Of a DNA stretch of 64,000 nt, positions 1 to 64,000 are shown one piece after another. The stretch's first letter is position 1; every line of letters begins with the position of its first letter. The notes beneath the pieces are model-generated. The model was given only the letters and a program-made list of their open reading frames with translations, ran no database searches and was not told the origin of the DNA. The DNA is from Halogeometricum sp. S3BR5-2 (GTDB lineage: Archaea; Halobacteriota; Halobacteria; Halobacteriales; Haloferacaceae), in the NCBI RefSeq assembly GCF_031624635.1, contig NZ_JAMQOQ010000001.1, positions 682,001 through 746,000 of the forward strand, in the 5' to 3' direction. The position numbers and the translations under genes were made by a program.

Positions 1-380
1 GGGCGGTGCTCCCCGCCGCTCTCGACGGGTCGCTGGACGCCGGACCGCTGGAGACGCTGGCCGACAGACTCGTCTACGGGTCCCGCGCCGCGTCGGTGGT
101 GATGTTCCTCACCGGCGGCCACCTCGCCGGGACGCGCTACACCTTCGAACTGCTCGCTGGGTCCGGCCGCGGCCACCTCGTCCTCGCCATGCTCGTCCTC
201 TGGGTGGCGCTCGCCGCCCTCGTGGAGATAGGTCGGAGCCGACTCGTCGCCGGACTCCGGGAGAAGCGCGTCCGGACGCCCGTCCGGGAGAGCATCACCG
301 TCTTCCGCGCGGCGGCCGTCGTCGGGGTGCTCCTCCTCGTCGACGGCGGCCTCCTCGCCGCCGGATTCGTCCCCTACTAA
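1..380 (+). CDS. C-terminal part of an unrecognised integral membrane protein
   Basis: Only the 3' end lies in the window. An in-frame GTG exists at base 6, but the reading frame is open to the left edge and the true start is probably outside. The visible residues form about three hydrophobic segments (around residues 27-40, 57-77 and 100-122) separated by a basic stretch rich in Arg and Lys near residues 78-93, typical of a cytoplasmic loop. The protein ends at the membrane (GFVPY). I do not recognise a family. Confidence 0.6.
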   Translation, partial: AVLPAALDGSLDAGPLETLADRLVYGSRAASVVMFLTGGHLAGTRYTFELLAGSGRGHLVLAMLVLWVALAALVEIGRSRLVAGLREKRVRTPVRESITVFRAAAVVGVLLLVDGGLLAAGFVPY

Positions 381-421
381 TTTCGCCTCGCAACTACGTA
401 GACTCCATAGACGTATGTGAC

Positions 422-432
422 GAATATATATT
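422..432 (+). promoter_or_regulatory. TATA element before the small ORF at 478
   Basis: An A/T-only run (GAATATATATT) stands out in GC-rich DNA. It lies about 46-56 bp before the ATG at 478, so transcription would start near 455 with a short leader. It is the only obvious promoter for the coupled genes at 478 and 597. Confidence 0.55.
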
Positions 433-477
433 ACGTCCGGTAGTTTCATCTGCCGAGCGGTCGGACCGACAGACGAG

Positions 478-600
478 ATGCGAGGAGACGACTCCAGCGA
501 CGCTGACGCCCCGTTGACCATCGAACTCGGCGCGGACGGCGGAATCGTCATCCGTCGAACCACCGCGCTGGGAACGTTCTCGCGGGCCGTCGAGCGATGA
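478..600 (+). CDS. Small 40-residue protein coupled to the next gene
   Basis: This frame encodes 40 residues beginning MRGDDSSDADAPLTIELGAD and ending in AVER. Its stop overlaps the ATG of the gene at 597 as ATGA, the usual sign of translational coupling. A TATA element lies upstream and the acidic start fits a haloarchaeal protein. I recognise no family. It could be a real microprotein acting with its neighbour or a leader peptide controlling it. The exact ATGA junction and the promoter position argue against chance. Confidence 0.55.
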   Translation: MRGDDSSDADAPLTIELGADGGIVIRRTTALGTFSRAVER

Positions 601-1388
601 GTCGGTCGGACGGCGATGGGACGCCGTTCGTCGACGCGCACCTCGGCGACGCCGCCTCGATAGTCCGACGCGAGCGGCGGCGCTGCACGGACGAACGGAC
701 GGCGTTCCGGGCGTTCCGCTCGGCCGTCGCGGACGTTCGACCGACCGCGCCGACGGGGCGCGCGGGCGGTCCGCCGACGGCCGAGGCGCTCTCGCGAACC
801 GGGCAGTCGGCCTCGCTGACCGCCGTCCGGCGGGAGTACCGGCGGACCGTGATGGCGGTTCCGCACTACGAGGCGGAGTACGGCGACGAGTACGCCGACA
901 GCGTCGCCGCCGAGTTCGGGGAGGCCGTCGCCGCCGGTCTGACCGGCGACGGGACGCTGACCCCGCCGCTCCGGGCGGCGGTCGTCGAGGGGGCGACGGC
1001 CTCGATGCGCGAACGCGGGGAGTTCGTCTCCCTGCTGGACGCCGAGTCGTCGTCGCTGGCGGCGGCCGGCGCGGCCGTCGACGACGCCGTGGACCGCCTC
1101 CGGGCGCTGGACGACCGGCCGCTCTCGGAGCGGTCGTTCGCGGACCTCGCCCGACTCCGCGCGGCCGTCGTCGACGTGCGGGACGGCCTGGACGAGGCGG
1201 CCGCGCGCCGGCAGGAGACGATACGGTCGCACGGACGGGGCCTCTCGGACCGGGCGCCGAGCGTCGAGACGTACCTCTACGCCGACCTGCCGGTCGACCA
1301 CCCCGCGCTGGACGCCCTCGCGAGCGCCCGGTCGCTCGTCGAGACGGCGCTGGTTCGCGTCGACCGGCGGTCGGTGGCGACGCTCTGA
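597..1388 (+). CDS. Haloarchaeal hypothetical protein (DUF7260-like)
   Basis: This 263-residue soluble protein has no signal peptide or membrane segment. It is largely helical, with many charged Arg/Glu stretches (IVRRERRRCTDERTAFRAF near residues 22-40) and a predicted coiled region around residues 150-200. The pattern of an N-terminal Arg/Glu-rich helix followed by a long helical body resembles a haloarchaea-specific family of unknown function (DUF7260, from memory). It follows a 40-residue ORF with an ATGA overlap and probably shares its transcript. No catalytic motif is visible. Confidence 0.6.
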   Translation: MSRSDGDGTPFVDAHLGDAASIVRRERRRCTDERTAFRAFRSAVADVRPTAPTGRAGGPPTAEALSRTGQSASLTAVRREYRRTVMAVPHYEAEYGDEYADSVAAEFGEAVAAGLTGDGTLTPPLRAAVVEGATASMRERGEFVSLLDAESSSLAAAGAAVDDAVDRLRALDDRPLSERSFADLARLRAAVVDVRDGLDEAAARRQETIRSHGRGLSDRAPSVETYLYADLPVDHPALDALASARSLVETALVRVDRRSVATL

Positions 1389-1476
1389 GACGACCGGGGG
1401 GGCCCGCGGTTCGGCGCCGACGGCCCGCCGGCGTCTCGCCACAGATATTTAGCACGAGCACGGAACGCCACCTAGC

Positions 1477-1551
1477 ATGAGTCCGACAGCCTCCGCCGCG
1501 GCGTCGCCTCCGTCCACCGCTCTCCGCTTCGCTCGCCGCCCCCGACGATGA
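1477..1551 (+). CDS. Short upstream ORF (24 residues) before the PH-domain genes
   Basis: ATG at 1477 opens 24 codons whose TGA overlaps the ATG of the PH-domain gene (ATGA at 1548-1551). A TATA-like element (GATATTTAG, 1444-1452) lies about 27 bp before 1477, the spacing expected for a leaderless transcript beginning at this ATG. If so, ribosomes reach the PH-domain gene by reinitiation. The peptide is Ala/Ser/Pro/Arg-rich and unlike its acidic neighbours, so it is more likely a leader than a functional protein. Confidence 0.4.
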   Translation: MSPTASAAASPPSTALRFARRPRR

Positions 1552-2015
1552 ACCGGCTCGACCCGCGCGTACAACTGCTCTGGGTCGCCAGCGCGGCCGT
1601 CTCGGCGCTCGTCGTCGGCGGGGTGCTGTTCGCCGTCGTCGCGTTCCTCTCGCCGCCGTTCCTCCCCTCGTGGACGCCGTACGCGGCGGCCGCCCTCGTG
1701 TTCCTCCTCGGCGCCGCCACCGCCGTCGCGCGCTACCGCTCGTGGGGGTACGAGGTGCGGGAGGACTCGCTGTACCTCGAACGCGGCGTGTTCACCCGCG
1801 TGCGAACCGTCGTCCCGTTCGTCCGCATCCAGCACGTCGACTCCTCGCGCGGGCCGATAGAGCGCGTCGTCGGACTGGCGAGCACCGTCGTCTACACCGC
1901 CGGGTCGCGCGGCGCCGACGTGTCGGTGCCGGGCCTCACCGCCGACGGCGCCGACGAACTGCGCGAGCGACTGAAGCGCCTCGCAATCCGCTCGGAGGGC
2001 GACGACGCGGTCTGA
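1548..2015 (+). CDS. PH-domain (bPH_2, YdbS-like) membrane protein
   Basis: This protein has 155 residues. Two N-terminal membrane segments (about residues 10-35 and 42-62) are followed by one bacterial PH-like domain (bPH_2, former DUF304). Its recognisable core is a short strand pattern around LYLERGVFTRVRTVVPFVRI and the conserved QHVDSSRGPIERVVGLAS turn near residue 95. This matches the small partner (YdbS) of the Bacillus YdbS/YdbT pair, whose exact role is unsettled. Its stop overlaps the next gene's start (TGATG), so the two are co-translated and probably act as one membrane complex. Confidence 0.8.
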   Translation: MNRLDPRVQLLWVASAAVSALVVGGVLFAVVAFLSPPFLPSWTPYAAAALVFLLGAATAVARYRSWGYEVREDSLYLERGVFTRVRTVVPFVRIQHVDSSRGPIERVVGLASTVVYTAGSRGADVSVPGLTADGADELRERLKRLAIRSEGDDAV

Positions 2016-3682
2016 TGGCCGCTCGACGCCTCTCACCGCTGTCGGTTCCCTACCGCGTGCTCCAGCGCGGCGGGAGCATCGTCGCCGCCCTCGCATTTAT
2101 GCTCGCCACGGGCGGGTTCAGCCTCCCGTTCGCCGGCCTCGCCGGTCCCCTCGTCCTCGTCGGACTGGCCAGCCTCGCGGCCGCCGTCTTCGTCGGCTAC
2201 GAGTACGCCTACTTCCGGCGGTTCGCCTACGAACTCACCGCCGACACCTTCGACATCGAGTCGGGCGTGTTCGCCCGCCGGAACCGCGAGATTCCGCTCA
2301 GGAGGATACAGAACGTCGACATCTCCCGAAACGTGGTCCAGCGCGCCGTGGGCATCGCCGCCGTCTCCTTCGAGACGGCCGGCGGCGGCGACACGGAGGC
2401 CAGCCTGCGGTTCGTCTCCTTCGAGGAGGCCAAGCGGCTCCAGCGCGAACTGGGGCGGCTGAAACGCGGGGCGTCGGCCGACGCCGACGGCGAGTCGAGC
2501 GAACCGGACGCGCGGGTGCTCTTCGAACTCGACCGGCGGGAACTCGCCATCCTCGGGGCGCTCTCGTTCGACTTCCGCGTGCCCGGCGTCCTGTTCGTGT
2601 TCTTCTCGGGGGCGCTCACGTTCGTCACCTCCTTCCTCCCCGAGGGGCTGGGTCCGCTCCTCGTCGTCGTCGGCGTGTTCGTCCTCCTCCTCCTCGGGGT
2701 GCTGGCGTCGTGGGTGGCCGGCGCCGCCGTCGCGGTGGTGAACTACTACGACTTCCGCCTCGTGCGCTCGGCCGACGAACTCCAGTACCAGCGCGGCCTG
2801 CTCCAGCGCTACGACGGGTCCATCCCGTTCGACAAGGTGCAGACGCTGACGATAGCCGACAACCCGCTGAAGCGCTGGGCGGGCTACGCGACGCTGCTGG
2901 TCGAGACGGCGGGCTACGCGCCCGGGCAGGGCGACTCCTCGCGCGGGTCCGAGGCGGCCGTCCCCGTCGCCCGGCGCGAGCGCATCGAACGGCTCGTCGA
3001 GGACATCGAACCCGTCGGGACGCCCGAGTTCGAGCGGCCGCCGAAGCGGACGCGCCGGCGCTACTTCGGCCGCTACTGCATCGTCATCGGCGCGGCGGCG
3101 GCCGCGCTGTACGGCGCGAACGCCGTCTTCGGGCAGTTTCTCGCGTGGTACGCGCCGCTCGCGCTCCTCCCCGTCGCCGCCGTCGCGGCGCACTACAAGT
3201 GGAAGCATCGGGGGTACTGGCTCGGCGAGAACCACGTCGTCACCCGGAACGGCGTGCTGAAGCGCGAGACGAAGGTGGTGCCGTACTACCGCATCCAGAC
3301 GGTCATCGACACCCGAACGATATTCCAGCGCCGACTCGGACTGGCCTCCGTCACCGTCGACACGGCGGGGTCGCTCTCCATCGGCGGGCAGGACGCCGCG
3401 GCCGTCGACATCGACGCCGAGGACGCCGACGCCCTCCGCGGCGAACTGGAGTCGCGGCTCCGAATCGCCGTCGCCGCCCACCGGCGGGGCCGCGTCGGCA
3501 TGGGCGTCGAGGACGAGGTGGACGTGGCGGAGTCGGTCGAATCCGCCGAGGGCGGTTCGGGGGAGGGGTCGATGGAAGACGGAGACGACGCGGACCCGTT
3601 CGTCTGGGGGGAGACGCGGGACGACGCGACGGAGGACGCGCGGCGCGGAGACGACGGGCCGCCGGACGACGCCGGACGCTGA
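2015..3682 (+). CDS. Multi-PH-domain (bPH_2, YdbT-like) membrane protein
   Basis: The ATG at 2015 overlaps the stop of the previous gene and gives 555 residues. Three bPH_2 modules can be seen by their repeated turn motif: RRIQNVDISRNVVQRAVGIA near residue 100, FDKVQTLTIADNPLKRWAGY near 275 and YYRIQTVIDTRTIFQRRLGL near 425. Hydrophobic pairs precede them (residues 25-55, 190-240 and 360-385). The C-terminal 75 residues are acidic and low complexity. The architecture is that of YdbT, the large partner of YdbS. Confidence 0.8.
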   Translation: MAARRLSPLSVPYRVLQRGGSIVAALAFMLATGGFSLPFAGLAGPLVLVGLASLAAAVFVGYEYAYFRRFAYELTADTFDIESGVFARRNREIPLRRIQNVDISRNVVQRAVGIAAVSFETAGGGDTEASLRFVSFEEAKRLQRELGRLKRGASADADGESSEPDARVLFELDRRELAILGALSFDFRVPGVLFVFFSGALTFVTSFLPEGLGPLLVVVGVFVLLLLGVLASWVAGAAVAVVNYYDFRLVRSADELQYQRGLLQRYDGSIPFDKVQTLTIADNPLKRWAGYATLLVETAGYAPGQGDSSRGSEAAVPVARRERIERLVEDIEPVGTPEFERPPKRTRRRYFGRYCIVIGAAAAALYGANAVFGQFLAWYAPLALLPVAAVAAHYKWKHRGYWLGENHVVTRNGVLKRETKVVPYYRIQTVIDTRTIFQRRLGLASVTVDTAGSLSIGGQDAAAVDIDAEDADALRGELESRLRIAVAAHRRGRVGMGVEDEVDVAESVESAEGGSGEGSMEDGDDADPFVWGETRDDATEDARRGDDGPPDDAGR

Positions 3683-3689
3683 CCCGACT

Positions 3690-4049
3690 TCAGAGCGGGT
3701 CGGACACCCCGTGTCGGAATGTCTGGAACTCGACGGTCCGACCGTCGGGGTCCTCGGCGAAGAACTGGTAGATGTCGTACGTCTCGTTCTCGTGCGGGTC
3801 CTCCCGCGCCGCGTCGCCGACGCGTTCGCGCATCTCGTCCACCTCGTCCTCGGTGTCGTAGACGAACGTGACGATGCCCTCCGTCTCCGTCTCTTCGGCG
3901 TCGCAGAACCCGAAGAGCAGGTTCCCGTGGCGGAGAATCGAACACCCGGGCTGTTCGAGCCACACCGTCGCGTCGACGCGGTCGGTGTAGAACTCGGTCG
4001 TCGCCGCTCGGTTCGCCGTCCGGAAGAAGACGATGCCTCCCGCGGTCAT
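3690..4049 (-). CDS. VOC (glyoxalase/bleomycin-resistance fold) protein
   Basis: This 119-residue single-domain protein shows the beta-alpha-beta-beta-beta repeat of the vicinal oxygen chelate superfamily. An N-terminal strand leads to an AATTEFYTDRVDATVWLEQP helix/strand, with ILRHGNLLFGFCDAEE in the middle, and a second half ends in QFFAEDPDGRTVEFQTF. The FAEDPDGRTVEFQ stretch is the usual last module with its conserved metal-ligand-type Glu. The length fits one VOC domain pair, and the substrate cannot be told. It converges on the PH-domain gene and diverges from the carbonic anhydrase. Confidence 0.8.
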   Translation of the reverse strand: MTAGGIVFFRTANRAATTEFYTDRVDATVWLEQPGCSILRHGNLLFGFCDAEETETEGIVTFVYDTEDEVDEMRERVGDAAREDPHENETYDIYQFFAEDPDGRTVEFQTFRHGVSDPL

Positions 4050-4127
4050 GCGCTCTCCTCGCGGCCGTCTGAGAAAGAACTGTCGCGGTCCGGCCGATTG
4101 ATACCCCGGAGGGACGTGTCGACTGGC

Positions 4128-4820
4128 ATGGACGCACTGGAGAAGATACTCGACGGCAACGACGAACACGTGGCAGACCTCGCAGCGGACCACTTCGAGG
4201 GCGTGCGCGACGGACAGGACCCGTCCGTCGTCTCGGTTTCGTGCTCCGACTCCCGCGTCCCCGCGGACGCCGTCTGGAGCGCGAACGTCGACGGCGACCT
4301 GTTCACGAGCGTCAACGTCGGCAACCAGGCGTGGGCCGAGGTGGACGGCGAACTCGTCGTCAACGACGCCGTCGGCTACGCCGTCTCGGCGCTGGACGTC
4401 GAACTGATAGCCGTGCTCGGCCACACCGGGTGCGGAGCCGTCACGGCCGCCTACGAGGCCGTGACGGGCGACGGAGCGGGGAAGTCGCTCCCGCCCGCGG
4501 CCGAGGCGGCCGTCGGTCGACTGAGACCTATCGTCGAGTCCGCGCGCGAGGACGGCGTCTTCGACGGCGAGACGCCGGACGGCGAGGCGGTGAATCGACT
4601 CGTCGAGTGCGCGGTACAGACGCAGGTGGAGTTCCTCGTCCAGAACGACGCGGTGCCGGAGGACGTGGCCGTCGCCGGCCTCGTCTACGACTTCCAGCGG
4701 GCGTACGGCGACGACGACGGCGCGGCGTACCTCGTCTCACTGGACGGCGAGACTGATTCGGAGGCGCTCCGCGACTCGGTGTCGGAGACGCACCGCGAGA
4801 AGGTGGGTTCGATTCGCTGA
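4128..4820 (+). CDS. Beta-class carbonic anhydrase
   Basis: The enzyme interconverts CO2 and bicarbonate in the cytoplasm with a catalytic zinc. The 230-residue protein has the diagnostic ligand set: Cys39, with Asp41 and Arg43, in SVSCSDSRV, and His99 and Cys102 in LGHTGCGAV. The VNVGNQAW segment near residue 62 corresponds to the R[N/D]AG-type active-site loop. The start at 4128 gives the normal family length. Longer in-frame readings would run into the divergent VOC gene. An A/T-rich GATTGATAC near 4096-4104 could be its promoter. Confidence 0.9.
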   Translation: MDALEKILDGNDEHVADLAADHFEGVRDGQDPSVVSVSCSDSRVPADAVWSANVDGDLFTSVNVGNQAWAEVDGELVVNDAVGYAVSALDVELIAVLGHTGCGAVTAAYEAVTGDGAGKSLPPAAEAAVGRLRPIVESAREDGVFDGETPDGEAVNRLVECAVQTQVEFLVQNDAVPEDVAVAGLVYDFQRAYGDDDGAAYLVSLDGETDSEALRDSVSETHREKVGSIR

Positions 4821-4835
4821 GGGCGGGAGACGGGG

Positions 4836-5507
4836 TTACTGGGACCCGGCGGACTCGCGCGCGTCCTCGATGACGTTCGTGAACTCCCGGGCCGTCTCGG
4901 TGATGGACTCGAAGTCGCCCGCCTCGATGGCGTCGGCGTCCATGATGGCGCTGCCCGCGCCGACGACGACGGCGCCCGCCTCGATGTAGTCGGCCACGTT
5001 GTCGATGTCGATGCCGCCCGTCGGCATCAGCGGAATCTGCGGCAGCGGACCCTTGAGACTGGAGAGGTGGTCCGGACCCATCACCGACGCCGGGAACACC
5101 TTCACCATGTCGGCGCCGGCCTCGTAGGCGTTCACCGCCTCCGTCGGCGTGAGGATGCCGGGCGCGACGAGGGTGCCGTACCGATTACAGGTCTCGACGA
5201 CCTCTCGGCTGTAGTTCGGCCCGACGACGAACTCCGCGCCGTTCATGACGGCGCTGCGGGCCGTCGCGCCGTCGAGCACCGTCCCCGCGCCGACGATGGC
5301 CTCCTCCTCGGTGAACGAGGCCGACACCTCGCGGATGAGGTCCATCGCGTCGGGGTTGTCCGCGGTTATCTCGTAGGCCGTGACGCCGCCGTCGTTGAGC
5401 GCCTGCGCCACGTCGATGACGGTGTCCGCGTCGGCGCCGCGCATCACCGCGACGACGCCGCTCTCGGTCAGTCGGTTCATGTCCTCGGTGGAGTCGGAGG
5501 CGACCAT
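4836..5507 (-). CDS. KDPG/KHG aldolase family protein (Eda-like)
   Basis: The family cleaves 2-keto-3-deoxy-6-phosphogluconate (or 4-hydroxy-2-oxoglutarate) to pyruvate plus an aldehyde through a Schiff base. This 223-residue (beta/alpha)8 protein has the proton-transfer Glu46 in GVTAYEITADNP and the Schiff-base Lys136 in DMVKVFPAS, plus GAGTVLD at residues 73-79. A GGIDIDNVADYIEAGAVVVG phosphate-site region lies near 180. The substrate-binding segment after Glu46 reads TADNP rather than the bacterial TLRTP, so specificity may differ. Start MVASDS was chosen because a TATA element sits about 27 bp upstream. Confidence 0.82.
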   Translation of the reverse strand: MVASDSTEDMNRLTESGVVAVMRGADADTVIDVAQALNDGGVTAYEITADNPDAMDLIREVSASFTEEEAIVGAGTVLDGATARSAVMNGAEFVVGPNYSREVVETCNRYGTLVAPGILTPTEAVNAYEAGADMVKVFPASVMGPDHLSSLKGPLPQIPLMPTGGIDIDNVADYIEAGAVVVGAGSAIMDADAIEAGDFESITETAREFTNVIEDARESAGSQ

Positions 5508-5530
5508 GTCGTCTCGGAGTCCGCCGCGGC

Positions 5531-5540
5531 GCCTAATAAA
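5531..5540 (-). promoter_or_regulatory. TATA element for the KDPG-aldolase-family gene
   Basis: On the minus strand this reads TTTATTAGGC, an A/T-rich box in very GC-rich DNA. Its centre is about 28 bp before the ATG at 5507, the haloarchaeal spacing for a leaderless transcript. It decides between the start at 5507 and the longer in-frame reading, which would begin inside the promoter. Confidence 0.6.
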
Positions 5541-5669
5541 CACCCGAGACGGGGCGCGGCGGCGCCGCCCTGTCGCTCGCGTCGGAGTATCTGCCCGGTG
5601 ACACCACGCGGCACGGTCAAATAGGCACGGCGCTTACCTCGGGTTAGCGACCCGCCCGGGCCGCGCACC

Positions 5670-6755
5670 ATGCACGCAGACGCAGACTTCGAGCAGTTGT
5701 ACCGCGACGTGATTCCGTCCGTCGTCTCCCTGTACGTCGGGCGCCGCGCCCCCGGCGTCGGCGCCGGGTCGGGGTTCGTCTACGACGAGCACCACGTCGT
5801 GACGAACGAACACGTCGTCGGAGCGGTCGAGGAGGTGGAACTCCGCTTCGCCGACGGGTCGTGGGCCGTCGGCGAGGTGGTCGGCACGGACGCCTACACC
5901 GACCTGGCCGTCGTCGCCGTCGACGGACTCCCCGAGTCCGCAACACCGCTCCCCATCGCCCCAGAGAACCCCCTGCCGGGCCGGCCCGTCGCCGCCCTCG
6001 GCAACCCCCTCGGACTCGACGGGTCCATCACCGCCGGCATCGTCTCCGGCGCGAACCGGTCGATGCCCACCTCCGGCGGGTTCTCCATCCCCGACGTGGT
6101 GCAGACGGACGCGCCCATCAACCCGGGGAACTCCGGCGGCCCCCTCGTGGCGGTGTACGTCGACGAAGGGGCGGAGGGAGCGGACCCGACGCAGCGTTAC
6201 GAGGTGGTGGGCGTCAACCGCGCGAAGCAGGGCGACAACATCGGCTTCGCCGTCTCGCCGACCATCCTCAACCAAATCGTCCCGACGCTCATCGCCGTCG
6301 GGCGCTACCCGCACTCGTACCTCCGGGCGCGGATGCTCGACGTGACGCCCGCCGTCGCGGAGGCGAACGGTCTGGACGACCCGCGCGGCGTCCTCGTCGT
6401 GGAGGTGGCCGAGGGACCGCGCGACGGCGACGCCCTCCGCGGGTGCCGCGACAGGCGGACCGTCCGCGGGCAACGCATCCCCGTCGGCGGCGACGTCGTC
6501 GTCGGCGTCGGCGACGAGGAGGTCCGCTCGCACGAGGAACTGATGCGCTATCTCATCACGGAGACGCACCCCGGCGAACCCGTCGACATCGAGGTGATAC
6601 GCGACGGCAACCCCGAGACGCTCACCGTCGTCCTCGACGAACGCCCGCCCGTCGAGGGGTCCGACGGCTACCGCGTCCGCCGCCGCGGACGCCGTCGCCG
6701 CGGCGAACCCGACGGGGGCGACGGGCGCGGCGGCGTCGACATCCCGGTTCGATAA
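5670..6755 (+). CDS. HtrA/DegP-like serine protease with PDZ domain
   Basis: This is an S1C-family protease of 361 residues. The triad is His48 (VTNEHVV), Asp78 (YTDLAVV) and Ser155 (NPGNSGGPL). The protease domain spans about residues 5-220, and a single PDZ domain follows (about 225-335) with the carboxylate-loop region near YLRARMLDV. No signal peptide or membrane anchor is visible, so the protein appears cytoplasmic, unlike most bacterial HtrA. The last 40 residues are Arg/Gly/Asp-rich. It probably handles damaged proteins. It diverges from the KDPG-aldolase-family gene. Confidence 0.9.
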   Translation: MHADADFEQLYRDVIPSVVSLYVGRRAPGVGAGSGFVYDEHHVVTNEHVVGAVEEVELRFADGSWAVGEVVGTDAYTDLAVVAVDGLPESATPLPIAPENPLPGRPVAALGNPLGLDGSITAGIVSGANRSMPTSGGFSIPDVVQTDAPINPGNSGGPLVAVYVDEGAEGADPTQRYEVVGVNRAKQGDNIGFAVSPTILNQIVPTLIAVGRYPHSYLRARMLDVTPAVAEANGLDDPRGVLVVEVAEGPRDGDALRGCRDRRTVRGQRIPVGGDVVVGVGDEEVRSHEELMRYLITETHPGEPVDIEVIRDGNPETLTVVLDERPPVEGSDGYRVRRRGRRRRGEPDGGDGRGGVDIPVR

Positions 6756-6937
6756 GCGGGCGTCGTCGTCGTTCGAGAGTCGACTGCGCTCTCTCCCTCG
6801 CGCCGGCCCCGACGGAGCGTTACCACCTGACGCCGGCGAGACGTAGCTCCGAACGGCGTTTCACTCCTCGTCTATCGACCTTACATTGTTAATTATTCTC
6901 GGTGGAGTTAAGCACGCGCGGGCGGAACCGGCCGACC

Positions 6938-8899
6938 ATGACAGATGTCGACGTGCGACGCGTGACCGTTCTCGGCGCGGGCAACATGGGCCACGGCATC
7001 GCGGAGGTAGCCGCCGTCGCCGGTTACGACGTGGTGATGCGCGACGTCGAGGAGGAACTGGTCTCGGAGGGGTACGAGAGCATCGAGTGGAGTCTGGAGA
7101 AACTGGCCGAGAAGGGGCGACTCGACGAGTCCGTCGCGGACGTTCTCGCGCGCGTCGACACCGCCGTCGAACTCGAATCCGCCGTCGCCGACGCTGACCT
7201 CGTCATCGAGGCGGCGCCCGAGCGGATGGATTTGAAAAAGGAGATATTCGCCGAGCTGGACGAGCACGCACCTGAGAACGCCGTTCTCGCGTCGAACACG
7301 TCCAGTCTCTCCATCATGGAAATCGCCTCGGCCACCTCGCGGCCCGAGTCGGTGGTCGGGATGCACTTCTTCAACCCGCCGGTGAAGATGGCGCTGGTGG
7401 AGGTCATCTACGGCGCGGAGACGACGGAGGAGACGGCCGAGGCCGCCTACGGGTTCGTCGAGTCCCTCGACAAGACGCCAATCTACGTCCGCAAGGACGT
7501 CTCCGGGTTCGTCGTCAACACCGTGCTCGGCCCGTACATCGCCGAACCGGCGTGGATGGTTTCGGAAGGAGAAGCGACGGTCCGGGAGGCCGACGCCGCG
7601 ATGGTCCACCGGCGCGGCTATCCGATGGGACCGTTCGAACTGTCGGACCTCACCGGCATCGACGTGACCCACCACGTCCGCGAGGAGGCGGGGCGGCCGA
7701 TTCCGCCGGTGATGGCCGAGAAGGTGGAGAACGGCGACCTCGGCCGGAAGACGGGGCGGGGGCACTACGACTACGAGTCGGGCGCGGGGGCGGACTACAC
7801 CCCCGACGACGTCGGCGAGTTCGACACACTGCGCGTCGAGGCGCGGATGGCCAACGAGGCGGCGCGACTCATCGGCGACGGCGTGGCGACGCCCGAGGAG
7901 GTGGACACCGGCGTCCGCCTCGGCCTCGGCTTCCCGGAGGGAATCTGCCGCCGCGCGGACGATATCGGTCTGGACGCGATTCTGAAGAAACTCGAAACCC
8001 TGTCCGAGGAGACGGGCGAGGAGCGGTTCGCCCCCGACGATCACCTCGTCGAACTCGTCGAGTCCGGGAAGACAGGACGCGCGGCGGGCGCGGGGTTCTA
8101 CGACTACGATTCCGGCGGCGAGGGGCCCGGCGACTACCGGTTTCTGAACTACGACCTCTCGGAGGAAGGCCTGCTCGAAATCGAGTTGGACCGCCCCGAA
8201 CGCATGAACGCGCTGTCGACGGACCTCTTGGAGGAAATCGACGACCTGCTGTCGTCGGTGGACGTCGATTCGGTCCGGTGCGTCACGTTCGAGGGCGCGG
8301 GCGACCGGGCGTTCTCCGCCGGCGCCGACATCGAGGGCTTCGCCGACCGGTCGCCGACCGACGCGATGGACGTGACGCCCGCGTTCGAGACGGTCGAGGA
8401 GTTCCCGCGGCCGACGCTCGCGAAGATAGAGGGCTACTGCCTCGGCGGCGGCCTCGAACTCGCACTCGCCTGCGACCTCAGAGTCGCCACCGAGGGCTCG
8501 GAGTTCGGCGCTCCCGAGATAAACCTTGGACTCATCCCCGGCGGCGGCGGCACGCAGAAACTGCTCCGGATGCTCGGGGAGACGCGCGCGAAGGAACTCG
8601 TCTTCCGGGGGAACCGCATCGGCGCCGACCGCGCCGAGGAGTGGGGCCTCGTCAACCGCGCCGTCCCGTCCGCGGAGTCCGACGACGTGGTCGGCGAGTT
8701 CGTCGACGACCTGTTGAACGGTCCGCCTCTCGCGCTCGAAGTCGCGAAGAAGGTGATGAACGAGGGCGCCGACGCGAGCCTCGACGCCGCCCTCGCGATG
8801 GAGAGTCAGGGGTTCGGCCTCCTGTTCAGCACCGACGACCTGCGCGAGGGGACCGCCGCGTTCCGCGAGAAGCGCGACCCGGAGTTCACCGGCGAGTGA
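6938..8899 (+). CDS. Fused 3-hydroxyacyl-CoA dehydrogenase / enoyl-CoA hydratase
   Basis: This bifunctional 653-residue enzyme covers two steps of fatty-acid beta-oxidation or crotonyl-CoA metabolism. Residues 1-390 are the dehydrogenase: NAD-binding VLGAGNMGHGIAE at 11-23, the conserved SNTSSLSI segment near 117 and GMHFFNPPVKM near 137. The C-terminal part (about 405-653) is a crotonase-fold hydratase with the oxyanion-hole motif FSAGADIEGF near 465 and INLGLIPGGGGTQ near 529. The dehydrogenase-first order is the archaeal arrangement, the reverse of bacterial FadB. The ATG at 6938 follows an A/T-rich stretch near 6882-6897. Confidence 0.92.
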   Translation: MTDVDVRRVTVLGAGNMGHGIAEVAAVAGYDVVMRDVEEELVSEGYESIEWSLEKLAEKGRLDESVADVLARVDTAVELESAVADADLVIEAAPERMDLKKEIFAELDEHAPENAVLASNTSSLSIMEIASATSRPESVVGMHFFNPPVKMALVEVIYGAETTEETAEAAYGFVESLDKTPIYVRKDVSGFVVNTVLGPYIAEPAWMVSEGEATVREADAAMVHRRGYPMGPFELSDLTGIDVTHHVREEAGRPIPPVMAEKVENGDLGRKTGRGHYDYESGAGADYTPDDVGEFDTLRVEARMANEAARLIGDGVATPEEVDTGVRLGLGFPEGICRRADDIGLDAILKKLETLSEETGEERFAPDDHLVELVESGKTGRAAGAGFYDYDSGGEGPGDYRFLNYDLSEEGLLEIELDRPERMNALSTDLLEEIDDLLSSVDVDSVRCVTFEGAGDRAFSAGADIEGFADRSPTDAMDVTPAFETVEEFPRPTLAKIEGYCLGGGLELALACDLRVATEGSEFGAPEINLGLIPGGGGTQKLLRMLGETRAKELVFRGNRIGADRAEEWGLVNRAVPSAESDDVVGEFVDDLLNGPPLALEVAKKVMNEGADASLDAALAMESQGFGLLFSTDDLREGTAAFREKRDPEFTGE

Positions 8900-8926
8900 C
8901 GGAGTCGAGCGGACGGGGGGCGGCTC

Positions 8927-9682
8927 TCAGTCCGTCCGCGGGATGGCGTACGCGCCGGCCGCGAAGAACAGCGCCGAGAGGGCGGCGAGGACGGCGAGGT
9001 TCGTCCACGGGTCGCCCGTCTCCGTCGTCACCGCGCGGACGCCGCGGGCGAAGTAGGTCAGCGGCGAGAGGTTCAGCGCGGGGCGGAACCACGCGGGCAG
9101 TAGGTCGGGCGTCACGAACGTCTCCGAGAGAAAGAGGAGGGGCAGGGCGATGGCGTTCGACGCGGCGATGACGCCGTCCTGCGAGTCGGCGACGCGGCCG
9201 ATGATAGCTCCGAGGCCGCAGAACAGCGTGACGCCGAGGGCGACGAACAGCACGATGGAGAGCGTCGCGGGTCGGAGGGGGAGCGACACGCCCGTCACGA
9301 CGACGGTGAGGACGAGCAGCGCCAGCGCCGCCAGTCCGATGACGACGACGTTGACGAGCGTCTGACCGAGCAGCCACTCCGACCGAGAGAGCGGCGTCGT
9401 CGCCAGTTTCTCGAAGCGGTTCCCCTCGCGGTGCCGGGCGATGGTCGACCCGACGCGCGACAGCGGCGTGAACAGGACGACGACGGCGAGGTAGCCCGGC
9501 ACGTAGTAGGCGGGGTCCTCCGCGAACAGGCCGCCGCCGGTCGGTTGCGTCTGCACCAAGGCGCCGAAGATGAGCACGATGATGACCGGGAAGAAGAACG
9601 TGAAGAACACCGCCGTGCGCCGCCGCAGGAACGAGTGCCACGAGGCGGTGAACTCCGCGCGGATGCGACCGAGCGAACTCAC
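8927..9682 (-). CDS. ABC-2 type transporter permease
   Basis: This 251-residue membrane protein has six hydrophobic spans (about residues 24-44, 63-80, 105-130, 140-165, 172-190 and 225-247). The ABC-2 domain shows the pre-helix motif GNRFEKLATTPLSRSEWLLG at residues 87-106 and the LPLLFLSETFVTPDLLP stretch in the fifth region. Its GTG start overlaps the stop of the ATPase gene (GTGA), so the two form one exporter operon. The cargo (drug, lipid or polysaccharide) is not evident. Confidence 0.88.
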   Translation of the reverse strand: MSSLGRIRAEFTASWHSFLRRRTAVFFTFFFPVIIVLIFGALVQTQPTGGGLFAEDPAYYVPGYLAVVVLFTPLSRVGSTIARHREGNRFEKLATTPLSRSEWLLGQTLVNVVVIGLAALALLVLTVVVTGVSLPLRPATLSIVLFVALGVTLFCGLGAIIGRVADSQDGVIAASNAIALPLLFLSETFVTPDLLPAWFRPALNLSPLTYFARGVRAVTTETGDPWTNLAVLAALSALFFAAGAYAIPRTD

Positions 9683-10656
9683 CGGCCGTCACCTCCGTCC
9701 TCGTCTCCGCCCGCGGTTCCGCCGTCGGCCGCCACCGCGTCGGCGACGGTCGATTGCCCCTCGAAGGACTCGCCCGTGAGCGTCAGGTAGACGTCTTCGA
9801 GGTCCGGTTGCGTCCACGTCAGCGTGCCGTAGGCGACGCCCGCGTCGTCGAGTTCGCGGACGGCGTCGCCGATGTCGCGCGGGGTCAACCCCTCGAAGAC
9901 GAGGCGGCCGCCCCGGGCATCGACGCGGAAACCGCTGTCGAAGGACCCCGCCACCGTCTCCGGCGGCGCCTCCGTCTCGACTTCGAGTCGGCTGTCGCCG
10001 CCGTGCGCGGCGACGAGTTCGCCGGGCGAGCCGACGGCGACGAGTTCGCCCGCGTTCAGCAGGCCGACCCGGTCGGCGAGGCGTTCGACCTCCGGCATCG
10101 AGTGGCTGGTCAGGAACACCGTCGTCCCCCCCGCGGCGAGGCCGTCGAGGAGGTCCCACAGGTCGCGCCGGCCCGCCGGGTCGATGCCCGTCGTCGGTTC
10201 GTCGAGGAAGAGCACGTCGGGGTCGTTCACCAAGGCGGCGGCGACGCAGGCGCGTCGCTGCTGTCCGCCCGAGAGGTCCTCGTACCACGTCGTCGCGTCG
10301 TCGCCCGTCAGGCCTACGTCCGCGAGCACCGATTCGGGGTCGCGCGACTCGTCGTACAGGCCGGCGTAGTAGGTGACGAGTTCGCGCGCGGTGAGCCGCG
10401 AGGCGGGCGAGAACGACTGCGGCAGCAGTCCGACGCGGGAGCGGTCGACGTCCGTCGGCGGCGCGCCGAGGACGGACACGGAGCCGTCGACGGGGGTGGT
10501 TCCGGTGAGGGCGCGAACGAGCGTCGTCTTGCCCGCGCCGTTGGGGCCGATGAGTCCGAACACCTCGCCCGCCGCGACCGACAGCGAGACGTCCGAGAGG
10601 GCCTCCTTGTCGCCGTAGGATTTCCGAAGGTTCTCGGCGACGAGTACCTCGTCCAT
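9679..10656 (-). CDS. ABC transporter ATP-binding protein
   Basis: This 325-residue ATPase pairs with the ABC-2 permease downstream. It carries Walker A GPNGAGKTT near residue 40, a Q-loop in LLPQSF, the signature LSGGQQRRACVAAAL near residue 135, Walker B DVLFLDEPTTGID and the switch His in FLTSHSMPE. After the nucleotide-binding domain comes an extra C-terminal domain of about 100 residues, usual for DrrA/CcmA-type exporters. The start MDEVLVAENLRKSYG was chosen because longer readings add Arg-rich non-conserved sequence. The last 35 residues are Gly/Asp-rich. Confidence 0.9.
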   Translation of the reverse strand: MDEVLVAENLRKSYGDKEALSDVSLSVAAGEVFGLIGPNGAGKTTLVRALTGTTPVDGSVSVLGAPPTDVDRSRVGLLPQSFSPASRLTARELVTYYAGLYDESRDPESVLADVGLTGDDATTWYEDLSGGQQRRACVAAALVNDPDVLFLDEPTTGIDPAGRRDLWDLLDGLAAGGTTVFLTSHSMPEVERLADRVGLLNAGELVAVGSPGELVAAHGGDSRLEVETEAPPETVAGSFDSGFRVDARGGRLVFEGLTPRDIGDAVRELDDAGVAYGTLTWTQPDLEDVYLTLTGESFEGQSTVADAVAADGGTAGGDEDGGDGR

Positions 10657-10784
10657 GCGACGAGTTCGGCGCGGTCCGCGGGTAAGGATTCGGATTCGGG
10701 GACGGGTTTCGAGCCGGCTTCCACTCCTCTCACCGGGGCGACACGACGACAACGCTTATTCTCGGCGCTCCCTGAACTTCGACG

Positions 10785-12200
10785 ATGCCACCCCTGTCCC
10801 GCCGCCGCGCGCTCGCGTCCGGCCTGTCGGCCCTCCTCGCCGGCGTCGCCGGCTGTAACTCGGTCCCGACGAACGGGGACGGAAGCGACGACCCGCCGGC
10901 GGAACGGACCGGGTCGGACTCGGGCGACGGCGGGGAAGAGAACGGGACGGGAACGAGAGCGGGAACCGACGGCGGACCGAACCTGAACGACGCCCGCGTC
11001 GCCGCCGAACCCGTCGCCTCGGGGTTCGTCTCGCCCGTCGACTTCTTCGCGCCGGACGGCACCGACCGCCGGTTCGTCGTCGACCAACCCGGCGTCGTCT
11101 ACGAGGTGACCGCCGACGGCCGCCGCGACGCGCCGTACCTCGATATCAGGGACAGGGTCGTCGACATCGACGGCTACGACGAACGGGGACTGCTCGGCGT
11201 CGCCCCGCACCCCGAGTTCGCGGACGACGGCCGCCTGTACGTCCGGTACAGCGCGCCCCGGCGGGAAGGAACGCCGCAGAGCTACAGCCACACGTTCGTC
11301 CTCAGCGAGTTCACCGTCGACCCCGACGCGCGGACCGTCGGCGGGGGACGGGAGCGGACGCTCTTGGAACTGCCCGAACCGCAGTCGAACCACAACGCCG
11401 GGTCCGTCGGGTTCGGTCCGGACGGCCTCCTCTACGTCGGCACCGGCGACGGCGGGGGCGGCGGCGACAGGGGAACCGGCCACGTCTCCGACTGGTACGA
11501 CGCCGTCGAGGGCGGCAACGGGCAGGACGTGACCGAGAATCTCTTGGGGAGCATCCTCCGAATCGACGTGGATTCGGAGGGGGAGAGCCGGCCGTACGGG
11601 ATTCCCGACGACAACCCCCTCGTCGGACGCGAGGGGAGAGACGAGCAGTACGCGTGGGGTTTTCGCAACCCGTGGCGGTTCTCCTTCGATATTCGGAGTT
11701 CGGACGACTGGGACCTCTACGTCGCCGACGTGGGACAGAGCGCGTACGAGGAGGTGAGCGTCGTCGAACGGGGCGGCAACTACGGGTGGAACGTCCGCGA
11801 GGGGACGCACTGCTACGGCACGGACGAGTGTCCGACGACGACGCCCGACGGCGACCCTCTCGTCGACCCGGTGATAGAGTACCCGCACTCGGGCGACGGC
11901 CCGACCGGAATCTCGGTCATCGGCGGCTACGTCGTCCGCGACGAGGCCCTCGCCGGGACGGACCTCGCGGGCGCGTACCTGTTCGCGGACTGGCAGTCGA
12001 ACGGCCGCCTGTTCGCGGCGGACCCCGACTCGGAGTCGACGCCGTGGCCGATAGCCGAAGTGCCGATAACCGGCGACGACGCGCCGGGGTCGTTCGTCAC
12101 CGCCTTCGGCCGGGAGGGCGAGGACCTGTTCGTGCTGTCGACGGGCGCGCGCGGACTGAACGACCGGATGGGCCGGTTGCATCGGCTGGTCGCCCCCTGA
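10785..12200 (+). CDS. Tat-exported lipoprotein, PQQ-dependent aldose sugar dehydrogenase family
   Basis: This 471-residue protein starts with a twin-arginine signal (SRRRAL at residues 5-10) and a hydrophobic stretch ending in the lipobox LAGVAGC, so it is exported folded and lipid-anchored. A Gly/Asp/Glu-rich linker follows. Residues 75-465 form a six-bladed propeller of the GSDH/YliI family, recognised by ERGLLGVAPHPEF, the paired motifs NHNAGSVGFGPDGLLYVGTG and YAWGFRNPWRFSFD, and DLYVADVGQSAYEEVSVVER. The family oxidises aldoses using PQQ. The cofactor is inferred only from homology. Confidence 0.88.
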   Translation: MPPLSRRRALASGLSALLAGVAGCNSVPTNGDGSDDPPAERTGSDSGDGGEENGTGTRAGTDGGPNLNDARVAAEPVASGFVSPVDFFAPDGTDRRFVVDQPGVVYEVTADGRRDAPYLDIRDRVVDIDGYDERGLLGVAPHPEFADDGRLYVRYSAPRREGTPQSYSHTFVLSEFTVDPDARTVGGGRERTLLELPEPQSNHNAGSVGFGPDGLLYVGTGDGGGGGDRGTGHVSDWYDAVEGGNGQDVTENLLGSILRIDVDSEGESRPYGIPDDNPLVGREGRDEQYAWGFRNPWRFSFDIRSSDDWDLYVADVGQSAYEEVSVVERGGNYGWNVREGTHCYGTDECPTTTPDGDPLVDPVIEYPHSGDGPTGISVIGGYVVRDEALAGTDLAGAYLFADWQSNGRLFAADPDSESTPWPIAEVPITGDDAPGSFVTAFGREGEDLFVLSTGARGLNDRMGRLHRLVAP

Positions 12201-12236
12201 TTTCGCTCTCCGCGCCTCGGGCCGCCTCCGACCGCC

Positions 12237-13241
12237 TCAGATATCGGCGTCGACGGCGACCCGGCGGCCGGAGTCGGCGGACTCGTACGCCGCTTCAGTC
12301 AGTGCAGTGACCTTCACGGCGTCGGACGGCGGAATCGCCAACTCGGCCTCGCCCCGTATCGCGCCGACGAAGTTCTCCAACTTCCGCGCGGTGAGTTCCT
12401 CGAACGTCGGTTCGTACGGCGTCGCCTCGTACTCTGTTCCGCCCTCGACGACGCGGAGTGTCTCGCCGTCGAACGAGAGGGAGCCCTCGGTACCCCAGAT
12501 ACGGAGCGCTTCGGCCGGGGCGGGTCCGCTCGGTCCCTCGCCGGAGACGCCGACGCTCGCGGTGAGTCGGTCGCCGTCGCGGTCCAGCGTGACCGCCAGC
12601 GCCGAGTTCACGTCCACGTCGGCCCCCCGGTCGTCCAGCGTCGCCGACACCTCGACGGGGGTGCTCCGCGTCGTCCAGAGGAGGGCGTCCAAGAGGTGCG
12701 ACCCGGAGTCGTACAGTTGGCCGCCGCCGGAGAGGTCCGGGTTCCCGCGCCAGCGGTCGCGGTTCCACTGCACCCAGTCCTGTTCGAGGTAACACGTCGC
12801 CATGTGCGGGGCGCCGATGCGCCCGTCGTCGACGAGTCGCCGAATCTCCCGGAAGCGGTCGTCGAAGTGGCGCTGATAGCCGACGGCGAGGACGCGGTCG
12901 GACTCGCGCGCCCGGTCGACGAGCGCGCGGGCGTCGCCGAGGTCCGTCACCATCGGCTTCTCCACGTGGACGTGGACGCCGCGGTCCAGACAGGCGCTCG
13001 CGTGGTCGTAGTGGAGGGTGTGCGGCGTCGAGATGATAGCCGCGTCGGCGTCCACGTCGTCCAGCATCGCCTCGTGGGAGTCGTACGTGTGGCGGCCGAG
13101 TTCGTACTGGAAGGCGTCGCGGGCGTCCGGAGAGGGGTCCGCGCCGGCGGCGATGTAGACACCGTCCATCGAGTCGATACTGCGGCACTCGAGGCGACCG
13201 AGGTCGCCGAGGCCGATGGCGACGACCGTGAGTTCGGACAT
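12237..13241 (-). CDS. Gfo/Idh/MocA family oxidoreductase
   Basis: This 334-residue NAD(P)-dependent sugar or inositol oxidoreductase has an N-terminal Rossmann fold (VVAIGLGDLGRLECR, residues 6-20). HVHVEKPMVTDLGDARALVD near 95 contains the conserved EKP with its catalytic Lys. A C-terminal alpha/beta substrate domain follows, with GGGQLYDSGSHLLDALLW near 177, where the family keeps its D...H pair. A TATA-like run (minus-strand GTATTTTTG near 13268-13276) lies about 27-35 bp upstream, supporting this start. It diverges from the aldo/keto reductase; the two may work on the same kind of carbonyl substrates. Confidence 0.88.
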   Translation of the reverse strand: MSELTVVAIGLGDLGRLECRSIDSMDGVYIAAGADPSPDARDAFQYELGRHTYDSHEAMLDDVDADAAIISTPHTLHYDHASACLDRGVHVHVEKPMVTDLGDARALVDRARESDRVLAVGYQRHFDDRFREIRRLVDDGRIGAPHMATCYLEQDWVQWNRDRWRGNPDLSGGGQLYDSGSHLLDALLWTTRSTPVEVSATLDDRGADVDVNSALAVTLDRDGDRLTASVGVSGEGPSGPAPAEALRIWGTEGSLSFDGETLRVVEGGTEYEATPYEPTFEELTARKLENFVGAIRGEAELAIPPSDAVKVTALTEAAYESADSGRRVAVDADI

Positions 13242-13399
13242 GTAGCGACCGATACGTGTCTGAGAGCAAAAATACTCCGCCGACGAGTAAGGTTCGTCGC
13301 CGCAAGCGGAGCGGGCGGGACGCCGGCGAGTGTCCGACCGGAGGAGGGGGATTCTCCGGTAGTGTCACACTTTTGCACCGGCCTCCCGTCTCCCCGGGC

Positions 13400-14419
13400 A
13401 TGAGCCTCGACTACCGGCGACTCGGCAGCACTGGTACGAAGGTGTCCGAACTCTGCTTCGGGACGTGGCGCTTCGGCCGCGAGACGAACGGCGTGTTGGA
13501 GACGTCGAAGAGCGACGCCCACGACCTCCTGGACGCGTTCGCCGACCGCGGGGGCAACTTCATCGACACCGCGAACGTGTACGGGAACCCGAACGGCCGC
13601 TCGGAGTCGTGGATCGGCGACTGGCTCTCACAGCGCGACCGGGAGGAGTACGTCCTCGCCTCGAAGGTGTACTTCCCGTTCGACGAGGACAACCCCAACG
13701 GCTCGGGGCTCTCGCGGACGCACATCCGCAACCAGATAGAGGGGACCTTGGACCGCCTCGGCACCGACTACCTCGACCTCTACTACATCCACCGCTGGGA
13801 CGAGGAGACCGACATCGAAGAGACGCTGTCGGCGCTGAACGCCCTCGTCGAGAAGGGGAAGGTGAACTACCTCGGTGCCTCGACCATGGCGTCGTGGCAA
13901 CTCACGAAGGCGCTGTGGAAATCGGATGTGGAGGACTACGAGCGCTTCGAGGTGACCCAGCCGCTGTTCCACGCGGGCTACTACGAGGACGTGAAGGAGT
14001 ACCTCGACGTCTGCGGGGACCAAGAACTCGCCGTCTGCCCGTACTCGCCGCTGGCGGGCGGCTTCCTCACCGGCAAGTACGAGCGCGCCGACCCCGATGA
14101 CCCGAAGCAGGTGGTCGCGCCCGACGGCTCCCGCGCGTCGTTCGACGACCGGTTCGACCAGTTCTACCTCTCGGAACGCGGATGGAAGGTGCTCGACGCC
14201 GTGCGCGAGGTGGCCGACGAGGTGGACGCCTCGCCCGCGCAGGTGGCGCTCCGCTGGCTGATGGACTACCCCGACGCGACGGTGGTGCCCATCGTCGGCG
14301 CGCGCACCGAGGAGCAACTGGACGAGAACGTCGGCGCGGCGGACGTCGACCTCTCCGAGGAACAGTGGGAGCGAATCATGGACGCGCGCTACGACGAGGA
14401 CGGGCGGCTCTGGCACTGA
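13400..14419 (+). CDS. Aldo/keto reductase
   Basis: This 339-residue (beta/alpha)8 NADPH-dependent reductase begins at the ATG at 13400, because the family motif YRRLGSTGTKVSELCFGTW lies immediately after it. The AKR tetrad is visible: Asp in FIDTANVYG, Tyr in the same motif, Lys in LASKV and His in YYIHRW. Binding of the NADPH phosphate is suggested by VPIVGARTEEQLDENV near residue 300. The sequence resembles the AKR11/AKR12-type, YajO/general-stress-protein-69-like group. The natural substrate is unknown. Confidence 0.9.
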   Translation: MSLDYRRLGSTGTKVSELCFGTWRFGRETNGVLETSKSDAHDLLDAFADRGGNFIDTANVYGNPNGRSESWIGDWLSQRDREEYVLASKVYFPFDEDNPNGSGLSRTHIRNQIEGTLDRLGTDYLDLYYIHRWDEETDIEETLSALNALVEKGKVNYLGASTMASWQLTKALWKSDVEDYERFEVTQPLFHAGYYEDVKEYLDVCGDQELAVCPYSPLAGGFLTGKYERADPDDPKQVVAPDGSRASFDDRFDQFYLSERGWKVLDAVREVADEVDASPAQVALRWLMDYPDATVVPIVGARTEEQLDENVGAADVDLSEEQWERIMDARYDEDGRLWH

Positions 14420-14444
14420 GCGCGGGTCCGAGACGGCCGGCGAC

Positions 14445-14861
14445 TCACGCGTAGCCGATGTCCCTGAGGTAATCGCAGAGGACGTGCGCGTAGAGGACGA
14501 CGGCGACGAAGACGGCGAGGCGCCCGAGGCCGAGGAGCGCGAGCGCGAGCGTCAGGGCGCCGCCGATGAGGTGGTGGCTGAGCAGTCGGCGCTGGACGAG
14601 GCCCTCCTCGTCCAGTTCGGCGAACACCTTCTCCTGCTCGACGAGTCCGACGCGCGGGTTCGTCACCGCGCGTTCGAGGTTGCGCCAGTCGCCCGCCATC
14701 GCCCGGGCGATGAGGAAGTGGTCCAGGTCGACGAAGACGCTCAGGAGGACGCCGAAGAGGACGAGACCGCCGAAGGCGACGCCGCTCGGGGTGGGAAAGA
14801 GGAGCGTCGCCGCGGCCGCCGAGACGACGGCGCCGACGACGGCGTGTTCGACTGACTTCAC
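14445..14861 (-). CDS. Small membrane protein with DxDH and HH motifs (YdjM/DUF457-like)
   Basis: This 138-residue protein has four hydrophobic segments (about residues 5-20, 27-42, 98-115 and 115-130). Conserved-looking polar residues lie at the membrane faces: VDLDHFLIAR near 44, LSHHLIGGA near 93 and YAHVLCDYLRD near the end. That spacing resembles the LexA-binding, inner-membrane-associated metal-dependent hydrolase family (YdjM/DUF457), in which similar His/Asp motifs bind metal. The assignment is tentative. It ends just before the convergent aldo/keto reductase and follows a selenoprotein-W-like gene by 3 bp. Confidence 0.65.
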   Translation of the reverse strand: MKSVEHAVVGAVVSAAAATLLFPTPSGVAFGGLVLFGVLLSVFVDLDHFLIARAMAGDWRNLERAVTNPRVGLVEQEKVFAELDEEGLVQRRLLSHHLIGGALTLALALLGLGRLAVFVAVVLYAHVLCDYLRDIGYA

Positions 14862-14864
14862 CGC

Positions 14865-15095
14865 TCAGAGCGCCGCCCGGACGCGGCGGGTGACCTCGTC
14901 CACGTCGTACTCGTCCTCGCTTTTGTCCCAGACGAGTTCGCCGTCGACGGCGACGGTGAGGACGCCGTGGTCGCCCGTCACGAGGGAGACGCGGTCGATT
15001 CGCTCGCCGAACTGTTCGAGGACGGCGTGCTGCATCTCCTCGGCCCGCCCTAAGAACCCGCACGGCACGCAGTACTCTATTTCGACCTCGCTCAT
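14865..15095 (-). CDS. Rdx/SelW-like thioredoxin-fold protein
   Basis: This 76-residue protein is of the selenoprotein W/T/H (Rdx) family, a small thioredoxin-like fold. It keeps the N-terminal redox motif as Cys-Val-Pro-Cys in EIEYCVPCGFLGRA (residues 6-19) and the family's C-terminal GELVWDKSEDEYDVDEVT. The redox positions are both cysteine, with no selenocysteine. It is followed after 3 bp by the membrane protein at 14445-14861, so the two are likely co-transcribed. A redox role is known for the family; the specific partner is not known. Confidence 0.85.
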   Translation of the reverse strand: MSEVEIEYCVPCGFLGRAEEMQHAVLEQFGERIDRVSLVTGDHGVLTVAVDGELVWDKSEDEYDVDEVTRRVRAAL

Positions 15096-15149
15096 ACCGG
15101 AGTGTCCGCCCGCGGGGAAGTTAAACCTGAACGTGAACGCGGGCGCTCC

Positions 15150-15824
15150 TCAGTTCCCGCGCCCGAAGCCGAACGGCCGCCAGTACAGCAGAGCGACGGT
15201 GACGAGGAAGACGACCGTCGAGATGTCGTAGGAGAGGTCGAACGTCGCGGCGACGACGGCCGACCCGCCGCCGAACACGCCCGTGAACAGGGAGGCGAGG
15301 ATGGGCCACGAGCAGGAGACGCAGGAGAGCAGTCCCAGCGCACCGGAGACGGCCGACCCGGCGGCGTCGATGACCGTGGCGTACACGAGGTACGACAGCG
15401 CGAGGTAGCCGACGACGCGGGCCGGCATGAGGACGACGGTGGCGAACGGCGTGGATATCGTCGGCGCGGGTCCCCATCCGGGCGCGAGCGTGGCGACGCG
15501 GAACGCCCAGTCGGGACCGACCGACATCGTCGAGGTGACGACGACGCCGCCCGCGAACGCGAGCACGACGGCGTAACCGACGGCGACGGCGGCGGCCCGC
15601 CGGCGGGTCCGGGCGTCGGTCGGCGCGGGCGTCGTCTTCCAGACGGCGAGCACGCCGACGACTATCCAGAGCAGTCCGTAGAAGGTGTAGCGCGGTTGCG
15701 AGACGTCGATGCCCGTGACGAGAACGTACGCCAGCGCGAGGATGCCGAGCGTGTTCGCCAACAGGCCGGCGTACAGCACGTCGCGGTCGGAGACGGCCCG
15801 GCCGAGCGAGTCCGTGACGGACAC
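15150..15824 (-). CDS. Membrane protein next to ctaB, unknown function
   Basis: This protein has 224 residues and about six membrane segments. A GTG start 2 bp after the ctaB stop was chosen, giving MSVTDSLGRAVSD; longer readings run antisense-like through ctaB and are not credible. One transmembrane region carries LGLLSCVSCSWPILASL, a Cys-x2-Cys-x-x-Pro pattern at a membrane face that could bind metal or be redox active. Tight linkage to heme O synthase and coxB suggests a role in terminal oxidase biogenesis. I recognise no named family. Confidence 0.65.
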   Translation of the reverse strand: MSVTDSLGRAVSDRDVLYAGLLANTLGILALAYVLVTGIDVSQPRYTFYGLLWIVVGVLAVWKTTPAPTDARTRRRAAAVAVGYAVVLAFAGGVVVTSTMSVGPDWAFRVATLAPGWGPAPTISTPFATVVLMPARVVGYLALSYLVYATVIDAAGSAVSGALGLLSCVSCSWPILASLFTGVFGGGSAVVAATFDLSYDISTVVFLVTVALLYWRPFGFGRGN

Positions 15825-15826
15825 GG

Positions 15827-17233
15827 TCAGAGGGCGAGGGTGTCGACGACCACGGCCAACAGCAGCGTGCCGAGGTAGGCGTTCGAGGCGTGGAACGACC
15901 GGAGCGCCGCCGACTGGGTCTGTTCGTAATGTAGGCGGACGACGTAGTAGAGGAAGACGCCGCCGAAGACGATGCTCGTCAGCGCGTAGAGGAGTCCGAG
16001 CCCCTCCATCGCCGCCAGCGCGCCGGCGGCGACGAGCGTCGCGCCGAGGTACCACAGCGTGTGCTTTCTCGTCTCGGTCTCGCCGCGGACGACGGGCATC
16101 ATCGGGAAGCCGCCGCGGGCGTAGTCGTCCTTGTAGGCCAGGGCGAGGTTGTAGAAGTGCGCGGGCGTCCACAGGAAGATGACCGCCGCGAGCGCGAGGC
16201 CGCCGAAGCCGACGGAGCCGGTGACGGCCACCCAGCCGATGAGGGCGGGAAGCGCCCCGGCCGCGCCGCCGATGACGGTGTTCTGCACCGTGTTCGGTTT
16301 GAGAATCAGGGTGTAGACGACGCTGTAGAAGAGGATGGCGCCGACGCCGAGGACGGCCGCGAGGGCGTTCACCCACGCGAACAGCGCCACCGAGGCGGCG
16401 GCCAGGAGAAGGCCGAACGCGACGGCGTGGCGCACCGGGACGAGGTCCACGGCGAGCGGTCGGTCGCTGGTGCGCTCCATGCGGCGGTCGATGTCGCGTT
16501 CGAGGACGTGGTTGAACGTGCCCGAGGCGCCGATGGAGAGGACGCCGCCGCCGAGGGTGGCGAGGACGACTTCGGGCGTGAGGCCGCCGCTCGTCGTCGC
16601 CGCCAGCGCCATGCCGGCCGAGGCGACGAGACAGAGCAGCCACATCAGCCGCGGCTTCATCAGGCGGAAGTACGCGTAGGCGGTCGCCTTCGCGCGGGCG
16701 ACGGGGTCGGTCGGAACGACCGGGTCGTGTGCGCCCTCGGGCGCGAGGTCCGGTTCGGGCGCGCTCTCGGGGCGGTCGGTCGGGTCGCCGGTGTCCGCTT
16801 CCAGCGTCCACGCGAGGGCGACGACGAGGCCGCCGAAGATGGCCATCCCCACCGCGAGGTGGGCGGTGGACAGCGTCGCCGACGGGCCGTCTACGGCGAC
16901 GAACGCGCCGAGAGCGGACTGGACGGGGTAGAGCAGGCCGGCGACGACCATCGCGCCGAGGACGCGTCGGCTCACGTCGGCGCGGACGCCGGCGACCAGC
17001 GTGACGACGCCGAGGAGGCCGACGAGGACGGCCGCGGCGCGGTGGCCGACCGCCAGCCACCCGTCGGCGGTGGTCGGCGCGGTGAAGCCGTCACCGCAGA
17101 CGGGCCAGGCGGTGCAGGCCGCCGCGGCGTCGGTGAGCGCCGTCGTCGCCCCGACGAGCAGCAGGAGATAGACCCCCATGGCGGTGGCCGCGAGGAGGCC
17201 GTGAAAACGGTCGTGCGTGCGGTTCGGTTCCAC
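15827..17233 (-). CDS. ctaB: Heme O synthase (CtaB) with N-terminal CtaA-like domain
   Basis: It transfers a farnesyl group to protoheme IX to make heme O for terminal oxidases. The C-terminal 300 residues are the UbiA-type prenyltransferase: NHVLERDIDRRMERTSDRPL (near residue 242) holds the first Asp-rich motif, and KDDYARGGFPMMPVV (near 370) the second. The N-terminal 150 residues have four membrane spans and His-containing helices (GHRAAAVLVGLLG, STAHLAVGM) like half of a heme A synthase (CtaA/COX15). At 468 residues it is much longer than bacterial CtaB (about 300). This fusion is known in haloarchaea. The start codon is GTG. Confidence 0.9.
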   Translation of the reverse strand: MEPNRTHDRFHGLLAATAMGVYLLLLVGATTALTDAAAACTAWPVCGDGFTAPTTADGWLAVGHRAAAVLVGLLGVVTLVAGVRADVSRRVLGAMVVAGLLYPVQSALGAFVAVDGPSATLSTAHLAVGMAIFGGLVVALAWTLEADTGDPTDRPESAPEPDLAPEGAHDPVVPTDPVARAKATAYAYFRLMKPRLMWLLCLVASAGMALAATTSGGLTPEVVLATLGGGVLSIGASGTFNHVLERDIDRRMERTSDRPLAVDLVPVRHAVAFGLLLAAASVALFAWVNALAAVLGVGAILFYSVVYTLILKPNTVQNTVIGGAAGALPALIGWVAVTGSVGFGGLALAAVIFLWTPAHFYNLALAYKDDYARGGFPMMPVVRGETETRKHTLWYLGATLVAAGALAAMEGLGLLYALTSIVFGGVFLYYVVRLHYEQTQSAALRSFHASNAYLGTLLLAVVVDTLAL

Positions 17234-17356
17234 GAGTAGTCACCTACGGACCGTTCGAGTGCGGCGTATTTAGGACCCGCGCTTTCCCGGCTCCGGGGGA
17301 CCGCGCGACGAAAAGACAGCAACTATTTAGGCGTTTGTTCCTAAGCCTGCAATAAG
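17234..17356. promoter_or_regulatory. Divergent promoter region of ctaB and coxB
   Basis: Two TATA-like boxes face opposite ways. The leftward one is at about 17266-17273 (plus-strand GTATTTAG), some 36 bp before the ctaB start. The rightward one (AACTATTTAG, 17321-17330) is about 30 bp before the coxB ATG, giving almost no leader. The shared region suggests coordinated expression of heme O synthesis and oxidase subunit II. No clear operator palindrome was seen. Confidence 0.5.
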
Positions 17357-18127
17357 ATGCGAAAGACGCGTTTAGCGCTCGTTTCCGCGTTCTCGGTGTT
17401 CGTTTTGGCGGCGTTCGCGGGCCCCGCCGCGGCGCAGGCGTCGGCGAGCGCCGAACTCATCAACGAGCTGAACAGCAAGCTTCTGTACATCGCCATTCCC
17501 ATCACCGTCCTCGTCGAGGTCATCCTCCTCTACGCGGTGGTGAAGTTCCGGAACAACGACAACCCGCTGCCGACGAAGGAGAACCGGCGGCTCGAAATCA
17601 CGTGGACCATCGCCACGGCCATCATCCTGCTGTTCGTCGGCGTCGCCTCCTACGGCGTGCTGGCGAACGAGAACGTCACCTACCCCGGCTCCGACCTGGC
17701 CGACCAACAGGAGGAACCGGTCGTCGTCCACGCCGAGGCGTACCAGTGGGGCTGGGAGATGTCCTACCCCGAGAACGGTAACTTCACCACGGGCACGCAG
17801 ATAGTGGTGCCGGAGGACAGGCCGGTGGTGATTCAAGTCACTTCGAGGGACGTGATACACGGGTTCCACGTCCCCGAGTTGGCGCTGAAGACCGACGCCT
17901 TCCCGGGTCAGGTTAACACCATCAAGACCGTCCCCTACGAGACGGGCGAGTACCAAGGCTACTGCTCGGAGTACTGCGGCGTCTCCCACTCGCAGATGTA
18001 CTTCACCGTCGAAGTCGTCTCCCAAGAGGAGTACCAGAACTGGCTCGACGAGCAGCAGAACAGCAGCAGTAGCGGCGGGAGCGGAAGCATCGAGGCGCCC
18101 GCGGCCGCACCTGCACCGGCGCAGTAA
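17357..18127 (+). CDS. coxB: Cytochrome c oxidase subunit II (CuA)
   Basis: This 256-residue subunit carries the binuclear CuA centre that accepts electrons outside the membrane. A cleavable-type signal (residues 1-27, ending in AAAQA) is followed by two membrane helices (about 42-63 and 83-103) and the cupredoxin domain. CuA ligands are all present: His168, Cys203, Glu205, Cys207, His211 and Met214 (GYCSEYCGVSHSQM). The aromatic electron-entry patch is AYQWGWEM (128-135). The Ser/Ala/Pro-rich tail is not part of the fold. The other oxidase subunits are not within the window downstream of it. Confidence 0.95.
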   Translation: MRKTRLALVSAFSVFVLAAFAGPAAAQASASAELINELNSKLLYIAIPITVLVEVILLYAVVKFRNNDNPLPTKENRRLEITWTIATAIILLFVGVASYGVLANENVTYPGSDLADQQEEPVVVHAEAYQWGWEMSYPENGNFTTGTQIVVPEDRPVVIQVTSRDVIHGFHVPELALKTDAFPGQVNTIKTVPYETGEYQGYCSEYCGVSHSQMYFTVEVVSQEEYQNWLDEQQNSSSSGGSGSIEAPAAAPAPAQ

Positions 18128-18199
18128 CGCGACGCTTCGACCGCCGACCCTCTCCTCGACCTCGATTTTTCCGACTTCCTTCGACCGGACGACGGTCGC

Positions 18200-19012
18200 C
18201 TACGACTCCGACGCTCGCAGTCGCGTCGCCTCCCCTTCGGTCACCTCGACGGGTTCTCCCTCGGTCTCGACCAGCAGTCCGCCGCGCGCGGAGACGTCGC
18301 GCGCGAGGCCGGCGACGTCCGGACCGCCGCGTCGACTGACCGTCACGCGCGACCCGAGCGTCTCCGCGCGGTCGCGCCACTCGTCTAAGAGGGCGGCGAA
18401 CCCCTCGTCGGACTCGGCGGCCGCACACCGCGCGCACAGGGCGTCGCGGAGTCGCTCCGCGAGTGCCTCCCGGTCGACCGACCCGACTTCGGCGCGGAGC
18501 GTCGTCGCCGGCCTGTCGAGTTCGAGGTCGGCGGGGTCCAGGTTCGCGTTGATACCGACGCCGAGGACGACGTACTCGACGTCGACGCCGTCGTCGCCGA
18601 ACACCTCGTCGACGGGTTTGCCGGGCACCGGGACGCCGTCGACGACGGGTTCGGTGAGCACGCCGGCGAGTTTCTTCGGCCGGCCGTCCGCGCCGTCCGC
18701 GACGACGACGTCGTTCGGCCACTTCAGGCGCGCGTCGACGGCGAGGGGAGCGACGGCGTCGACGACGGCCAAGGCGCCGGCGAACGTGAGGCGGCCGACC
18801 CGTTCGGTCGGCAGGTCGGGTCGGAGGAGCGTGCTCGTCCAGACGCCGCCCGGCGGGGCGGCCCACGCGTTCCCCGTCCGGCCGCGCGCGGCGGTGAGTT
18901 CGTTCGCGACGACCATCGTCCCGTGCGGGGCGCCGTCGTCGGCCAACCTCCGGACGCGGAGGCTCGTGTTCCCCATCGACTCGTGGAACTCCACCGGCGG
19001 GTCGTCGGTCAT
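18200..19012 (-). CDS. birA: Biotin--[acetyl-CoA-carboxylase] ligase
   Basis: It attaches biotin to carboxylase carrier domains via biotinyl-AMP. The 270-residue protein has the catalytic domain only, with no N-terminal HTH, so it is not a BirA-type repressor. The active-site loop reads ARGRTGNAWAAPPGGVWTS (near residue 44), where the usual GRGRxGR is altered. LKWPNDVVV (near 95), with its catalytic Lys, KKLAGVLTE and VLGVGINAN follow in family order. The C-terminal SH3-like domain ends in EPVEVTEGEATRL. It is third in a likely operon behind the JAMM and ribL genes, with a 46-bp gap. Confidence 0.92.
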   Translation of the reverse strand: MTDDPPVEFHESMGNTSLRVRRLADDGAPHGTMVVANELTAARGRTGNAWAAPPGGVWTSTLLRPDLPTERVGRLTFAGALAVVDAVAPLAVDARLKWPNDVVVADGADGRPKKLAGVLTEPVVDGVPVPGKPVDEVFGDDGVDVEYVVLGVGINANLDPADLELDRPATTLRAEVGSVDREALAERLRDALCARCAAAESDEGFAALLDEWRDRAETLGSRVTVSRRGGPDVAGLARDVSARGGLLVETEGEPVEVTEGEATRLRASES

Positions 19013-19058
19013 GGCGTCCGCTTGGGGCGGGGGAAACTCAACGGTGCGGATTCGCGGA

Positions 19059-19523
19059 TTACGCGTCTGAACCCGGATTCCGGTCGCCACCGCCCCCCCG
19101 TTCGGCGAGGATGCGGTCGATGATGCGGCCGGTCGAGAGCAGTTCGTCCTCGTGGGCGGGTTCGCGCGCGGAGGCGCGCGTCACCTCGCAGTCGATGTCG
19201 CGGGCGGCGAGGGCCTCGCGGATGCCGTCGGCGTCGTGATGCTGGTCGTGGCCGAGGACGATGACGTCCGGGCGGATGCGCTCGATGGGGACGAAGATGT
19301 CCTCGCGGTGGCCGAGGTGCGCCTCGGTCACCGACGCGAGGGCGTCGACCATGTCGCGGCGCTGGCGGTCCGGCAGGACGGGCTTTCGCTTGTGGGTGAC
19401 GTTCTCCCGGCGGGCGACGATGACGTGCAGTTCGTCGCCGAGGGCGGCGGCGTCGCGCAGGTAGTGGACGTGGCCGGGGTGGAGGATGTCGAACGTCCCC
19501 TGCGCGATGACGCGCCGCGTCAT
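19059..19523 (-). CDS. ribL: Archaeal FAD synthase (RibL)
   Basis: It adenylylates FMN to FAD. The 154-residue nucleotidyltransferase has the HxGH motif His15-Pro-Gly-His18 in [17 protein letters not shown], the second nucleotide-binding segment [17 protein letters not shown] and the C-terminal [10 protein letters not shown], where the family has its ISSTxIR-like motif. The start at 19523 overlaps the JAMM gene stop as ATGA, so expression is coupled. The length matches archaeal RibL. The longer frame upstream is an artefact of reading through the JAMM gene. Confidence 0.92.
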
Positions 19524-20014
19524 TCGGTCTCGTCGTCGAGGTCCAGACCGAGGTCCGCCTCGTCGAAGTCGAAGAACGATTCGGGGTCCGGCAGGTCGAC
19601 GTCGAGGACGTCGAGCGTCGTCGGCTTGCCCTCCTGGTCGAACGCGCGCCAGTCGCTCCGGCGGTAGGGGTGGCCGAGGATGAGGTGGACGCGACCCTGT
19701 CCGAACGTGTCGAGGTCGGCGTCGCTCGGGCGGAGGACGCCGTTGGGGTGCGAGTGAATCGACCCGACCGCGCGCATGTCGTTCGGTATCATGTCCGTTC
19801 GGACGGTGGCGCTGACGGGATTCGAGGTCGTTCCGGGGACGATGAGTACGTCGGTGATGACGGTGCCCGACTCGTCGAGGCCGACGCGGCGGGCGTCCTC
19901 GCCGCGGAGAAAGCCCATGTACTCGTTGGGGTGGGTCTCCTTCGACGCTTCCAACGCGAAGTCGAGTGCCTCCTCGGCGATTCCGAGAATCTCCTTCGAC
20001 CGGAAGAGGCGCAT
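19520..20014 (-). CDS. JAMM/MPN+ metalloprotease, HvJAMM-like
   Basis: This 164-residue zinc isopeptidase-fold protein has all JAMM residues: Glu31 in EYMGFLRGE and His97, His99, Ser107 and Asp110 in [16 protein letters not shown]. Haloarchaeal relatives (HvJAMM1/2 of Haloferax) belong to the family that removes SAMP ubiquitin-like modifiers, so desampylation or sulfur-carrier processing is a reasonable inference. Start MRLFRSKE is preferred because a minus-strand box CTCTTAGAT (20036-20044) lies about 27 bp upstream. The earlier ATG at 20038 overlaps that box. It is first in the operon with ribL and biotin ligase. Confidence 0.87.
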
Positions 20015-20133
20015 ACGCAACGTCCGGCGCGTCGGCATCTAAGAGTTCCGGTCCGGGGGGCGAGCAAACCGCACGACTGCGGTGCGGCGCCCGGAGCGTC
20101 ACACTCAGGACCGCGGGGCGCGAACGCGGAGGC

Positions 20134-21021
20134 GTGACCGACGCGACAGGCGGGACGGACGAGACGCCCCCCGGACCGGACGCAGTCCGCGCCCGCGCCG
20201 AGTCGCGGTTCGAATCGCCCGTCTCGACGCTCGCCGAACTCGACGGCGGCGAGGTGGGGACGGTGTACCGAGTCGACTTCGCCGACCGCGACCCCGTCGC
20301 GGCGAAAGTCGGAAACACGTCCCTGACCGTCGAGGCCGAGATGCTCCGCTACTTGTCCGAAGAATCGCCGCTGCCGGTTCCAGAGGTGTACGAGGCGTCG
20401 GACGACCTGCTGTTCATGGCGTACGTCGAGGGCGACGGCCGCGTCACCCCCTCGGTGGAACGCGACGCCGCGGACCACCTCGCCGCGCTGCACGGCGTGA
20501 CCGCCGACCGCTGCGGGTTCCCGTTCGACACGCTCAGCGGCGCGTTCGCCCTCCCGAACCCGTGGACCGACTCGTGGGTCGCGTTCTTCCGCGAGCACCG
20601 ACTGCTCGACTGCGCCGACGCCTGCGTCGCGGAGGGGAAACTGCCGGCCGACGACCGAGAGCGGGTGGGGGACCTCGCCGCCGACCTCGACTCGCTTCTG
20701 ACCGAACCCGACGCGCCCGCCCTCGTTCACGGCGACGTGTGGCGCGGGAACGTCGTCGTCCGCGACGGGGCAGTGCGGGCGTTCATCGACCCGGCGATAT
20801 ACTACGGCCACCCCGAGGTCGAACTCGCCTACGTCGCCCTGTTCGGGTCGTTCGGCGACGCGTTCTGGGACCGCTACGACGAGCGACGCGGCATCGGAGA
20901 GGGGTTCTTCGAGACGCGCGCGGCCGTCTACGGCGTCCACCCCCTCCTCGAACACGTCAGGCACTTCGGCGACGCCTACCTGCCGCGCCTCCGGGGGACG
21001 CTCGACGAGTTGGGATACTGA
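20134..21021 (+). CDS. Fructosamine kinase / aminoglycoside phosphotransferase family protein
   Basis: This 295-residue protein kinase-like small-molecule kinase begins at GTG 20134. It shows the N-lobe Lys in [10 protein letters not shown] (near residue 54), the hinge-region [10 protein letters not shown], the catalytic loop [13 protein letters not shown] (near 200) and the metal-binding Asp in [17 protein letters not shown]. This combination fits the fructosamine-3-kinase branch, which phosphorylates ketosamine adducts for repair of glycated protein. No aminoglycoside specificity is implied. It lies divergent to the JAMM operon. Confidence 0.85.
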
Positions 21022-21114
21022 GGGCCGCGCCGTCCGCCATCGGTCCGGATTCGGGCGCGTCGGCCGCGGACGCGCATGTAAAGTCTTAACCGGCGGCCAC
21101 GATTCCCTCCCACT

Positions 21115-23037
21115 ATGACCGTCGAAAACGCCGGGGATTCCGGCGGCGAGTCCGGTTCGAATTCGGACGCGGACTCGCGACCTGTCGTCTACGACCTCGC
21201 ACCGAACTGCACGCTCGACGATACCGACGTCGGCGCCAACTACCACGCCGTCGTCAACGGCGTCGTCGAGTACGGCGTCTTCGTCGACATCTCCGACGAG
21301 GTGTCGGGCCTCGTCCACGAGTCGAACCTCGACCGCACCTACGAGGTGGGCGACCGCCTCGTCGTCACCCTCGAAGAGGTCCGCGAGAACGGCGACGTGG
21401 CGTTCGCCGCCGTCGACTTCGACGACTACCGCACCGTCACCGTCGACTACGAACCCGACATCACGCCCATCGAGGACCTCGAACCCGGCGACGAGGCGTT
21501 CGTCGAGGGCGTCGTCGCGCAGATCAAACAGACGGGCGGCCCCACCGTCTTCCGCATCGCCGACGACACCGGTATCGTCTCGGCCGCCGCCTTCGAGGAC
21601 GCCGGCGTCCGCGCGCACCCCGAAGTCGAACTGGACGACGCGGTCCGCGTCAGCGGCACCGCCGAGAGCCACGAGGACGCCCTCCAACTCGAAGTCGAGT
21701 CGATGACGAGACTCGACGACGAGGCGGCCGCCGAGACCCGCGAACGCCTCGACGCCGCCCTCGACGAACGCGCCGAACCGAACGAGGTCGAACCCCTCGT
21801 CGAGTGGCCCGAGTTCGAGAAACTCCGTGAGGACCTACGCGACGTTGCCCGCCTCCTGCGCCGGACCGTCCTCGAAGGCCGCCCCATCCGCGTCCGCCAC
21901 CACGCCGACGGCGACGGGATGTGCGCGTCCGTCCCGGTCCAACTCGCCCTGGAGAACTTCATCGCCGAGGTACACGACGACGAGGACGCCCCGCGGCACC
22001 TCATCAAGCGCCTCCCCTCGAAGGCGCCGTTCTACGAGATGGAGGACGTGACCCGCGACCTGAACTTCGCGTTGGAGGGCCGCGCGCGACACGGCCAGCG
22101 TCTGCCCCTCCTACTCATGCTCGACAACGGGTCGACGGAGGAGGACGTGCCCGCCTACGAGAACCTCGCGCACTACGACGTCCCCCTCGCCGTCGTCGAC
22201 CACCACCACCCCGACCCCGAGGCGGTCGAACCCCTGCTGGACGCCCACGTCAACCCCTACCTGTACGACGAGGACTACCGCATCACGACGGGCATGATGT
22301 GCGTCGAACTCGCGCGGATGATAGACCCCTCGCTGACGGACGAGTTGAAGCACGTCCCCGCCGTCGCCGGTCTCTCGGACCGCTCGAAGGCCGAGGCGAT
22401 GGACGACTTCGTCGAACTCGCCGCCGCGCAGGGGTACGACCGCGAGGAACTGCTCGACATCGGCGAGGCCCTCGACTACGCGGCCCACTGGCTTCGCTAC
22501 AGCGACGGGCAGTCCATCGTCAACGACGTGCTCAACGTCGGTTGCGACGACGAGGCCCGCCACGAGGAACTCATCGAATTCCTCGCCGAACGCGCCGAAC
22601 GCGACGTGGACCGCCAACTCGACGCCGCCGAATCCCACGTCGACCACGAGACGCTCAGTTCGGGCGCGCACCTCTACACCATCGACCTGGACGAGTGGGC
22701 GCACCGCTTCACCTACCCCGCGCCGGGCAAGACCACCGGCAAGATTCACGACCGGAAGGTCCAGGAGATGCAGGAACCCGTCATCACCATCGGCTACGGC
22801 CCGGACTTCGCCGTCCTCCGCTCCGACGGCGTCCGCCTCGACATCCCGCAGATGGTCGCCGAACTCAACGAGGAAGTCGTCGGCGGCGGCGTCTCCGGCG
22901 GCGGCCACCTCGTCGTCGGGTCCATCAAGTTCGTCAAGGGAATGCGCTCGGAGGTCATCGACAGCCTCGTCGAGAAGATGGCCGACGCGGAACTCGACGC
23001 GGAACTGTCCACGCAGGCGCCCGTCGACGCCGAGTAA
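21115..23037 (+). CDS. DHH-family (RecJ/GAN-like) nuclease with S1 and OB-fold domains
   Basis: This 640-residue putative single-strand exonuclease has an acidic N-terminus, an S1 RNA-binding domain at about 37-102 (VVNGVVEYGVFVDISDEVSG), an OB-fold at about 125-200 and a DHH core with RHHADGDGMC (251-260). LMLDNGS and AVVDHHHPDP (near residue 360) follow, then a DHHA1-type end with GGGVSGGGHLVVGS. The motif I aspartates and the DHH triplet are intact, so it should be catalytic. Archaeal relatives work with GINS at the replication fork or in RNA decay. A TATA-like AAAGTCTTAAC (21080-21090) precedes it. Confidence 0.87.
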   Translation: MTVENAGDSGGESGSNSDADSRPVVYDLAPNCTLDDTDVGANYHAVVNGVVEYGVFVDISDEVSGLVHESNLDRTYEVGDRLVVTLEEVRENGDVAFAAVDFDDYRTVTVDYEPDITPIEDLEPGDEAFVEGVVAQIKQTGGPTVFRIADDTGIVSAAAFEDAGVRAHPEVELDDAVRVSGTAESHEDALQLEVESMTRLDDEAAAETRERLDAALDERAEPNEVEPLVEWPEFEKLREDLRDVARLLRRTVLEGRPIRVRHHADGDGMCASVPVQLALENFIAEVHDDEDAPRHLIKRLPSKAPFYEMEDVTRDLNFALEGRARHGQRLPLLLMLDNGSTEEDVPAYENLAHYDVPLAVVDHHHPDPEAVEPLLDAHVNPYLYDEDYRITTGMMCVELARMIDPSLTDELKHVPAVAGLSDRSKAEAMDDFVELAAAQGYDREELLDIGEALDYAAHWLRYSDGQSIVNDVLNVGCDDEARHEELIEFLAERAERDVDRQLDAAESHVDHETLSSGAHLYTIDLDEWAHRFTYPAPGKTTGKIHDRKVQEMQEPVITIGYGPDFAVLRSDGVRLDIPQMVAELNEEVVGGGVSGGGHLVVGSIKFVKGMRSEVIDSLVEKMADAELDAELSTQAPVDAE

Positions 23038-23052
23038 CGCGCTCGCGTCGTT

Positions 23053-24735
23053 TTATCTCCGCTCGAACCGAACCGTCTTCTTCAGTATCAGTCCGGCCAG
23101 CACCGCCGACGCGAGTGCGCCGGCGACGAGGAGCCACGTCGTTCGGTCGGCGCCGCCGAGGCCAGAGCCAACTCCGCCGCCCGCGGCCCCCCAGTCGGCG
23201 TCGAACGCCCGGCGGTAGTAATCCGCCGGTTCGTCTCCACGCAGTTCGAGCACCACCTCGCGGTTCTCCGTCGCGGCGTGGTCGTTCCAGTTCAAACTAC
23301 CGACGAGAGCCACCTCGCCGTCGACGACGGCGCCCTTCGCGTGCACCTTGCCGAACCGACCCCGCGGGTCGGCGATTCGCGCCTCGATGGGGAGCCCCGA
23401 CTCCCGGAGTTCGTCGGCGCGGGCGACCGCCGCCTCGTTCTCCTCGGCGTCGTACCACGCGTTCGAGAGGAGGAGTCGCACCGAGACGCCCCGGCGGGCC
23501 GCGCGGACGAGAGCGGCGAAGAACCGACCCTCCGGGTCGATGCGGGGGTTGACGACCGAGATTCGCTCCTCGGCGCCGTCGATCCGTTCGATAACCGTTT
23601 GGCCCGCGTTGCCGGGCGTGGTGAGCACTCGCACCTCCGTCGCGCGGACCGACTCGGGCGGGAGGCGCGCGGGATACGCCGCCGTTGCGGGCGCGTCGTC
23701 GACGAACTCGCGACCCTGCCGGAACTCGTCCCACGGAACGACCCCCCGGCCCGTCGCGTCCGCCGCGAACACCGCGGCGAGTTCGTCCGCCGTTCGCTCG
23801 GAGGCGACGCGGACGCCCCACCCGCGACTGTCGCGGCCGCCGGTCCCCGACGGCTTCCAGTTCTCCGTGAGCACCAGTGACCGGTCGTCGACGACGGCGT
23901 ACTTCGCGTGGTGGTAGGAGAACTTCGCCCGCGGGCCGGAGACGACGGCGACCGGAACGCCGGCCGCGACGAGTCGGTCCAGCGTCGCCGCCTGCGCGCG
24001 GGAGGCGCCGCCGACGGGCGACCCCTCCACGAGGACGCGCACGCGGACGCCGCGCCGGTGGGCGGCGAGAAGGGCCTCGGCGACGCGGTCCGAGGAGAGC
24101 GTGTAGCCAGCGAGGAAGAGTCGCTCGTCGGCCGAGCGGAGCGTCTCGACGGCGACGCCGGGTGCGTCCGGGAGGACGAACGCCGTCGCGTCCGCGGACC
24201 CGGTGGCAACGGGGTCACGCAGGTCCAAGCCGACGGGCATCCACCGGTCGGCGGAGGCGTTCCAGCGTTCGCCCTCGGGGGCGTTCCCGTACTCGACTCG
24301 GTGGAGGACTACCTCCCCCTGACGGAGCACGAGGCGTTCGCCCGCGTTCGACAGCGAGAGGTCCGCGCGGACGACGGGGCGGTCGGTCACCGCGCGCGTC
24401 GCGTTCGGGTCCGACGAGAGGGCGACGACGCCCCCGCGGCGCGGAACTCGTACGGTGTCCTCGCCGTCCGAGAGCGTGAGGTTCGCGGCGCCGGCGACGC
24501 GGACGGCGACGTACTCGCCCGCGTCGTCCGCCGCGACGGGGTTCGGATGGGCGCCGACGACGGCCGGGCCGCCGTCGTCGCCCGCGGCGGCCGCGAGTCC
24601 GACGCCGGCACCTGCATCGGCATCGGGACCGGGACCGCCGCCCACGGCGATGCCGACACCGACACCGGCGCCGACGGACTGCCAGAGGAGTGCGCAGACG
24701 AGGACGACGCGGAGGAGGCGGCTGACGTTCGACAC
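23053..24735 (-). CDS. Membrane-anchored phospholipase D-like protein
   Basis: This 560-residue protein has an N-terminal signal/hydrophobic segment (residues 6-32), a Gly/Ala-rich region, and a beta-rich module at about 60-165 resembling a lamin-tail domain. Two PLD units follow, each with an HKD motif: YHHAKYAVVDDRSLVL near 288 and KVHAKGAVVDGEVALVGSLN near 465, with WNDHAATENREVVL after it. A C-terminal membrane helix (about 533-553) is followed by basic KKTVRFERR. The catalytic domains should face outside. The substrate may be phospholipid or extracellular nucleic acid; the sequence does not decide. Confidence 0.87.
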   Translation of the reverse strand: MSNVSRLLRVVLVCALLWQSVGAGVGVGIAVGGGPGPDADAGAGVGLAAAAGDDGGPAVVGAHPNPVAADDAGEYVAVRVAGAANLTLSDGEDTVRVPRRGGVVALSSDPNATRAVTDRPVVRADLSLSNAGERLVLRQGEVVLHRVEYGNAPEGERWNASADRWMPVGLDLRDPVATGSADATAFVLPDAPGVAVETLRSADERLFLAGYTLSSDRVAEALLAAHRRGVRVRVLVEGSPVGGASRAQAATLDRLVAAGVPVAVVSGPRAKFSYHHAKYAVVDDRSLVLTENWKPSGTGGRDSRGWGVRVASERTADELAAVFAADATGRGVVPWDEFRQGREFVDDAPATAAYPARLPPESVRATEVRVLTTPGNAGQTVIERIDGAEERISVVNPRIDPEGRFFAALVRAARRGVSVRLLLSNAWYDAEENEAAVARADELRESGLPIEARIADPRGRFGKVHAKGAVVDGEVALVGSLNWNDHAATENREVVLELRGDEPADYYRRAFDADWGAAGGGVGSGLGGADRTTWLLVAGALASAVLAGLILKKTVRFERR

Positions 24736-24847
24736 GGCGGGAGTGGCCGCGGCCTCCTATTTGAACCCGCGGTCGGGAGAGATTCGAGACGGGACCCGTC
24801 GCTCAGAAGACGAAAAAGCGAGAAGTCGGGACGGCGGAGACGAGAGA

Positions 24848-26401
24848 TTACGCTCGCGGCGCGTCGGTGTCGCCGAGGCTGTCGTTCGCGCGGTCGGCCT
24901 CGTGCTGGACGAGGAACGAGCGCTCGTCGGAGTACTCGGCGGTGGCTTCGAGCGCCTCCTTCGTGCCGATCTGACGGAGCGCCCACGCCGCGGCGGCGCG
25001 GACGGTGTCGTTGTCGTCGTTCGCCAGCGTGTCCTTCAGCGGCTTCACCGCTCGGGTGTCGCCGATGAGGCCGAGCGACCGGGCGGCGTACGGTCGCACG
25101 TTGTCGTTGTCCATCACGAGTTTGTCCGCGACGGCCTGCGTCGCGGCGGGCGAGCCGATTTCGCCGAGCGCCTTGAACGTCACCTTCTGGAGCGCCGGGT
25201 CGGAGTCGGCGTCGACGTACTCCGTCAGCGTCTCGACGGCGTCGTCGGCCCCCGACCCCATCGTTCCGAGCGCCCGGATGGCCTTCTTGTTCCGGCGTTC
25301 GGCGAGTTGGTGCATCTCGTCGAACACCGACGGGTCGCCCATGCGGACGAACGCGTCCATGCAGTGCGCCTGCATGAACTCCGACTGGAGGTTGTCCTTC
25401 GCGAGCATGATCATGTCGGCGCGGCCGCGCTGCTCCCACTCCAGAACCGCGGAGAGTTCGGGCGGGAAGTCCTTGTAGTGGCCGAGCACGTCGAAGAACC
25501 CCTCGGCCCGGAGCTTCTCGTTCGTCTGCAGGTCGTCCCACTCCTGGGCGTCTTCGAGGCCGGCCTCCAACTCGTCGGTCGCCTCGAGGAGTTCGGCGAT
25601 GGTCTCCTCGTCCTCGTCGGCGTCGAGTCCGGCCGACTCGACGGCGTCGCCGGCCTCGTCGAGGGCGACGGTCAGGTTCTCCTCGGCCTCGCCGTCGACG
25701 GAGACGGAGGTGCCGAGAATCTCGTTGACGTCGGCCGTGAACGACTCGACCACCTCGACGATTTCGCCCTGCCCGCGTTCGGTCCAGCGGGTGTCGGTTA
25801 TCTTCGTCTTCGCCGACTCGATGTCCTCGACCACGTCCTCGGCGTACGGGCCGCGCTGGGATTCGAGGTCCTCCCGGAGGTCCGAGAGGCGGGCTTCGAG
25901 TTCCGCGCGGGGGTCCTCGACCTCCTCCTCGTCGTCCTCCTCCGCGTCTTCGTCCGGTTCGGGGAGGTCGGCGGCCTCGATGTCCGACTCGATGTCGTCC
26001 AGTTTCGCCTCGACGTCGTCGAGGTCGTCCTCCGTCTCGGCCGCTTCGAGGTCCTCCTCGGCGTCGTCGAGGCGCTCGTTCAGTTTCTCGGCCGTGGGGC
26101 TCTCCAGGTCGGTCTCCTCGGCTTCTTCTTCGGTCTCCTCGGCCTCGGTCTCTCCTTCGGAGTCCGACTCGGTCTCCTCCTCGGATTCGGACTCGGAGTC
26201 CGTCTCTTCGGTTTCTTCGGCCTCTTCGGCCTCCTCGGCCTCGCCGTCGGCTTCCGCCTCTTCGGTCTCTTCGACCTCTTCGTCGGGTTCCGACTCGGTC
26301 TCGTCGGATTCGGCTTCGGAGGTCTCTTCGTGCGCGTCCTCCGGCGTCTCTTCCGTCTCGTCCGGCGTCTCAGCCGGCGTCTCGTCGTCCCCGTCGCTCA
26401 T
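24848..26401 (-). CDS. Acidic HEAT-repeat protein
   Basis: This 517-residue protein has a first 105 residues that are almost entirely Glu, Asp, Ser and Thr (extreme low complexity). A helical, coiled-coil-prone stretch follows (about 105-235). The last 200 residues contain PBS-lyase-type HEAT repeats, for example ALGEIGSPAATQAVADKL, AARSLGLIGDTRAVKPLKDT and AAAWALRQIGTKEALEAT. HEAT arrays are protein-binding scaffolds, and no catalytic residue is visible. Start MSDGDDET is preferred because upstream readings lose the acidic character. It diverges from the nitrilase. Confidence 0.82.
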   Translation of the reverse strand: MSDGDDETPAETPDETEETPEDAHEETSEAESDETESEPDEEVEETEEAEADGEAEEAEEAEETEETDSESESEEETESDSEGETEAEETEEEAEETDLESPTAEKLNERLDDAEEDLEAAETEDDLDDVEAKLDDIESDIEAADLPEPDEDAEEDDEEEVEDPRAELEARLSDLREDLESQRGPYAEDVVEDIESAKTKITDTRWTERGQGEIVEVVESFTADVNEILGTSVSVDGEAEENLTVALDEAGDAVESAGLDADEDEETIAELLEATDELEAGLEDAQEWDDLQTNEKLRAEGFFDVLGHYKDFPPELSAVLEWEQRGRADMIMLAKDNLQSEFMQAHCMDAFVRMGDPSVFDEMHQLAERRNKKAIRALGTMGSGADDAVETLTEYVDADSDPALQKVTFKALGEIGSPAATQAVADKLVMDNDNVRPYAARSLGLIGDTRAVKPLKDTLANDDNDTVRAAAAWALRQIGTKEALEATAEYSDERSFLVQHEADRANDSLGDTDAPRA

Positions 26402-26503
26402 ATACCAACAGTCCGCGCGTCCACGAAAAGAGCGTTTCCCTTCGGCCGGCGGAGGGCTTCGACGAGCCGAGGACTTTTGCCCGGCGGCGCCGCGCCGACG
26501 GAC

Positions 26504-27265
26504 GTGACCTCTCCAACCGTCGCCGTCCCGCAACTGTCCGTCGCGGACCTGCGGCCGGAGCGAAACCTCGAAGCGATTCGCGACCGCACGGCAGTCGTCG
26601 CCGATGCCGACGTCGTCCTCTTCCCCGAGTACGCGCTGACCGGGTTCGTCGCCGACGACAGACTCCGCGACGCCGCCCTCGAACGGGCCGAGGCGACGGA
26701 GCGACTCGCCGCCGTCGCCGCCGAGAGCGATGTCGACGTGCTGGCGGGGTACGCCGAACGCGACGGCGGGACGCTGTACAACGCCGCCGCGTACGTCCGT
26801 CCGGGCGGAACGAGTCGAATCTATCGGAAGCGGCATCTGTGGGGCGGAGAGCGGGAGATGCTCGAACCGGGAGAGGAACGCGTCGTGGTCGACACCCCCG
26901 TCGGGAAAACGGGCCTTCTGACCTGCTACGACCTGAACTTCGTCGGCGAGAGCGCCGCGATGACCGACGCGCGGGTCGACGCCCTGTTCGTCGTCGGCGC
27001 TTGGCCCGCGGCGTACTCGGAGAACTGGCGACTGCTCTGCCGCGCCCGCGCCCTCGACGGCGTCCGCTGGGTGGTCGGCGCGGGCCGGACCGGCCGGCGC
27101 GACGCGCCGGGAGCGCACCCGACGGAGTACGCCGGGCGGTCGCTGGTCGTCCGGCCGGACGGCAGCGTCGCCGCGGCGCTCAACCGGGGGGAGCGCGATC
27201 TGCTGTGGTCGCTGGACCCCGAGGAGGTGGCGGAGCAGCGGTCGTTCGTCGGGTCGGTCGACTGA
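26504..27265 (+). CDS. Nitrilase-superfamily carbon-nitrogen hydrolase
   Basis: This 253-residue amidase-fold enzyme has the Glu-Lys-Cys triad: Glu42 in LFPEYALTG, Lys109 in YRKRHLW and Cys141 in LLTCYDLNF. The start is GTG at 26504, just upstream of the first conserved strand (TVAVPQLSV). The order and spacing fit small omega-amidase/Nit2-like or carbamoylputrescine amidase-like members, but substrate specificity is not readable. It converges with the BtuF-like gene, with 10 bp between stops. Confidence 0.88.
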   Translation: MTSPTVAVPQLSVADLRPERNLEAIRDRTAVVADADVVLFPEYALTGFVADDRLRDAALERAEATERLAAVAAESDVDVLAGYAERDGGTLYNAAAYVRPGGTSRIYRKRHLWGGEREMLEPGEERVVVDTPVGKTGLLTCYDLNFVGESAAMTDARVDALFVVGAWPAAYSENWRLLCRARALDGVRWVVGAGRTGRRDAPGAHPTEYAGRSLVVRPDGSVAAALNRGERDLLWSLDPEEVAEQRSFVGSVD

Positions 27266-27275
27266 CGGGCGCCGG

Positions 27276-28187
27276 CTACGCGCGCGACGCCGCGCGGACC
27301 CGACGGACGGCGTCGGGCGCGGGCGCGTCGAACCGCTCGGGGTGGAGGCAGGCGGCGAACAGTTCCAGCGTGTCGACGAGTCGCGGTCCCGGTCGGTTCA
27401 CGTGGCCGTTGCCGTCGACGGCGTACACCTCACCCGCCGACACCGCCGAGAGGTCCGCCCAGCCCTCGCGCGTGCGCAGGTCGTCCACCGCCGACTCCGC
27501 GCGGTCGGCGTCGAACCCGCACGGCGCGACGAACAGGACCTCGGGGTCGAACGCGCGGACGTCGGCCCACCGCTGCGGCGTCGACGGTCCCTCGGTCACC
27601 AACCCCGGACGCCCGACGGCGCGGTCGACCAACTCGGGCACCCAGTGGCCCCCGGCGATGACGGGGTCGGTCCAGTCGAGGACGACGGTTCGGGGGCGGG
27701 TCTCCGCCGCGGACGCTCGCTCGGTGACGCGTTCGACGCGGGCCGCGAGGTCGGCCCTGAGCGACGCGGCGCGGTCGGGGACGCCGACGGCCCGGCCGAC
27801 GCGAGTCACGTCGTCGAGGACGTCCGCGAGCGAGTGGGGGTCGAGCGTCACCACCGTCGCGTCGAGTCCGAGGCGGTCGACGGCGGCGCGGACGTCGGAG
27901 GCGTCGACGGCGCACACCTCGCAGGTCGCCTGCGTCACGACCACGTCCGGGTCGAGGTCGGCGAGTCGTTCGGCGTCGATGTCGTAGACGCTTCCCTCGA
28001 TAATCCGCGTCTGCCGGTCGATGTCCGCGGCCGAACGGTCCGCGCCGTGGGCGACGGCGGTGCTCGTCAGCGTCGGCAGGTCGCGCGCCGCCGGCGGGTA
28101 GTCGCAACTGTGCGAGACGCCGACTGGGTCGACGCCGAGGCGGAACAGGAGTTCGGTCGCCGACGGGAGGAGCGAAACGGCGCGCAC
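27276..28187 (-). CDS. BtuF/FecB-like periplasmic-binding-fold protein without signal
   Basis: This 303-residue helical-backbone binding protein (Peripla_BP_2 fold) begins MRAVSLLPSATELLFRLGV. It then shows VGVSHSCDYPP, DPDVVVTQATCEVCAV (near residue 82), AGGHWVPELVD and FVAPCGFD, the pattern of cobalamin-binding proteins (BtuF-like). It lacks any signal peptide or lipobox, so it appears cytoplasmic. That is odd for a transport receptor but common in the haloarchaeal/bacterial subgroup of uncertain role. No BtuC/BtuD genes are adjacent. It diverges from dpsA across an iron-type operator. Confidence 0.78.
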   Translation of the reverse strand: MRAVSLLPSATELLFRLGVDPVGVSHSCDYPPAARDLPTLTSTAVAHGADRSAADIDRQTRIIEGSVYDIDAERLADLDPDVVVTQATCEVCAVDASDVRAAVDRLGLDATVVTLDPHSLADVLDDVTRVGRAVGVPDRAASLRADLAARVERVTERASAAETRPRTVVLDWTDPVIAGGHWVPELVDRAVGRPGLVTEGPSTPQRWADVRAFDPEVLFVAPCGFDADRAESAVDDLRTREGWADLSAVSAGEVYAVDGNGHVNRPGPRLVDTLELFAACLHPERFDAPAPDAVRRVRAASRA

Positions 28188-28256
28188 GTTGCTTTCGACG
28201 GGTCGAGCGCGTAAAAACGCGCTGGAGGCGGTCAGTCGTCGTAATCGGATATGCGA

Positions 28257-28273
28257 GTTTGGCTTGCCTAAAC
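28257..28273. promoter_or_regulatory. DtxR/IdeR-like palindrome upstream of dpsA
   Basis: GTTTGGCTTGCCTAAAC is an interrupted palindrome (TTTxGGC / GCCxAAA) of the kind recognised by DtxR-family metal regulators such as haloarchaeal Idr/SirR. It lies in the divergent region between the BtuF-like gene and dpsA, about 85-100 bp before the dpsA ATG. A near-identical copy lies at 29242-29258. Regulator identity is inferred. Confidence 0.55.
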
Positions 28274-28286
28274 AGGATAGAGTAGT

Positions 28287-28302
28287 TTTTGATTAGCCAA
28301 AA
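28287..28302. promoter_or_regulatory. Second, weaker palindrome overlapping the dpsA promoter
   Basis: TTTTGATTAGCCAAAA matches the same outer half-sites (TTTTG / CxAAAA) with a degenerate centre, about 30 bp (three helical turns) from the stronger site. The A/T-rich AAAATATT at 28301-28308 just after it is the likely TATA box, about 50 bp before the ATG. A regulator bound here would block TBP/TFB access. Confidence 0.4.
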
Positions 28303-28357
28303 AATATTCTCAGGTTAGAAAGGACTAAGTCGACGGCGCGTCAACAAACGAGTGCAC

Positions 28358-28912
28358 ATGAGTACTCAGAAGAACGTTCGCCAGCCCGCGGACGTCGTGG
28401 AAGGAAGCGAAGCGCTCCGGATGGACGCCGACCGCGCCGAGCAGCTCGTCGACGCGCTGAACACGGACCTCGCGGCGACGTACGTCCTGTACCACCAGTT
28501 GAAGAAGCACCACTGGGTCGTCGAGGGCGCGGAGTTCCTCGACCTCCACGTGTTCTTAGAGGAGGCGTACGAGCACGCCGAGGTGTTCGCCGACGAACTC
28601 GCGGAGCGCGCGCAGGCCCTCGGCGGCGTCCCCGTCTCGGGCGGCAAGGCGCTCGAAGAGCACGCGCCCGTCTCCCACGAGGGGCAGGACGTCTACGACA
28701 TCCGCACGTCGCTGCGCAACGACATGGAGATGTACGGCGACATCATCGAGACGCTCCGCGAGCACGTCGAACTCGCCGAGAACCTCGGCGACCCCACCAC
28801 CGCGCACATCCTGCGCGAGAACATGGAGCACGTCGAGGACGACGCCCACCACATCGAGCACTACCTCGAGGACGACACGCTCGTCACCGAGGACGCCATC
28901 CACCACGAGTAA
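28358..28912 (+). CDS. dpsA: DpsA ferritin-like DNA protection protein
   Basis: This 184-residue Dps-family ferritin oxidises and stores iron as a dodecamer and protects DNA. Intersubunit ferroxidase residues are visible: His52 in KKHHWVVEG, His64 in LDLHVFLEEAY, and Asp79 and Glu83 in FADELAERAQALGG. The C-terminal tail is His/Asp/Glu-rich rather than Lys-rich, so DNA binding through the tail is unlikely, as in Halobacterium DpsA. The start at 28358 follows the promoter with two DtxR-like sites, which suggests iron control. Confidence 0.95.
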   Translation: MSTQKNVRQPADVVEGSEALRMDADRAEQLVDALNTDLAATYVLYHQLKKHHWVVEGAEFLDLHVFLEEAYEHAEVFADELAERAQALGGVPVSGGKALEEHAPVSHEGQDVYDIRTSLRNDMEMYGDIIETLREHVELAENLGDPTTAHILRENMEHVEDDAHHIEHYLEDDTLVTEDAIHHE

Positions 28913-29047
28913 GCAGCGCACCGCTCGAATCGCCGCGTCGCCTCGCGGAGAACGAACCCGCTTTTTCGAGACGAGAACGAGAGCCCGAGAGCCGTCGCTG
29001 CGGCGGACGAGAGACCAGACAGGACGAGACGCGAAAAGCGGCGCCGA

Positions 29048-29209
29048 CTACCGTTCGAGAGCGAGCGTCGAGTCGGTGTCGACCGCGATCCACGCGTCGC
29101 GGTTACCGGACTCCGTGAAGACCGTCCGGTCGGGCGAGGACCGGTGGGCGTCGACCGTCGATTCCGGGGCGTCGGGACCGTTGCGTTCGTCGGCGTCGAG
29201 ACCGTCCAT
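29048..29209 (-). CDS. Small acidic protein (DUF7331-like) under a DtxR-like site
   Basis: This protein has 53 residues. The C-terminal part VFTESGNRDAWIAVDTDSTL resembles a short haloarchaeal family (DUF7331, from memory) in which a conserved Trp follows a VFxx(D/E)xxNxxAW pattern. A minus-strand TATA-like stretch (AGACTTATGC, 29231-29240) is about 27 bp before the ATG, indicating a leaderless transcript. A DtxR-like palindrome abuts this box. Function is unknown; the shared operator links it to iron or metal control with dpsA. Confidence 0.6.
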   Translation of the reverse strand: MDGLDADERNGPDAPESTVDAHRSSPDRTVFTESGNRDAWIAVDTDSTLALER

Positions 29210-29241
29210 ACCTCTCCGTGACGGGCGGGAGCATAAGTCTG

Positions 29242-29258
29242 TTTTGGTCCGCCTAAAT
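29242..29258. promoter_or_regulatory. DtxR-like palindrome upstream of the 53-residue gene
   Basis: TTTTGGTCCGCCTAAAT shares TTTGG at one end and GCCTAAA at the other, with the same 17-bp length, with the dpsA-upstream site. It sits directly upstream of the leftward TATA box at 29231-29240, over the expected BRE position. It could also influence the OYE gene starting at 29327. Confidence 0.5.
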
Positions 29259-29326
29259 TTCGAGGTACCCCCACTCGCGTTCCGGGGTCGGTAGGGGTTT
29301 TCCCGTCCCGGCGTTACTGGGGAGCG

Positions 29327-30415
29327 ATGACAGAGTCGCTGTTCAGTCCCCTCACCCTCCGAGGGACGGAACTCCCGAACCGCGTGATGGTCTCGCCGAT
29401 GTGTCAGTACTCCTCCGAGGACGGGATGCCGAACGACTGGCACCTCGTCCACCTCGGCAGTCGCGCCGTCGGCGGCGCGGGCGTCGTGATGACCGAGGCG
29501 ACGGCCGTCTCGCCCGAGGGTCGAATCACGCCGGGGGACCTCGGCATCTGGTCGGACGAACACGCCGACGCCCTCTCCGACATCGCCGCGTTCGTCCGCG
29601 GGCAGGGGAGCGTCCCGGCCATCCAACTGGCGCACGCCGGTCGGAAGGCCAGCAAGACCGTCCCGTGGGAGGGCTCCCAGCCCATCGCCGAGGACGACGG
29701 CGGGTGGGAGACCGTCGCGCCGGGGTCCGAGGCGTACCCCTACGAGAGCAAGGAGACGGCCGCGACGCGTGAGATGACGGTCGAGGACATCGAGAACGTC
29801 ATCGACGACTTCCGCGCGGCCGCCGAGCGAGCGCTGGACGCCGGCTTCGAGATAGCCGAGGTGCACGCCGCGCACGGCTACCTCCTCCACGAGTTCCTCT
29901 CCCCGGTGACGAACGCCCGCGACGACGACTACGGCGGGTCCTTCGAGAACCGGACGCGCCTCGTCCGCGAGGTGACCGCCGCGGTGCGCGAGGTGTGGCC
30001 CGACGACAAGCCCGTGTTCGTCCGCATCTCCGCGACCGACTGGCTCCCGGACCGCGAGTCCTGGGACGTCGAACAGTCGACCCGCCTCGCTCCCCTCCTC
30101 GCCGACGCCGGCGCGGACCTCGTCGACGTCAGCGCGGGCGGCATCCACCCCGACCAAGAGGTGCCCGAACCCGGTCCGGGCTACCAAGTCCCCTACGCCG
30201 AGCGAGTGAAGGAGAACACCGACATCGCCGTCGGCGCCGTCGGGAAGATAACCGAACCCGAACAGGCCGACGAGATAATCCGGAATGGGAGAGCCGACCT
30301 CGCCATCCTCGCGCGCGAACATCTCCGCAATCCCTACTTCTCCCTGGAGGCCGCCCACGAACTCGACGAGGACGTCGAGTGGCCGGTGCAGTACCAGCGC
30401 GGGACGTTCGAGTAG
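29327..30415 (+). CDS. NADH:flavin oxidoreductase, YqjM-type Old Yellow Enzyme
   Basis: This 362-residue FMN-dependent ene-reductase belongs to the thermophilic-like OYE class. Cys26 in SPMCQYS is the class-specific redox-tuning residue, and His180/His183/Tyr185 in EVHAAHGYLLHEFLSP bind and protonate substrate. FENRTRLVREV (near 214) and the FMN phosphate-binding region AVGKITEPEQADEII complete the barrel. It should reduce activated C=C bonds in the cytoplasm. The start has little intergenic space and may use a promoter near the DtxR-like site. Confidence 0.92.
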   Translation: MTESLFSPLTLRGTELPNRVMVSPMCQYSSEDGMPNDWHLVHLGSRAVGGAGVVMTEATAVSPEGRITPGDLGIWSDEHADALSDIAAFVRGQGSVPAIQLAHAGRKASKTVPWEGSQPIAEDDGGWETVAPGSEAYPYESKETAATREMTVEDIENVIDDFRAAAERALDAGFEIAEVHAAHGYLLHEFLSPVTNARDDDYGGSFENRTRLVREVTAAVREVWPDDKPVFVRISATDWLPDRESWDVEQSTRLAPLLADAGADLVDVSAGGIHPDQEVPEPGPGYQVPYAERVKENTDIAVGAVGKITEPEQADEIIRNGRADLAILAREHLRNPYFSLEAAHELDEDVEWPVQYQRGTFE

Positions 30416-30512
30416 GCGCGGCGGAACGAAACCGGACGAAGCGGAACGGGTTCCATCCCACCCGCCCCCGCGGCGGCGACAGTTTTTCTCTCCGGGTCGC
30501 AAAGGATGGTAC

Positions 30513-31454
30513 ATGAGCGACCCACGCGACCGCGACCGTGACCCCGACGACGACCTCGCGGACCTCCTCGCCGACCTCGACCGGACGCTCGGCGACCTCC
30601 GGGAAGAACTCGAAGCGCGAGAGCGAGACGGGACCGCCGGAGGCGACGACGGCCGGGACGACCGAGACCGACCCGCCGGGAGACGAGAGCGACGCGACCG
30701 CCGCGGCGGCCCGACCGCGCGGCAGGCGGAGCGCTACGGCTACCGGCGGCGTGAACGGGGGCGACGCGAGGACGGTTCCCGCGACGACGGCGACCGCCCG
30801 ATACCGCGCCCGCCCTCGTTCGGCGAGATGCTCCGCTTCACCGAGGAGTACACCATCCCCACGATAATCTCGATGCTGGAGGCGACCGTCCGCTCCTTGG
30901 AACTCCTCCGGAGCGTCCTCCGCCTCGCCGACCCGCAGCGCTCGGCGTTCGACGCCGACGACCGGCGGCGCTCGACGACGGAGCGACTCGCCACGACAAC
31001 GATGGGACGCGAGGCGCTCTCCGGCGTCGACCGCGCCATCGACGACCTGCGGGACGCCCTCTCGGGCCTCCCCGAGGAGGAGGAGTCCCGGAGCATCGTC
31101 ACCGACGCCCGCGACCTGATGGGCGAGATAGAGGCCCGCATCGACGAGGCCGAACGCGACCGGAAGCGCTCGAAGTACGGCTACCGAGAGCGAGAGTCCG
31201 ACCGCGGACGCGACGAGGGCGGACGGCGGGGCGGAGACGGCGACCGAGGGAACGGGCGCGACGGGCGGGGCGACTCGGCGGTCATCGACGTGACCGACGA
31301 GGACGAAGAGGACTCTCCGCAGGTCGACGTAGACGCGGAGTTGGAATCGATACGGCGGGAAGTCCGCGGCGACGACGGCGCGGACGCCGAGTCGAACGGC
31401 ACGCGGTCGAGCGACGCGGGTGACGGCGGCGACGGCGGGGACGACGAACGGTAG
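30513..31454 (+). CDS. Charged haloarchaeal hypothetical protein (DUF7547-like)
   Basis: This 313-residue protein has an N-terminal Leu-zipper-like acidic helix (DLADLLADLDRTLGDLREEL, 15-34). A very Arg/Asp-rich linker follows, then a conserved-looking central helical domain (about 100-215) starting PRPPSFGEMLRFTEEYTIPT. A low-complexity tail ends the protein. No membrane span or catalytic motif is present. The centre resembles a haloarchaea-only family (DUF7547, from memory). A T-rich box at 30482-30488 lies about 28 bp upstream, consistent with a leaderless transcript. Confidence 0.65.
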   Translation: MSDPRDRDRDPDDDLADLLADLDRTLGDLREELEARERDGTAGGDDGRDDRDRPAGRRERRDRRGGPTARQAERYGYRRRERGRREDGSRDDGDRPIPRPPSFGEMLRFTEEYTIPTIISMLEATVRSLELLRSVLRLADPQRSAFDADDRRRSTTERLATTTMGREALSGVDRAIDDLRDALSGLPEEEESRSIVTDARDLMGEIEARIDEAERDRKRSKYGYRERESDRGRDEGGRRGGDGDRGNGRDGRGDSAVIDVTDEDEEDSPQVDVDAELESIRREVRGDDGADAESNGTRSSDAGDGGDGGDDER

Positions 31455-31634
31455 CGGCCGGACGCTCACGGCGCACGCCGCGTCGCCCGGAGAGACGGCG
31501 ACGGAGGCCCTCTCGACGGTCGACGTGCGAGCGAAGGCCACTCCTCCCAGTCGATGAGAGGGGCCCGCTCCGACTCGTGGAGGACGAAGGGACCGATAGC
31601 GCCGGAGAAGTGTGATGCGCCGGGTCTCCCGGTT

Positions 31635-31721
31635 GACCCGCTCTCACACCGGCTCAGACCGGGTCGAACCTCCGCTCCGAACCGGAAGACCCGCTCTCAT
31701 ACCGGCTCAGACCGGGTCGAA
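31635..31721. repeat. Direct repeat duplicating the 3' end of the OB-fold gene
   Basis: A 34-bp sequence at 31635-31668 (beginning GACCCGCTCTCA) recurs at 31688-31721 with one mismatch, offset 53 bp. The second copy contains the stop codon and last codons of the gene at 31707-32102. The first copy lies beyond the stop, so it is a non-coding tandem duplication of the gene end. Confidence 0.75.
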
Positions 31722-32102
31722 GCGGAACCCGTCCCACTCCTGACTTTCCGGCTCTCGAATCCCGGCCTCGGGGTCGCGGAGTTCCTCGCAGTAGACGGGT
31801 CGGACCTCGTCGCCGATTTCGACGTCCGAGTCCTTCGCGTCCGCCTCGGTGAGTTGGCCGATGGCGCGGACGGGTTCGCCGTCGACGTCGAACTCGACGA
31901 TGGCCAGCGAGTTCGGTTCGCGGACGCCCGGCGGCGTCGCCGTCGACGTGGTCCACGTGACGATTTCGGCGGTGTACTCGCTCAGGTCGACGGTGTCCAC
32001 CGCCTCCTCGCCGCCGGGACCGATGGGGTGGCCGGGGTAGGTGATGCTGCCGTCGGGGTAGCGGTACGCCTCCATCGCGTGGTCTCCGTCTTCGTGGCTC
32101 AT
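31707..32102 (-). CDS. OB-fold (DUF35/ChsH2-type) thiolase partner
   Basis: This 131-residue protein has the DUF35 OB-fold pattern: AYRYPDGSITYPGHPIGPGG near the start, SEYTAEIVTWTTSTATPPG in the middle, then FDVDGEPVRAIGQLTEADA and a C-terminal GIREPESQEWDGFRFDPV. The zinc-ribbon cysteines found in many relatives are absent (only one Cys is present). DUF35 proteins bridge thiolase and HMG-CoA synthase or lyase subunits and hold the CoA pantetheine. It overlaps the thiolase gene upstream by ATGA, so the two should form one complex. Confidence 0.82.
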   Translation of the reverse strand: MSHEDGDHAMEAYRYPDGSITYPGHPIGPGGEEAVDTVDLSEYTAEIVTWTTSTATPPGVREPNSLAIVEFDVDGEPVRAIGQLTEADAKDSDVEIGDEVRPVYCEELRDPEAGIREPESQEWDGFRFDPV

Positions 32103-33253
32103 TCTCGCGCCTCCATGATGGTGGTCGTAACGCAGTTGCCGAACCCGCCGACGTTGCAGGCCAGACCCGTCTCGGCCTCGACCTGCCGGTCGCCCGCCTG
32201 ACCCGTCAACTGCGCGTAAATCTCGTACGCCTGCGCGACGCCCGACGCGCCGAGCGGATGGCCCTTCGACTTCAGACCGCCGGAGGTGTTGATGGGAAGG
32301 TCGCCGTCGCGGTCCGTGACGCCCTCCTCGACCGCTTTCCAGCCTTCGCCCTTCTCGAAGAAGCCGAGGTCCTCGGACTGGAGGAACTCCAAGATTGTGA
32401 ACATGTCGTGCAGTTCGGCCACGTCGATATCGTCGGGGTCGATGTCGGCCATCTCGTAGGCCTGTTCGGAGGAGTTGACGACGCCGCCCATCGTCGTCGG
32501 GTCGGCGCGTTCGTGGACGACGTGGGTGTCCGTCGCGCCGCCGATGCCCGAGATGACGACGTACTCGTCGGCGTACTCGCGGGCGACGGACTCCGGGCAG
32601 AAGAGGAGGGCCGCGGAGCCGTCGGTGATGGGGCAGAAGTCGTACAGGCGGAGGGGGTCCGCGACGACGGGCGAGTCGAGAACGGTCTCCAAGTCCACCT
32701 CCTTGCGGAACTGCGCGTGCGGGTTGTCGACGCCGTTCTTGTGGTTCTTCACGGCCACCTTGCCGAGCGACTCCCGGGGCGCGTCGTACTCGTCGAGGTA
32801 GAGACGCGCCGTGAGACCGGCGAAACTCGGGAGCGTGACGCCGTGTTTGTACTCGACGGGGTGCGTCAGGGAGGCGATGACGTCCGTCGCCTCCGCGGTG
32901 GAGCGGTGGGTCATCTTCTCGCCGCCGACGAGGAGCGTCATCTCCGACGCCTCCGAGGCGACGGACTGCCACGCGGCGTAGATGCCCGCCCCGCCCGACG
33001 AGGACGTCTGGTCGATGCGAGCCGTGTAGGCCGGCACCGCCGAGAGGTCCTGCGCCAACGCGTTCGGGACGCCCGTCTGGCCCTCGAACTCCCCGCTGGC
33101 CATGTTCGAGACGTACAGGTGGTCGACGGCGTCGGGTTCGACGCCGGCGTCGTCGAGGCAGGCCTGCCCCGCCTCCGCGAGCAACTCGCGTATCCACGCG
33201 TCGCGCTGCCCGAACCGGGTCATCGACGCGCCGATGACTGCTACGCTGTCCAT
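32099..33253 (-). CDS. Thiolase-family protein (archaeal acetyl-CoA acetyltransferase type)
   Basis: This 384-residue protein has the thiolase fold: VAVIGASMTRFGQRDAW at the start, the N-terminal active-site region TARIDQTSSSGGAG (77-90), FCPITDGSAALLF in the middle and the C-terminal GHPLGASGVAQAYEIYAQL, followed by ACNVGGFGNCVTT. The nucleophilic Cys expected near residue 84 (archaeal NACASGG) is Ser here, while the catalytic His of GHPLGASG and a downstream Cys remain. It is co-transcribed with a DUF35 partner. It may be an acyl-CoA thiolase with altered chemistry or a non-cleaving member. Confidence 0.82.
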   Translation of the reverse strand: MDSVAVIGASMTRFGQRDAWIRELLAEAGQACLDDAGVEPDAVDHLYVSNMASGEFEGQTGVPNALAQDLSAVPAYTARIDQTSSSGGAGIYAAWQSVASEASEMTLLVGGEKMTHRSTAEATDVIASLTHPVEYKHGVTLPSFAGLTARLYLDEYDAPRESLGKVAVKNHKNGVDNPHAQFRKEVDLETVLDSPVVADPLRLYDFCPITDGSAALLFCPESVAREYADEYVVISGIGGATDTHVVHERADPTTMGGVVNSSEQAYEMADIDPDDIDVAELHDMFTILEFLQSEDLGFFEKGEGWKAVEEGVTDRDGDLPINTSGGLKSKGHPLGASGVAQAYEIYAQLTGQAGDRQVEAETGLACNVGGFGNCVTTTIMEARE

Positions 33254-33399
33254 GCCTACGGACTCGGGGCCGTCCGTTTACCCGTTTCCCTTCCCCGTCG
33301 AACGCAAAGTCGCCCCGACCGACGGGACCGGACGCGGGCCGCGCGGCGTCCCGAATCCGAATGTGAACGTTTTACCCCGCGGGCGCGCCGACGCTCGAT

Positions 33400-33816
33400 A
33401 TGGCAAACGACACCGTCGCGCCGACCGCCGGCGCCGTCGCTTCGCTCCTCCTCGCAGTCGTCGTCTTCGCGCCCGCGCTTCTCGTCTCCGCCGGGAGCGG
33501 TCTCGTCGCCGACTACTACGCCTCCGGACCGGCAGGCGTCTCCGTCGTCGGCTTCCTCGGCCTCCTGAGCGTCGTCGTCTTCCTCGCCGGCGCGCAGGAG
33601 CGCACCGAACCCGCGACGGTGGCGGGACTGACGCTCGTCCTCGGCGTCGCGATGCTGGCGCTCGCCCTCCTGTGGGCGCTCTCCGTCGACCAGACGCTCC
33701 TGTTCAGTTTCCCCGCCGAGTACGCCTGGATCGAGAACCACCGCTGGGCCGTCGTCGCCGTCTGCGCCGTGATACCTGTCGCCGCCAGCGCCTACGCCCG
33801 CGGCGTCCTCGCGTAA
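33400..33816 (+). CDS. Small four-helix membrane protein, unknown (DUF7548-like)
   Basis: This 138-residue protein has four membrane spans (about residues 9-33, 43-62, 70-92 and 112-131), short polar loops and no conserved catalytic residues. It is probably a haloarchaea-specific family of unknown function. It diverges from the thiolase operon and lies upstream of the SRP RNA. An A/T-bearing stretch (GAACGTTTTACC, 33366-33377) could provide the promoter. Confidence 0.6.
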   Translation: MANDTVAPTAGAVASLLLAVVVFAPALLVSAGSGLVADYYASGPAGVSVVGFLGLLSVVVFLAGAQERTEPATVAGLTLVLGVAMLALALLWALSVDQTLLFSFPAEYAWIENHRWAVVAVCAVIPVAASAYARGVLA

Positions 33817-33972
33817 GCGCGAAGCGTAGAACGAGGAGGAGGCCCGACCCGACCCGCCGGACCCGCCGACCCGTCGAGACGCCGAAACGCTAAAACGCCG
33901 AAACGCCCGCCCGTCGTCCGTCGGTTTCGCGGCGGCAGAAGTCGAAAGCCCCTTATGCGGCGGCGCTCTCAC

Positions 33973-34288
33973 TAGGAGATGGACTAGGTCGGGCAGCTAG
34001 GCCCTGCCCTTCACCTGCAACTTCGGCCTTTAGCAGGGACCGAACTCGGGCGCGTCCGGTCAGACCGGTGCGGGCCCCGGGAGCCAACGTAGAAACCTCG
34101 TCCGTCGGGGACAGCGGACCGTGAACGCCGGCCGCAGGGTCGGTTGCACGCGGTTAATCGGTGGCAATCCGCCAGGCGCGGAAGCGAGCAGCGGACCGCC
34201 GAACGTGTGTCGCTCGACGGATCGCGGGGTGGAGGAGGCAACCGGGATTCCCCGCACCGGAACGCCGGGCAACCCCGCCGTCCACCAT
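33973..34288 (+). ncRNA. ffs: Signal recognition particle (7S) RNA
   Basis: This RNA is about 316 nt, matching haloarchaeal 7S RNA size. Helix 8 carries the universal SRP54-binding pattern CCAGGCGCGGAAGCGAGCAG (34172-34191), equivalent to the AGG...GGAA..GAGCAG motif. The returning 3' arm has CGGGCAACCCCG, which parallels the eukaryotic Alu/S junction. The ends can pair as helix 1 (UGGAC near 33980 with GUCCA near 34280). CTTATGC at 33953-33959 is a plausible TATA box. Exact ends are estimated. Open frames across it on both strands are not genes. Confidence 0.93.
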
Positions 34289-34441
34289 TCATACCGTATT
34301 CGACTTCTCAGCAGCGGCGCCGTCGTCCATCTCTCCTCGTCGTTCACGGTCGTTCGGTGTTCTCAGGGTCTGAGAGTACCCCGCACGGGTTTCCCGGATG
34401 ATGTGATTTAACCTCCTCGGACCGTTTCGGTTCGAACACCG

Positions 34442-35737
34442 ATGGGCGAAGAAGCGGGGGGCACGTTGGGCCTCCTCCGGGACCGAGAGTTCGCGGCGCT
34501 GGCGGGGACGGCGTTCGCCCGCAGTCAAGCGTACTCGACCATCCTCATCGCTCTCGCCCTCTACGCCGAGCAGTTCGGAACCACCGGATTCGTCGAAGGG
34601 TTGTTCGGCACCGCCTTCGCCGCGGTCCAACTGCTCATCGTCCTCCCGCTCGGTCGCAAGATAGACACCGGCAACGCCAAGCGCTACCTGCTCGTCGGCC
34701 TCGCGATCAACGTCGCCGTCTTCGTCGGCTTCTCCTTCGTCCAGAGCTCCGTCCACGTCATCCTGATGCGGATGCTCCAGGGACTCGGGGCGAGTCTCCT
34801 CTGGATCACCGGGTCGACCGTCGTCGGCGAGATAAGCCCCGACGACGCCAGCGGTCGGTGGCTCGGCACGTACAATCAGGTCGCCGCCTTCTCCAGTCTC
34901 GCGGGCGACGTCGTCGGCGGCTACCTCCTGTACGCCTACCAGACGCACGTCGTCTACACGGTGCTCAGCGCCGTCACCGTCGCCGCGTTCCTCCTCGTCT
35001 GGCGCTACCTGCGCGAGAACCCCGGCGGCCGGAAGGACCCCGAGGAGGCGACGGGGACGGAGACGCTCCGCGCCCTCCTCGACCGGCCGATGATACGTTC
35101 GCTCGTGGCGTTCCGCCTCGCGTTCAGCGTCGGCAAGATGGCAGTCATCATCTTCCTGCCCATCGTCGCCAAAGTCGAGTTCGGCATCCACGAGTTCGCC
35201 ATCGGCTGGATTCTCGCCGGCGGAAAGCTGACCAAGACGCTCGCGCAGGGCTACATGGGCGACCTGACCGACAGACTCGGGTCGAGACACCTGTTCGTCG
35301 CCGCCGGCGCGGTGCTGTACGGTCTCGGGACGGCGCTCATCCCCCTCTCCTTTTACTTCGAGGGCACCGTCGACCCCGTCCAGTTCCACGCCTTCGGCCG
35401 GTCGCAGGCGCTCGGCGGCGCGTTCTTCGCGCTGTTCGCCGCCTACGGCATCCTCGGCGTCGCCGACAGCATCCGCCTCCCGGCGAGCATGGCGCTGTTC
35501 GTCGAGGAGGGCGAGCGCTTCGATTCGGTGGCCTCCAGCATGTCCCTGCGCTCCATCTCGTGGAAGATCGGACAGGTCGCCGGGCCGGTGCTCGTCGGCA
35601 GCATCAAGGACTTCGTGTCGACGACGGCCGCCTTCCTCACCGCGGCGGCGTTCATCGTCGTCGCCACGGGCGTCTTCCTCGCCACCTACTACCGTACCGC
35701 GAGCGCGACGGCCCCGAACGCCGCGACGGGCGACTGA
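34442..35737 (+). CDS. MFS transporter
   Basis: This 431-residue major facilitator has 12 predicted membrane helices in two halves with a central cytoplasmic loop (about 185-215). LPLGRKIDTGNAKRYL (near residue 65) is a variant of the loop 2-3 signature (G-x3-D-x-x-G-x-[K/R]), and MGDLTDRLGSRHLF (near 268) is its second-half counterpart. The substrate cannot be inferred and there is no linked regulator. GTGATTTAAC (34399-34408) is a likely TATA region about 35-40 bp upstream. It follows the SRP RNA gene. Confidence 0.88.
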   Translation: MGEEAGGTLGLLRDREFAALAGTAFARSQAYSTILIALALYAEQFGTTGFVEGLFGTAFAAVQLLIVLPLGRKIDTGNAKRYLLVGLAINVAVFVGFSFVQSSVHVILMRMLQGLGASLLWITGSTVVGEISPDDASGRWLGTYNQVAAFSSLAGDVVGGYLLYAYQTHVVYTVLSAVTVAAFLLVWRYLRENPGGRKDPEEATGTETLRALLDRPMIRSLVAFRLAFSVGKMAVIIFLPIVAKVEFGIHEFAIGWILAGGKLTKTLAQGYMGDLTDRLGSRHLFVAAGAVLYGLGTALIPLSFYFEGTVDPVQFHAFGRSQALGGAFFALFAAYGILGVADSIRLPASMALFVEEGERFDSVASSMSLRSISWKIGQVAGPVLVGSIKDFVSTTAAFLTAAAFIVVATGVFLATYYRTASATAPNAATGD

Positions 35738-35888
35738 GCGGCGGTTTCGTAGTCGGCGTCGGCGCTCGTCACGGCTTCGTGAAGGAATCGGTGTCGACGC
35801 CGCGGGCCGACGGTCGGAGACTAGCGCCTGGCGACCGGCGGCGCCGCTCGCGGCGAAAGGTCGGTGTCGAGAAGGAGTGGCGTCCGAT

Positions 35889-36158
35889 TCAGGCGGTCGA
35901 AGTTCGGTCGGTCTCCTCTTCGGCGTCGCGGGCCGACTCGGCGTCGTCCGCCGCGTCCGCGTCACCTTCGCTCATCGAGCGCAGTTCCTGGTCGATCTCC
36001 TCTCGGCCGCGCTTGAACTCGCCCATCGCCTGCCCGGACGAGCGCGCGAGTTTCGGGAGTTTGTTCGCGCCGAACAGGAGGACGACGATGAGGAGGACGA
36101 TGAGGAGTTCGGGACCGCCGGGGATACCCGGGAACAACGGAACGAGTGTGAGTGACAT
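35889..36158 (-). CDS. tatA: Twin-arginine translocase subunit TatA
   Basis: This 89-residue pore-forming Tat component has a short extracytoplasmic N-terminus. A Gly/Pro-rich lead (PGIPGGPE) is followed by one membrane helix (about 17-31) and the hinge LLFGANKLPKLARSSGQAMG with the conserved FG and LP. An amphipathic helix and an acidic Ala/Asp/Glu tail end the protein. Start MSLTLVPLF was chosen: a minus-strand A/T box (around 36178-36192) sits 27 bp upstream. Tat export is the main route for folded proteins in haloarchaea; two Tat lipoproteins occur in this window. Confidence 0.9.
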   Translation of the reverse strand: MSLTLVPLFPGIPGGPELLIVLLIVVLLFGANKLPKLARSSGQAMGEFKRGREEIDQELRSMSEGDADAADDAESARDAEEETDRTSTA

Positions 36159-36245
36159 CACCGTCGGTACGCGCCCGAGCGTTATCAACTTGTCACCCGT
36201 CCGACCGACGGGTGTAGGATGAGAAAGGTAGCGAAAGCGCCCGTT

Positions 36246-36881
36246 TCAGGCCTCGTACTCGGAGCCTTCGACTCGCCGGTACGTCTCGAGGCGGCGGTAC
36301 TCGTGGATGACCCCGTCGTCGGTCAGCGACACCTCATACTGTCCGATGAGGTCCTGGGTGTCCGGCACGGACCGACGCTCGATGAGTTCGACCGTCGCCA
36401 CCCATCCGTCCTCGCCGCGCATCAGACTGGTGACGCCGTCCAACTCGCGGCCGATGAGTTCGGGCACTTTGTCGCGGACCCGGTTTCGGACGGTGACGAT
36501 GTTCGCGGGTTCTTCGGAGTCGGAATCGGAATCGGAGTCGGAGTCGGAGTCCGTCTCGTCCTGCGACTCCTCGTCCTCGGCGTCCGATTCTGATTTCGAT
36601 TCCGTCGACTCCTGCGATTGCTCTTCGGCGTCCGCTTCGGAGTCGGAGTCGCGGTCGCTCTCTGTCGAGTCGGCTGATTCGGTCTCCTCTTCGGAGTCGG
36701 TGTCTTCTGGCACGTTGGAGTCCTCGCGTTCGTCGTCGTCCTCGGCGTCGGTCGTCTCCGCCGCGTCGGCCTCGTCGACGGTCTCGTTCTCGGGACCGTG
36801 CTGGTGACAGAAGCCGTTCTCCTTCGCGGGGCGCGAACATCGCTCGCCACCCTCGGTGACGGCCCTACACTGGTCGGGCAC
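36246..36881 (-). CDS. gvpO: Gas vesicle protein GvpO with zinc-finger-like head and acidic repeat
   Basis: This 211-residue protein has the GvpO domain at the C-terminus (about 125-211: NIVTVRNRVRDKVPELIGRE, GEDGWVATVELIERRSVPDT, EYRRLETYRR). It is needed for vesicle formation in haloarchaea. The N-terminus has Cys5, Cys12, Cys22 and His25 in a DUF5763-like zinc-binding pattern (CRAVTEGGERC, FCHQH). Residues 30-123 are Asp/Glu/Ser repeats including a run of Ser-Asp pairs. GvpO is normally about 120-140 residues, so this form is extended. It is 13 bp downstream of gvpA. Confidence 0.9.
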   Translation of the reverse strand: MPDQCRAVTEGGERCSRPAKENGFCHQHGPENETVDEADAAETTDAEDDDEREDSNVPEDTDSEEETESADSTESDRDSDSEADAEEQSQESTESKSESDAEDEESQDETDSDSDSDSDSDSEEPANIVTVRNRVRDKVPELIGRELDGVTSLMRGEDGWVATVELIERRSVPDTQDLIGQYEVSLTDDGVIHEYRRLETYRRVEGSEYEA

Positions 36882-36894
36882 GGGTCAGGCCTCC

Positions 36895-37170
36895 TCAGGA
36901 GGCGTCGGGCGACGCTTGCGGGTTCGCGCGCCGAATGTCTATCTCCTGAAGGTCCTCTAAGTCGCCCTGACTCGCTTTCTCTATTTTCGCCATCTCTGAC
37001 GCGTATGTCAGGAAGGTGTCCACCGAGGCGGCGACGATACGGGCCTCGACGGTCAGGATTTCGATACCGACGACGGACACGCGCGCCCATATGTCGATAA
37101 CGATTCCCTTGTCGAGGATTCGGTCCAGCACGTCGGCCAAACTGGAAGCATCCGGGCTATCTGCTGGCAT
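36895..37170 (-). CDS. gvpA: Major gas vesicle structural protein GvpA
   Basis: This 91-residue protein is the shell-forming subunit. The conserved core [20 protein letters not shown] (10-29), [20 protein letters not shown] and [15 protein letters not shown] match GvpA closely. The C-terminal tail ([20 protein letters not shown]) is longer than in the smallest homologues. It is first of a gvpA-gvpO transcript, and a TATA-like TTATTTAA box on the facing strand (37193-37202) lies 25-30 bp upstream, suggesting little or no leader. Confidence 0.96.
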
Positions 37171-37325
37171 CGTCTGACCTCATCGCGTCACGTTATTTAA
37201 TCATTCGGCCGTCCGAGAAAAATAACGGCTAACTGTCCCGTTCAGGTATATTTCTGTTTCGTTTCGTCGGCGAGCGAGCCAAAAGCTATACGGGTTCATC
37301 CGGCGAATTTTCCACCAATACTGCC
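37171..37325. promoter_or_regulatory. Divergent gvpA / gvpF promoter region
   Basis: This 155-bp A/T-richer spacer holds the leftward TATA (around 37193-37202) for gvpAO. A candidate rightward box, AAAGCTATAC (37281-37290), lies about 40 bp before gvpF. The middle (GTATATTTCTGTTTCGTTTC, 37246-37265) is A/T- and T-rich. In haloarchaeal vac regions GvpE binds such spacers, but no gvpE or gvpD is in this cluster and I could not find a convincing UAS pair. Confidence 0.55.
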
Positions 37326-37949
37326 ATGAGTTCTCATCTGTACGCGTACGGCGTTATCGAGGCCGAGGACCTCGAACTGGACGTCGAGGGCGTCGAGGGG
37401 GAGGGCCCGGTCCAGACCGTGACGTTTCGGACGCTGTCGGCGGTGGTGACGCCCATCGACGACGTCGACGTCGAACGCACGGACGAGAACACGCGGGCGC
37501 ACGACGAGGTACTCAGAGAGGTGATGATGGAGGGCGAGGGTCGGACCGTCGTCCCGATGCAGTTCGGGATGGCGTTCAAGAGTGCGCGGACGCTGAAGAG
37601 CGTCATGCGCGGGGGGCGACGCGCCTTCCGGAAGGCGCTGATGGACGTCGACGGGAAGGTGGAACTCGGCGTCAAAATCGTCGGCTCCGAGGACGGGGCG
37701 CTGACCCGCGAGGACGTGGCGGCCGACGTCTCCGAGCGACTCGTCGCCGTCAGCGACGAGGAGGCCGAGAACGACCTCTACTCCGAGCGCCTGCTGTTCA
37801 ACCGGTCGTACCTCGTCGACCGCGACGCTCAGGAGGCCTTCGGCGAGGTCGTCTCCGAACTCGAAGACGACTACCCCGACGCGACCGTACAGTACACGGG
37901 GCCGTGGGCGCCCTACAACTTCGTCGACGTCGAAATCGAGGCGCAGTAA
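37326..37949 (+). CDS. gvpF: Gas vesicle protein GvpF
   Basis: This 207-residue GvpL/GvpF-family accessory protein binds GvpA and starts vesicle assembly. It shows the start YAYGVIEAEDLELDVEGVEG, RTVVPMQFGMAFKSARTLKS (near residue 73) and a C-terminal QYTGPWAPYNFVDVEIE ending. This is the family's standard N- and C-terminal pattern. It is first gene of the rightward operon, and the next gene begins 2 bp after its stop. Confidence 0.94.
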   Translation: MSSHLYAYGVIEAEDLELDVEGVEGEGPVQTVTFRTLSAVVTPIDDVDVERTDENTRAHDEVLREVMMEGEGRTVVPMQFGMAFKSARTLKSVMRGGRRAFRKALMDVDGKVELGVKIVGSEDGALTREDVAADVSERLVAVSDEEAENDLYSERLLFNRSYLVDRDAQEAFGEVVSELEDDYPDATVQYTGPWAPYNFVDVEIEAQ

Positions 37950-37951
37950 CC

Positions 37952-38203
37952 GTGTTCCTCCTCGACGACATCCTCCTGTGGCCCATCACGAACGTGGTGG
38001 ACGTGCTCCACTCGCTGGCGGTCCAGGAGATGTACGACACCGAGTCAATCCAGAGCGACCTCAAGGAGAACCAACTGCTCTACGAGATAGGCGAACGCGA
38101 CGAAGCGGAGTACGAACGCGAGCGCGCCCGGTTGGAGTCCGAACTCGACGCCGCCGAACGCGCCCGCGAGCGACTCAGCGACAAGGTGGTGGTGCAGCGA
38201 TGA
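37952..38203 (+). CDS. gvpG: Gas vesicle protein GvpG
   Basis: This 83-residue protein begins at GTG 37952. It matches GvpG: FLLDDILLWPITNVVDVLHS at the start, then a long charged helix (ESIQSDLKENQLLYEIGERD) with coiled-coil character to the end. GvpG is an essential accessory that interacts with GvpF and GvpL during assembly. Its stop overlaps the next start as ATGA. Confidence 0.92.
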   Translation: MFLLDDILLWPITNVVDVLHSLAVQEMYDTESIQSDLKENQLLYEIGERDEAEYERERARLESELDAAERARERLSDKVVVQR

Positions 38204-39105
38204 GCGACGAAGAGCGTGCGGAGGGCGCGGAGCGCGACGCGGCGGTCGAAGGAGAGAGCGAGATGGACGTCTCCTCGCTCGTTATTCGGGCGTTGGAGCT
38301 GAGCGAGGCCGCGATGGACGCCGACGGCGAGGACGACTCCGAAGTGGCGGAGATTCTGCGCGACCTGCAGGTCGTCGTCGACGAGGCGGACGAACTGCTC
38401 GACGCCATCGACCTGACGGACCTCCCCGACGCCGTCGACGCCGAGGACGCCGACGAGGTGATACACGAGGAGAACCTCTCGGAGGCGATAACGAACGCCG
38501 ACCCCGAGGAGGCGATTCGCCTCCGGAAACTGCTCGCCGTCATCGACATCGGCGAACTGTGGGACTCCGTCGACGTGCGCGACGTCTGGCGGAACAAACG
38601 CGAGTTCGAGGAGGCCCTCGAAGAACTCGACGAGACCGACGAGGACGATACCCTCCCGTTCGTCGACGACCTCACCGACGAGAGCGCGGACGAGGACGAC
38701 GAACTGATCGACGTCGACGCCGGAGACGCCAAGGACGCGATAACGGGCGACGACGAGAAAGACGACGTCGAACTGCCCGACGAAGCGTACCAGACCGCGA
38801 TACAGTCGAAGCTCTCCGACAGCGTCGACGAGTTCCGAGACGGCCTCGTCCGCACGCACGACCGCATCGAGCGACTGCGCGAGGAGAACCGCGAACGCGT
38901 CGAGCGAACCGGTCAACCCGACTCGCGGAACCCGACGGCGTACTCGACGCTCGCCGCCTCGCGCGGCGTCGCCGACGCCGACACGAAGTACTCGACCGTG
39001 CCGGCCGAGTCGAAGTACTCCAACGCGCCGAACCGAAAGCGGGTGTACGGGTCGCGGTTCGACCAGTTCGCCGAGGGGACGGAGGAGGAGGAGGACGATG
39101 CCTGA
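38200..39105 (+). CDS. Unrecognised gas-vesicle-cluster protein in the gvpH/gvpI slot
   Basis: This 301-residue protein overlaps gvpG (ATGA) and gvpJ (8 bp), so it is part of the operon. It is highly acidic. Residues 22-130 form a helical domain (SSLVIRALELSEAAMDADGE, then LRKLLAVIDIGELWDSVDVR), and there is an acidic middle and a second helical stretch near 205-245. The last 60 residues are basic-aromatic with a Tyr-Ser-Thr/Asn repeat (AYSTLAAS, KYSTVPAES, KYSNAPNRK). There is no Hsp20 domain as in GvpH and no clear GvpI likeness. It may be an assembly chaperone or shell-associated factor. Confidence 0.75.
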   Translation: MSDEERAEGAERDAAVEGESEMDVSSLVIRALELSEAAMDADGEDDSEVAEILRDLQVVVDEADELLDAIDLTDLPDAVDAEDADEVIHEENLSEAITNADPEEAIRLRKLLAVIDIGELWDSVDVRDVWRNKREFEEALEELDETDEDDTLPFVDDLTDESADEDDELIDVDAGDAKDAITGDDEKDDVELPDEAYQTAIQSKLSDSVDEFRDGLVRTHDRIERLREENRERVERTGQPDSRNPTAYSTLAASRGVADADTKYSTVPAESKYSNAPNRKRVYGSRFDQFAEGTEEEEDDA

Positions 39106-39646
39106 TCCGGTCCGTCCGGGGCGCGACTCCGACAGCCTCGCGGACGTGGTCGAACTCCTCCTCGACAAGGGCGTCGTGCTCAACGCCGACATCGTCGTCT
39201 CCGTCGGCGAGACGGAACTGCTCGGCATCCGCCTCCGGGCGGCGCTGGCGTCGTTCGAGACGGCCTCGGAGTTCGGCCTGGAGTTCCCTTCGGGGACCGA
39301 CATGGAGGCCGTCGAGGCGGCGAGCGAGCGCCGACGGCGGGCCAAGATGTCGCCGTCCGGTCGCCCCGGACTCGAAGGGGAGCGAGGCGACGACGAGGGT
39401 GAGACCGGCAGGAGCCGCGAGGACCGCTCCGTCGACGTGATGAACGCGAAGATAGGCGAGGAGGCGAGCGAGCGCTCCGTCGAGGCCGACGAGAACGGAG
39501 ATGAGACGAGCGGCGGCGAGGACGAGTCGGACGACGAGAGCGAAGATGAGACCCGCGGCGGCGGCGGGAACGAGGAGGACGACGGGAACGGCGGAGACGA
39601 TGGAGACGACGAGAACGACGAGAACGAGGAGGACGACGGAGAATGA
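39098..39646 (+). CDS. gvpJ: Gas vesicle protein GvpJ with long acidic tail
   Basis: This 182-residue GvpA-related minor protein is thought to help nucleate the vesicle tip. The GvpA-like core is at 12-65 (SLADVVELLLDKGVVLNADI, VSVGETELLGIRLRAALASF). Known haloarchaeal GvpJ proteins are near 110-115 residues. Here a further 100-plus residues of Glu/Asp/Gly/Asn-rich sequence follow, mostly low complexity. The next gene overlaps as ATGA. Confidence 0.9.
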   Translation: MPDPVRPGRDSDSLADVVELLLDKGVVLNADIVVSVGETELLGIRLRAALASFETASEFGLEFPSGTDMEAVEAASERRRRAKMSPSGRPGLEGERGDDEGETGRSREDRSVDVMNAKIGEEASERSVEADENGDETSGGEDESDDESEDETRGGGGNEEDDGNGGDDGDDENDENEEDDGE

Positions 39647-39996
39647 CGACGGTCGAAGTCGACGAGGACGGCGCGAACGGACTGACGGCCGTCGTCGTCG
39701 CCGTCGTGGAGATACTGGTCGACGCGCTCGAACGCGAGGCCATCCGCCGCATGGAGTCGGGGCGCCTCACCGACGAGGAGATAGAGCGCCTCGGGAGCCA
39801 CCTCGCCCGGTTGGAAGAGGACCTCGAACGGTTGAAGGAGGACCAAGGGGTGGACCAGCAGGTCGACCAACTGCGCGGCGACCTGGACTCGCTCGTCGCC
39901 GACGCCGTCCACCAGGTCCGCACGGAAGAGCGTCGAAGAGGCGACAACGGCGGCGCGGCGCCGCCCGACGCGGGAGGGTCGCGTGAGCGACGCTGA
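39643..39996 (+). CDS. gvpK: Gas vesicle protein GvpK
   Basis: This 117-residue protein matches GvpK: GLTAVVVAVVEILVDALERE near the start, then AIRRMESGRLTDEEIERLG and a coiled-coil segment RLEEDLERLKEDQG. GvpK is one of the eight haloarchaeal proteins required for vesicles. Its 3' end overlaps the GTG start of gvpL by 14 bp, indicating coupled translation. Confidence 0.93.
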   Translation: MTTVEVDEDGANGLTAVVVAVVEILVDALEREAIRRMESGRLTDEEIERLGSHLARLEEDLERLKEDQGVDQQVDQLRGDLDSLVADAVHQVRTEERRRGDNGGAAPPDAGGSRERR

Positions 39997-40852
39997 CGGG
40001 GCGCCCGACGGGGGCGATGGCTCCGAGGGCCGCTACCTCTACTGCGTCGTCCGCCGGGACGACGACGCCGCCGCGGGACTCGACGCCCGCGGCGTCGGCG
40101 GTGCGCCGCTCTCCGTGGTCTCGACCGAGCGACTCTCGGCGGTCGTCCACGAGCGCAGCGAACCGTACGAGTCGGACGCGCCCGACGAGGTGCGCGAGTG
40201 GTTGTACGACCACCAGGACGCCGTCGAGGACGTCGGCGAGGCGTTCGGGACGCCGGTGCCGTTCCGCTTCGACACCATCGTCCGCGGCGGCGACGGGACG
40301 ATACGCGAGTGGTTACGGGCGAACGAGGAGACGCTCTCGGAGGCGCTGGACTCGCTGGCCGGCCGGTGGGAGTACCGCGTGGAGGTCGAGTGGGACCGCG
40401 AGGACCTCGCCGAACGGGTCGGCGGCGACGACGAGCGACTCGCGGAGCTATCGGAGAAGCTCTCGAACGCCTCCGAGGGGACGGCGTTTCTCGTACAGAA
40501 GCAGTACGACAAGCGGCTCTCAGAGCTCGTGAAACGCAGGCGGCGGGCGCGCGCGGACGAACTCGTCGCGGAACTGGAGTCGCGGACCGACGAGGTGCGC
40601 GAACTCGGCGACGCGCCGCAGACGCCGCTGACCGAGGCGCCGACGGGGCCGACGGCCCGATTCGCCGTCCTCGCCGACGAGGGGGAGTGCGACGCCGTCG
40701 GGGAGTACCTCGACACCGTCGCCGACGAGGACGGGGCGTCGGTTCGGTTCACCGGGCCGTGGCCGCCGTACACGTTCGCGCCGGACGCGCTCGAACCCGC
40801 GGAGGGAGGAACGAAAGAGGAGGAGACGAATGGAACCGGACCCGCCGAGTGA
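39983..40852 (+). CDS. gvpL: Gas vesicle protein GvpL
   Basis: This 289-residue GvpL/GvpF-family protein is the interaction hub of the accessory proteins. GRYLYCVVRRDD at the start, VHERSEPYESDAP, then GTPVPFRFDTIVRG (near 88) and VRFTGPWPPYTFAPDAL near the end mark the two halves of the family fold. LVQKQYDKRLSELVKRRRRA (near 170) is the conserved basic helix. GTG at 39983 is the start, within gvpK. The last 20 residues are acidic and overlap gvpM by 23 bp. Confidence 0.93.
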   Translation: MSDADGAPDGGDGSEGRYLYCVVRRDDDAAAGLDARGVGGAPLSVVSTERLSAVVHERSEPYESDAPDEVREWLYDHQDAVEDVGEAFGTPVPFRFDTIVRGGDGTIREWLRANEETLSEALDSLAGRWEYRVEVEWDREDLAERVGGDDERLAELSEKLSNASEGTAFLVQKQYDKRLSELVKRRRRARADELVAELESRTDEVRELGDAPQTPLTEAPTGPTARFAVLADEGECDAVGEYLDTVADEDGASVRFTGPWPPYTFAPDALEPAEGGTKEEETNGTGPAE

Positions 40853-41102
40853 CGACGACGCGGTGGTCGACCTCGTGGACGTGCTCCTGCGCGACGGCGC
40901 CGTCCTCGACGCCGACGTGGTCGTCACCGTCGCGGAGATTCCGCTCGTCGGTATCAAACTCCGGGCGGCCGTCGCGGGGATGACGAAGATGACGGAGTAC
41001 GGACTGTTCGAGGAGTGGGACGAACGGATACGAGAAGAACAGCGTCGGCGCGAAGCGCGGTTCGAATCCGAGTCCGACCTCGACATCGACCCCGAACGCT
41101 GA
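40830..41102 (+). CDS. gvpM: Gas vesicle protein GvpM
   Basis: This 90-residue protein is another GvpA-like minor component. The core VVDLVDVLLRDGAVLDADVV (12-31) and VTVAEIPLVGIKLRAAVAGM parallel GvpA and GvpJ, and a charged tail follows (REEQRRREARFE). It is the last gene of the rightward operon. A Shine-Dalgarno-like GAGGAGAC lies 3 bp before the ATG inside gvpL. Tandem hairpins about 240 bp downstream could end transcription. Confidence 0.92.
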   Translation: MEPDPPSDDDAVVDLVDVLLRDGAVLDADVVVTVAEIPLVGIKLRAAVAGMTKMTEYGLFEEWDERIREEQRRREARFESESDLDIDPER

Positions 41103-41345
41103 CGGGGGGGACCGAACGCCTGCCGGAAGCCGATTCCGGCGACACCCCACTCGGACGCGTCGGTCGCCCGCCGCCCGAACGCGCTCGGACCGTGGCACCG
41201 ACCCGACGTCGACACCCCTCGAACCCCGTCGGCGAGAGTCGTGTGGATAACTCCCGGTCGGCGGCGCGTCGGCCGAACGGTTCCGCCGGCCGGTCCCACC
41301 CCGAGAGAGCGTCGCCGCCGTACCGTCGTTAGTGTATCCGACGGG

Positions 41346-41382
41346 CGCCGTGCAGGGGGTGCACGGCGTGCGGGGTCCGCAC
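41346..41382. terminator. Tandem hairpins between convergent gvpM and regulator genes
   Basis: CGCCGTGCA (41346-41354) and TGCACGGCG (41360-41368) form a perfect 9-bp stem with a 5-nt GGGGG loop. GTGCGG / CCGCAC (41368-41373 / 41377-41382) forms a second 6-bp stem right after it. They lie in the 312-bp gap between the end of gvpM and the end of the HTH gene on the other strand, a natural spot for a two-way transcription stop. No T-run follows, so terminator function is inferred. I see no gene in the rest of this gap. Confidence 0.4.
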
Positions 41383-41414
41383 GGCCGCTCGACGGACCGG
41401 ACCCAACGACCCGC

Positions 41415-42203
41415 TCAGCGGAGCGGTTCCGCGCCCGTCCGGTGGGCGTCGTACGTCTCCTCGGCCCACCGGCGAACGCGTTCGTCCGCCGTCTCGACCA
41501 TCGCCCGCGGCACCCCGTCGCCGTCGCCGACGCCCAGTTGCACGTCGCCCTCGAACAGACCGACGTAGAGGGGGACGGCGCGATCGCTGACGTAGAACTC
41601 GATCCGTCCCCGTTCGCGGAGTTCGTCTATCGCGTCGAGGTACTTCCGCTCGTTCCGTATCGTCTCGGCGACCGACGGCGAGACGACGAGTTCGTGCTCG
41701 AAGCTCTCCAGTCTCCGACCGAGAGAGCGCATCGGACGCAGCCCCGTCGCCGGGAGGAGACCGCGGAACTCCGCCGCGACTTCGAGGCGTTCGACGTGTC
41801 TGTCTATCGGGGCGTACGGGTCCGCGGGCGTCGACGGGTAGACGTCCGCGTCCGCCAGCCACTCCGAGGGGAGGTCGAGGCCGTCGGCCGGGAACCACTC
41901 GAAGAACGGGGCGAGGCGGTCGACAGTCTCGACCGTCGAGAGAAACGACTCCAACCCGGCGGCGAGGAGTTCGCCGCCCGGCGCGGCGCGGTAGTCGCCG
42001 TCGGACTCCTCGACCCACCCCCGGTCGACCAGGGCGTCGAGGTTGCGGGAGACGGTCGTCCGCGAGGCGTCGACGCCCGCGCGCAGTTCGCATCTGTTCA
42101 TCGGCCCCCCCTCGACGAGGAGCGACAGGAGGCGGACGCGCGCCGGCGACTGCGAGACGAACCGCACGTCGTCGAGCGCGTCGGGCGAAAACTCGGACAC
42201 CAT
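41415..42203 (-). CDS. Winged-HTH transcriptional regulator (haloarchaeal DUF1724-type)
   Basis: This 262-residue protein has an N-terminal winged helix (about residues 8-80: FVSQSPARVRLLSLLVEGGP, CELRAGVDASRTTVSRNLDA). A C-terminal alpha/beta sensor-like domain (about 100-262) has FEHELVVSPSVAETIRNERK and GRIEFYVSDRAVPLYVGLFE. This two-part layout is the DUF1724/methanogen_AI-type regulator family common in haloarchaea. The start at 42203 is fixed by a strong TATA box 20-30 bp upstream. It ends facing gvpM; a role in gas vesicle control is possible but unproven. Confidence 0.83.
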   Translation of the reverse strand: MVSEFSPDALDDVRFVSQSPARVRLLSLLVEGGPMNRCELRAGVDASRTTVSRNLDALVDRGWVEESDGDYRAAPGGELLAAGLESFLSTVETVDRLAPFFEWFPADGLDLPSEWLADADVYPSTPADPYAPIDRHVERLEVAAEFRGLLPATGLRPMRSLGRRLESFEHELVVSPSVAETIRNERKYLDAIDELRERGRIEFYVSDRAVPLYVGLFEGDVQLGVGDGDGVPRAMVETADERVRRWAEETYDAHRTGAEPLR

Positions 42204-42221
42204 CGGGATGTACTGACAGTC

Positions 42222-42234
42222 CACATATATATTA
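42222..42234 (-). promoter_or_regulatory. TATA element of the HTH regulator gene
   Basis: The minus strand here carries TTAATATATATG-like A/T sequence (plus-strand ATATATATT), centred about 25-27 bp before the ATG at 42203. That position implies a leaderless mRNA and rules out the upstream in-frame start at 42224, which lies inside the box. Confidence 0.65.
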
Positions 42235-42336
42235 ACGTCCGCCCTCGACGCACCGCGGTGCGGGGAGGCGGAGACGAACGGCGCGACGACTCGCGCGTCG
42301 GGATGGGCGGCAAAAAAACGGCGGGGACGACTCCTC

Positions 42337-42513
42337 TCAGAAGTACGTGCTGACGGCGGCGTGACCCAGGTACATCCCGCAGAGAGTGAACGCGCCGGCG
42401 ACGACGCCGAGCGACTCTTCGGGGGCCGGACTGGGCAGTTCCGCGACCGACAGTACGGCGCCGATGCACGATCCCGCGAGGAGAGCGACGACCGCGGCTT
42501 TGATCCACTCCAC
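42337..42513 (-). CDS. Small 58-residue membrane protein
   Basis: GTG at 42513 opens a 58-residue frame, MEWIKAAVVALLAGSCIGAV at its start. It has two membrane segments (about 4-22 and 36-55) separated by LPSPAPEESLG. A minus-strand A/T box (plus-strand AAATAAATG, 42535-42543) lies about 26 bp upstream, exactly where a leaderless promoter should be. Composition and codon use match neighbouring genes. Function is unknown. It sits between the HTH regulator and the YihY-family gene on the same strand. Confidence 0.6.
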   Translation of the reverse strand: MEWIKAAVVALLAGSCIGAVLSVAELPSPAPEESLGVVAGAFTLCGMYLGHAAVSTYF

Positions 42514-42650
42514 GGCGTCCGCCAGACACTCAGGAAATAAATGAATGACGACCGACTGGTCAGTGTTCGTGGTACATAGGGGAAAACGGACGGAGGCGCG
42601 GCCGGATCTGAGGCCGGGCCGGGACCGCAGTCGCTGCCGCGCCGCGCGGG

Positions 42651-43478
42651 TCACCCCTCGGCCGACGGCCCGATTCGACCGCCGAGCACCGCGTTGACGA
42701 CGGCGCCGCCGAGGAGCAGGAGGCCGGCGAGGTAGAGCCACAACGCGAGCAGGAGGAATCCGCCAAAGACGCCGTAGGTTCGGTACTCGCCCGTGAGCGA
42801 GAGGTAGACGGTGAACAGGCGCTGGAGGGCGGCCCACCCGACGCCGGCGAGCACCGCGCCAGGGACGGCCTCGAACAGACCCATCTCCACGTCCGGAAAG
42901 AGCCGGTAGAGCGGAAAGAAGGCCACCGAGGCGCCGAGCGAGACGGAGAGCGCGCGGGCGTAGCCGACCAGCGGCGCGCCCCGGAACCCGTCGTACGCCA
43001 CCTCCGCTCCGTAGAAGACGAGCACCGCGAACGCGACGGCGAGCAGCGCCGCCGCTCCGTCGCGTATCTGGTCGCCGACAGAGGTGTCGACGGTCGTCCC
43101 GTACACCGCGGAGAACGCCGCGTCGAGCTGTCTGAACACTTTGAGCGCGCTCCACGCCAGGACGCCGACGCTCAGGAGCGACGCTCGGACGCGGTTCTGG
43201 TCGTCGGTGACGACGTCCGCGACGAGGACGCTCTGGCCGGGCGTGAGGTAGCGTTCGGTGCTCTCGACGACGAAGACGGCCATCGGTTCGTCCAACAGCG
43301 CGCCGGTCACGACGAACAGCAAGAAGAGGAGCGGGAGGAGCGACACGAGCGCGTGGTAGGCGAAGCTCCCGGCGAGGAGCGCGACGTTCTGCCGTTTGAC
43401 CTCCACGCGGACGGTCCGGAGCGCGACCACGACTCGGTTCTCCCGAACCGTTTGGAGGAGTCGGTCTTTCCCGCTCAC
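42651..43478 (-). CDS. YihY/BrkB-family inner membrane protein
   Basis: This 275-residue protein has six membrane helices (about 32-60, 97-112, 138-160, 175-195, 205-230 and 238-262). It carries the YihY family marks: FAYHALVSLLPLLFLLFVVTG (40-60), WSALKVFRQLDAAFSAVYGT near 108 and YRTYGVFGGFLLLALWLYL near 228. Once annotated as ribonuclease BN, the family is now regarded as a membrane protein or transporter of unknown substrate. The Gly/Ala-rich last helix and C-terminus match the family length. Confidence 0.9.
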   Translation of the reverse strand: MSGKDRLLQTVRENRVVVALRTVRVEVKRQNVALLAGSFAYHALVSLLPLLFLLFVVTGALLDEPMAVFVVESTERYLTPGQSVLVADVVTDDQNRVRASLLSVGVLAWSALKVFRQLDAAFSAVYGTTVDTSVGDQIRDGAAALLAVAFAVLVFYGAEVAYDGFRGAPLVGYARALSVSLGASVAFFPLYRLFPDVEMGLFEAVPGAVLAGVGWAALQRLFTVYLSLTGEYRTYGVFGGFLLLALWLYLAGLLLLGGAVVNAVLGGRIGPSAEG

Positions 43479-43578
43479 GCCTCACGTCACGGGAGGCCCC
43501 GGCTTGAACGCCGCGGCCGCTCGGTCGGTCATTCGGTCGCTCGGCGGGCGAGTCCGGGACGCGCCTCCGAATCTCCGC

Positions 43579-44340
43579 TTACAGCTCCTGACTGGTGGGT
43601 CGGATCAGGAGTTCGTTCACGTCGACGTGGGTGGGCTGGCCGACGGCGAACGCGATGGAGCGGGCGATGTCCTCGGGTTGGAGCACGTCCATCTGCTCGT
43701 ACATCTCCTTGGTCTGTTCCTGCTGTTCGTCGTCGGGGATGTGCTCTGCGAGTTCCGTCTCGACGAACCCGGGTTCGATGAGCGTCGTCCGGATGTCGTT
43801 CTCGCCGGTGACCTCCTGTCGCAGCGCCTCGGTGAAGCCGTTGACGCCGAACTTCGTCGCGTTGTAGCCGGCGCCGCCGGCCATCGCCTTCCGCCCCGCG
43901 ACGGAGGAGATGTTCACGATGTGACCCTCGCCCTGCTTCTGCATGTAGGGCAGCACCTCGTGGGTGACGTCCATCAGGCCGAGCAGGTTCACCTCGACCA
44001 TCTGCCGGAAGTTGTCGGTGTCGGCGTCCTCGACGTGCTCCAACAGCATCACGCCCGCGTTGTTGACGAGCACGTCGACGCTGCCGAACTCCTCGTGGGT
44101 CCGGTCGACCATCTCGGCGACCTCGTCCTCGTCGGTGACGTCCGTGGGGACGACGAGCGTCTCGCCGCCGTCGGACTCTATCTCGTCGGCGAGCTGCTGG
44201 AGTTCGTCCTCGCGTCGGGCGGCCAGCGCGACGCTCGCGCCCGACTCGGCCAGCGCTTTCGCCGTCTGCTCGCCGATACCGGAGGACGCGCCCGTGACCA
44301 GTGCGGCCTTCCCGTCGAGATTCTCGGTGATGGCTTCCAT
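43579..44340 (-). CDS. Short-chain dehydrogenase/reductase (SDR)
   Basis: This 253-residue classical SDR has the NAD(P)-binding motif TGASSGIGE (16-24), with Ala-Arg-Arg after the second strand favouring NADP. NNAG is at 93-96. The catalytic Ser146-Tyr159-Lys163 are in NISSVAGRKAMAGGAGYNAT and the following Lys. IEPGFVETEL marks the usual PG motif. It belongs to the YdfG/serine dehydrogenase-like group, though the substrate is not known. It is transcribed in the same direction as the YihY gene downstream, with a 100-bp gap. Confidence 0.92.
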   Translation of the reverse strand: MEAITENLDGKAALVTGASSGIGEQTAKALAESGASVALAARREDELQQLADEIESDGGETLVVPTDVTDEDEVAEMVDRTHEEFGSVDVLVNNAGVMLLEHVEDADTDNFRQMVEVNLLGLMDVTHEVLPYMQKQGEGHIVNISSVAGRKAMAGGAGYNATKFGVNGFTEALRQEVTGENDIRTTLIEPGFVETELAEHIPDDEQQEQTKEMYEQMDVLQPEDIARSIAFAVGQPTHVDVNELLIRPTSQEL

Positions 44341-44531
44341 CGTATCTCAACTGTGGGTCGTGACGCGAAAGAGGGGTCCGCTCGAAGCCACACTGACCGG
44401 TACTGTCGGTGTCGGGGGGTTCCGCTGATACCGGTGGGTTTAGACGGGACGAGAGACGGTTCTTGTCGGCTCGGGCACGCTCTCGACGCGAGAACGACCG
44501 ACTGGTCGACGTCGATTCCTCGAAGCGTCCG

Positions 44532-44609
44532 ATGCGGCCGCTGTGGGTGGCGTTCTGGGTCCTAATAGTAGTAGTCGCGGCGGCGTTCTGGCTCGCCGTG
44601 TTCCTGTAA
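44532..44609 (+). CDS. Possible 25-residue single-span membrane peptide
   Basis: The frame MRPLWVAFWVLIVVVAAAFW plus five residues is one hydrophobic helix behind a short basic N-terminus. It is embedded in a longer frame that could start at a GTG at 44409. There is no TATA box at leaderless distance and no overlap with a neighbour. It is listed because tiny membrane proteins of this kind exist in haloarchaea, but chance is a real alternative. Confidence 0.27.
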   Translation: MRPLWVAFWVLIVVVAAAFWLAVFL

Positions 44610-44646
44610 GGTCGATAGAATCCGAATCCGGAACCGCCGGATCGAG

Positions 44647-44817
44647 TTACCGCGCGACGATTCGGGCCAGCCACACGATGGGGATGACCGGTATCGCCAG
44701 TCCGGTGACGATGAGGATGATCGCGATGATGATTTTCTCCGCCGTGCTCGAATCGCCCCACACCGACCGCCACATGTCGTCGATAGCCTGTGCGGTTCGC
44801 TGTACGAGTCCAGCCAT
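44647..44817 (-). CDS. Small 56-residue membrane protein
   Basis: This 56-residue protein has an N-terminal amphipathic stretch (MAGLVQRTAQAIDDMWRSVW), a polar bridge and a C-terminal membrane helix (about 29-52) ending with WLARIVAR. The start is the ATG at 44817; the longer upstream reading runs into repeat-rich DNA. It resembles short PLPM/phage-shock-like or phage-type membrane proteins only superficially. The function is not recognised. It borders the region of tRNA-end repeats. Confidence 0.5.
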   Translation of the reverse strand: MAGLVQRTAQAIDDMWRSVWGDSSTAEKIIIAIILIVTGLAIPVIPIVWLARIVAR

Positions 44818-45030
44818 AGTCGGTGGGAGAGTGCGAAGGGACGTAGGCTTCGTGGCCGAGGAGGAACTGGCGCCGGTCAGAGCGGGCGCGTATGCCTCGC
44901 TATCGACATGTCGGGCGAGGTGGCCGGACAGAACTATCGAGTCACGGCCCCTCCGCTGGTTTCGAGCGCTCCGATTCACAGGATACGGAACCCGCTATGC
45001 GACGTTCGCCTCACTCCGTTCGGCAGAGAA

Positions 45031-45045
45031 TGCGCCGGCCGGGAT
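45031..45045. repeat. Copy of the tRNA-Gly 3' end (possible att-site remnant)
   Basis: TGCGCCGGCCGGGAT is identical to the 3'-terminal acceptor/T-arm part of the tRNA-Gly gene at 45134-45148, 103 bp away, and is followed by another short match (TGAACC). tRNA 3'-end duplications are typical of integrase attachment sites. No integrase gene lies in the window near it. The rest of the 44818-45133 gap has no gene I can support. Confidence 0.55.
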
Positions 45046-45133
45046 GGTGAACCACGGTCACTCGCTACGCTCGCTCCCTGATTCAAATCGCCGGCAGGGC
45101 GATTACGTCTCTCACGTTCGTTCGAGACAGTAA

Positions 45134-45204
45134 TGCGCCGGCCGGGATTTGAACCCGGGCCATGAGCTTGGAAGGCTCAGGTCCTACCACTAGACCACCG
45201 GCGC
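45134..45204 (-). tRNA. tRNA-Gly (TCC)
   Basis: Read on the minus strand, the acceptor arms GCGCCGG and CCGGCGC pair perfectly with discriminator A. The anticodon arm is TGAGC-CTTCCAA-GCTCA, giving anticodon TCC (reads GGA/GGG). The T arm contains GGTTCAAATCC and the D arm TCTAGTGGTAGGA. CCA is not encoded and no intron is seen. It is about 71 nt long. Confidence 0.93.
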
Positions 45205-45339
45205 TCACTCGCTTTGCTCGTTCGCGCCGTGCATCGACGGACTCCGTCCGTCTCAACACCGGCGCGCTCGGCTCACTCGCTCCGCTCGTTCGCGCCGAGC
45301 CGTCACCTCACTTCGTTCGGTGACGACACCGGCGCTCAC
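45196..45339. repeat. Repeat patchwork 5' of the tRNA-Gly gene
   Basis: CACCGGCGCTCAC (the tRNA 5' edge, 45196-45208) recurs at 45327-45339, and CACCGGCGC again at 45257-45265. CTCACTCGCT(T/C)(T/C)GCTCG units followed by TTCGCGCC occur after 45204 and near 45274-45298, with a related CACTCGCTACGCTCGC at 45059. No ORF is convincing here. Such mosaics around tRNA genes arise by repeated insertion and excision or short-repeat recombination. Confidence 0.55.
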
Positions 45340-45433
45340 CCGGCGCGGAGGCCGGGACGAACGAGGCTCACTCCCCTCTTTTCGACGCCGGGATAAGGAT
45401 GTTACTCTTCGAATCCGTCGACGGGGGCCGACC

Positions 45434-46942
45434 TCACCCGCGACACTCGTGGCGCAGGAGTTCGACGCGGCGGGTCGGCTCCGGCCCGTCGAGTCGGGTC
45501 GGCTGTTCGACGTACGACACCGTGAGACGCTCCAAATCGTCCTCGTGCGTCCGGTTCCAGCGCGCACACAGGTACGACGCGAACGCACGCCGACGCGCCT
45601 CGTCGCCCGAGTAGCGCAGTTCGACGAGGTACTTTCGCCAGCGCACGCTCGGGTACATCGCCCGCGTCTCCGGTCGCTCGCCCGCGAGCGGCGCCGACCG
45701 GTAGAACGCGTCCACCCGCTCGCCGGATTCGAGTTCGCCGGGGGCGACGTACCAGCCGTCCACCGCGGCCGGCGTCGGCGCGAACATGCTCCACGGACTC
45801 CGCGTGAGGTCCAGCCCCCCGGGCTCCTCCTCCGGCGGCGGCACCGCGCCGAGGGCGACGGCGTTCCAGACGAGCGCGAGAGTCAGGAGCGTCGCGGCGA
45901 CGACGGGGACGAGGCGTCGACCCGCGCGGCGGACCGCGGAGAGCGACCGGCGGACGGTCGGCGGCGGCCGACGAACTCCGGCGCCGACGGCCCGAAATCG
46001 GTCGCCGGCCCGGGCCGCCGCGCGCGTCAGCGACGCCGGAATCGCGGCTTCGACCCGGTCCCACGCCGGGGACGGGAGGAAGACGAGGAGCGCCGCCAGC
46101 GAGATGAGCGGGAACAGACCGAGGCGCAGCGTGGCGAGCATCCCGACGTGCGCCGCCGCGAACGCCAGCGTCAGCCCCGTCCGAAAACGGCCGCGCGAGA
46201 GCACCAACAGCGGGGCGAGCGAGACCAGAGCGAGCCAGACCCAATCGAACGCGCGGAGCAGCGCCGGGAACGCCGTCAGGGCGTCGCCGAGGCCGAGGGA
46301 GAACTGCTGGAGGCTGAACACGTAGCGGACCGCGTCGCCGCGGAGCCAGAGCTCTCCGCGGTGTTTGAGCGCGGCGTTGACGGCGTAGACGAGGACTACC
46401 TGCGTCAGCAGTCCGGCGGACGCGAGGCCGGCTACCCATCGTCGGGGCGCGCCCTCCCGACGGCGGGCGTCGAACGACCAGCGCTCGCCCAACGGGAGCA
46501 GCGTCCCCCACAGGAGCAGTCGCCGGAGGAGGGCGTCGCCGCCGTTCATCGCGGCGGGGTTGCGCAGGTGCAGCGAGACGAGGAGAATCAGCGAGAGCGC
46601 CGTCGCCGTTCGCGTTCGGTAGCCGACGAGGAGCGTTAGCGCGAGGAGGCCGGCGAGGAGGAACAGCAGCACCTGGAACCAGGCCGCCCCGGAGAGGGCG
46701 TGTATCGAGTAACGAATCGCCGGATACTGCCCCGCTAGCGCCGCGCGGGGGGCCAGCCCGGCGTCCGTGTAGAGCGCGCGGAGGTGGCGGGCGCGCAACA
46801 GCAGGTCCGCGAGCAGGAGGAGTCCGAGCGAGATTCGGAGCGCGGCCAGCGCCCGGGCGTCGACGCCGAAGCGAGCGCCGAGCGCGTCCGCCAACCGCGC
46901 GCGGCGGGGTCGTCCGGCCGAAGCGCGGTCCGTCTGACTCAT
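45434..46942 (-). CDS. HTTM-domain membrane protein
   Basis: This 502-residue protein starts at MSQTDRAS (46942). It has about eight to ten membrane segments in the first 290 residues with the HTTM (vitamin-K-dependent gamma-carboxylase-like) pattern: LAALRISLGLLLLADLLLRA, LHLRNPAAMNGGDALLRRLL (near 128) and HRGELWLRGDAVRYVF (near 196). After residue 290 come an Arg-rich linker, one more span (about 345-365) and a soluble C-terminal region with SPWSMFAPTP. In eukaryotes the fold carboxylates Glu; function in archaea is unknown. Confidence 0.83.
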   Translation of the reverse strand: MSQTDRASAGRPRRARLADALGARFGVDARALAALRISLGLLLLADLLLRARHLRALYTDAGLAPRAALAGQYPAIRYSIHALSGAAWFQVLLFLLAGLLALTLLVGYRTRTATALSLILLVSLHLRNPAAMNGGDALLRRLLLWGTLLPLGERWSFDARRREGAPRRWVAGLASAGLLTQVVLVYAVNAALKHRGELWLRGDAVRYVFSLQQFSLGLGDALTAFPALLRAFDWVWLALVSLAPLLVLSRGRFRTGLTLAFAAAHVGMLATLRLGLFPLISLAALLVFLPSPAWDRVEAAIPASLTRAAARAGDRFRAVGAGVRRPPPTVRRSLSAVRRAGRRLVPVVAATLLTLALVWNAVALGAVPPPEEEPGGLDLTRSPWSMFAPTPAAVDGWYVAPGELESGERVDAFYRSAPLAGERPETRAMYPSVRWRKYLVELRYSGDEARRRAFASYLCARWNRTHEDDLERLTVSYVEQPTRLDGPEPTRRVELLRHECRG

Positions 46943-46985
46943 CGGAGAGTACACGACGGCTCGCGCGCTTGAATCGTTCGGTCGT

Positions 46986-48065
46986 TCAGTCGTCGTCGGC
47001 CGCGGGTTCCGCTTCGGAGGATTCGGATTCGGACTCGATGGGCGGCGCGCGCGCCTCCTCGTACTCGTCGGCGGCGGCGTGGATTCTCTCCCCGAGTCCG
47101 GGCACCTCGTCGGGCGAGACGTCGCCGCCCTCGCGTATCTCGTCGAGGCTCCGGGGGAACTCGCGGAGTTCGTAGTGGATGGCGAGGCCGGCCTGCGCGC
47201 CCTTGCCCATCGCGACGGGAATCTGGTTGTGGCCGGGCGTGAGGTCGCCGACGGCGTAGACGCCCTCGGCGCTCGTCTCGCCGTCGTCGTCGACGGCGAC
47301 GGTGCCGTCGTCGTTCACCTCGCAGCCGAGTTGCTCGGCGAGGTCCGTGTTGTACTTCGACCCGTACATCGGGAAGCCGCCGCGGTACTTTCTGACCTCC
47401 CCATCCTCGAACTCGAACGACTCCAGCCAGCCGTTCTCCGATTTCGTCATCGAGGCGATGTCCTCGTGGACGACGTCGACGGGGTGCGCGCGGAGTCGCT
47501 CGTCGGTCTCCTCGCTCCACTGCGGCTCCTCGCCGCGCAGCAGCAGGTCCACCTCGTCGGTGAAGTTGAGCATGATCATGGCGACGTGGGCCGCGGACTC
47601 GCCCGCGCCCATCACGAACACGGGTCGGTCGACGAACATGTAGGCGTCGCAGTGCAGACAGTAGTGCAGGCCCTTGCCCGTCCGCGGGAGCGGCGGGTCC
47701 GGTCGCTCGTCGTTGAACCCCATCCCGAGGACGACCCGGTCGGCGACGAACGTCCCCTCGTTGCCGTCGAGGCGGAACCGGCCGTCGTCCAGTCGCGTCG
47801 CCTCGGTGACGAGGTCCTTGACGTAGTCCGCGCCGTACGATTGAATCTGCTCGCGCCCCGTCTGGAGGAACTCGTTGCCCGAGACGTCCTCCGTGACGCC
47901 GACGACGTTGTGCGTGTCGAGCATCATCGCGGCGCGGCCGCCGCCGCGGTCCACGACGACGGTGTCGTGGCCCAGTCGGGCCGTGTACAGCGCCGCCTGC
48001 AGGCCCGCCGGACCGCCGCCGACCACCGCGACTTCGTACTCCTCCGCGTCGTCGATATCGGTCAT
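46986..48065 (-). CDS. Thioredoxin reductase-like FAD/NAD(P) oxidoreductase
   Basis: This 359-residue two-dinucleotide-binding flavoprotein has FAD-binding VAVVGGGPAGLQAALYTA (13-30), an active CxxC in GLHYCLHCDAYMF (near 135), NAD(P)-binding VFVMGAGESAAHVAMIM and C-terminal FAD motif GVYAVGDLTPGHNQ (near 272). The Cys-x-x-Cys location between the domains is that of thioredoxin reductase. A Ser/Glu-rich tail is extra. The usual AT(G) sequence is replaced by LGMGFNDERPD, so its partner may differ from classical TrxB. Confidence 0.88.
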   Translation of the reverse strand: MTDIDDAEEYEVAVVGGGPAGLQAALYTARLGHDTVVVDRGGGRAAMMLDTHNVVGVTEDVSGNEFLQTGREQIQSYGADYVKDLVTEATRLDDGRFRLDGNEGTFVADRVVLGMGFNDERPDPPLPRTGKGLHYCLHCDAYMFVDRPVFVMGAGESAAHVAMIMLNFTDEVDLLLRGEEPQWSEETDERLRAHPVDVVHEDIASMTKSENGWLESFEFEDGEVRKYRGGFPMYGSKYNTDLAEQLGCEVNDDGTVAVDDDGETSAEGVYAVGDLTPGHNQIPVAMGKGAQAGLAIHYELREFPRSLDEIREGGDVSPDEVPGLGERIHAAADEYEEARAPPIESESESSEAEPAADDD

Positions 48066-48186
48066 GTGTCCCCCGATTGCCGCCGAACCTCCTTAAACGC
48101 AAAGCACCCGTGCAACCGGGACGACCAGCCGCCGCGCGCTAGCTCGCCACACGCCGCACGTCCGCGCGACGGGAGGCGAACGGCCC

Positions 48187-48909
48187 TCACGGCGCGACGA
48201 CTGCGTAGCAGTTGCCGCTGGAGACGAACCGGTCGACGACGGAGAGCGCCGACGCCTCCAAGTCCGCGGCGAACTCCTCGGCGTCGTAGACGTGGTAGTA
48301 CCGCGGCACGCGTTCGCCGCCGGGGAGCGTCCAGTCCACCGTCGTGTCGAATCCCCTCTCCCGACTGAACCGGTCGTGTTCGACCGACCACGCGCTGACG
48401 AGCGCTCGCCCGCCCGGCGCGAGGACGCGCGCGAGTTCCGAGAGGCTGGCGACGCGCGCCTCGCGCGGCCGGAGGTGGTGCAGCGTCGCCACGTAGACGC
48501 CCACGGCGACGCAGTCGTCGGCGAGGGGGAGCGACGCGGCGTCACCCTGCACGAGGTCGGCCGCGAACCCCCGCTCGGCGGCCCGTCTTCCGGCCTCCGA
48601 GAGCAGGCCGCGGCTCGCGTCGAGGGCGACGACGCGGTCCACGAACGCGGCCATCCCCTCGGCGTGCCGGCCGTTGCCGCACCCGAGGTCGAGTCCCCGC
48701 GTCGGTCCGTCGCGCCCGCTCTCGGGGGTCTCGGCCGCGTCCGCCGCCTCGGCCGCGCGGTCGTCGAGGAACGCCTCCACTTCCGGCCACGGGTACTCGC
48801 GCGTCGACGAGAAGTGCTCCGCGATGCGGTCGTACGTCTCGTGCGGCGCCTCGGCGTCCGCGGGGCGTTCCTCGTCGCCGCCCGCGGGCGACCCGTCGTC
48901 TCCGCTCAT
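48187..48909 (-). CDS. Class I SAM methyltransferase, Trm9/ABH8-like
   Basis: This 240-residue protein has the SAM motif I LDLGCGNGRHAEGMA (near 73), an acidic loop VALDASRGLLSEA, QGDAASLPLADDC (motif II region) and VLAPGGRALVSAWS. The N-terminal YDRIAEHFSSTREYPWPEVE (27-46) is the hallmark of Trm9/ABH8-type methyltransferases that finish wobble-uridine modification of tRNA. That activity is an inference. It lies 55 bp downstream of the PilC-like gene. Confidence 0.83.
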   Translation of the reverse strand: MSGDDGSPAGGDEERPADAEAPHETYDRIAEHFSSTREYPWPEVEAFLDDRAAEAADAAETPESGRDGPTRGLDLGCGNGRHAEGMAAFVDRVVALDASRGLLSEAGRRAAERGFAADLVQGDAASLPLADDCVAVGVYVATLHHLRPREARVASLSELARVLAPGGRALVSAWSVEHDRFSRERGFDTTVDWTLPGGERVPRYYHVYDAEEFAADLEASALSVVDRFVSSGNCYAVVAP

Positions 48910-48964
48910 GGTCGGAGGTGACGGGCGGGGTACAAAGCGGCCGCGACTCGAATTCGAGGGCGGC

Positions 48965-51154
48965 TCAGAGGAAGAGGAACAGCGCGTACGACAGCGAGAG
49001 GAGGACGAGGGCGTGTTTCAGCCCGTCGAACACGCGACCCTCGCCGAGTTGGCCGGCGATGAGTCCGGAACAGACGGCCTGAATCGACGCCGTGTGGAAG
49101 AACAGCAGTTCGTACGCGCCCGTGTTCACGCTGCTGAGCCCGGAGAAGACGCCGGTGGAGACGCCCTGCACCTCCCCGCTGCCGATGGCCGACGACTGGC
49201 TCGCCGCCTCGACGGCCGGGATGAACGCGAGCGTCAGGGCGACGACGATGCCGAGGAAGACGAAAAACGAGATGTAGATGACGACGAGGTAGGTCAGCAT
49301 CTCCTGTCGGCGCTCGCGGCGGAGGCGACGGCTGTCCTGCGCCTCGTTGGCGGCGATGCGGAGCACCGGCGCTATCTCGCCGCTGGCGGCGACGGCGTTC
49401 GTGATGAGCGTCACCGCGCGAGACACCGTCGGGGCGCGCGTCCGCCGGTCGAACCCGTACAGCGCCTCCCGGACGGAGGCGCCCCACTGCACGTCGCGCC
49501 ACGTGCGCCGGAGTTCCCCCGTGAGCGGGCCGAGGTCGCTGTTCGCCAGGCGTTCGAGGCTCTTCACGATGGTCACGCCCGCCTCGTTGACGCTGGCCAT
49601 CCGGTCGAGGAAGTCGGGCATCTCCCGCTCTATCGCCGTCAGGCGGCGCTTGCGGACCTCGTAGGCGACTGTGACGCCCGCCATCGTGAGGATGGCGAGT
49701 TCGACTATCGGCCCGTCGACGACGGCGGTGAACGCCGACCACGCCCCTTCGGCGCCCGGCGCGACGGCCGCGCGGAGCGACGCGGCGGCGGCGCCCGCGT
49801 CCAGCGTGAGGGCGACCCAGAGCAGTCCGAGCGGGACGGTGACGAACAGCGTGTAGAGCGGTTCCGCGAGCATCGTCCGCGCCGGCCGCGCGAGCAGTCG
49901 CGTCACCGACGAGACGCGGTCGTACACCGCCAGTCGCTCGCGGTTGGCCCGCCACCGGTCGCCGGCGACGACGTCGGCGCCGCCGTCGGTGGCCGCCGGG
50001 AGGGTCGCTTCGTTCCCCTCGCGCCCGGGGATGGCGTCCGACCCGGCGGCCGGGTTCGCGGACTTACCGTCGCCGGGCGTTTCGCCGTCCACGTCGGCGG
50101 ACCCGCCCGGTCCGCGGAGCGACTCGGTGACGCTGTCGACGTAGACGACGAAGCCGGCGCTCGCCAGCGGGATGCCGAGGTAGCCGACGACGCGGATGAG
50201 CGGGAGCGTGTCCTGCATGACGAGGCCGATGACGACGAGGATGGTGATGAAGAAGAGCGGTCCCGCCACGAGGACGGTGACGTACGCCTCGGCGAACGTG
50301 GCCAGGAGTTCGAGGTACTGTTCCTGTCGGGCCTCGGACTCCTCCTGAAACCGGTCGTACTGCTCGCGGAGGAACGCCGAGAGGCTCTGTCCGCTGGCGA
50401 GCACGCTCGTGAGGTTCTGCGAGAAGTCGTCGAGCCGCTGGCTCGGCGTCCGCTCGGCCATCCGCTGGAGCGCCGTCGGCAGGTCCGTCCCGAACGTCTG
50501 CGCGTCGCGGACGGCGACGCCGAACTCCCGGGCCGCCTCGCCGTACACCCGCTGATTCTCCGTCAGCGTCGCCAGCACCGTCTGGAACGGCATCCCCGAC
50601 CGGGAGAGCGCGTAGACGAAGGCGATGGTCTGCGGGAGCGTCGCGTCTATCTCGATGCGCCGGGCGCGCGCACGCTGGGAGAGGTACTGCCAGCGTGCGA
50701 GGTACGTCGCGAGCGCCATCGCCGCTCCGACGGTGGCGCTGGAGACGAGGAGCAGGGCGAACAGGTGCGCCCACGAGAGGTCCGGGACGGACGCGAGCGA
50801 CGCCAGGAACGACAGCGGGCCGGGGACCGCCGCGCGGAGCGACGCCTCGGAGACGGCGAACGCCTGGACGAGGAGCGCGGCGAGGTAGACGCCGAAGACG
50901 CTCCCGGCGACGCCCGCCACGCCGGCCATCAGGAGCGTCTTCGAGGCGTAGGCGCGGTGGCTCTCGCCGACGAACGCCGCGCGGAGCGTCTCCTCCTGCC
51001 GCCTGCGCCGCGGGCTCTCTCCGGTCACGTACCGCCCGAACAGGGGGAGCGAGACGCGGGTGAGAAGCAGGCCCGCGCGGGCGCTCACCGGCGAGAGCGC
51101 CACCGGGAGGCAGAGCAGGACGGCGAGAATCAGGGGAAGGTAGCCGAGGACCAT
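48965..51154 (-). CDS. Archaeal type IV pilus / T2S F-domain membrane protein (TadC/PilC-like)
   Basis: This 729-residue protein is the membrane platform of an archaeal type IV pilus-like machine. It has two T2SF domains, near 145-265 (TLPQTIAFVYALSRSGMPFQ) and 470-595 (MPDFLDRMASVNEAGVTIVK), each followed by paired membrane helices, plus an N-terminal span and terminal helices. The start is 1 bp after the ATPase stop, so the two form one operon. Unlike most such clusters, no pilin gene with a class III signal follows. Confidence 0.88.
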   Translation of the reverse strand: MVLGYLPLILAVLLCLPVALSPVSARAGLLLTRVSLPLFGRYVTGESPRRRRQEETLRAAFVGESHRAYASKTLLMAGVAGVAGSVFGVYLAALLVQAFAVSEASLRAAVPGPLSFLASLASVPDLSWAHLFALLLVSSATVGAAMALATYLARWQYLSQRARARRIEIDATLPQTIAFVYALSRSGMPFQTVLATLTENQRVYGEAAREFGVAVRDAQTFGTDLPTALQRMAERTPSQRLDDFSQNLTSVLASGQSLSAFLREQYDRFQEESEARQEQYLELLATFAEAYVTVLVAGPLFFITILVVIGLVMQDTLPLIRVVGYLGIPLASAGFVVYVDSVTESLRGPGGSADVDGETPGDGKSANPAAGSDAIPGREGNEATLPAATDGGADVVAGDRWRANRERLAVYDRVSSVTRLLARPARTMLAEPLYTLFVTVPLGLLWVALTLDAGAAAASLRAAVAPGAEGAWSAFTAVVDGPIVELAILTMAGVTVAYEVRKRRLTAIEREMPDFLDRMASVNEAGVTIVKSLERLANSDLGPLTGELRRTWRDVQWGASVREALYGFDRRTRAPTVSRAVTLITNAVAASGEIAPVLRIAANEAQDSRRLRRERRQEMLTYLVVIYISFFVFLGIVVALTLAFIPAVEAASQSSAIGSGEVQGVSTGVFSGLSSVNTGAYELLFFHTASIQAVCSGLIAGQLGEGRVFDGLKHALVLLSLSYALFLFL

Positions 51155-51155
51155 G

Positions 51156-52991
51156 CTACTCGTCCTCGCCTCTCGCGGCGACCGGAGCGTCCGCGTCGAC
51201 GGCGTCCGCGCGGCCGCCGGCCTCCGATTCGAGCCGCGACATCGCGCGCTCGGGGTCGGCGTAGTACTCGTTGACGAGGGCGGTGAACCGCCGGTAGTCG
51301 TCGGTGTCCGTCTCGACGAGGAGGCGGAGGAACCGCTCCCGGCGGGCCACCTCCCGGCGAAGGCGTGCGCGGTTCCAGCCGCGGTCGTTCTGAATCTCCG
51401 TGAGCAGCGCGGAGTTGCGCTGTGCGAACGTGTCCGTCTCCGCGTCCCACGAGAACGCCCGCGAGTAGTCGAGTTCGCCGGTCCGCTGGTCGATGCCGCC
51501 GATCTCCCCGATGGCGCGGGAGCGTCTGACCCGTTCGCCGTCCGACCGGGTGAGCGTCTGGACGCACAGCAGGTCGAGCGACTGGACCATCGCGCGCGGG
51601 ACGTTGATGGGTTCGTTCTCCAGTCGGTTGATGACCGTCTCGATGCTATCGGCGTGCATCGTCGAGAACGTCGTGTGCCCGGTGTTCATCGCCTGGAACA
51701 GCGTCACGGCCTCCTCGCCGCGTACCTCGCCGACGATGATGAACTCGGGGCGGTGTCGGAGCGCCGACCGCAGCAGGTCGTACATGTCGATGTCGGAGCC
51801 CTCGTGCGCCCGACTGCGCGTCACCGAGGAGAGCCAGTTGTCGTGGTGGAGGGAGAGTTCGCGCGTGTCCTCGATGGTCAGCACCTTCGAGCGCGGCGGG
51901 ATGAACATCGACACCGCGTTCATCGCCGTCGTCTTCCCGGAGGCCGTCCCGCCGGCGAAGATGAGGCTCTTGTTGTGCTCGATGCAGAGCCACAGGTACG
52001 CCATCTGCTCGACGGAGAACGTGCCGAACCGCACGAGGTCGACGGGCGTGAACGGGTCGTCGGCGTACATCCGGATGGTGAACGCCGACCCGTGCGGCGT
52101 CACCTCCTCGCCGAGGGCGAGTTCCGCGCGCGACCCGTCCGGCAGCGTCGTGCCGACGACCGGGTCGCCGACGCTGACGTGCCGGCCCGACCGCTGGGCG
52201 AGGCGGACGACGAACCCGTCGAGTTCGGCCTTCCCGAAGGAGACGTTCGTCTCGATGTCGGTGTACTCGTCGTGGTAGGCGAAGATGGGCAGGTCGTAGC
52301 CGTCGCAGGAGATGTCCTCGATGTGCGGGTCGGCCATCAGCGGGTCGATGCGGCCGTAGCCGCGGAAGTCCCGGAGCAGGTAGTACGACAGGGTGTGGAA
52401 CGTCGCCATGTCGACGTCGAGGCCGTACTGTTCGAGGAGGGCGCGCAGTTCGCGGCGGACCGTCGCCCCGTCTGCGGCTGCCTCCGACCCGTACAGCAGG
52501 GGGTCGCGGATGTCCTCGCGGACGCGTTCGAGCAGTTCCCGCTGGAACCCGTCTAACTCCGGTTCGACCGCGTAGTAGCGGTGCTTGCTCGCCTCGTCGT
52601 CGTACGTGAGCACGACGTGGGCGTACGGCGCGTTCACCCAGTAGCGGTCGACGACGCTCTCGCCCGGCGGCACCTCGAAGGAGGTGAGTTCGCCGTCGGC
52701 CGGCCGGTACGGCCGCACGTCGATGTCCGAACCGCGGAGCACCTCGGCGACGCGCGCGAGTCGGCGCCGCACGTCCGCGAAGGCGGCCGCGAACCCGGAC
52801 CGCTCCGGTGAGTTCGACTCCTCGGCCGCCGACTCAGCGCCGTCCGGCGGCGGCGAACCGGTCGGACCGGTCGAACCCGCTCGCTCCTCGAACGCCGTCG
52901 CGCCGGCGTCGCCGGCCGCACCGGCGTCCTCGCCGGACGCGGCGTCCGTCTGTTCCCCCGTCTCCCCCGAGTCCAGTTCCCTCTCTGACAT
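51156..52991 (-). CDS. Type IV pilus / secretion ATPase (PilB/TadA-like)
   Basis: This 611-residue secretion NTPase powers pilus assembly with the TadC-like platform. An acidic N-terminal 90 residues precede an N-domain. The core shows Walker A FAGGTASGKTTAMNAV (near 355), the Asp box LTIEDTRELSLHHDNW, Walker B RHRPEFIIVGEVRGEEAVTL and the His box TGHTTFSTMHADS. Start MSERELDSG (52991) is favoured over the earlier in-frame ATG because it gives the usual acidic haloarchaeal N-terminus. The system exports or assembles an as yet unseen pilin. Confidence 0.9.
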   Translation of the reverse strand: MSERELDSGETGEQTDAASGEDAGAAGDAGATAFEERAGSTGPTGSPPPDGAESAAEESNSPERSGFAAAFADVRRRLARVAEVLRGSDIDVRPYRPADGELTSFEVPPGESVVDRYWVNAPYAHVVLTYDDEASKHRYYAVEPELDGFQRELLERVREDIRDPLLYGSEAAADGATVRRELRALLEQYGLDVDMATFHTLSYYLLRDFRGYGRIDPLMADPHIEDISCDGYDLPIFAYHDEYTDIETNVSFGKAELDGFVVRLAQRSGRHVSVGDPVVGTTLPDGSRAELALGEEVTPHGSAFTIRMYADDPFTPVDLVRFGTFSVEQMAYLWLCIEHNKSLIFAGGTASGKTTAMNAVSMFIPPRSKVLTIEDTRELSLHHDNWLSSVTRSRAHEGSDIDMYDLLRSALRHRPEFIIVGEVRGEEAVTLFQAMNTGHTTFSTMHADSIETVINRLENEPINVPRAMVQSLDLLCVQTLTRSDGERVRRSRAIGEIGGIDQRTGELDYSRAFSWDAETDTFAQRNSALLTEIQNDRGWNRARLRREVARRERFLRLLVETDTDDYRRFTALVNEYYADPERAMSRLESEAGGRADAVDADAPVAARGEDE

Positions 52992-53085
52992 GGCGTCCAC
53001 GTTCCGATACGTCACCGACTCTTTCTCTCGAAGTGACTTAACGTAATGGGTGACTTTCTCGGCTACCGGTGTCGCTCGGAGGCGG

Positions 53086-53589
53086 TCAAGTGCGGTCGAC
53101 GGTCAGCAGCACTCCGGCGAACGCGAGGTAGAAGACGACGCCGATAGGGAGGGGAACGCCGGGGAACCCGCGGGTGGCGAGGAGGTAGGTGGCGACGGCG
53201 AGGACGACGCCGCCGAGTCCGAGGAGGCCGCCGAGGAGGCGGACCGGGTCGACGGGGCCGGACTCGAACGCCTCCTCGCGGGCGTAGTAGGCGACGGCGA
53301 CGACGACGGCGACGGCCAGCACCGCCGCGCCGACGGCCCACGCCTCGTAGGCGACCCGAATCGAGTTGCCCGACTGGAAGGCGACGGCCGAGAGGGGGTC
53401 GAACAGCCGCACCGCGTCGGCGAACGGGACGCCGAAGGCGTACCGGACCTGAAAGAAGGGAAACCGGACGAACAGCACCGACCCCCCGGAGATGGCCGGG
53501 GAGTACGTCACGTTCCACGGCAGCAGCGCCGACAGCCACGTCAGGACGACGGCGAGCGGTCCCGCGTACTCCGAGCGGACCCAGACCAT
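53086..53589 (-). CDS. Four-helix membrane protein, unknown (DUF7549-like)
   Basis: This 167-residue protein has hydrophobic segments at about 10-27, 85-102, 115-133 and 140-160. The 27-75 stretch (WNVTYSPAISGGSVLFVRFP, FQVRYAFGVPFAD) is aromatic-rich and lies outside the membrane core. No catalytic motif is seen. It resembles a haloarchaeal-only membrane family. It is upstream of, and in the same direction as, the secretion ATPase with 94 bp between, so co-transcription is possible but not certain. Confidence 0.6.
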   Translation of the reverse strand: MVWVRSEYAGPLAVVLTWLSALLPWNVTYSPAISGGSVLFVRFPFFQVRYAFGVPFADAVRLFDPLSAVAFQSGNSIRVAYEAWAVGAAVLAVAVVVAVAYYAREEAFESGPVDPVRLLGGLLGLGGVVLAVATYLLATRGFPGVPLPIGVVFYLAFAGVLLTVDRT

Positions 53590-53738
53590 GGCGGATGGGT
53601 GCGAGCGACGCGGTAAAAGCTACCGGCTCCGCTCTCCTCCCCTCGCCGTCGGCGGATTCCCGGCGGAGCGTCTCGGTCGCACGCAGTGTGGCAGGGCGTT
53701 ACGTTCATACGCCGTGACGCCCAAAATCGAGACACGGA

Positions 53739-54212
53739 ATGAGGCGCGACTACTTCGAGTTGGACGTCAAACAAATCGACTGGGTCGAGACCGGCGGCTC
53801 CCCCGAGAAACCGCTGGTCCGTATCGACTTTCACGGTCCCGAGGAAACGCTCTCGGACCGACTCACCGACCCCGACGGGGAACTCCTCGACGACGCCGAG
53901 ACGGACGTGGCGTTCCGTCTGCAGGGCAGCGTCGACGACCCCGGCGCGTCGGGCGTGGTGAGCGTCACGAACCGCATCACCGGCGACTTCGTCCTCGAAC
54001 TGAACGAGGACGCGGACGACGTGCTCCGATTCATCCGCGCGGCGCGGGAGTACGGCAAGTCCGCCGACGAGGAGGACGGGCAGTATCGGGTCGAGATACG
54101 CCGGGACGGCGGCGAGACGGTCGTCTACGAGAAACGGACGTTCCTCGTCTACGACGCCGAGGGCAACCTGCTTCGCGGACACAGTCTCATCCCCTCGGGC
54201 GTCGAACTCTGA
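53739..54212 (+). CDS. DUF5793-family haloarchaeal protein
   Basis: This 157-residue soluble acidic protein opens MRRDYFELDVKQIDWVETGG and contains LVRIDFHGPEETLSDRL, AETDVAFRLQGSVDDPGASG, VLSVTNR-like strands and KRTFLVYDAEGNLLRGHSLI at the end. The opening motif and the VLRFIRAAREYG helix identify a haloarchaea-restricted family (DUF5793, from memory). No function is established. It is followed 75 bp later by the UDG-family gene. Confidence 0.75.
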   Translation: MRRDYFELDVKQIDWVETGGSPEKPLVRIDFHGPEETLSDRLTDPDGELLDDAETDVAFRLQGSVDDPGASGVVSVTNRITGDFVLELNEDADDVLRFIRAAREYGKSADEEDGQYRVEIRRDGGETVVYEKRTFLVYDAEGNLLRGHSLIPSGVEL

Positions 54213-54287
54213 GCCGAACCGCGCGACGCCGCGCGCGGCGAACGCGAAACCGCACCGAATATATCCCTCTCCTCGCTACGTAGCCCC

Positions 54288-54914
54288 GTGGAGAACGTAA
54301 CCGACCGCACGAGCAACCCCTTCGGGATGAAACCCCCGTGCGAACGGTTCGTTCCGGGGTACGGCGACGCCAACGCGGACTTCCACGTCATCGGCGACTA
54401 CCCCGGCGTGCACGGCGGGGAGTCGACGGGCGTGCCGTTCACCGGCGAACCGTCCGTTCGCCTGCAGGCGGCCCTCGCGGAGGGCGGCCTCCTGGAGGCG
54501 ACCGGCGACCGACCGGCCGTCTCGAAGACGTTCCTCTCGTATCTACACATGTGCGTCTCCGAGGACGTGCCGTCGCAGAGCGAGTACGACGACATGGAGC
54601 GCTTTTTCGACGCCGAACTGCGCGCCATCGCCGCGCACGTCCTCCTGCCGGTGGGGGCGCGCGCGACGAGATACGTCTTGGAGAACTACACGGCGCAGGC
54701 CCACAAGGTGACCGTGGACATGGAGGAACTGCACGGCACCGAGATACGCGGAAGCGGCTTTCTCGTCCTCCCCATCGCCGACCCGAGCGACTGGGACGAA
54801 ACCCACCACGACCGACTCGTCGAGGCCATCGACGACCTCACGTCGACGGACTTCAGACGGGAGACGGACCTCGGACGGTTCACCGCCGGCAGCGACCCCT
54901 ATCTCGTTCGGTAA
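54288..54914 (+). CDS. Uracil-DNA glycosylase superfamily protein
   Basis: This 208-residue protein starts at GTG 54288. The family features are FHVIGDYPGVHGGESTGVPF (31-50), where UDG families have the GexPG-type active-site loop. TFLSYLHMCVSEDV follows, then HVLLPVGARATRYVLENYT and a late FLVLPIADPSDWDETHHDR where the DNA-intercalation HP loop normally lies. GDYPG here replaces the usual GeaPG and there is no C4 Fe-S cysteine set, so it is a divergent member whose uracil-excising activity is uncertain. Confidence 0.72.
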   Translation: MENVTDRTSNPFGMKPPCERFVPGYGDANADFHVIGDYPGVHGGESTGVPFTGEPSVRLQAALAEGGLLEATGDRPAVSKTFLSYLHMCVSEDVPSQSEYDDMERFFDAELRAIAAHVLLPVGARATRYVLENYTAQAHKVTVDMEELHGTEIRGSGFLVLPIADPSDWDETHHDRLVEAIDDLTSTDFRRETDLGRFTAGSDPYLVR

Positions 54915-55018
54915 CGCGGCTCACGTTCGCTATTCTCACGGTACGGCCTATCACGCTTGCGGATTCAGTCGATTAGCGTCCGAAACGACGTTCGATTACG
55001 TAACAAAGACCATTACAA

Positions 55019-55046
55019 TTGAACGTGTTTTTGGTTTTGTGTTCAA
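55019..55046. repeat. Inverted repeat TTGAAC-N16-GTTCAA
   Basis: Perfect 6-bp arms are separated by a 16-bp T/G-rich spacer, in the A/T-richest part of the gap. The right arm runs into CAAATAAGG, which could be a TATA box. This is a possible dimeric regulator site or hairpin. No gene clearly depends on it. Confidence 0.4.
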
Positions 55047-55146
55047 ATAAGGGACGAATACCCATCATATGAGCGGTACTCGGAGCGGAGTTAGAAGGAA
55101 TTGGCACCAGCGTAGCCTTTTTCACGACAACCGTCAAAACAGGTAG

Positions 55147-55214
55147 TGACGCGCGTGGTACTGAACCACCGGGCGCGTCAGGTAAGGAACTGCGAGACTG
55201 GTGCTCTTCGCAGT
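55147..55214. other. Adjacent strong hairpins in an intergenic region
   Basis: TGACGCGC (55147-55154) pairs perfectly with GCGCGTCA (55173-55180). Inside it GTGGT (55155-55159) pairs with ACCAC (55165-55169), leaving a 5-nt loop and a 3-nt bulge. Eight bases on, ACTGCGA (55189-55195) pairs with TCGCAGT (55208-55214). The sequence continues with CCGCG-CTCGC-CGCGG near 55230. It could be a structured RNA, a mobile-element end or a double terminator for the convergent genes. Confidence 0.5.
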
Positions 55215-55276
55215 GGCTTGGTCAGTCCGGGGTCCGCGCTCGCCGCGGTCCCTGCTTCCTTCTCGGAACGACGCTC

Positions 55277-56110
55277 TCAGTCGAGACGCCGCACGTCGAT
55301 ACCGCCGTTACCCGCCCGGAGCGTCAGCGACGGGCCGCCGCCGCCGAGCGTTCCGGCGACGCGCGTCGGCGAGACGGTGGCGTCGGTGAGTTCGAGGCCG
55401 GAGACGTCGACGCCGCCGTTGGTCACGCGCGCCTCGAACGCCGCGTCGAGGTCCGGCGCGACGGCCGCCTCGATACCCCCGTTCGACGCGCTGACCTCCG
55501 TGTCGCCGCGTATCGCCGGAATCTCCACGTCGATGCTGCCGTTGCCGGCGGTGACACCGTCGATGCCGCCGACGTCCGCCGCGCTGATGCCGCCGTTGCC
55601 CGCCCGGAGCGTCAGGAATCCCGGCATCTCCGCGGCGTCGACGCCGCCGTTGCTCGCGCGGAGCGTCGCGTCCCCGGAGACGCCCTCCGCGTCGACGCCG
55701 CCGTTGGCCGTCTCCGCGAGCGCCAGCGCCACCGACGACGGGAGTTCGACGGTGAGGTCCGTCGTGATTCGGTTCACGCCCGGCGGGTAGACGGCTTCGA
55801 GCGTCAGGACGCCGTCGGTGACCGAGGGCTCCACCGTCACCCGGTCGAGGACTCCCTCGTCGACGTTGAACCCCCGCTTCACCACCTCGACGCGGACCGC
55901 GTCGCCCGCGGCGGGCCGGACGGTCACGCCGCCGTTGCGGTTCGACACGCGCGCCGCCGCGGCGCCGGACGGCGTCACCTCGAAGGACTCCTCGGCCCGC
56001 GTCGACAGTCCGGGAGCGGCGCATCCTGCGAGGGCGCCGACGGCGCCCGCGCCCGCCGCGGCCAGCAGTCGGCGGCGGCTCAGGGGTTCGGCTGGTTCGG
56101 GTTCGACCAT
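55277..56110 (-). CDS. Tat-exported DUF4097-type beta-repeat lipoprotein
   Basis: This 277-residue protein has a Tat signal (SRRRLLAAAGAGAVGALAGC, residues 10-29) with its lipobox ending in Cys29. The rest is a right-handed beta-solenoid-like DUF4097 domain with a repeat of about 20 residues marked by Asn-Gly-Gly/Asn-Gly-Ser: SNRNGGVTV, ETANGGVDAEG, RASNGGVDAAE, RAGNGGISAAD, TAGNGSIDVEI and more to the end. The domain is an extracellular adhesion-like or structural fold of unknown role. A TATA-like GATACAAAG (56131-56139) is about 25 bp upstream. Confidence 0.83.
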   Translation of the reverse strand: MVEPEPAEPLSRRRLLAAAGAGAVGALAGCAAPGLSTRAEESFEVTPSGAAAARVSNRNGGVTVRPAAGDAVRVEVVKRGFNVDEGVLDRVTVEPSVTDGVLTLEAVYPPGVNRITTDLTVELPSSVALALAETANGGVDAEGVSGDATLRASNGGVDAAEMPGFLTLRAGNGGISAADVGGIDGVTAGNGSIDVEIPAIRGDTEVSASNGGIEAAVAPDLDAAFEARVTNGGVDVSGLELTDATVSPTRVAGTLGGGGPSLTLRAGNGGIDVRRLD

Positions 56111-56148
56111 ATCCGGAAGTCGTCAGCGAGAGGATACAAAGCTTGGCG

Positions 56149-56823
56149 TCAGAGCCGGTCGGCCGCGCGTCGCAGGGCGTCGTAGCCGCCCGTTCGGACG
56201 GGGTCGCCGTGGCCGACGCAGGCGGCCTCGAAGGGGTCGATTCGGTCGGCGAGGTCGGCGAGGCTCTTCTCGTTGCGGTCCGTATCGTAGCACATCAGCC
56301 ACGGCATCGGGTCCAGTTCACCGTCCGACTCACGGACGACGTCGCCGAGGAACGCCGCCCCGTGGCCCGCGTGGTGGTAGGCGACGTGTCCGGGCGTGTG
56401 GCCGGGCGTCCGGTAGGCGACGAAGCCGCCCACCTCGTCGCCGTCGGTGACGCGGACCACCTCGTTCTCCGGCGTATCGATGAACAGGCGGAACGCGCGC
56501 TGCATCGCGCCCTTGTGGTTACCGGCGGGCGGGTCGGCGTCGTCGAGGAGGAAGGAGGCGTCGGGTTCGGCCGCGTGTATGGGTACGTTCGCGTCGAGTC
56601 CGAGTGTGGCGAGCGTCCCGACGTGGTCGAGGTCGAAATGCGTGAGAAGCACGCGGTCGATGTCGCCGGGGCCTACTCCCGACGATGAGAGCATCTCGCG
56701 CATCCGCGCCCCGTCCCACGGCGTCCCCGCGTCGACGAGCGTCAGCGTCCCGTCGTCGTCGACGAGGTAGGCGTTCACGCCGCGACAGCGGAACCGACGC
56801 ACTGCTCCGGCTTCGAGAGTCAT
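56149..56823 (-). CDS. MBL-fold metallo-hydrolase
   Basis: This 224-residue metallo-beta-lactamase-fold hydrolase has the metal motif THFDLDHVG (near residue 60), where the usual HxHxDH appears as H-F-D-L-D-H. The middle His of the motif is replaced by Asp. Later ligands are RTPGHTPGHVAY (near 138), GDVV and VGHGDPV. The start at 56823 is preferred because the longer upstream reading lacks family sequence. The altered motif is known in several archaeal MBL members. The substrate is unknown. Confidence 0.82.
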   Translation of the reverse strand: MTLEAGAVRRFRCRGVNAYLVDDDGTLTLVDAGTPWDGARMREMLSSSGVGPGDIDRVLLTHFDLDHVGTLATLGLDANVPIHAAEPDASFLLDDADPPAGNHKGAMQRAFRLFIDTPENEVVRVTDGDEVGGFVAYRTPGHTPGHVAYHHAGHGAAFLGDVVRESDGELDPMPWLMCYDTDRNEKSLADLADRIDPFEAACVGHGDPVRTGGYDALRRAADRL

Positions 56824-56929
56824 ACGGGCCGTTCGTTCCGGAGCGACAAAAGTGGTCTTCCCCGGCCCGGCGCGAGCGGCCGTCGGTCTCGCGAGAAGAT
56901 TTTTGACAGTCAGCGGGAAAGGTTTCGTC

Positions 56930-57151
56930 ATGGTCGAGAAGGGAGTCGTTGACCTCGTCGAAGAGTGGCAGAGCGGTGCGTTCATCGTCTTCGGCTGTGT
57001 GGCCGTGGCCGTCGTCCTCGGCGTCTCCCTCGCGCGGGTCTTCGGGTCGACCGCCCTGGGCGTGGTCGGCTTCTTCGGTGGCGGCGTCCTCTCGTTCTTC
57101 CTGTTCTCGTATCTCTCGTACGGTCGGACCAGCGCTCGACGAGAGCGTTAG
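56930..57151 (+). CDS. Small two-helix membrane protein
   Basis: This 73-residue protein has two membrane segments (about 17-36 and 41-62), a charged start (MVEKGVVDLVEEWQSG) and a basic tail (YGRTSARRER). An A/T-rich GAAGATTTTTGAC (56895-56907) ends about 25 bp before the ATG, supporting a leaderless promoter and this start over an earlier frame. I recognise no named family. It converges on the J-domain gene. Confidence 0.65.
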   Translation: MVEKGVVDLVEEWQSGAFIVFGCVAVAVVLGVSLARVFGSTALGVVGFFGGGVLSFFLFSYLSYGRTSARRER

Positions 57152-57197
57152 AATACGGCGTTGCAGCGAGGTTAGAGTCCGAACGACACAACAACCG

Positions 57198-58307
57198 TCA
57201 GTTCGACGCGACCAGCGTCCGCCCCACGTCGGCGAGGAACGCGGTCACCGTCAGAACCGGCGCGGCGACGACGAGGGCAAGCGTGAGGCCCGCCGCCGGC
57301 GCGGCGACGACGGGTCCGAGCGCGAGCGACGCCAGCGGCGCCAGCGCCCCCAGCGGGTAGAGGTACAGCGAGAGGCCGGCCGTCCCGTGGCGGAACCGGA
57401 CGGCGAAGGCGACGAAGACGGCCGCGAGGAACGCCGAGCCGAGGGGGAATGCGAGCGCCGGCCCCGGCGCGGACCCGACGGCGCCGAGGGCGAACGCGCC
57501 GGGGGCGACGAGGCCGGCGTCCGCGAGGAGCGCCGAGGCGGGCGACGCCTCGGCCGCCGCGGCGAACGACGACAGCGCGGCGGCGTTCACCCGGAGGTAG
57601 ACCGCCAGTCCGCCGAGGTAGGCGACGCCGGCGAAGAGCGAGGCGACCCACGCGTACCACAGCGACCGAGGAGCGGCGGACGCCGAGGCGGCCGACCGGG
57701 AGGCGGACGAGGAGGAGGTGACCGACTCGGCGCCGGGGCCGGCCGCGGACGCCGACCCCGCGCGGGTCGAGCGGTTCGCGGCGCGCGCGGCGCCCGTCCG
57801 CGCGGCGTCGGCGCTCGAACGCGACCGGCGGGTCGAGTCGGCCCGCGACCGGTCGGTGCCGCGGGTGCGGGTTCGACCGGTGGTTCGGGCGCCCGCGCTC
57901 GCTCCAGAAGACCGGGTGCGGTTCGACGCGCCGCCCGACGCGGAGGCCGATTCGGTCGACTGGGCCGACGCGGACCGCCCGCCGGAGTCGGCGCCGGCCG
58001 CGGCAGTTCGCCTGCTCCACCGTCCGCCGGCGTCGGCGCCGTCGTCCCGGCGCTCCATGCCGGCCGTCGGGAGGCCGTCGAGTCGCTCGGCCACGTACCG
58101 CTCGTGGCCCATCCGGTCGTACGCCGCGCGCTTCGTCTCGTCGGAGAGCACCTCGTAGGCCGCGCGGAGCGTCTTGAACTGCACGCCCGCCCGCGCGTCG
58201 TCGTTCACGTCCGGGTGGTACTCCCGGGCCTTCCCGCGCCACGCCCGCTTGACGTCGGCCGGGGCGGCGTCCTCGGAGACCCCCAGCAGGTCGTAGAAAT
58301 CCTCCAT
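57198..58307 (-). CDS. J-domain (DnaJ-like) membrane protein
   Basis: This 369-residue protein has an N-terminal J domain (about 1-65) with the essential HPD in REYHPDVNDDARAG. YDLLGVSEDAAPADVKRAWR comes before it and FKTLRAAYEVLSDETKRAAY after. A long Ser/Ala/Arg/Thr-rich, disordered linker follows (about 90-205), then six or so membrane helices to the C-terminus. J domains stimulate DnaK-type ATPases, so this probably recruits DnaK to a membrane process. It lacks the zinc and substrate domains of DnaJ. Start MEDFYDLLG (58307) is the J-domain start. Confidence 0.88.
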   Translation of the reverse strand: MEDFYDLLGVSEDAAPADVKRAWRGKAREYHPDVNDDARAGVQFKTLRAAYEVLSDETKRAAYDRMGHERYVAERLDGLPTAGMERRDDGADAGGRWSRRTAAAGADSGGRSASAQSTESASASGGASNRTRSSGASAGARTTGRTRTRGTDRSRADSTRRSRSSADAARTGAARAANRSTRAGSASAAGPGAESVTSSSSASRSAASASAAPRSLWYAWVASLFAGVAYLGGLAVYLRVNAAALSSFAAAAEASPASALLADAGLVAPGAFALGAVGSAPGPALAFPLGSAFLAAVFVAFAVRFRHGTAGLSLYLYPLGALAPLASLALGPVVAAPAAGLTLALVVAAPVLTVTAFLADVGRTLVASN

Positions 58308-58632
58308 CCAATCACAAGCTGATACGAAATTCACCGATTTCAATGTATCGGGGAAGACACAGTCAACTCACGGACATGAGCGCGTCCATACCGAACAGGA
58401 GGAGCGTGCCGACGGCGGCGACGTAGAGGGCGCCGAGGAGGGCGCGTCGGCGCCGTTCGGCCTCGCCGATGTTGCACTCGCCGGGCCGGTACTCGACCGT
58501 GAGGAGGCGTCGGTCGTCGACGGCCGAAACCCTACCGTCCGAGGCGCGCCCCGCCGGTTTCGGGTCGCCGCGGCGCCTCTCTCGCTCTCCGGGATGCCAA
58601 CCCTCAACACCGTACGCGCCGTCGCGCGTGGT

Positions 58633-59631
58633 ATGGACCTCCGTCGCATCCGACTCGGAAACACGGTGTTCGAGGGGCGGAACAACGCGTACCTCCTGCC
58701 CGGCGAGGAGACGACGCTCGTGGACGCGGGCGCGTCGCTCGACGAGATTCGGGCCGACCTGGACGCCGGACTCGCCGAGGCGGGTCTGGACGCGAGCGAC
58801 ATCGACCAGATACTGCTCACCCACTGGCACGCCGACCACTCGGGCCTCGCCGGCGAACTCCAGGCCGAGAGCGGCGCCGTCGTCCGCGCGCACGAGGCGG
58901 ACGCCCCCCTCGTCGCGGGCGACGAATCCGCGGTCTCGGCCGAACGCGACCTGCGAGTGCGCCGCTTCGAGGAGTGGGGAATCCCCGAGCGCAAGCGCGC
59001 GGAGTTGGCCGACTACCTCGACACCCACGAGGACTTAGAAGGCGACCCGGCGGATGTGGTCCCGATGACCGACGGCGACCGGGTTCCCGCCGGCGACGGC
59101 GAACTCGAAGTCGTCCACCTGCCCGGTCACGCCGCGGGTCTGGTCGCGTTCGCCTTCGACGCGGACGGCGCGGGCGGGACGGACGGAGGGGGCGAGCAGG
59201 CGTTCGTCGGCGACGCCATCCTCCCGAAGTACACCCCGAACGTCGGCGGCGCGGACCTCCGCGTCGAGCGACCCCTCGAAACGTACGTCGACAGCCTCCT
59301 CGAACTCGTCGACCGCGACCTCTCGCGCGCCCTCCCCGGACACCGCGACCCTATCGACGACCCCTCGGACCGCGCGCTGACCATCCTCGACCACCACCGC
59401 GACCGAACGGGGCGAGTCGTCGACGTCCTGGACGAACACGGACCGCTCGACGCGTGGACGGTCAGCGCCCACCTGTTCGGCGAGTTGGAGGACATCCACA
59501 TCCTGCACGGCCCCGGCGAGGCGTGGGCGCACCTCGACCACCTCGTCCGCGCGGGCGTCGTCGAACGGGACGGCCGCGCGTACCGACTGGTCGAGTCCGA
59601 CCCAGACGTGTCGGCGCTGTTCCCCGAGTAG
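58633..59631 (+). CDS. MBL-fold metallo-hydrolase
   Basis: This 332-residue metallo-beta-lactamase-fold protein starts at MDLRRIRLGNTVFEGRNNAY; an earlier ATG at 58594 adds 13 unconserved residues. Ligands are THWHADHSG (near residue 63), HLPGHAAGLV (near 162), a bridging GDAILPKYTPN (near 190) and LPGHRDPIDD (near 234). The last 90 residues form a winged-helix-like domain (DHHRDRTGRVVDVLDEHGPL, LDHLVRAGVVERDGRAYRLV), the pattern of LACTB2-like thioesterases/nucleases. The substrate is not defined. Confidence 0.87.
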   Translation: MDLRRIRLGNTVFEGRNNAYLLPGEETTLVDAGASLDEIRADLDAGLAEAGLDASDIDQILLTHWHADHSGLAGELQAESGAVVRAHEADAPLVAGDESAVSAERDLRVRRFEEWGIPERKRAELADYLDTHEDLEGDPADVVPMTDGDRVPAGDGELEVVHLPGHAAGLVAFAFDADGAGGTDGGGEQAFVGDAILPKYTPNVGGADLRVERPLETYVDSLLELVDRDLSRALPGHRDPIDDPSDRALTILDHHRDRTGRVVDVLDEHGPLDAWTVSAHLFGELEDIHILHGPGEAWAHLDHLVRAGVVERDGRAYRLVESDPDVSALFPE

Positions 59632-59702
59632 CGCCCGGTCGCGGGCGACGCGCCGTCCGGTCGGCCGGGAGGACTATGGAAACGGCCGCCGGCTAGTCGA
59701 CC

Positions 59703-60542
59703 GTGTCACGACACAGCGAGTGGACGGAGCGGCAGGACTCGACGACCGTCGCCGTCGACGGACACGACCTCGACGTGGCCTTCTACGACGAGGGATCCGG
59801 CGACCCCGTCGTGCTCCTGCACGGGATTCCGACGTGGTCGTTCCTCTGGCGCGACGTCGTCCCCGGCCTCGAAGACGAGCGCAGGGTGATCGTTCCCGAC
59901 ATGGTCGGCTACGGCAACTCGTCGATGGCGGACGGGTTCGACCGGTCGATTCGGGCGCAGGAGGAGATGATCGACGGCCTGCTCGACGAACTCGGGGTCG
60001 AGACGGTCTCGTTCGTCGGGCACGACCTCGGTGGCGGCGTCGGCCTCCGCTACGCGTCGCACCGACCGGACGCCGTCGACGAACTCGTCCTCTCGAACGC
60101 CGTCGCGTACGACTCCTGGCCCATCGAGGCCGTCAACGACATCGGTCTCCCGTCGACGGTCGAGGAGAACGACGTCGACGACCTGCAGGAGATGCTCGAC
60201 GGTCTGTACCGGAAGACGCTCTTCGACGACGACCCGAGCGATGAGTTCGTCGAGGGGATGAAATCCCAGTGGCGGTCCGAGCGGGGAGCGGTCTCCCTGA
60301 GCCGAAACGCCGTCGCGACGAACACGAACCACACGACAGAAATCGACTACGGTGACATCGCCGCCGAGACGCTCCTGCTCTGGGGCGCGGACGACGAGTT
60401 CCAACCCGTCTCGTACGCCGAACGGTTGCGGGACGACCTGGACGACGCCGAGGTGCGAGGACTCGACGACGCGAGACACTGGGTGATGCAGGACCGCCCG
60501 GACGCCTACCGCGAGGAGTTGCGGTCGTTCCTCCTCGGATAA
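59703..60542 (+). CDS. Alpha/beta hydrolase, haloalkane-dehalogenase/epoxide-hydrolase-like
   Basis: This 279-residue alpha/beta hydrolase begins at GTG 59703. It has HGIPTWSFLWRDVVPGL (40-56), where dehalogenases have their halide-site segment, a nucleophile elbow VGHDLGGG with Asp108, and a catalytic His in DDARHWVMQDRPD. The residue after the nucleophile is Leu, whereas true dehalogenases have Trp there. It is therefore better viewed as a DhlA/EH-related hydrolase of unknown substrate. Confidence 0.87.
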   Translation: MSRHSEWTERQDSTTVAVDGHDLDVAFYDEGSGDPVVLLHGIPTWSFLWRDVVPGLEDERRVIVPDMVGYGNSSMADGFDRSIRAQEEMIDGLLDELGVETVSFVGHDLGGGVGLRYASHRPDAVDELVLSNAVAYDSWPIEAVNDIGLPSTVEENDVDDLQEMLDGLYRKTLFDDDPSDEFVEGMKSQWRSERGAVSLSRNAVATNTNHTTEIDYGDIAAETLLLWGADDEFQPVSYAERLRDDLDDAEVRGLDDARHWVMQDRPDAYREELRSFLLG

Positions 60543-60581
60543 GACGAAATACTGAAACGCCGCCACCGGGAAGGGGAGTGC

Positions 60582-60866
60582 ATGGAACTGCGGGTCATCA
60601 ACAAGACGGACGAGGAACTCCGCCTCGAAATCGCGGGCGAGGACCACACCTTCATGAACGTCATCAAGGGCGCCCTGCTGGAGACGCCGGGCGTCGCCGC
60701 GGCGACGTACGACATGAACCCCGAGCAGTCAGGCGGTCAGACCGACCCCATCCTCTCGGTGCGGACCGAACCGGGTACGGACCCCCTGGACGCCCTCGGC
60801 GACGCCTCCCGGCGCGTGCAGGACCTCTCGGCGAACTTCACGAACGAGTTCGAAGCCGCGCTGTAG
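60582..60866 (+). CDS. rpoL: RNA polymerase subunit Rpo11 (RpoL)
   Basis: This 94-residue archaeal counterpart of Rpb11 pairs with subunit D in the polymerase assembly platform. The signature segment GEDHTFMNVIKGALLETPGV (19-38) matches the family H-T-[FL]-x-N-x-[LI]-x-x-x-L pattern. DPILSVRTEPGTDPLDALGD and the C-terminal helix follow. GAAATACTG (60546-60554) could be the TATA box, 28-36 bp upstream. The neighbouring genes show no functional link. Confidence 0.95.
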   Translation: MELRVINKTDEELRLEIAGEDHTFMNVIKGALLETPGVAAATYDMNPEQSGGQTDPILSVRTEPGTDPLDALGDASRRVQDLSANFTNEFEAAL

Positions 60867-60872
60867 TCGGAC

Positions 60873-61427
60873 CTACGACGGGCGGTACGTCTTCTCGCCG
60901 GCGCGAATCGGCACGTCGAGCCAGTTCTCCATCGGGACGAGCGGACACTCGTAGCGCTCGCTGTAGGCGCAGAAGGGGTTGTACGCCGCGTTGAAATCGA
61001 GCACCCACGCCTCGCCCTCACGGTCGTCGGGGTCCTCCAAGTCGAGATAGCGGCCCGCGCCGTACGTCTCCTCGCCGCTGGTCTCGTCGCGGAACGGCAC
61101 CCACAGGCGACGCTCGTCGGGATTCGAGCGGTAGGCGTCGAGCGTCACTTCGTTTCCCTCCATCTCGAACGCGAACGACCCCCAGACGAGGTAGTCGCGT
61201 TCGCCCTCGGTCGTCGTGTCGACGGTGATGGTCTCTTTCGTCTCGTACTCGTCGAGTTCGACGACGAAGCGGTACGATTCGTCCGGTTCGAAGTAGGAGA
61301 GGCCGTCGAACGTCTCGCGCTGGTCGGCCGGAACCGGCGAGTTCGGGTCGCGCGCGAAGTACTCGTCCTTGTGCTCTCGGGTCGTCAGCAGCGCATCGCG
61401 CCACGCGTCGGTGTCGAGCGAACTCAT
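60873..61427 (-). CDS. DUF1684-family protein
   Basis: This 184-residue protein starts at MSSLDTDAWRDALLTTREHK (61427); longer upstream reading runs into hisF antisense-like sequence. The family pattern is clear: SPVPADQRETFDGLSYFEPD, VWGSFAFEMEGNEVTLDAYR, WVPFRDETSGEETYGAGRYL and the strongly conserved end DFNAAYNPFCAYSERYECPL with ENWLDVPIRAGEK. DUF1684 is widespread in bacteria and haloarchaea with no assigned reaction. It converges with rpoL. Confidence 0.9.
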   Translation of the reverse strand: MSSLDTDAWRDALLTTREHKDEYFARDPNSPVPADQRETFDGLSYFEPDESYRFVVELDEYETKETITVDTTTEGERDYLVWGSFAFEMEGNEVTLDAYRSNPDERRLWVPFRDETSGEETYGAGRYLDLEDPDDREGEAWVLDFNAAYNPFCAYSERYECPLVPMENWLDVPIRAGEKTYRPS

Positions 61428-61525
61428 GGGTGGCGGTACGCGCTCCGAGAACTTGAACGCGGCCGCGGTCCCGCGCCGACGCCGCACGACCGGCCGGGAG
61501 CGGCCGTACAACCGACCGCCCCGAC

Positions 61526-62338
61526 TCAGAGCCGAACGGGCACGTCGCGTTCGTCGAGGTACTCCTTCACGTCGCGGATGGTGTACTCGTCGAAGTGGAA
61601 GATGGATGCCGCGAGGCCGGCGTCGGCGTTCGCCTCGGTGAACACCTCGTACATGTCCTCCGGCCCGCCGCACCCAGAGGAGGCGATGACGGGCGTCGAC
61701 ACCTCGTCGCAGACGGCCTTCGTGAGGGGGATGTCGTAGCCGTCTTTCGTCCCGTCGGCGTCGATGGAGTTGACGAACAACTCGCCCGCGCCGCGGGACT
61801 CGGCCTCCGCGGCCCACTCGACCACGTCGGTGCCGGTGCCCTCGCGGCCGCCCTTGACGGTGCACTCGAACCAGCAGGACTCGCCGTCGACTTCGACGTA
61901 GTGCTCGCCACCCTCGTCGTAGCGCCGTCGGGCGTCCACCGAGATGACGATGCACTGCGACCCGAACGCCCGCGCCCCCTCGCCGATCAGGTCGGGGTTC
62001 CGGAGCGCCGCGGTGTTGATGGACACCTTGTCGGCCCCCGCACGGAGCGTCTCTTTGATGTCCTCGCGGGTGCGGATGCCGCCGCCGACGGTCAGCGGGA
62101 TGAACACCTCGTCGGCGACGCGCGAGACGGTGTCGAGCATCGTCGCCCGCCCCTCCGCGGAGGCGGTGATGTCGAGGAAGACGAACTCGTCGGCGCCGGC
62201 CTCGTTGTACCGCTTGGCCATCTCCACCGGGTCGCCGGTGTGCTTCAGGTCCTCGAAGTTGACGCCGGTGTAGACGGCTGGTTCGCCGTCGTCGTCCAGG
62301 TCGACGTCGATACAGGGGATGATGCGCTTCGTGAGCAT
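61526..62338 (-). CDS. hisF: Imidazole glycerol phosphate synthase subunit HisF
   Basis: This 270-residue (beta/alpha)8 cyclase subunit makes imidazole glycerol phosphate and AICAR in histidine synthesis, using ammonia from His[16 protein letters not shown] gives catalytic Asp11; the second catalytic Asp lies in [16 protein letters not shown] near residue 137. Phosphate sites are [13 protein letters not shown] and [13 protein letters not shown]. An insertion after strand 5 ([20 protein letters not shown]) is short. The other his genes are not in the window. Confidence 0.96.
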
Positions 62339-62553
62339 TCCTTGCTATCGAGTTCGCGTATGGGCCGTTTGACCGTTTCGACTGTCGCCGTTCTCGCGCC
62401 GAACGCGGCGCGGACGCCACGAACGTTCATACGGGATGGCGCGGCCAGCGTCGCCGTGCGCTGACCGACGACCCGGCGCGTCCGCGACTGTGCGACACGC
62501 CGCGCCGGGAGCGGAGCGGTCCCCGTGTCGCCTGTTCGCCTGCCCTGACCCGT

Positions 62554-64000
62554 TCACTCGCACCGGTAGACGCGGGCCTCCCACGGGCGGAGGCGGAACT
62601 CGCCGGCGAGGAGTTCCGAGACGGCCCGGCCGCCGCCGTCGTAGTTCGAGAGCGCCAGCGTCGCCTCGTCGGCGTCGACGGGAACCTCGACGGTCGTCTC
62701 CCCGCTCGCGAAGTTGAGCGCGACGAACAGTCGCTCCTCGCCCAGCGTCCGTTCGTACGCCCACACCCGCTCGTGGTCCTGCACGAACGGTTCGTAGTCG
62801 CCGTAGACGACCACGTCGTTCTCGCCGCGGAACTCGACGAGTCGCCGGTAGTACTCGTACACCGACGCGTCGTCGGCGCGTTCTGCCTCGGCGTTCACCT
62901 CGTCGTAGTTGGGGTTGACCGCTATCCACGGTTCCGCCTCCGAGAAGCCGGCGTGCTCGTCGTCGGACCACTGCATCGGCGTCCGCGCGTTGTCGCGGCT
63001 GTTGGCGCGGAGGCCGTCGCGGACCGCGTCGAACGACGCCACCTCGCCGGCGTCGAGGGCGCTCTGGACGGGGTTGAGCGTCTCCACGTCGCGGAAGTCC
63101 TCGAGGGAGTCGAAGGGGTAGTTGGTCATCCCCAACTCCTCGCCCTGATAGACGTACGGCGTCCCCCGGAGCGTGTGGAGCAGGGTGCCGAGCAGTTTCG
63201 CCGACTCCTTGCGGTACTCCCCGTCGTCGCCGAACCGCGAGACCATCCGCGGTTGGTCGTGGTTGTTCAGGTACAGCGAGTTCCACCCCTCCCCTTCGAG
63301 GCCGTCCTGCCAGCGGTCGAAGACGGCCTTCAGGTCGGTGAGGTCCCAGTCGCTCGTCTCCCAGATGCGGTCGCCCTGGTCGAGGAGGACGTGCTCGAAG
63401 TGAAACAGCATCGAGAGACCGTCGCCGTCCTCGTCCGGGGAGACGTAGCGACGCGCGTGGTCCAGCGGCAGGGGGTCGCCGATCATCTCGCCGACCGTGA
63501 GGAGTCCGCGGTCGAGGACGCGGTCGCGCATCTCGCCGAGGTACTCGTGGATTCGGGGGCCGTTGATGGGGAGTTCGTCGTTCGGGAGGCCCTCGGGCTT
63601 GGAGATGAGGTTGATGACGTCCATCCGGAAGCCGTCGATGTCCTTCTCTATCCACCAGTTCATCATCTCGAAGACGTCGTCGCGGACGGCCGGGTTCTCC
63701 CAGTTCAGGTCCGGTTGCTTGCGGTCGAACAGGTGGAGATACCACTCGCCGGTGCCCTCGTGGTACTCCCAGGCAGGTCCGCCGAAGAACGACTCCCAGT
63801 CGTTCGGCGGCGCCTCGTCCGCGGGGCCGAGTTCGTACTCGCGGTCCGCCTCCGCGGCGTCGCGCCCCTCGCGCCAGAAGTAGTAGTCGCGGTACTCGGC
63901 GTCCTTCGATTCCAGCGCGTTCCGGAACCACTCGTGCTCGTCGGACGTGTGGTTCACCACGAGGTCCATGATGAGGCGGATGTCGCGGTCGTGGAGGGCG
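62554..64000 (-). CDS. GH13 alpha-glucosidase / oligo-1,6-glucosidase, 5' end beyond window
   Basis: The last 480 or so codons are present; the reading frame continues past the right edge (ALHDRDIRLIMDLVVNHTSDE). Family signatures: DLVVNHTS (region I), DGFRMDVINLISK with nucleophile Asp (region II), LLTVGEMIGD with acid/base Glu (region III) and NNHDQPRMVSRFG (region IV). LRGTPYVYQGEELGMTNYPF and ARTPMQWSDDEHAGF are typical of the oligo-1,6-glucosidase/alpha-glucosidase (GH13_31-like) group. It probably hydrolyses short alpha-glucosides in the cytoplasm. Confidence 0.92.
   Translation of the reverse strand, partial: ALHDRDIRLIMDLVVNHTSDEHEWFRNALESKDAEYRDYYFWREGRDAAEADREYELGPADEAPPNDWESFFGGPAWEYHEGTGEWYLHLFDRKQPDLNWENPAVRDDVFEMMNWWIEKDIDGFRMDVINLISKPEGLPNDELPINGPRIHEYLGEMRDRVLDRGLLTVGEMIGDPLPLDHARRYVSPDEDGDGLSMLFHFEHVLLDQGDRIWETSDWDLTDLKAVFDRWQDGLEGEGWNSLYLNNHDQPRMVSRFGDDGEYRKESAKLLGTLLHTLRGTPYVYQGEELGMTNYPFDSLEDFRDVETLNPVQSALDAGEVASFDAVRDGLRANSRDNARTPMQWSDDEHAGFSEAEPWIAVNPNYDEVNAEAERADDASVYEYYRRLVEFRGENDVVVYGDYEPFVQDHERVWAYERTLGEERLFVALNFASGETTVEVPVDADEATLALSNYDGGGRAVSELLAGEFRLRPWEARVYRCE

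Follow-up and report, generated by a model that had tools for sequence, protein, structure and literature searches.

A gene in the gas-vesicle cluster of Halogeometricum sp. S3BR5-2 very probably encodes a long form of GvpI with an N-terminal repeat domain

Introduction

Which protein is encoded between gvpG and gvpJ in the gas-vesicle cluster of Halogeometricum sp. S3BR5-2? An earlier note, made from the sequence alone, described it as an unrecognised protein that very likely belongs to the gas-vesicle system and might take the place of GvpH and GvpI. We analyzed the gene in its window (the whole stretch of 64,000 nucleotides, contig NZ_JAMQOQ010000001.1, positions 682,001 to 746,000), in the rest of the genome and across the order. 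In Halobacterium, GvpI is non-essential, and its loss leads to extremely long vesicles (PMC4390858). It binds strongly to GvpH and also to GvpL and GvpF (PMC7688916); binding to GvpC, GvpL and GvpH was recorded in split-GFP tests (table in PMC9501494), and GvpA alone did not pull down GvpI (PMC9372576). The basic N-terminal helix of GvpI was proposed to act as a bridge between acidic Gvp proteins (PMC7688916).

Results

The gene and its operon

The ORF at 38200-39105 on the plus strand starts with ATG and codes for 301 residues. The overlaps on both sides, read as translational coupling in the earlier note, were confirmed: the start overlaps the gvpG stop by 4 nt (ATGA, 38200-38203) and the end overlaps the start of gvpJ, at 39098, by 8 nt. 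When the gene was compared with those of three genus relatives, substitutions at codon positions 1/2/3 numbered 29/19/61, 16/13/48 and 72/62/112. This excess at third positions, which was strongest in the C-terminal part (1/3/18 against Halogeometricum pallidum), indicates that the ORF is under protein-level selection. The cluster is split between the two strands, with gvpO and gvpA on the minus strand and gvpF, gvpG, the long gvpI, gvpJ, gvpK, gvpL and gvpM on the plus strand:

36246..36881, minus strand: gvpO (PF05800 and NF045806)
36895..37170, minus strand: gvpA (NF046092, 131 bits)
37326..37949, plus strand: gvpF (PF06386)
37952..38203, plus strand: gvpG, upstream with the 4-nt overlap (NF045779, 128 bits)
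38200..39105, plus strand: long-form gvpI, 301 aa (ORF, short-GvpI profile, profile-profile comparison, gvpI slot in relatives)
39098..39646, plus strand: gvpJ, downstream with the 8-nt overlap (NF046090, 128 bits)
39643..39996, plus strand: gvpK (PF05121)
39983..40852, plus strand: gvpL (NF045778, 307 bits)
40830..41102, plus strand: gvpM (NF046091, 122 bits)

The operon had been called otherwise standard, which holds only in part: gvpH is absent from the cluster, no match to GvpC (PF05465) was obtained in the whole genome, and no GvpN scored above the family cut-off there. The only three GvpA-family genes of the genome all lie inside this cluster. No gvpD or gvpE was seen among the ORFs surrounding it, and for this reason we consider a gene adjoining gvpM (41415-42224, minus strand), whose product is a winged-helix protein of the HVO_A0261/FilR1 type, to be a candidate regulator. 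Of four genus relatives tested, three (L002, L034 and L036) also have this gene next to the cluster.

Identification of the protein as a long GvpI

Searches of Pfam and of PDB sequences gave no match to the protein, and the best NCBIfam hit was not meaningful (E 0.32), indicating that, as the earlier note had stated, there is no Hsp20 domain. Since Pfam is silent even on Halobacterium GvpI, it is understandable that the protein looked unrecognised, and this silence is no evidence against its being GvpI. A profile built solely from short GvpIs (12 sequences, long forms excluded) matched residues ~202-298 with an E value of 9e-15 (53 bits), while none of 2,700 shuffles and no unrelated ORF matched it. 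The match spans model positions 17-119, that is, 103 of 134, and is confined to the C-terminal third of the 301-aa protein because the N-terminal ~195 residues form an extension. Consistent with this result, hhalign of 27 long forms against the 12 short GvpIs returned a probability of 99.05% (E 2e-18, 90 columns). By contrast, a GvpH profile matched none of the long forms at E<=10; the profile comparison with GvpH and GvpI that the earlier note had proposed thus came out for GvpI only, and the full-length match that the note had named as refuting its reading was largely obtained on the side of GvpI. A match in locus L071 was discarded as spurious, being an ABC-transporter frame.

When plasmids were searched by tblastn, gvpI of Halobacterium salinarum was the weakest match (residues 243-297, 37%, E 0.8). 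The better matches were other haloarchaeal genes annotated as "hypothetical protein", most of which lie between gvpH and gvpJ, the gvpI slot; relatives located directly between gvpH (or gvpG) and gvpJ were found on named plasmids of Haladaptatus, Natronorubrum and Natrinema. The nearest named relative is from Halogeometricum pallidum (NZ_AOIV01000042), also the one relative found by a short-peptide-pattern scan of genome contigs; the same scan of viral contigs found none. The long-form alignment (A1) was too diverse for scanning of this kind.

Taken together, profile homology and gene order make it very probable that the ORF encodes a long form of GvpI, and its membership of the gas-vesicle system, as first suggested, is borne out by both. 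The view that it is a novel gas-vesicle protein without kinship to GvpI, whose tail came to look alike by convergence, could draw on the empty Pfam, NCBIfam and PDB searches and on a size and charge unlike those of GvpI. Yet the homology is significant across most of GvpI, the gvpI operon slot is shared by 126 of 137 loci, and the empty libraries carry no weight when they miss the Halobacterium protein as well. The profile and synteny results thus already refute this view, to which we give hardly any credence. Rather than replacing GvpI, the protein is very probably GvpI itself.

A conserved C-terminal module and an N-terminal repeat domain

The following parts were distinguished in the protein, all on the plus strand:

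38263..38406: N-terminal helical part, residues 22-69 (AlphaFold2 helices of low to moderate confidence; conserved in 27 relatives)
38407..38595: seven 9-residue repeats, residues 70-132, consensus [VI]-D-x-x-[ED]-L-P-[DE]-A (period-9 self-similarity)
38644..38781: acidic low-confidence linker, residues 149-194 (sequence; pLDDT mostly <50; gappy in relatives)
38782..38910: helix of the GvpI module, residues 195-237 (hhalign, charge comparison, AlphaFold2)
38929..39060: GvpI tail, NPTAYST...KYSTVP...KYSNAPNRKRVYGSRF, residues 244-287 (invariant residues in A1; matching motif in short GvpIs)

The homology to Halobacterium GvpI lies in the C-terminal ~100 residues of the long form and extends over almost all of the short protein. 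The shared module consists of a helix followed by three [Y/H]S-T-x-P-type repeats (NPTA-x-ST, STVP and YS) and by R-x-R-[IVL]-YG-x-R-[FL]; P245, T246, P268, S274, R281, Y283, G284 and R286 are invariant in A1. An acidic body and a basic tail with three YS(T/N) repeats had been described in the earlier note. The repeats were found at residues 248-250, 264-266 and 273-275, and the calculated pI was about 4 for the body (the calculator's floor) and 9.6 for the tail from residue 243. NRKRVYGSRF, taken at that time for the end of the protein, is present at residues 278-287 but is followed by 14 more residues, DQFAEGTEEEEDDA. Both NRKRVYGSRF and the basic Tyr-Ser-Thr repeats belong to the conserved tail of GvpI.

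The helix differs between the two forms: its net charge is -1 here and ranges from -7 to +6 across long forms, as against +5 to +12 in short GvpIs. The long form thus lacks a strongly basic helix like that of short GvpI, a difference that is new as far as could be found in the open-access literature searched. Because this helix is not conserved while the tail motif is kept, binding probably depends at its core on the tail rather than on the basic helix. The published basic-helix model of GvpI (PMC7688916) is not applicable to the long form, given its near-neutral helix, and, since the tail motif alone is shared, the tail is the part worth testing.

The N-terminal extension of ~200 residues is acidic, mainly helical according to predictions of low to moderate confidence, and conserved in 27 relatives. 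Its repeat units are, in order, IDLTDLPDA, VDAEDADEV, IHEENLSEA, ITNADPEEA, IRLRKLLAV, IDIGELWDS and VDVRDVWRN. Self-similarity at period 9 reached a z of 27 over the 27 relatives, and its harmonic at 18 a z of 20; the signal in this protein alone was reached by none of 2000 shuffles. As far as could be found, the repeat is absent from the open-access literature searched. The AlphaFold2 model, computed with two aligned sequences only, is all-helical with a disordered tail; with a mean pLDDT of 50 for the whole protein and 62 for the N-domain, its confidence was too weak for a fold search. A divergent stand-alone protein (L070:5728-6558) carries the N-domain (38 bits) and an RFSTVPS motif and lacks the YG-x-R ending; no gvp genes were detected around its locus.

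Distribution of long GvpI and loss of gvpH

Among 392 genomes of the order, 164 had a GvpI match, which, sorted by E-value, comprised about 150 long forms, 10 short forms and four unclear cases. GvpI biology has been built on the short basic Halobacterium form, which is the minority among these genomes. Of 137 non-identical long-form loci, 11 stand alone and the others adjoin gvpJ. In the 123 long-form clusters with a resolved upstream side, gvpH is present in 108 and absent in 15, including this one. A quick tree requires about four changes in gvpH presence, suggesting that gvpH was probably lost more than once; long-form clusters without gvpH are absent, as far as could be found, from the open-access literature searched. 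A gvpH-gvpI fusion was ruled out, since those 108 clusters have gvpH as a gene of its own in addition to long gvpI.

The genome contains a stand-alone gene of the GvpH family (PF05455, 35 bits, no HSP20 match) at C6:97964-98446 of G000 (L032:1483-1968), far from the gvp cluster, and such a gene was found in all five genus genomes. That gvpH had moved in trans was rejected: in other genera (G008, G009 and G103), likely orthologs of the stand-alone gene occur along with a gvpH inside the cluster, so that it is a separate paralog. It is nevertheless possible that it stands in for the missing gvpH.

Could long GvpI itself replace GvpH, its acidic helical N-domain keeping GvpM soluble where gvpH is gone? 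The absence of gvpH here and in 14 other resolved long-form clusters would fit this idea. However, the 108 clusters that hold both genes indicate that the N-domain did not originate as a GvpH substitute, the GvpH profile gave no match, and a PF05455 gene exists elsewhere in the genome and genus, although genomes whose cluster retains gvpH have one too. We therefore regard replacement of GvpH as quite improbable.

Long GvpI and GvpC hardly ever occur together

In the family set, GvpC was found in 15 of 16 short-GvpI genomes (14 from the search and two added by reading their clusters) and in none of 27 long-GvpI genomes. In the order set, all 10 short-GvpI genomes, six of which were already in the family set, had a repeat-array GvpC, and the ~150 long ones lacked it. 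With both sets combined, repeat-array GvpC is present in 19 of 20 short-GvpI genomes and in 0 of ~150 long-form genomes. The single short-GvpI genome without GvpC (G095) is an assembly that is 68% complete. Two long-form genomes (G217 and G231) each had one marginal GvpC match just above the cut-off, located far from the cluster or on another contig. Both kinds of GvpI occur within genera g55, g51 and g21, where GvpC switches together with GvpI length. A review table (PMC9501494) lists Halogeometricum borinquense with gvpC and gvpDE; our search of five genus genomes found no GvpC, and the H. borinquense strain of that table is possibly not among them.

Long GvpI and GvpC are thus nearly mutually exclusive. 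This is a correlation, uncorrected for relatedness, and cluster lineage is a confounder because gvpD and gvpE, too, were found in short-GvpI clusters only (L233-L236 and other short-form loci) and never next to long GvpI. As far as could be found, the order-wide exclusion is absent from the open-access literature searched. It raises the question of what stiffens the vesicles in the absence of GvpC.

Discussion

By analogy with Halobacterium, the conserved tail would dock onto the GvpL/GvpF assembly platform and, in clusters that have GvpH, onto GvpH too; the docked long GvpI would limit vesicle lengthening. Considering the exclusion of GvpC, the repeat domain might in addition supply, in cis, part of the shape or strength function of GvpC. 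We hold this GvpC-type role of the N-domain to be speculative and rather unlikely. Its general form, that most gas-vesicle haloarchaea shape or stiffen the wall without GvpC by means of a nonapeptide-repeat domain fused to GvpI, is similarly doubtful. If it were true, GvpI, which in Halobacterium does no more than bind GvpC, would in its long form carry that function itself.

The competing explanation is that two anciently separate gvp cluster lineages travel as blocks, with GvpI length, GvpC, GvpD and GvpE as lineage markers. The N-domain would then be unrelated to GvpC, and may be an acidic solubilising arm or a GvpH-like chaperone for the hydrophobic GvpM or GvpJ. This explanation, whose chances we judge to be about even, competes only with the GvpC-related part of the mechanism, as the protein is GvpI under it too. 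It is favored by the restriction of gvpD and gvpE to short-GvpI clusters, by the switching of the whole set together within a single genus, and by the N-domain having no sequence similarity to GvpC: the N-domain profile matched no ORF in GvpC loci. On the other hand, it leaves unexplained why the N-domain and its 9-residue repeat are retained in ~150 genomes, and, as the domain persists both with and without gvpH, it is no simple GvpH substitute. Haloarchaeal GvpC (PF05465) and long GvpI are both repeat-containing gas-vesicle proteins, but the repeats of GvpC have 32 residues and those of long GvpI nine, with no detectable similarity and no GvpC repeats found by Pfam.

A long form of GvpI is itself not new. 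The 2012 genome paper of Natrialba magadii described a long gvpI (Nmag_0338) in an organism without gvpC, gvpD and gvpE (PMC3403918). Nmag_0338 and Htur_2370 of Haloterrigena turkmenica resemble the gene studied here in being gvpI homologs with a long N-terminal extension in clusters that lack these three genes; in the present cluster gvpH and gvpN are absent as well. This likeness is one of description, the sequences compared being other Natrialbaceae long forms (L076 and L079). As in the Natrialba magadii type, the gene lies between gvpG and gvpJ. Halobacterium salinarum GvpI shares the C-terminal module (NPxAxST, STVP, YS and R-x-R-L-YG-x-R) and the place before gvpJ. By contrast, it has 144 aa, a pI of 10.8, a strongly basic helix and no N-terminal extension, whereas the protein here has 301 aa, outside the ~120-150 aa of the characterised Halobacterium-form GvpIs, and a pI of ~4; its cluster contains gvpC, gvpD, gvpE and gvpH, none of which was found in the present one. 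With GvpH (PF05455), long GvpI shares a neighboring operon position, but the Hsp20-like GvpH has no profile match to it. What we describe is therefore a poorly characterised, previously noted variant of a known protein, together with one testable new correlation; the 9-residue repeat, the GvpC exclusion, the gvpH-less clusters and the orphan copies described below are new as far as could be found in the open-access literature. Given that Pfam is silent and relatives are annotated as hypothetical proteins, alignments A1 and A2 could seed a GvpI family model.

Orphan long-GvpI paralogs outside gvp operons were found at L066:5082-5867, L067:5451-6233, L068:5609-6379, L069:5290-6117, L042:5905-6921 and L077:4761-5546, and in L201, L215, L216 and L221. 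Eight of the orphans form one tree group (SH-aLRT 88) from three families, while L077 looks to have been orphaned recently, and so perhaps does L220, next to which lies a GvpA-family gene. GvpA-family genes are also present in each of the 11 genomes that carry an orphan long GvpI.

Finally, gvpH and long gvpI are separated by ~1 kb in some clusters (L078:3713-4656, and near L169, L206, L210, L088, L092 and L099). In Halocatena (L078), two further genes, both hypothetical, lie in this gap and may be additional unrecognised gvp genes.
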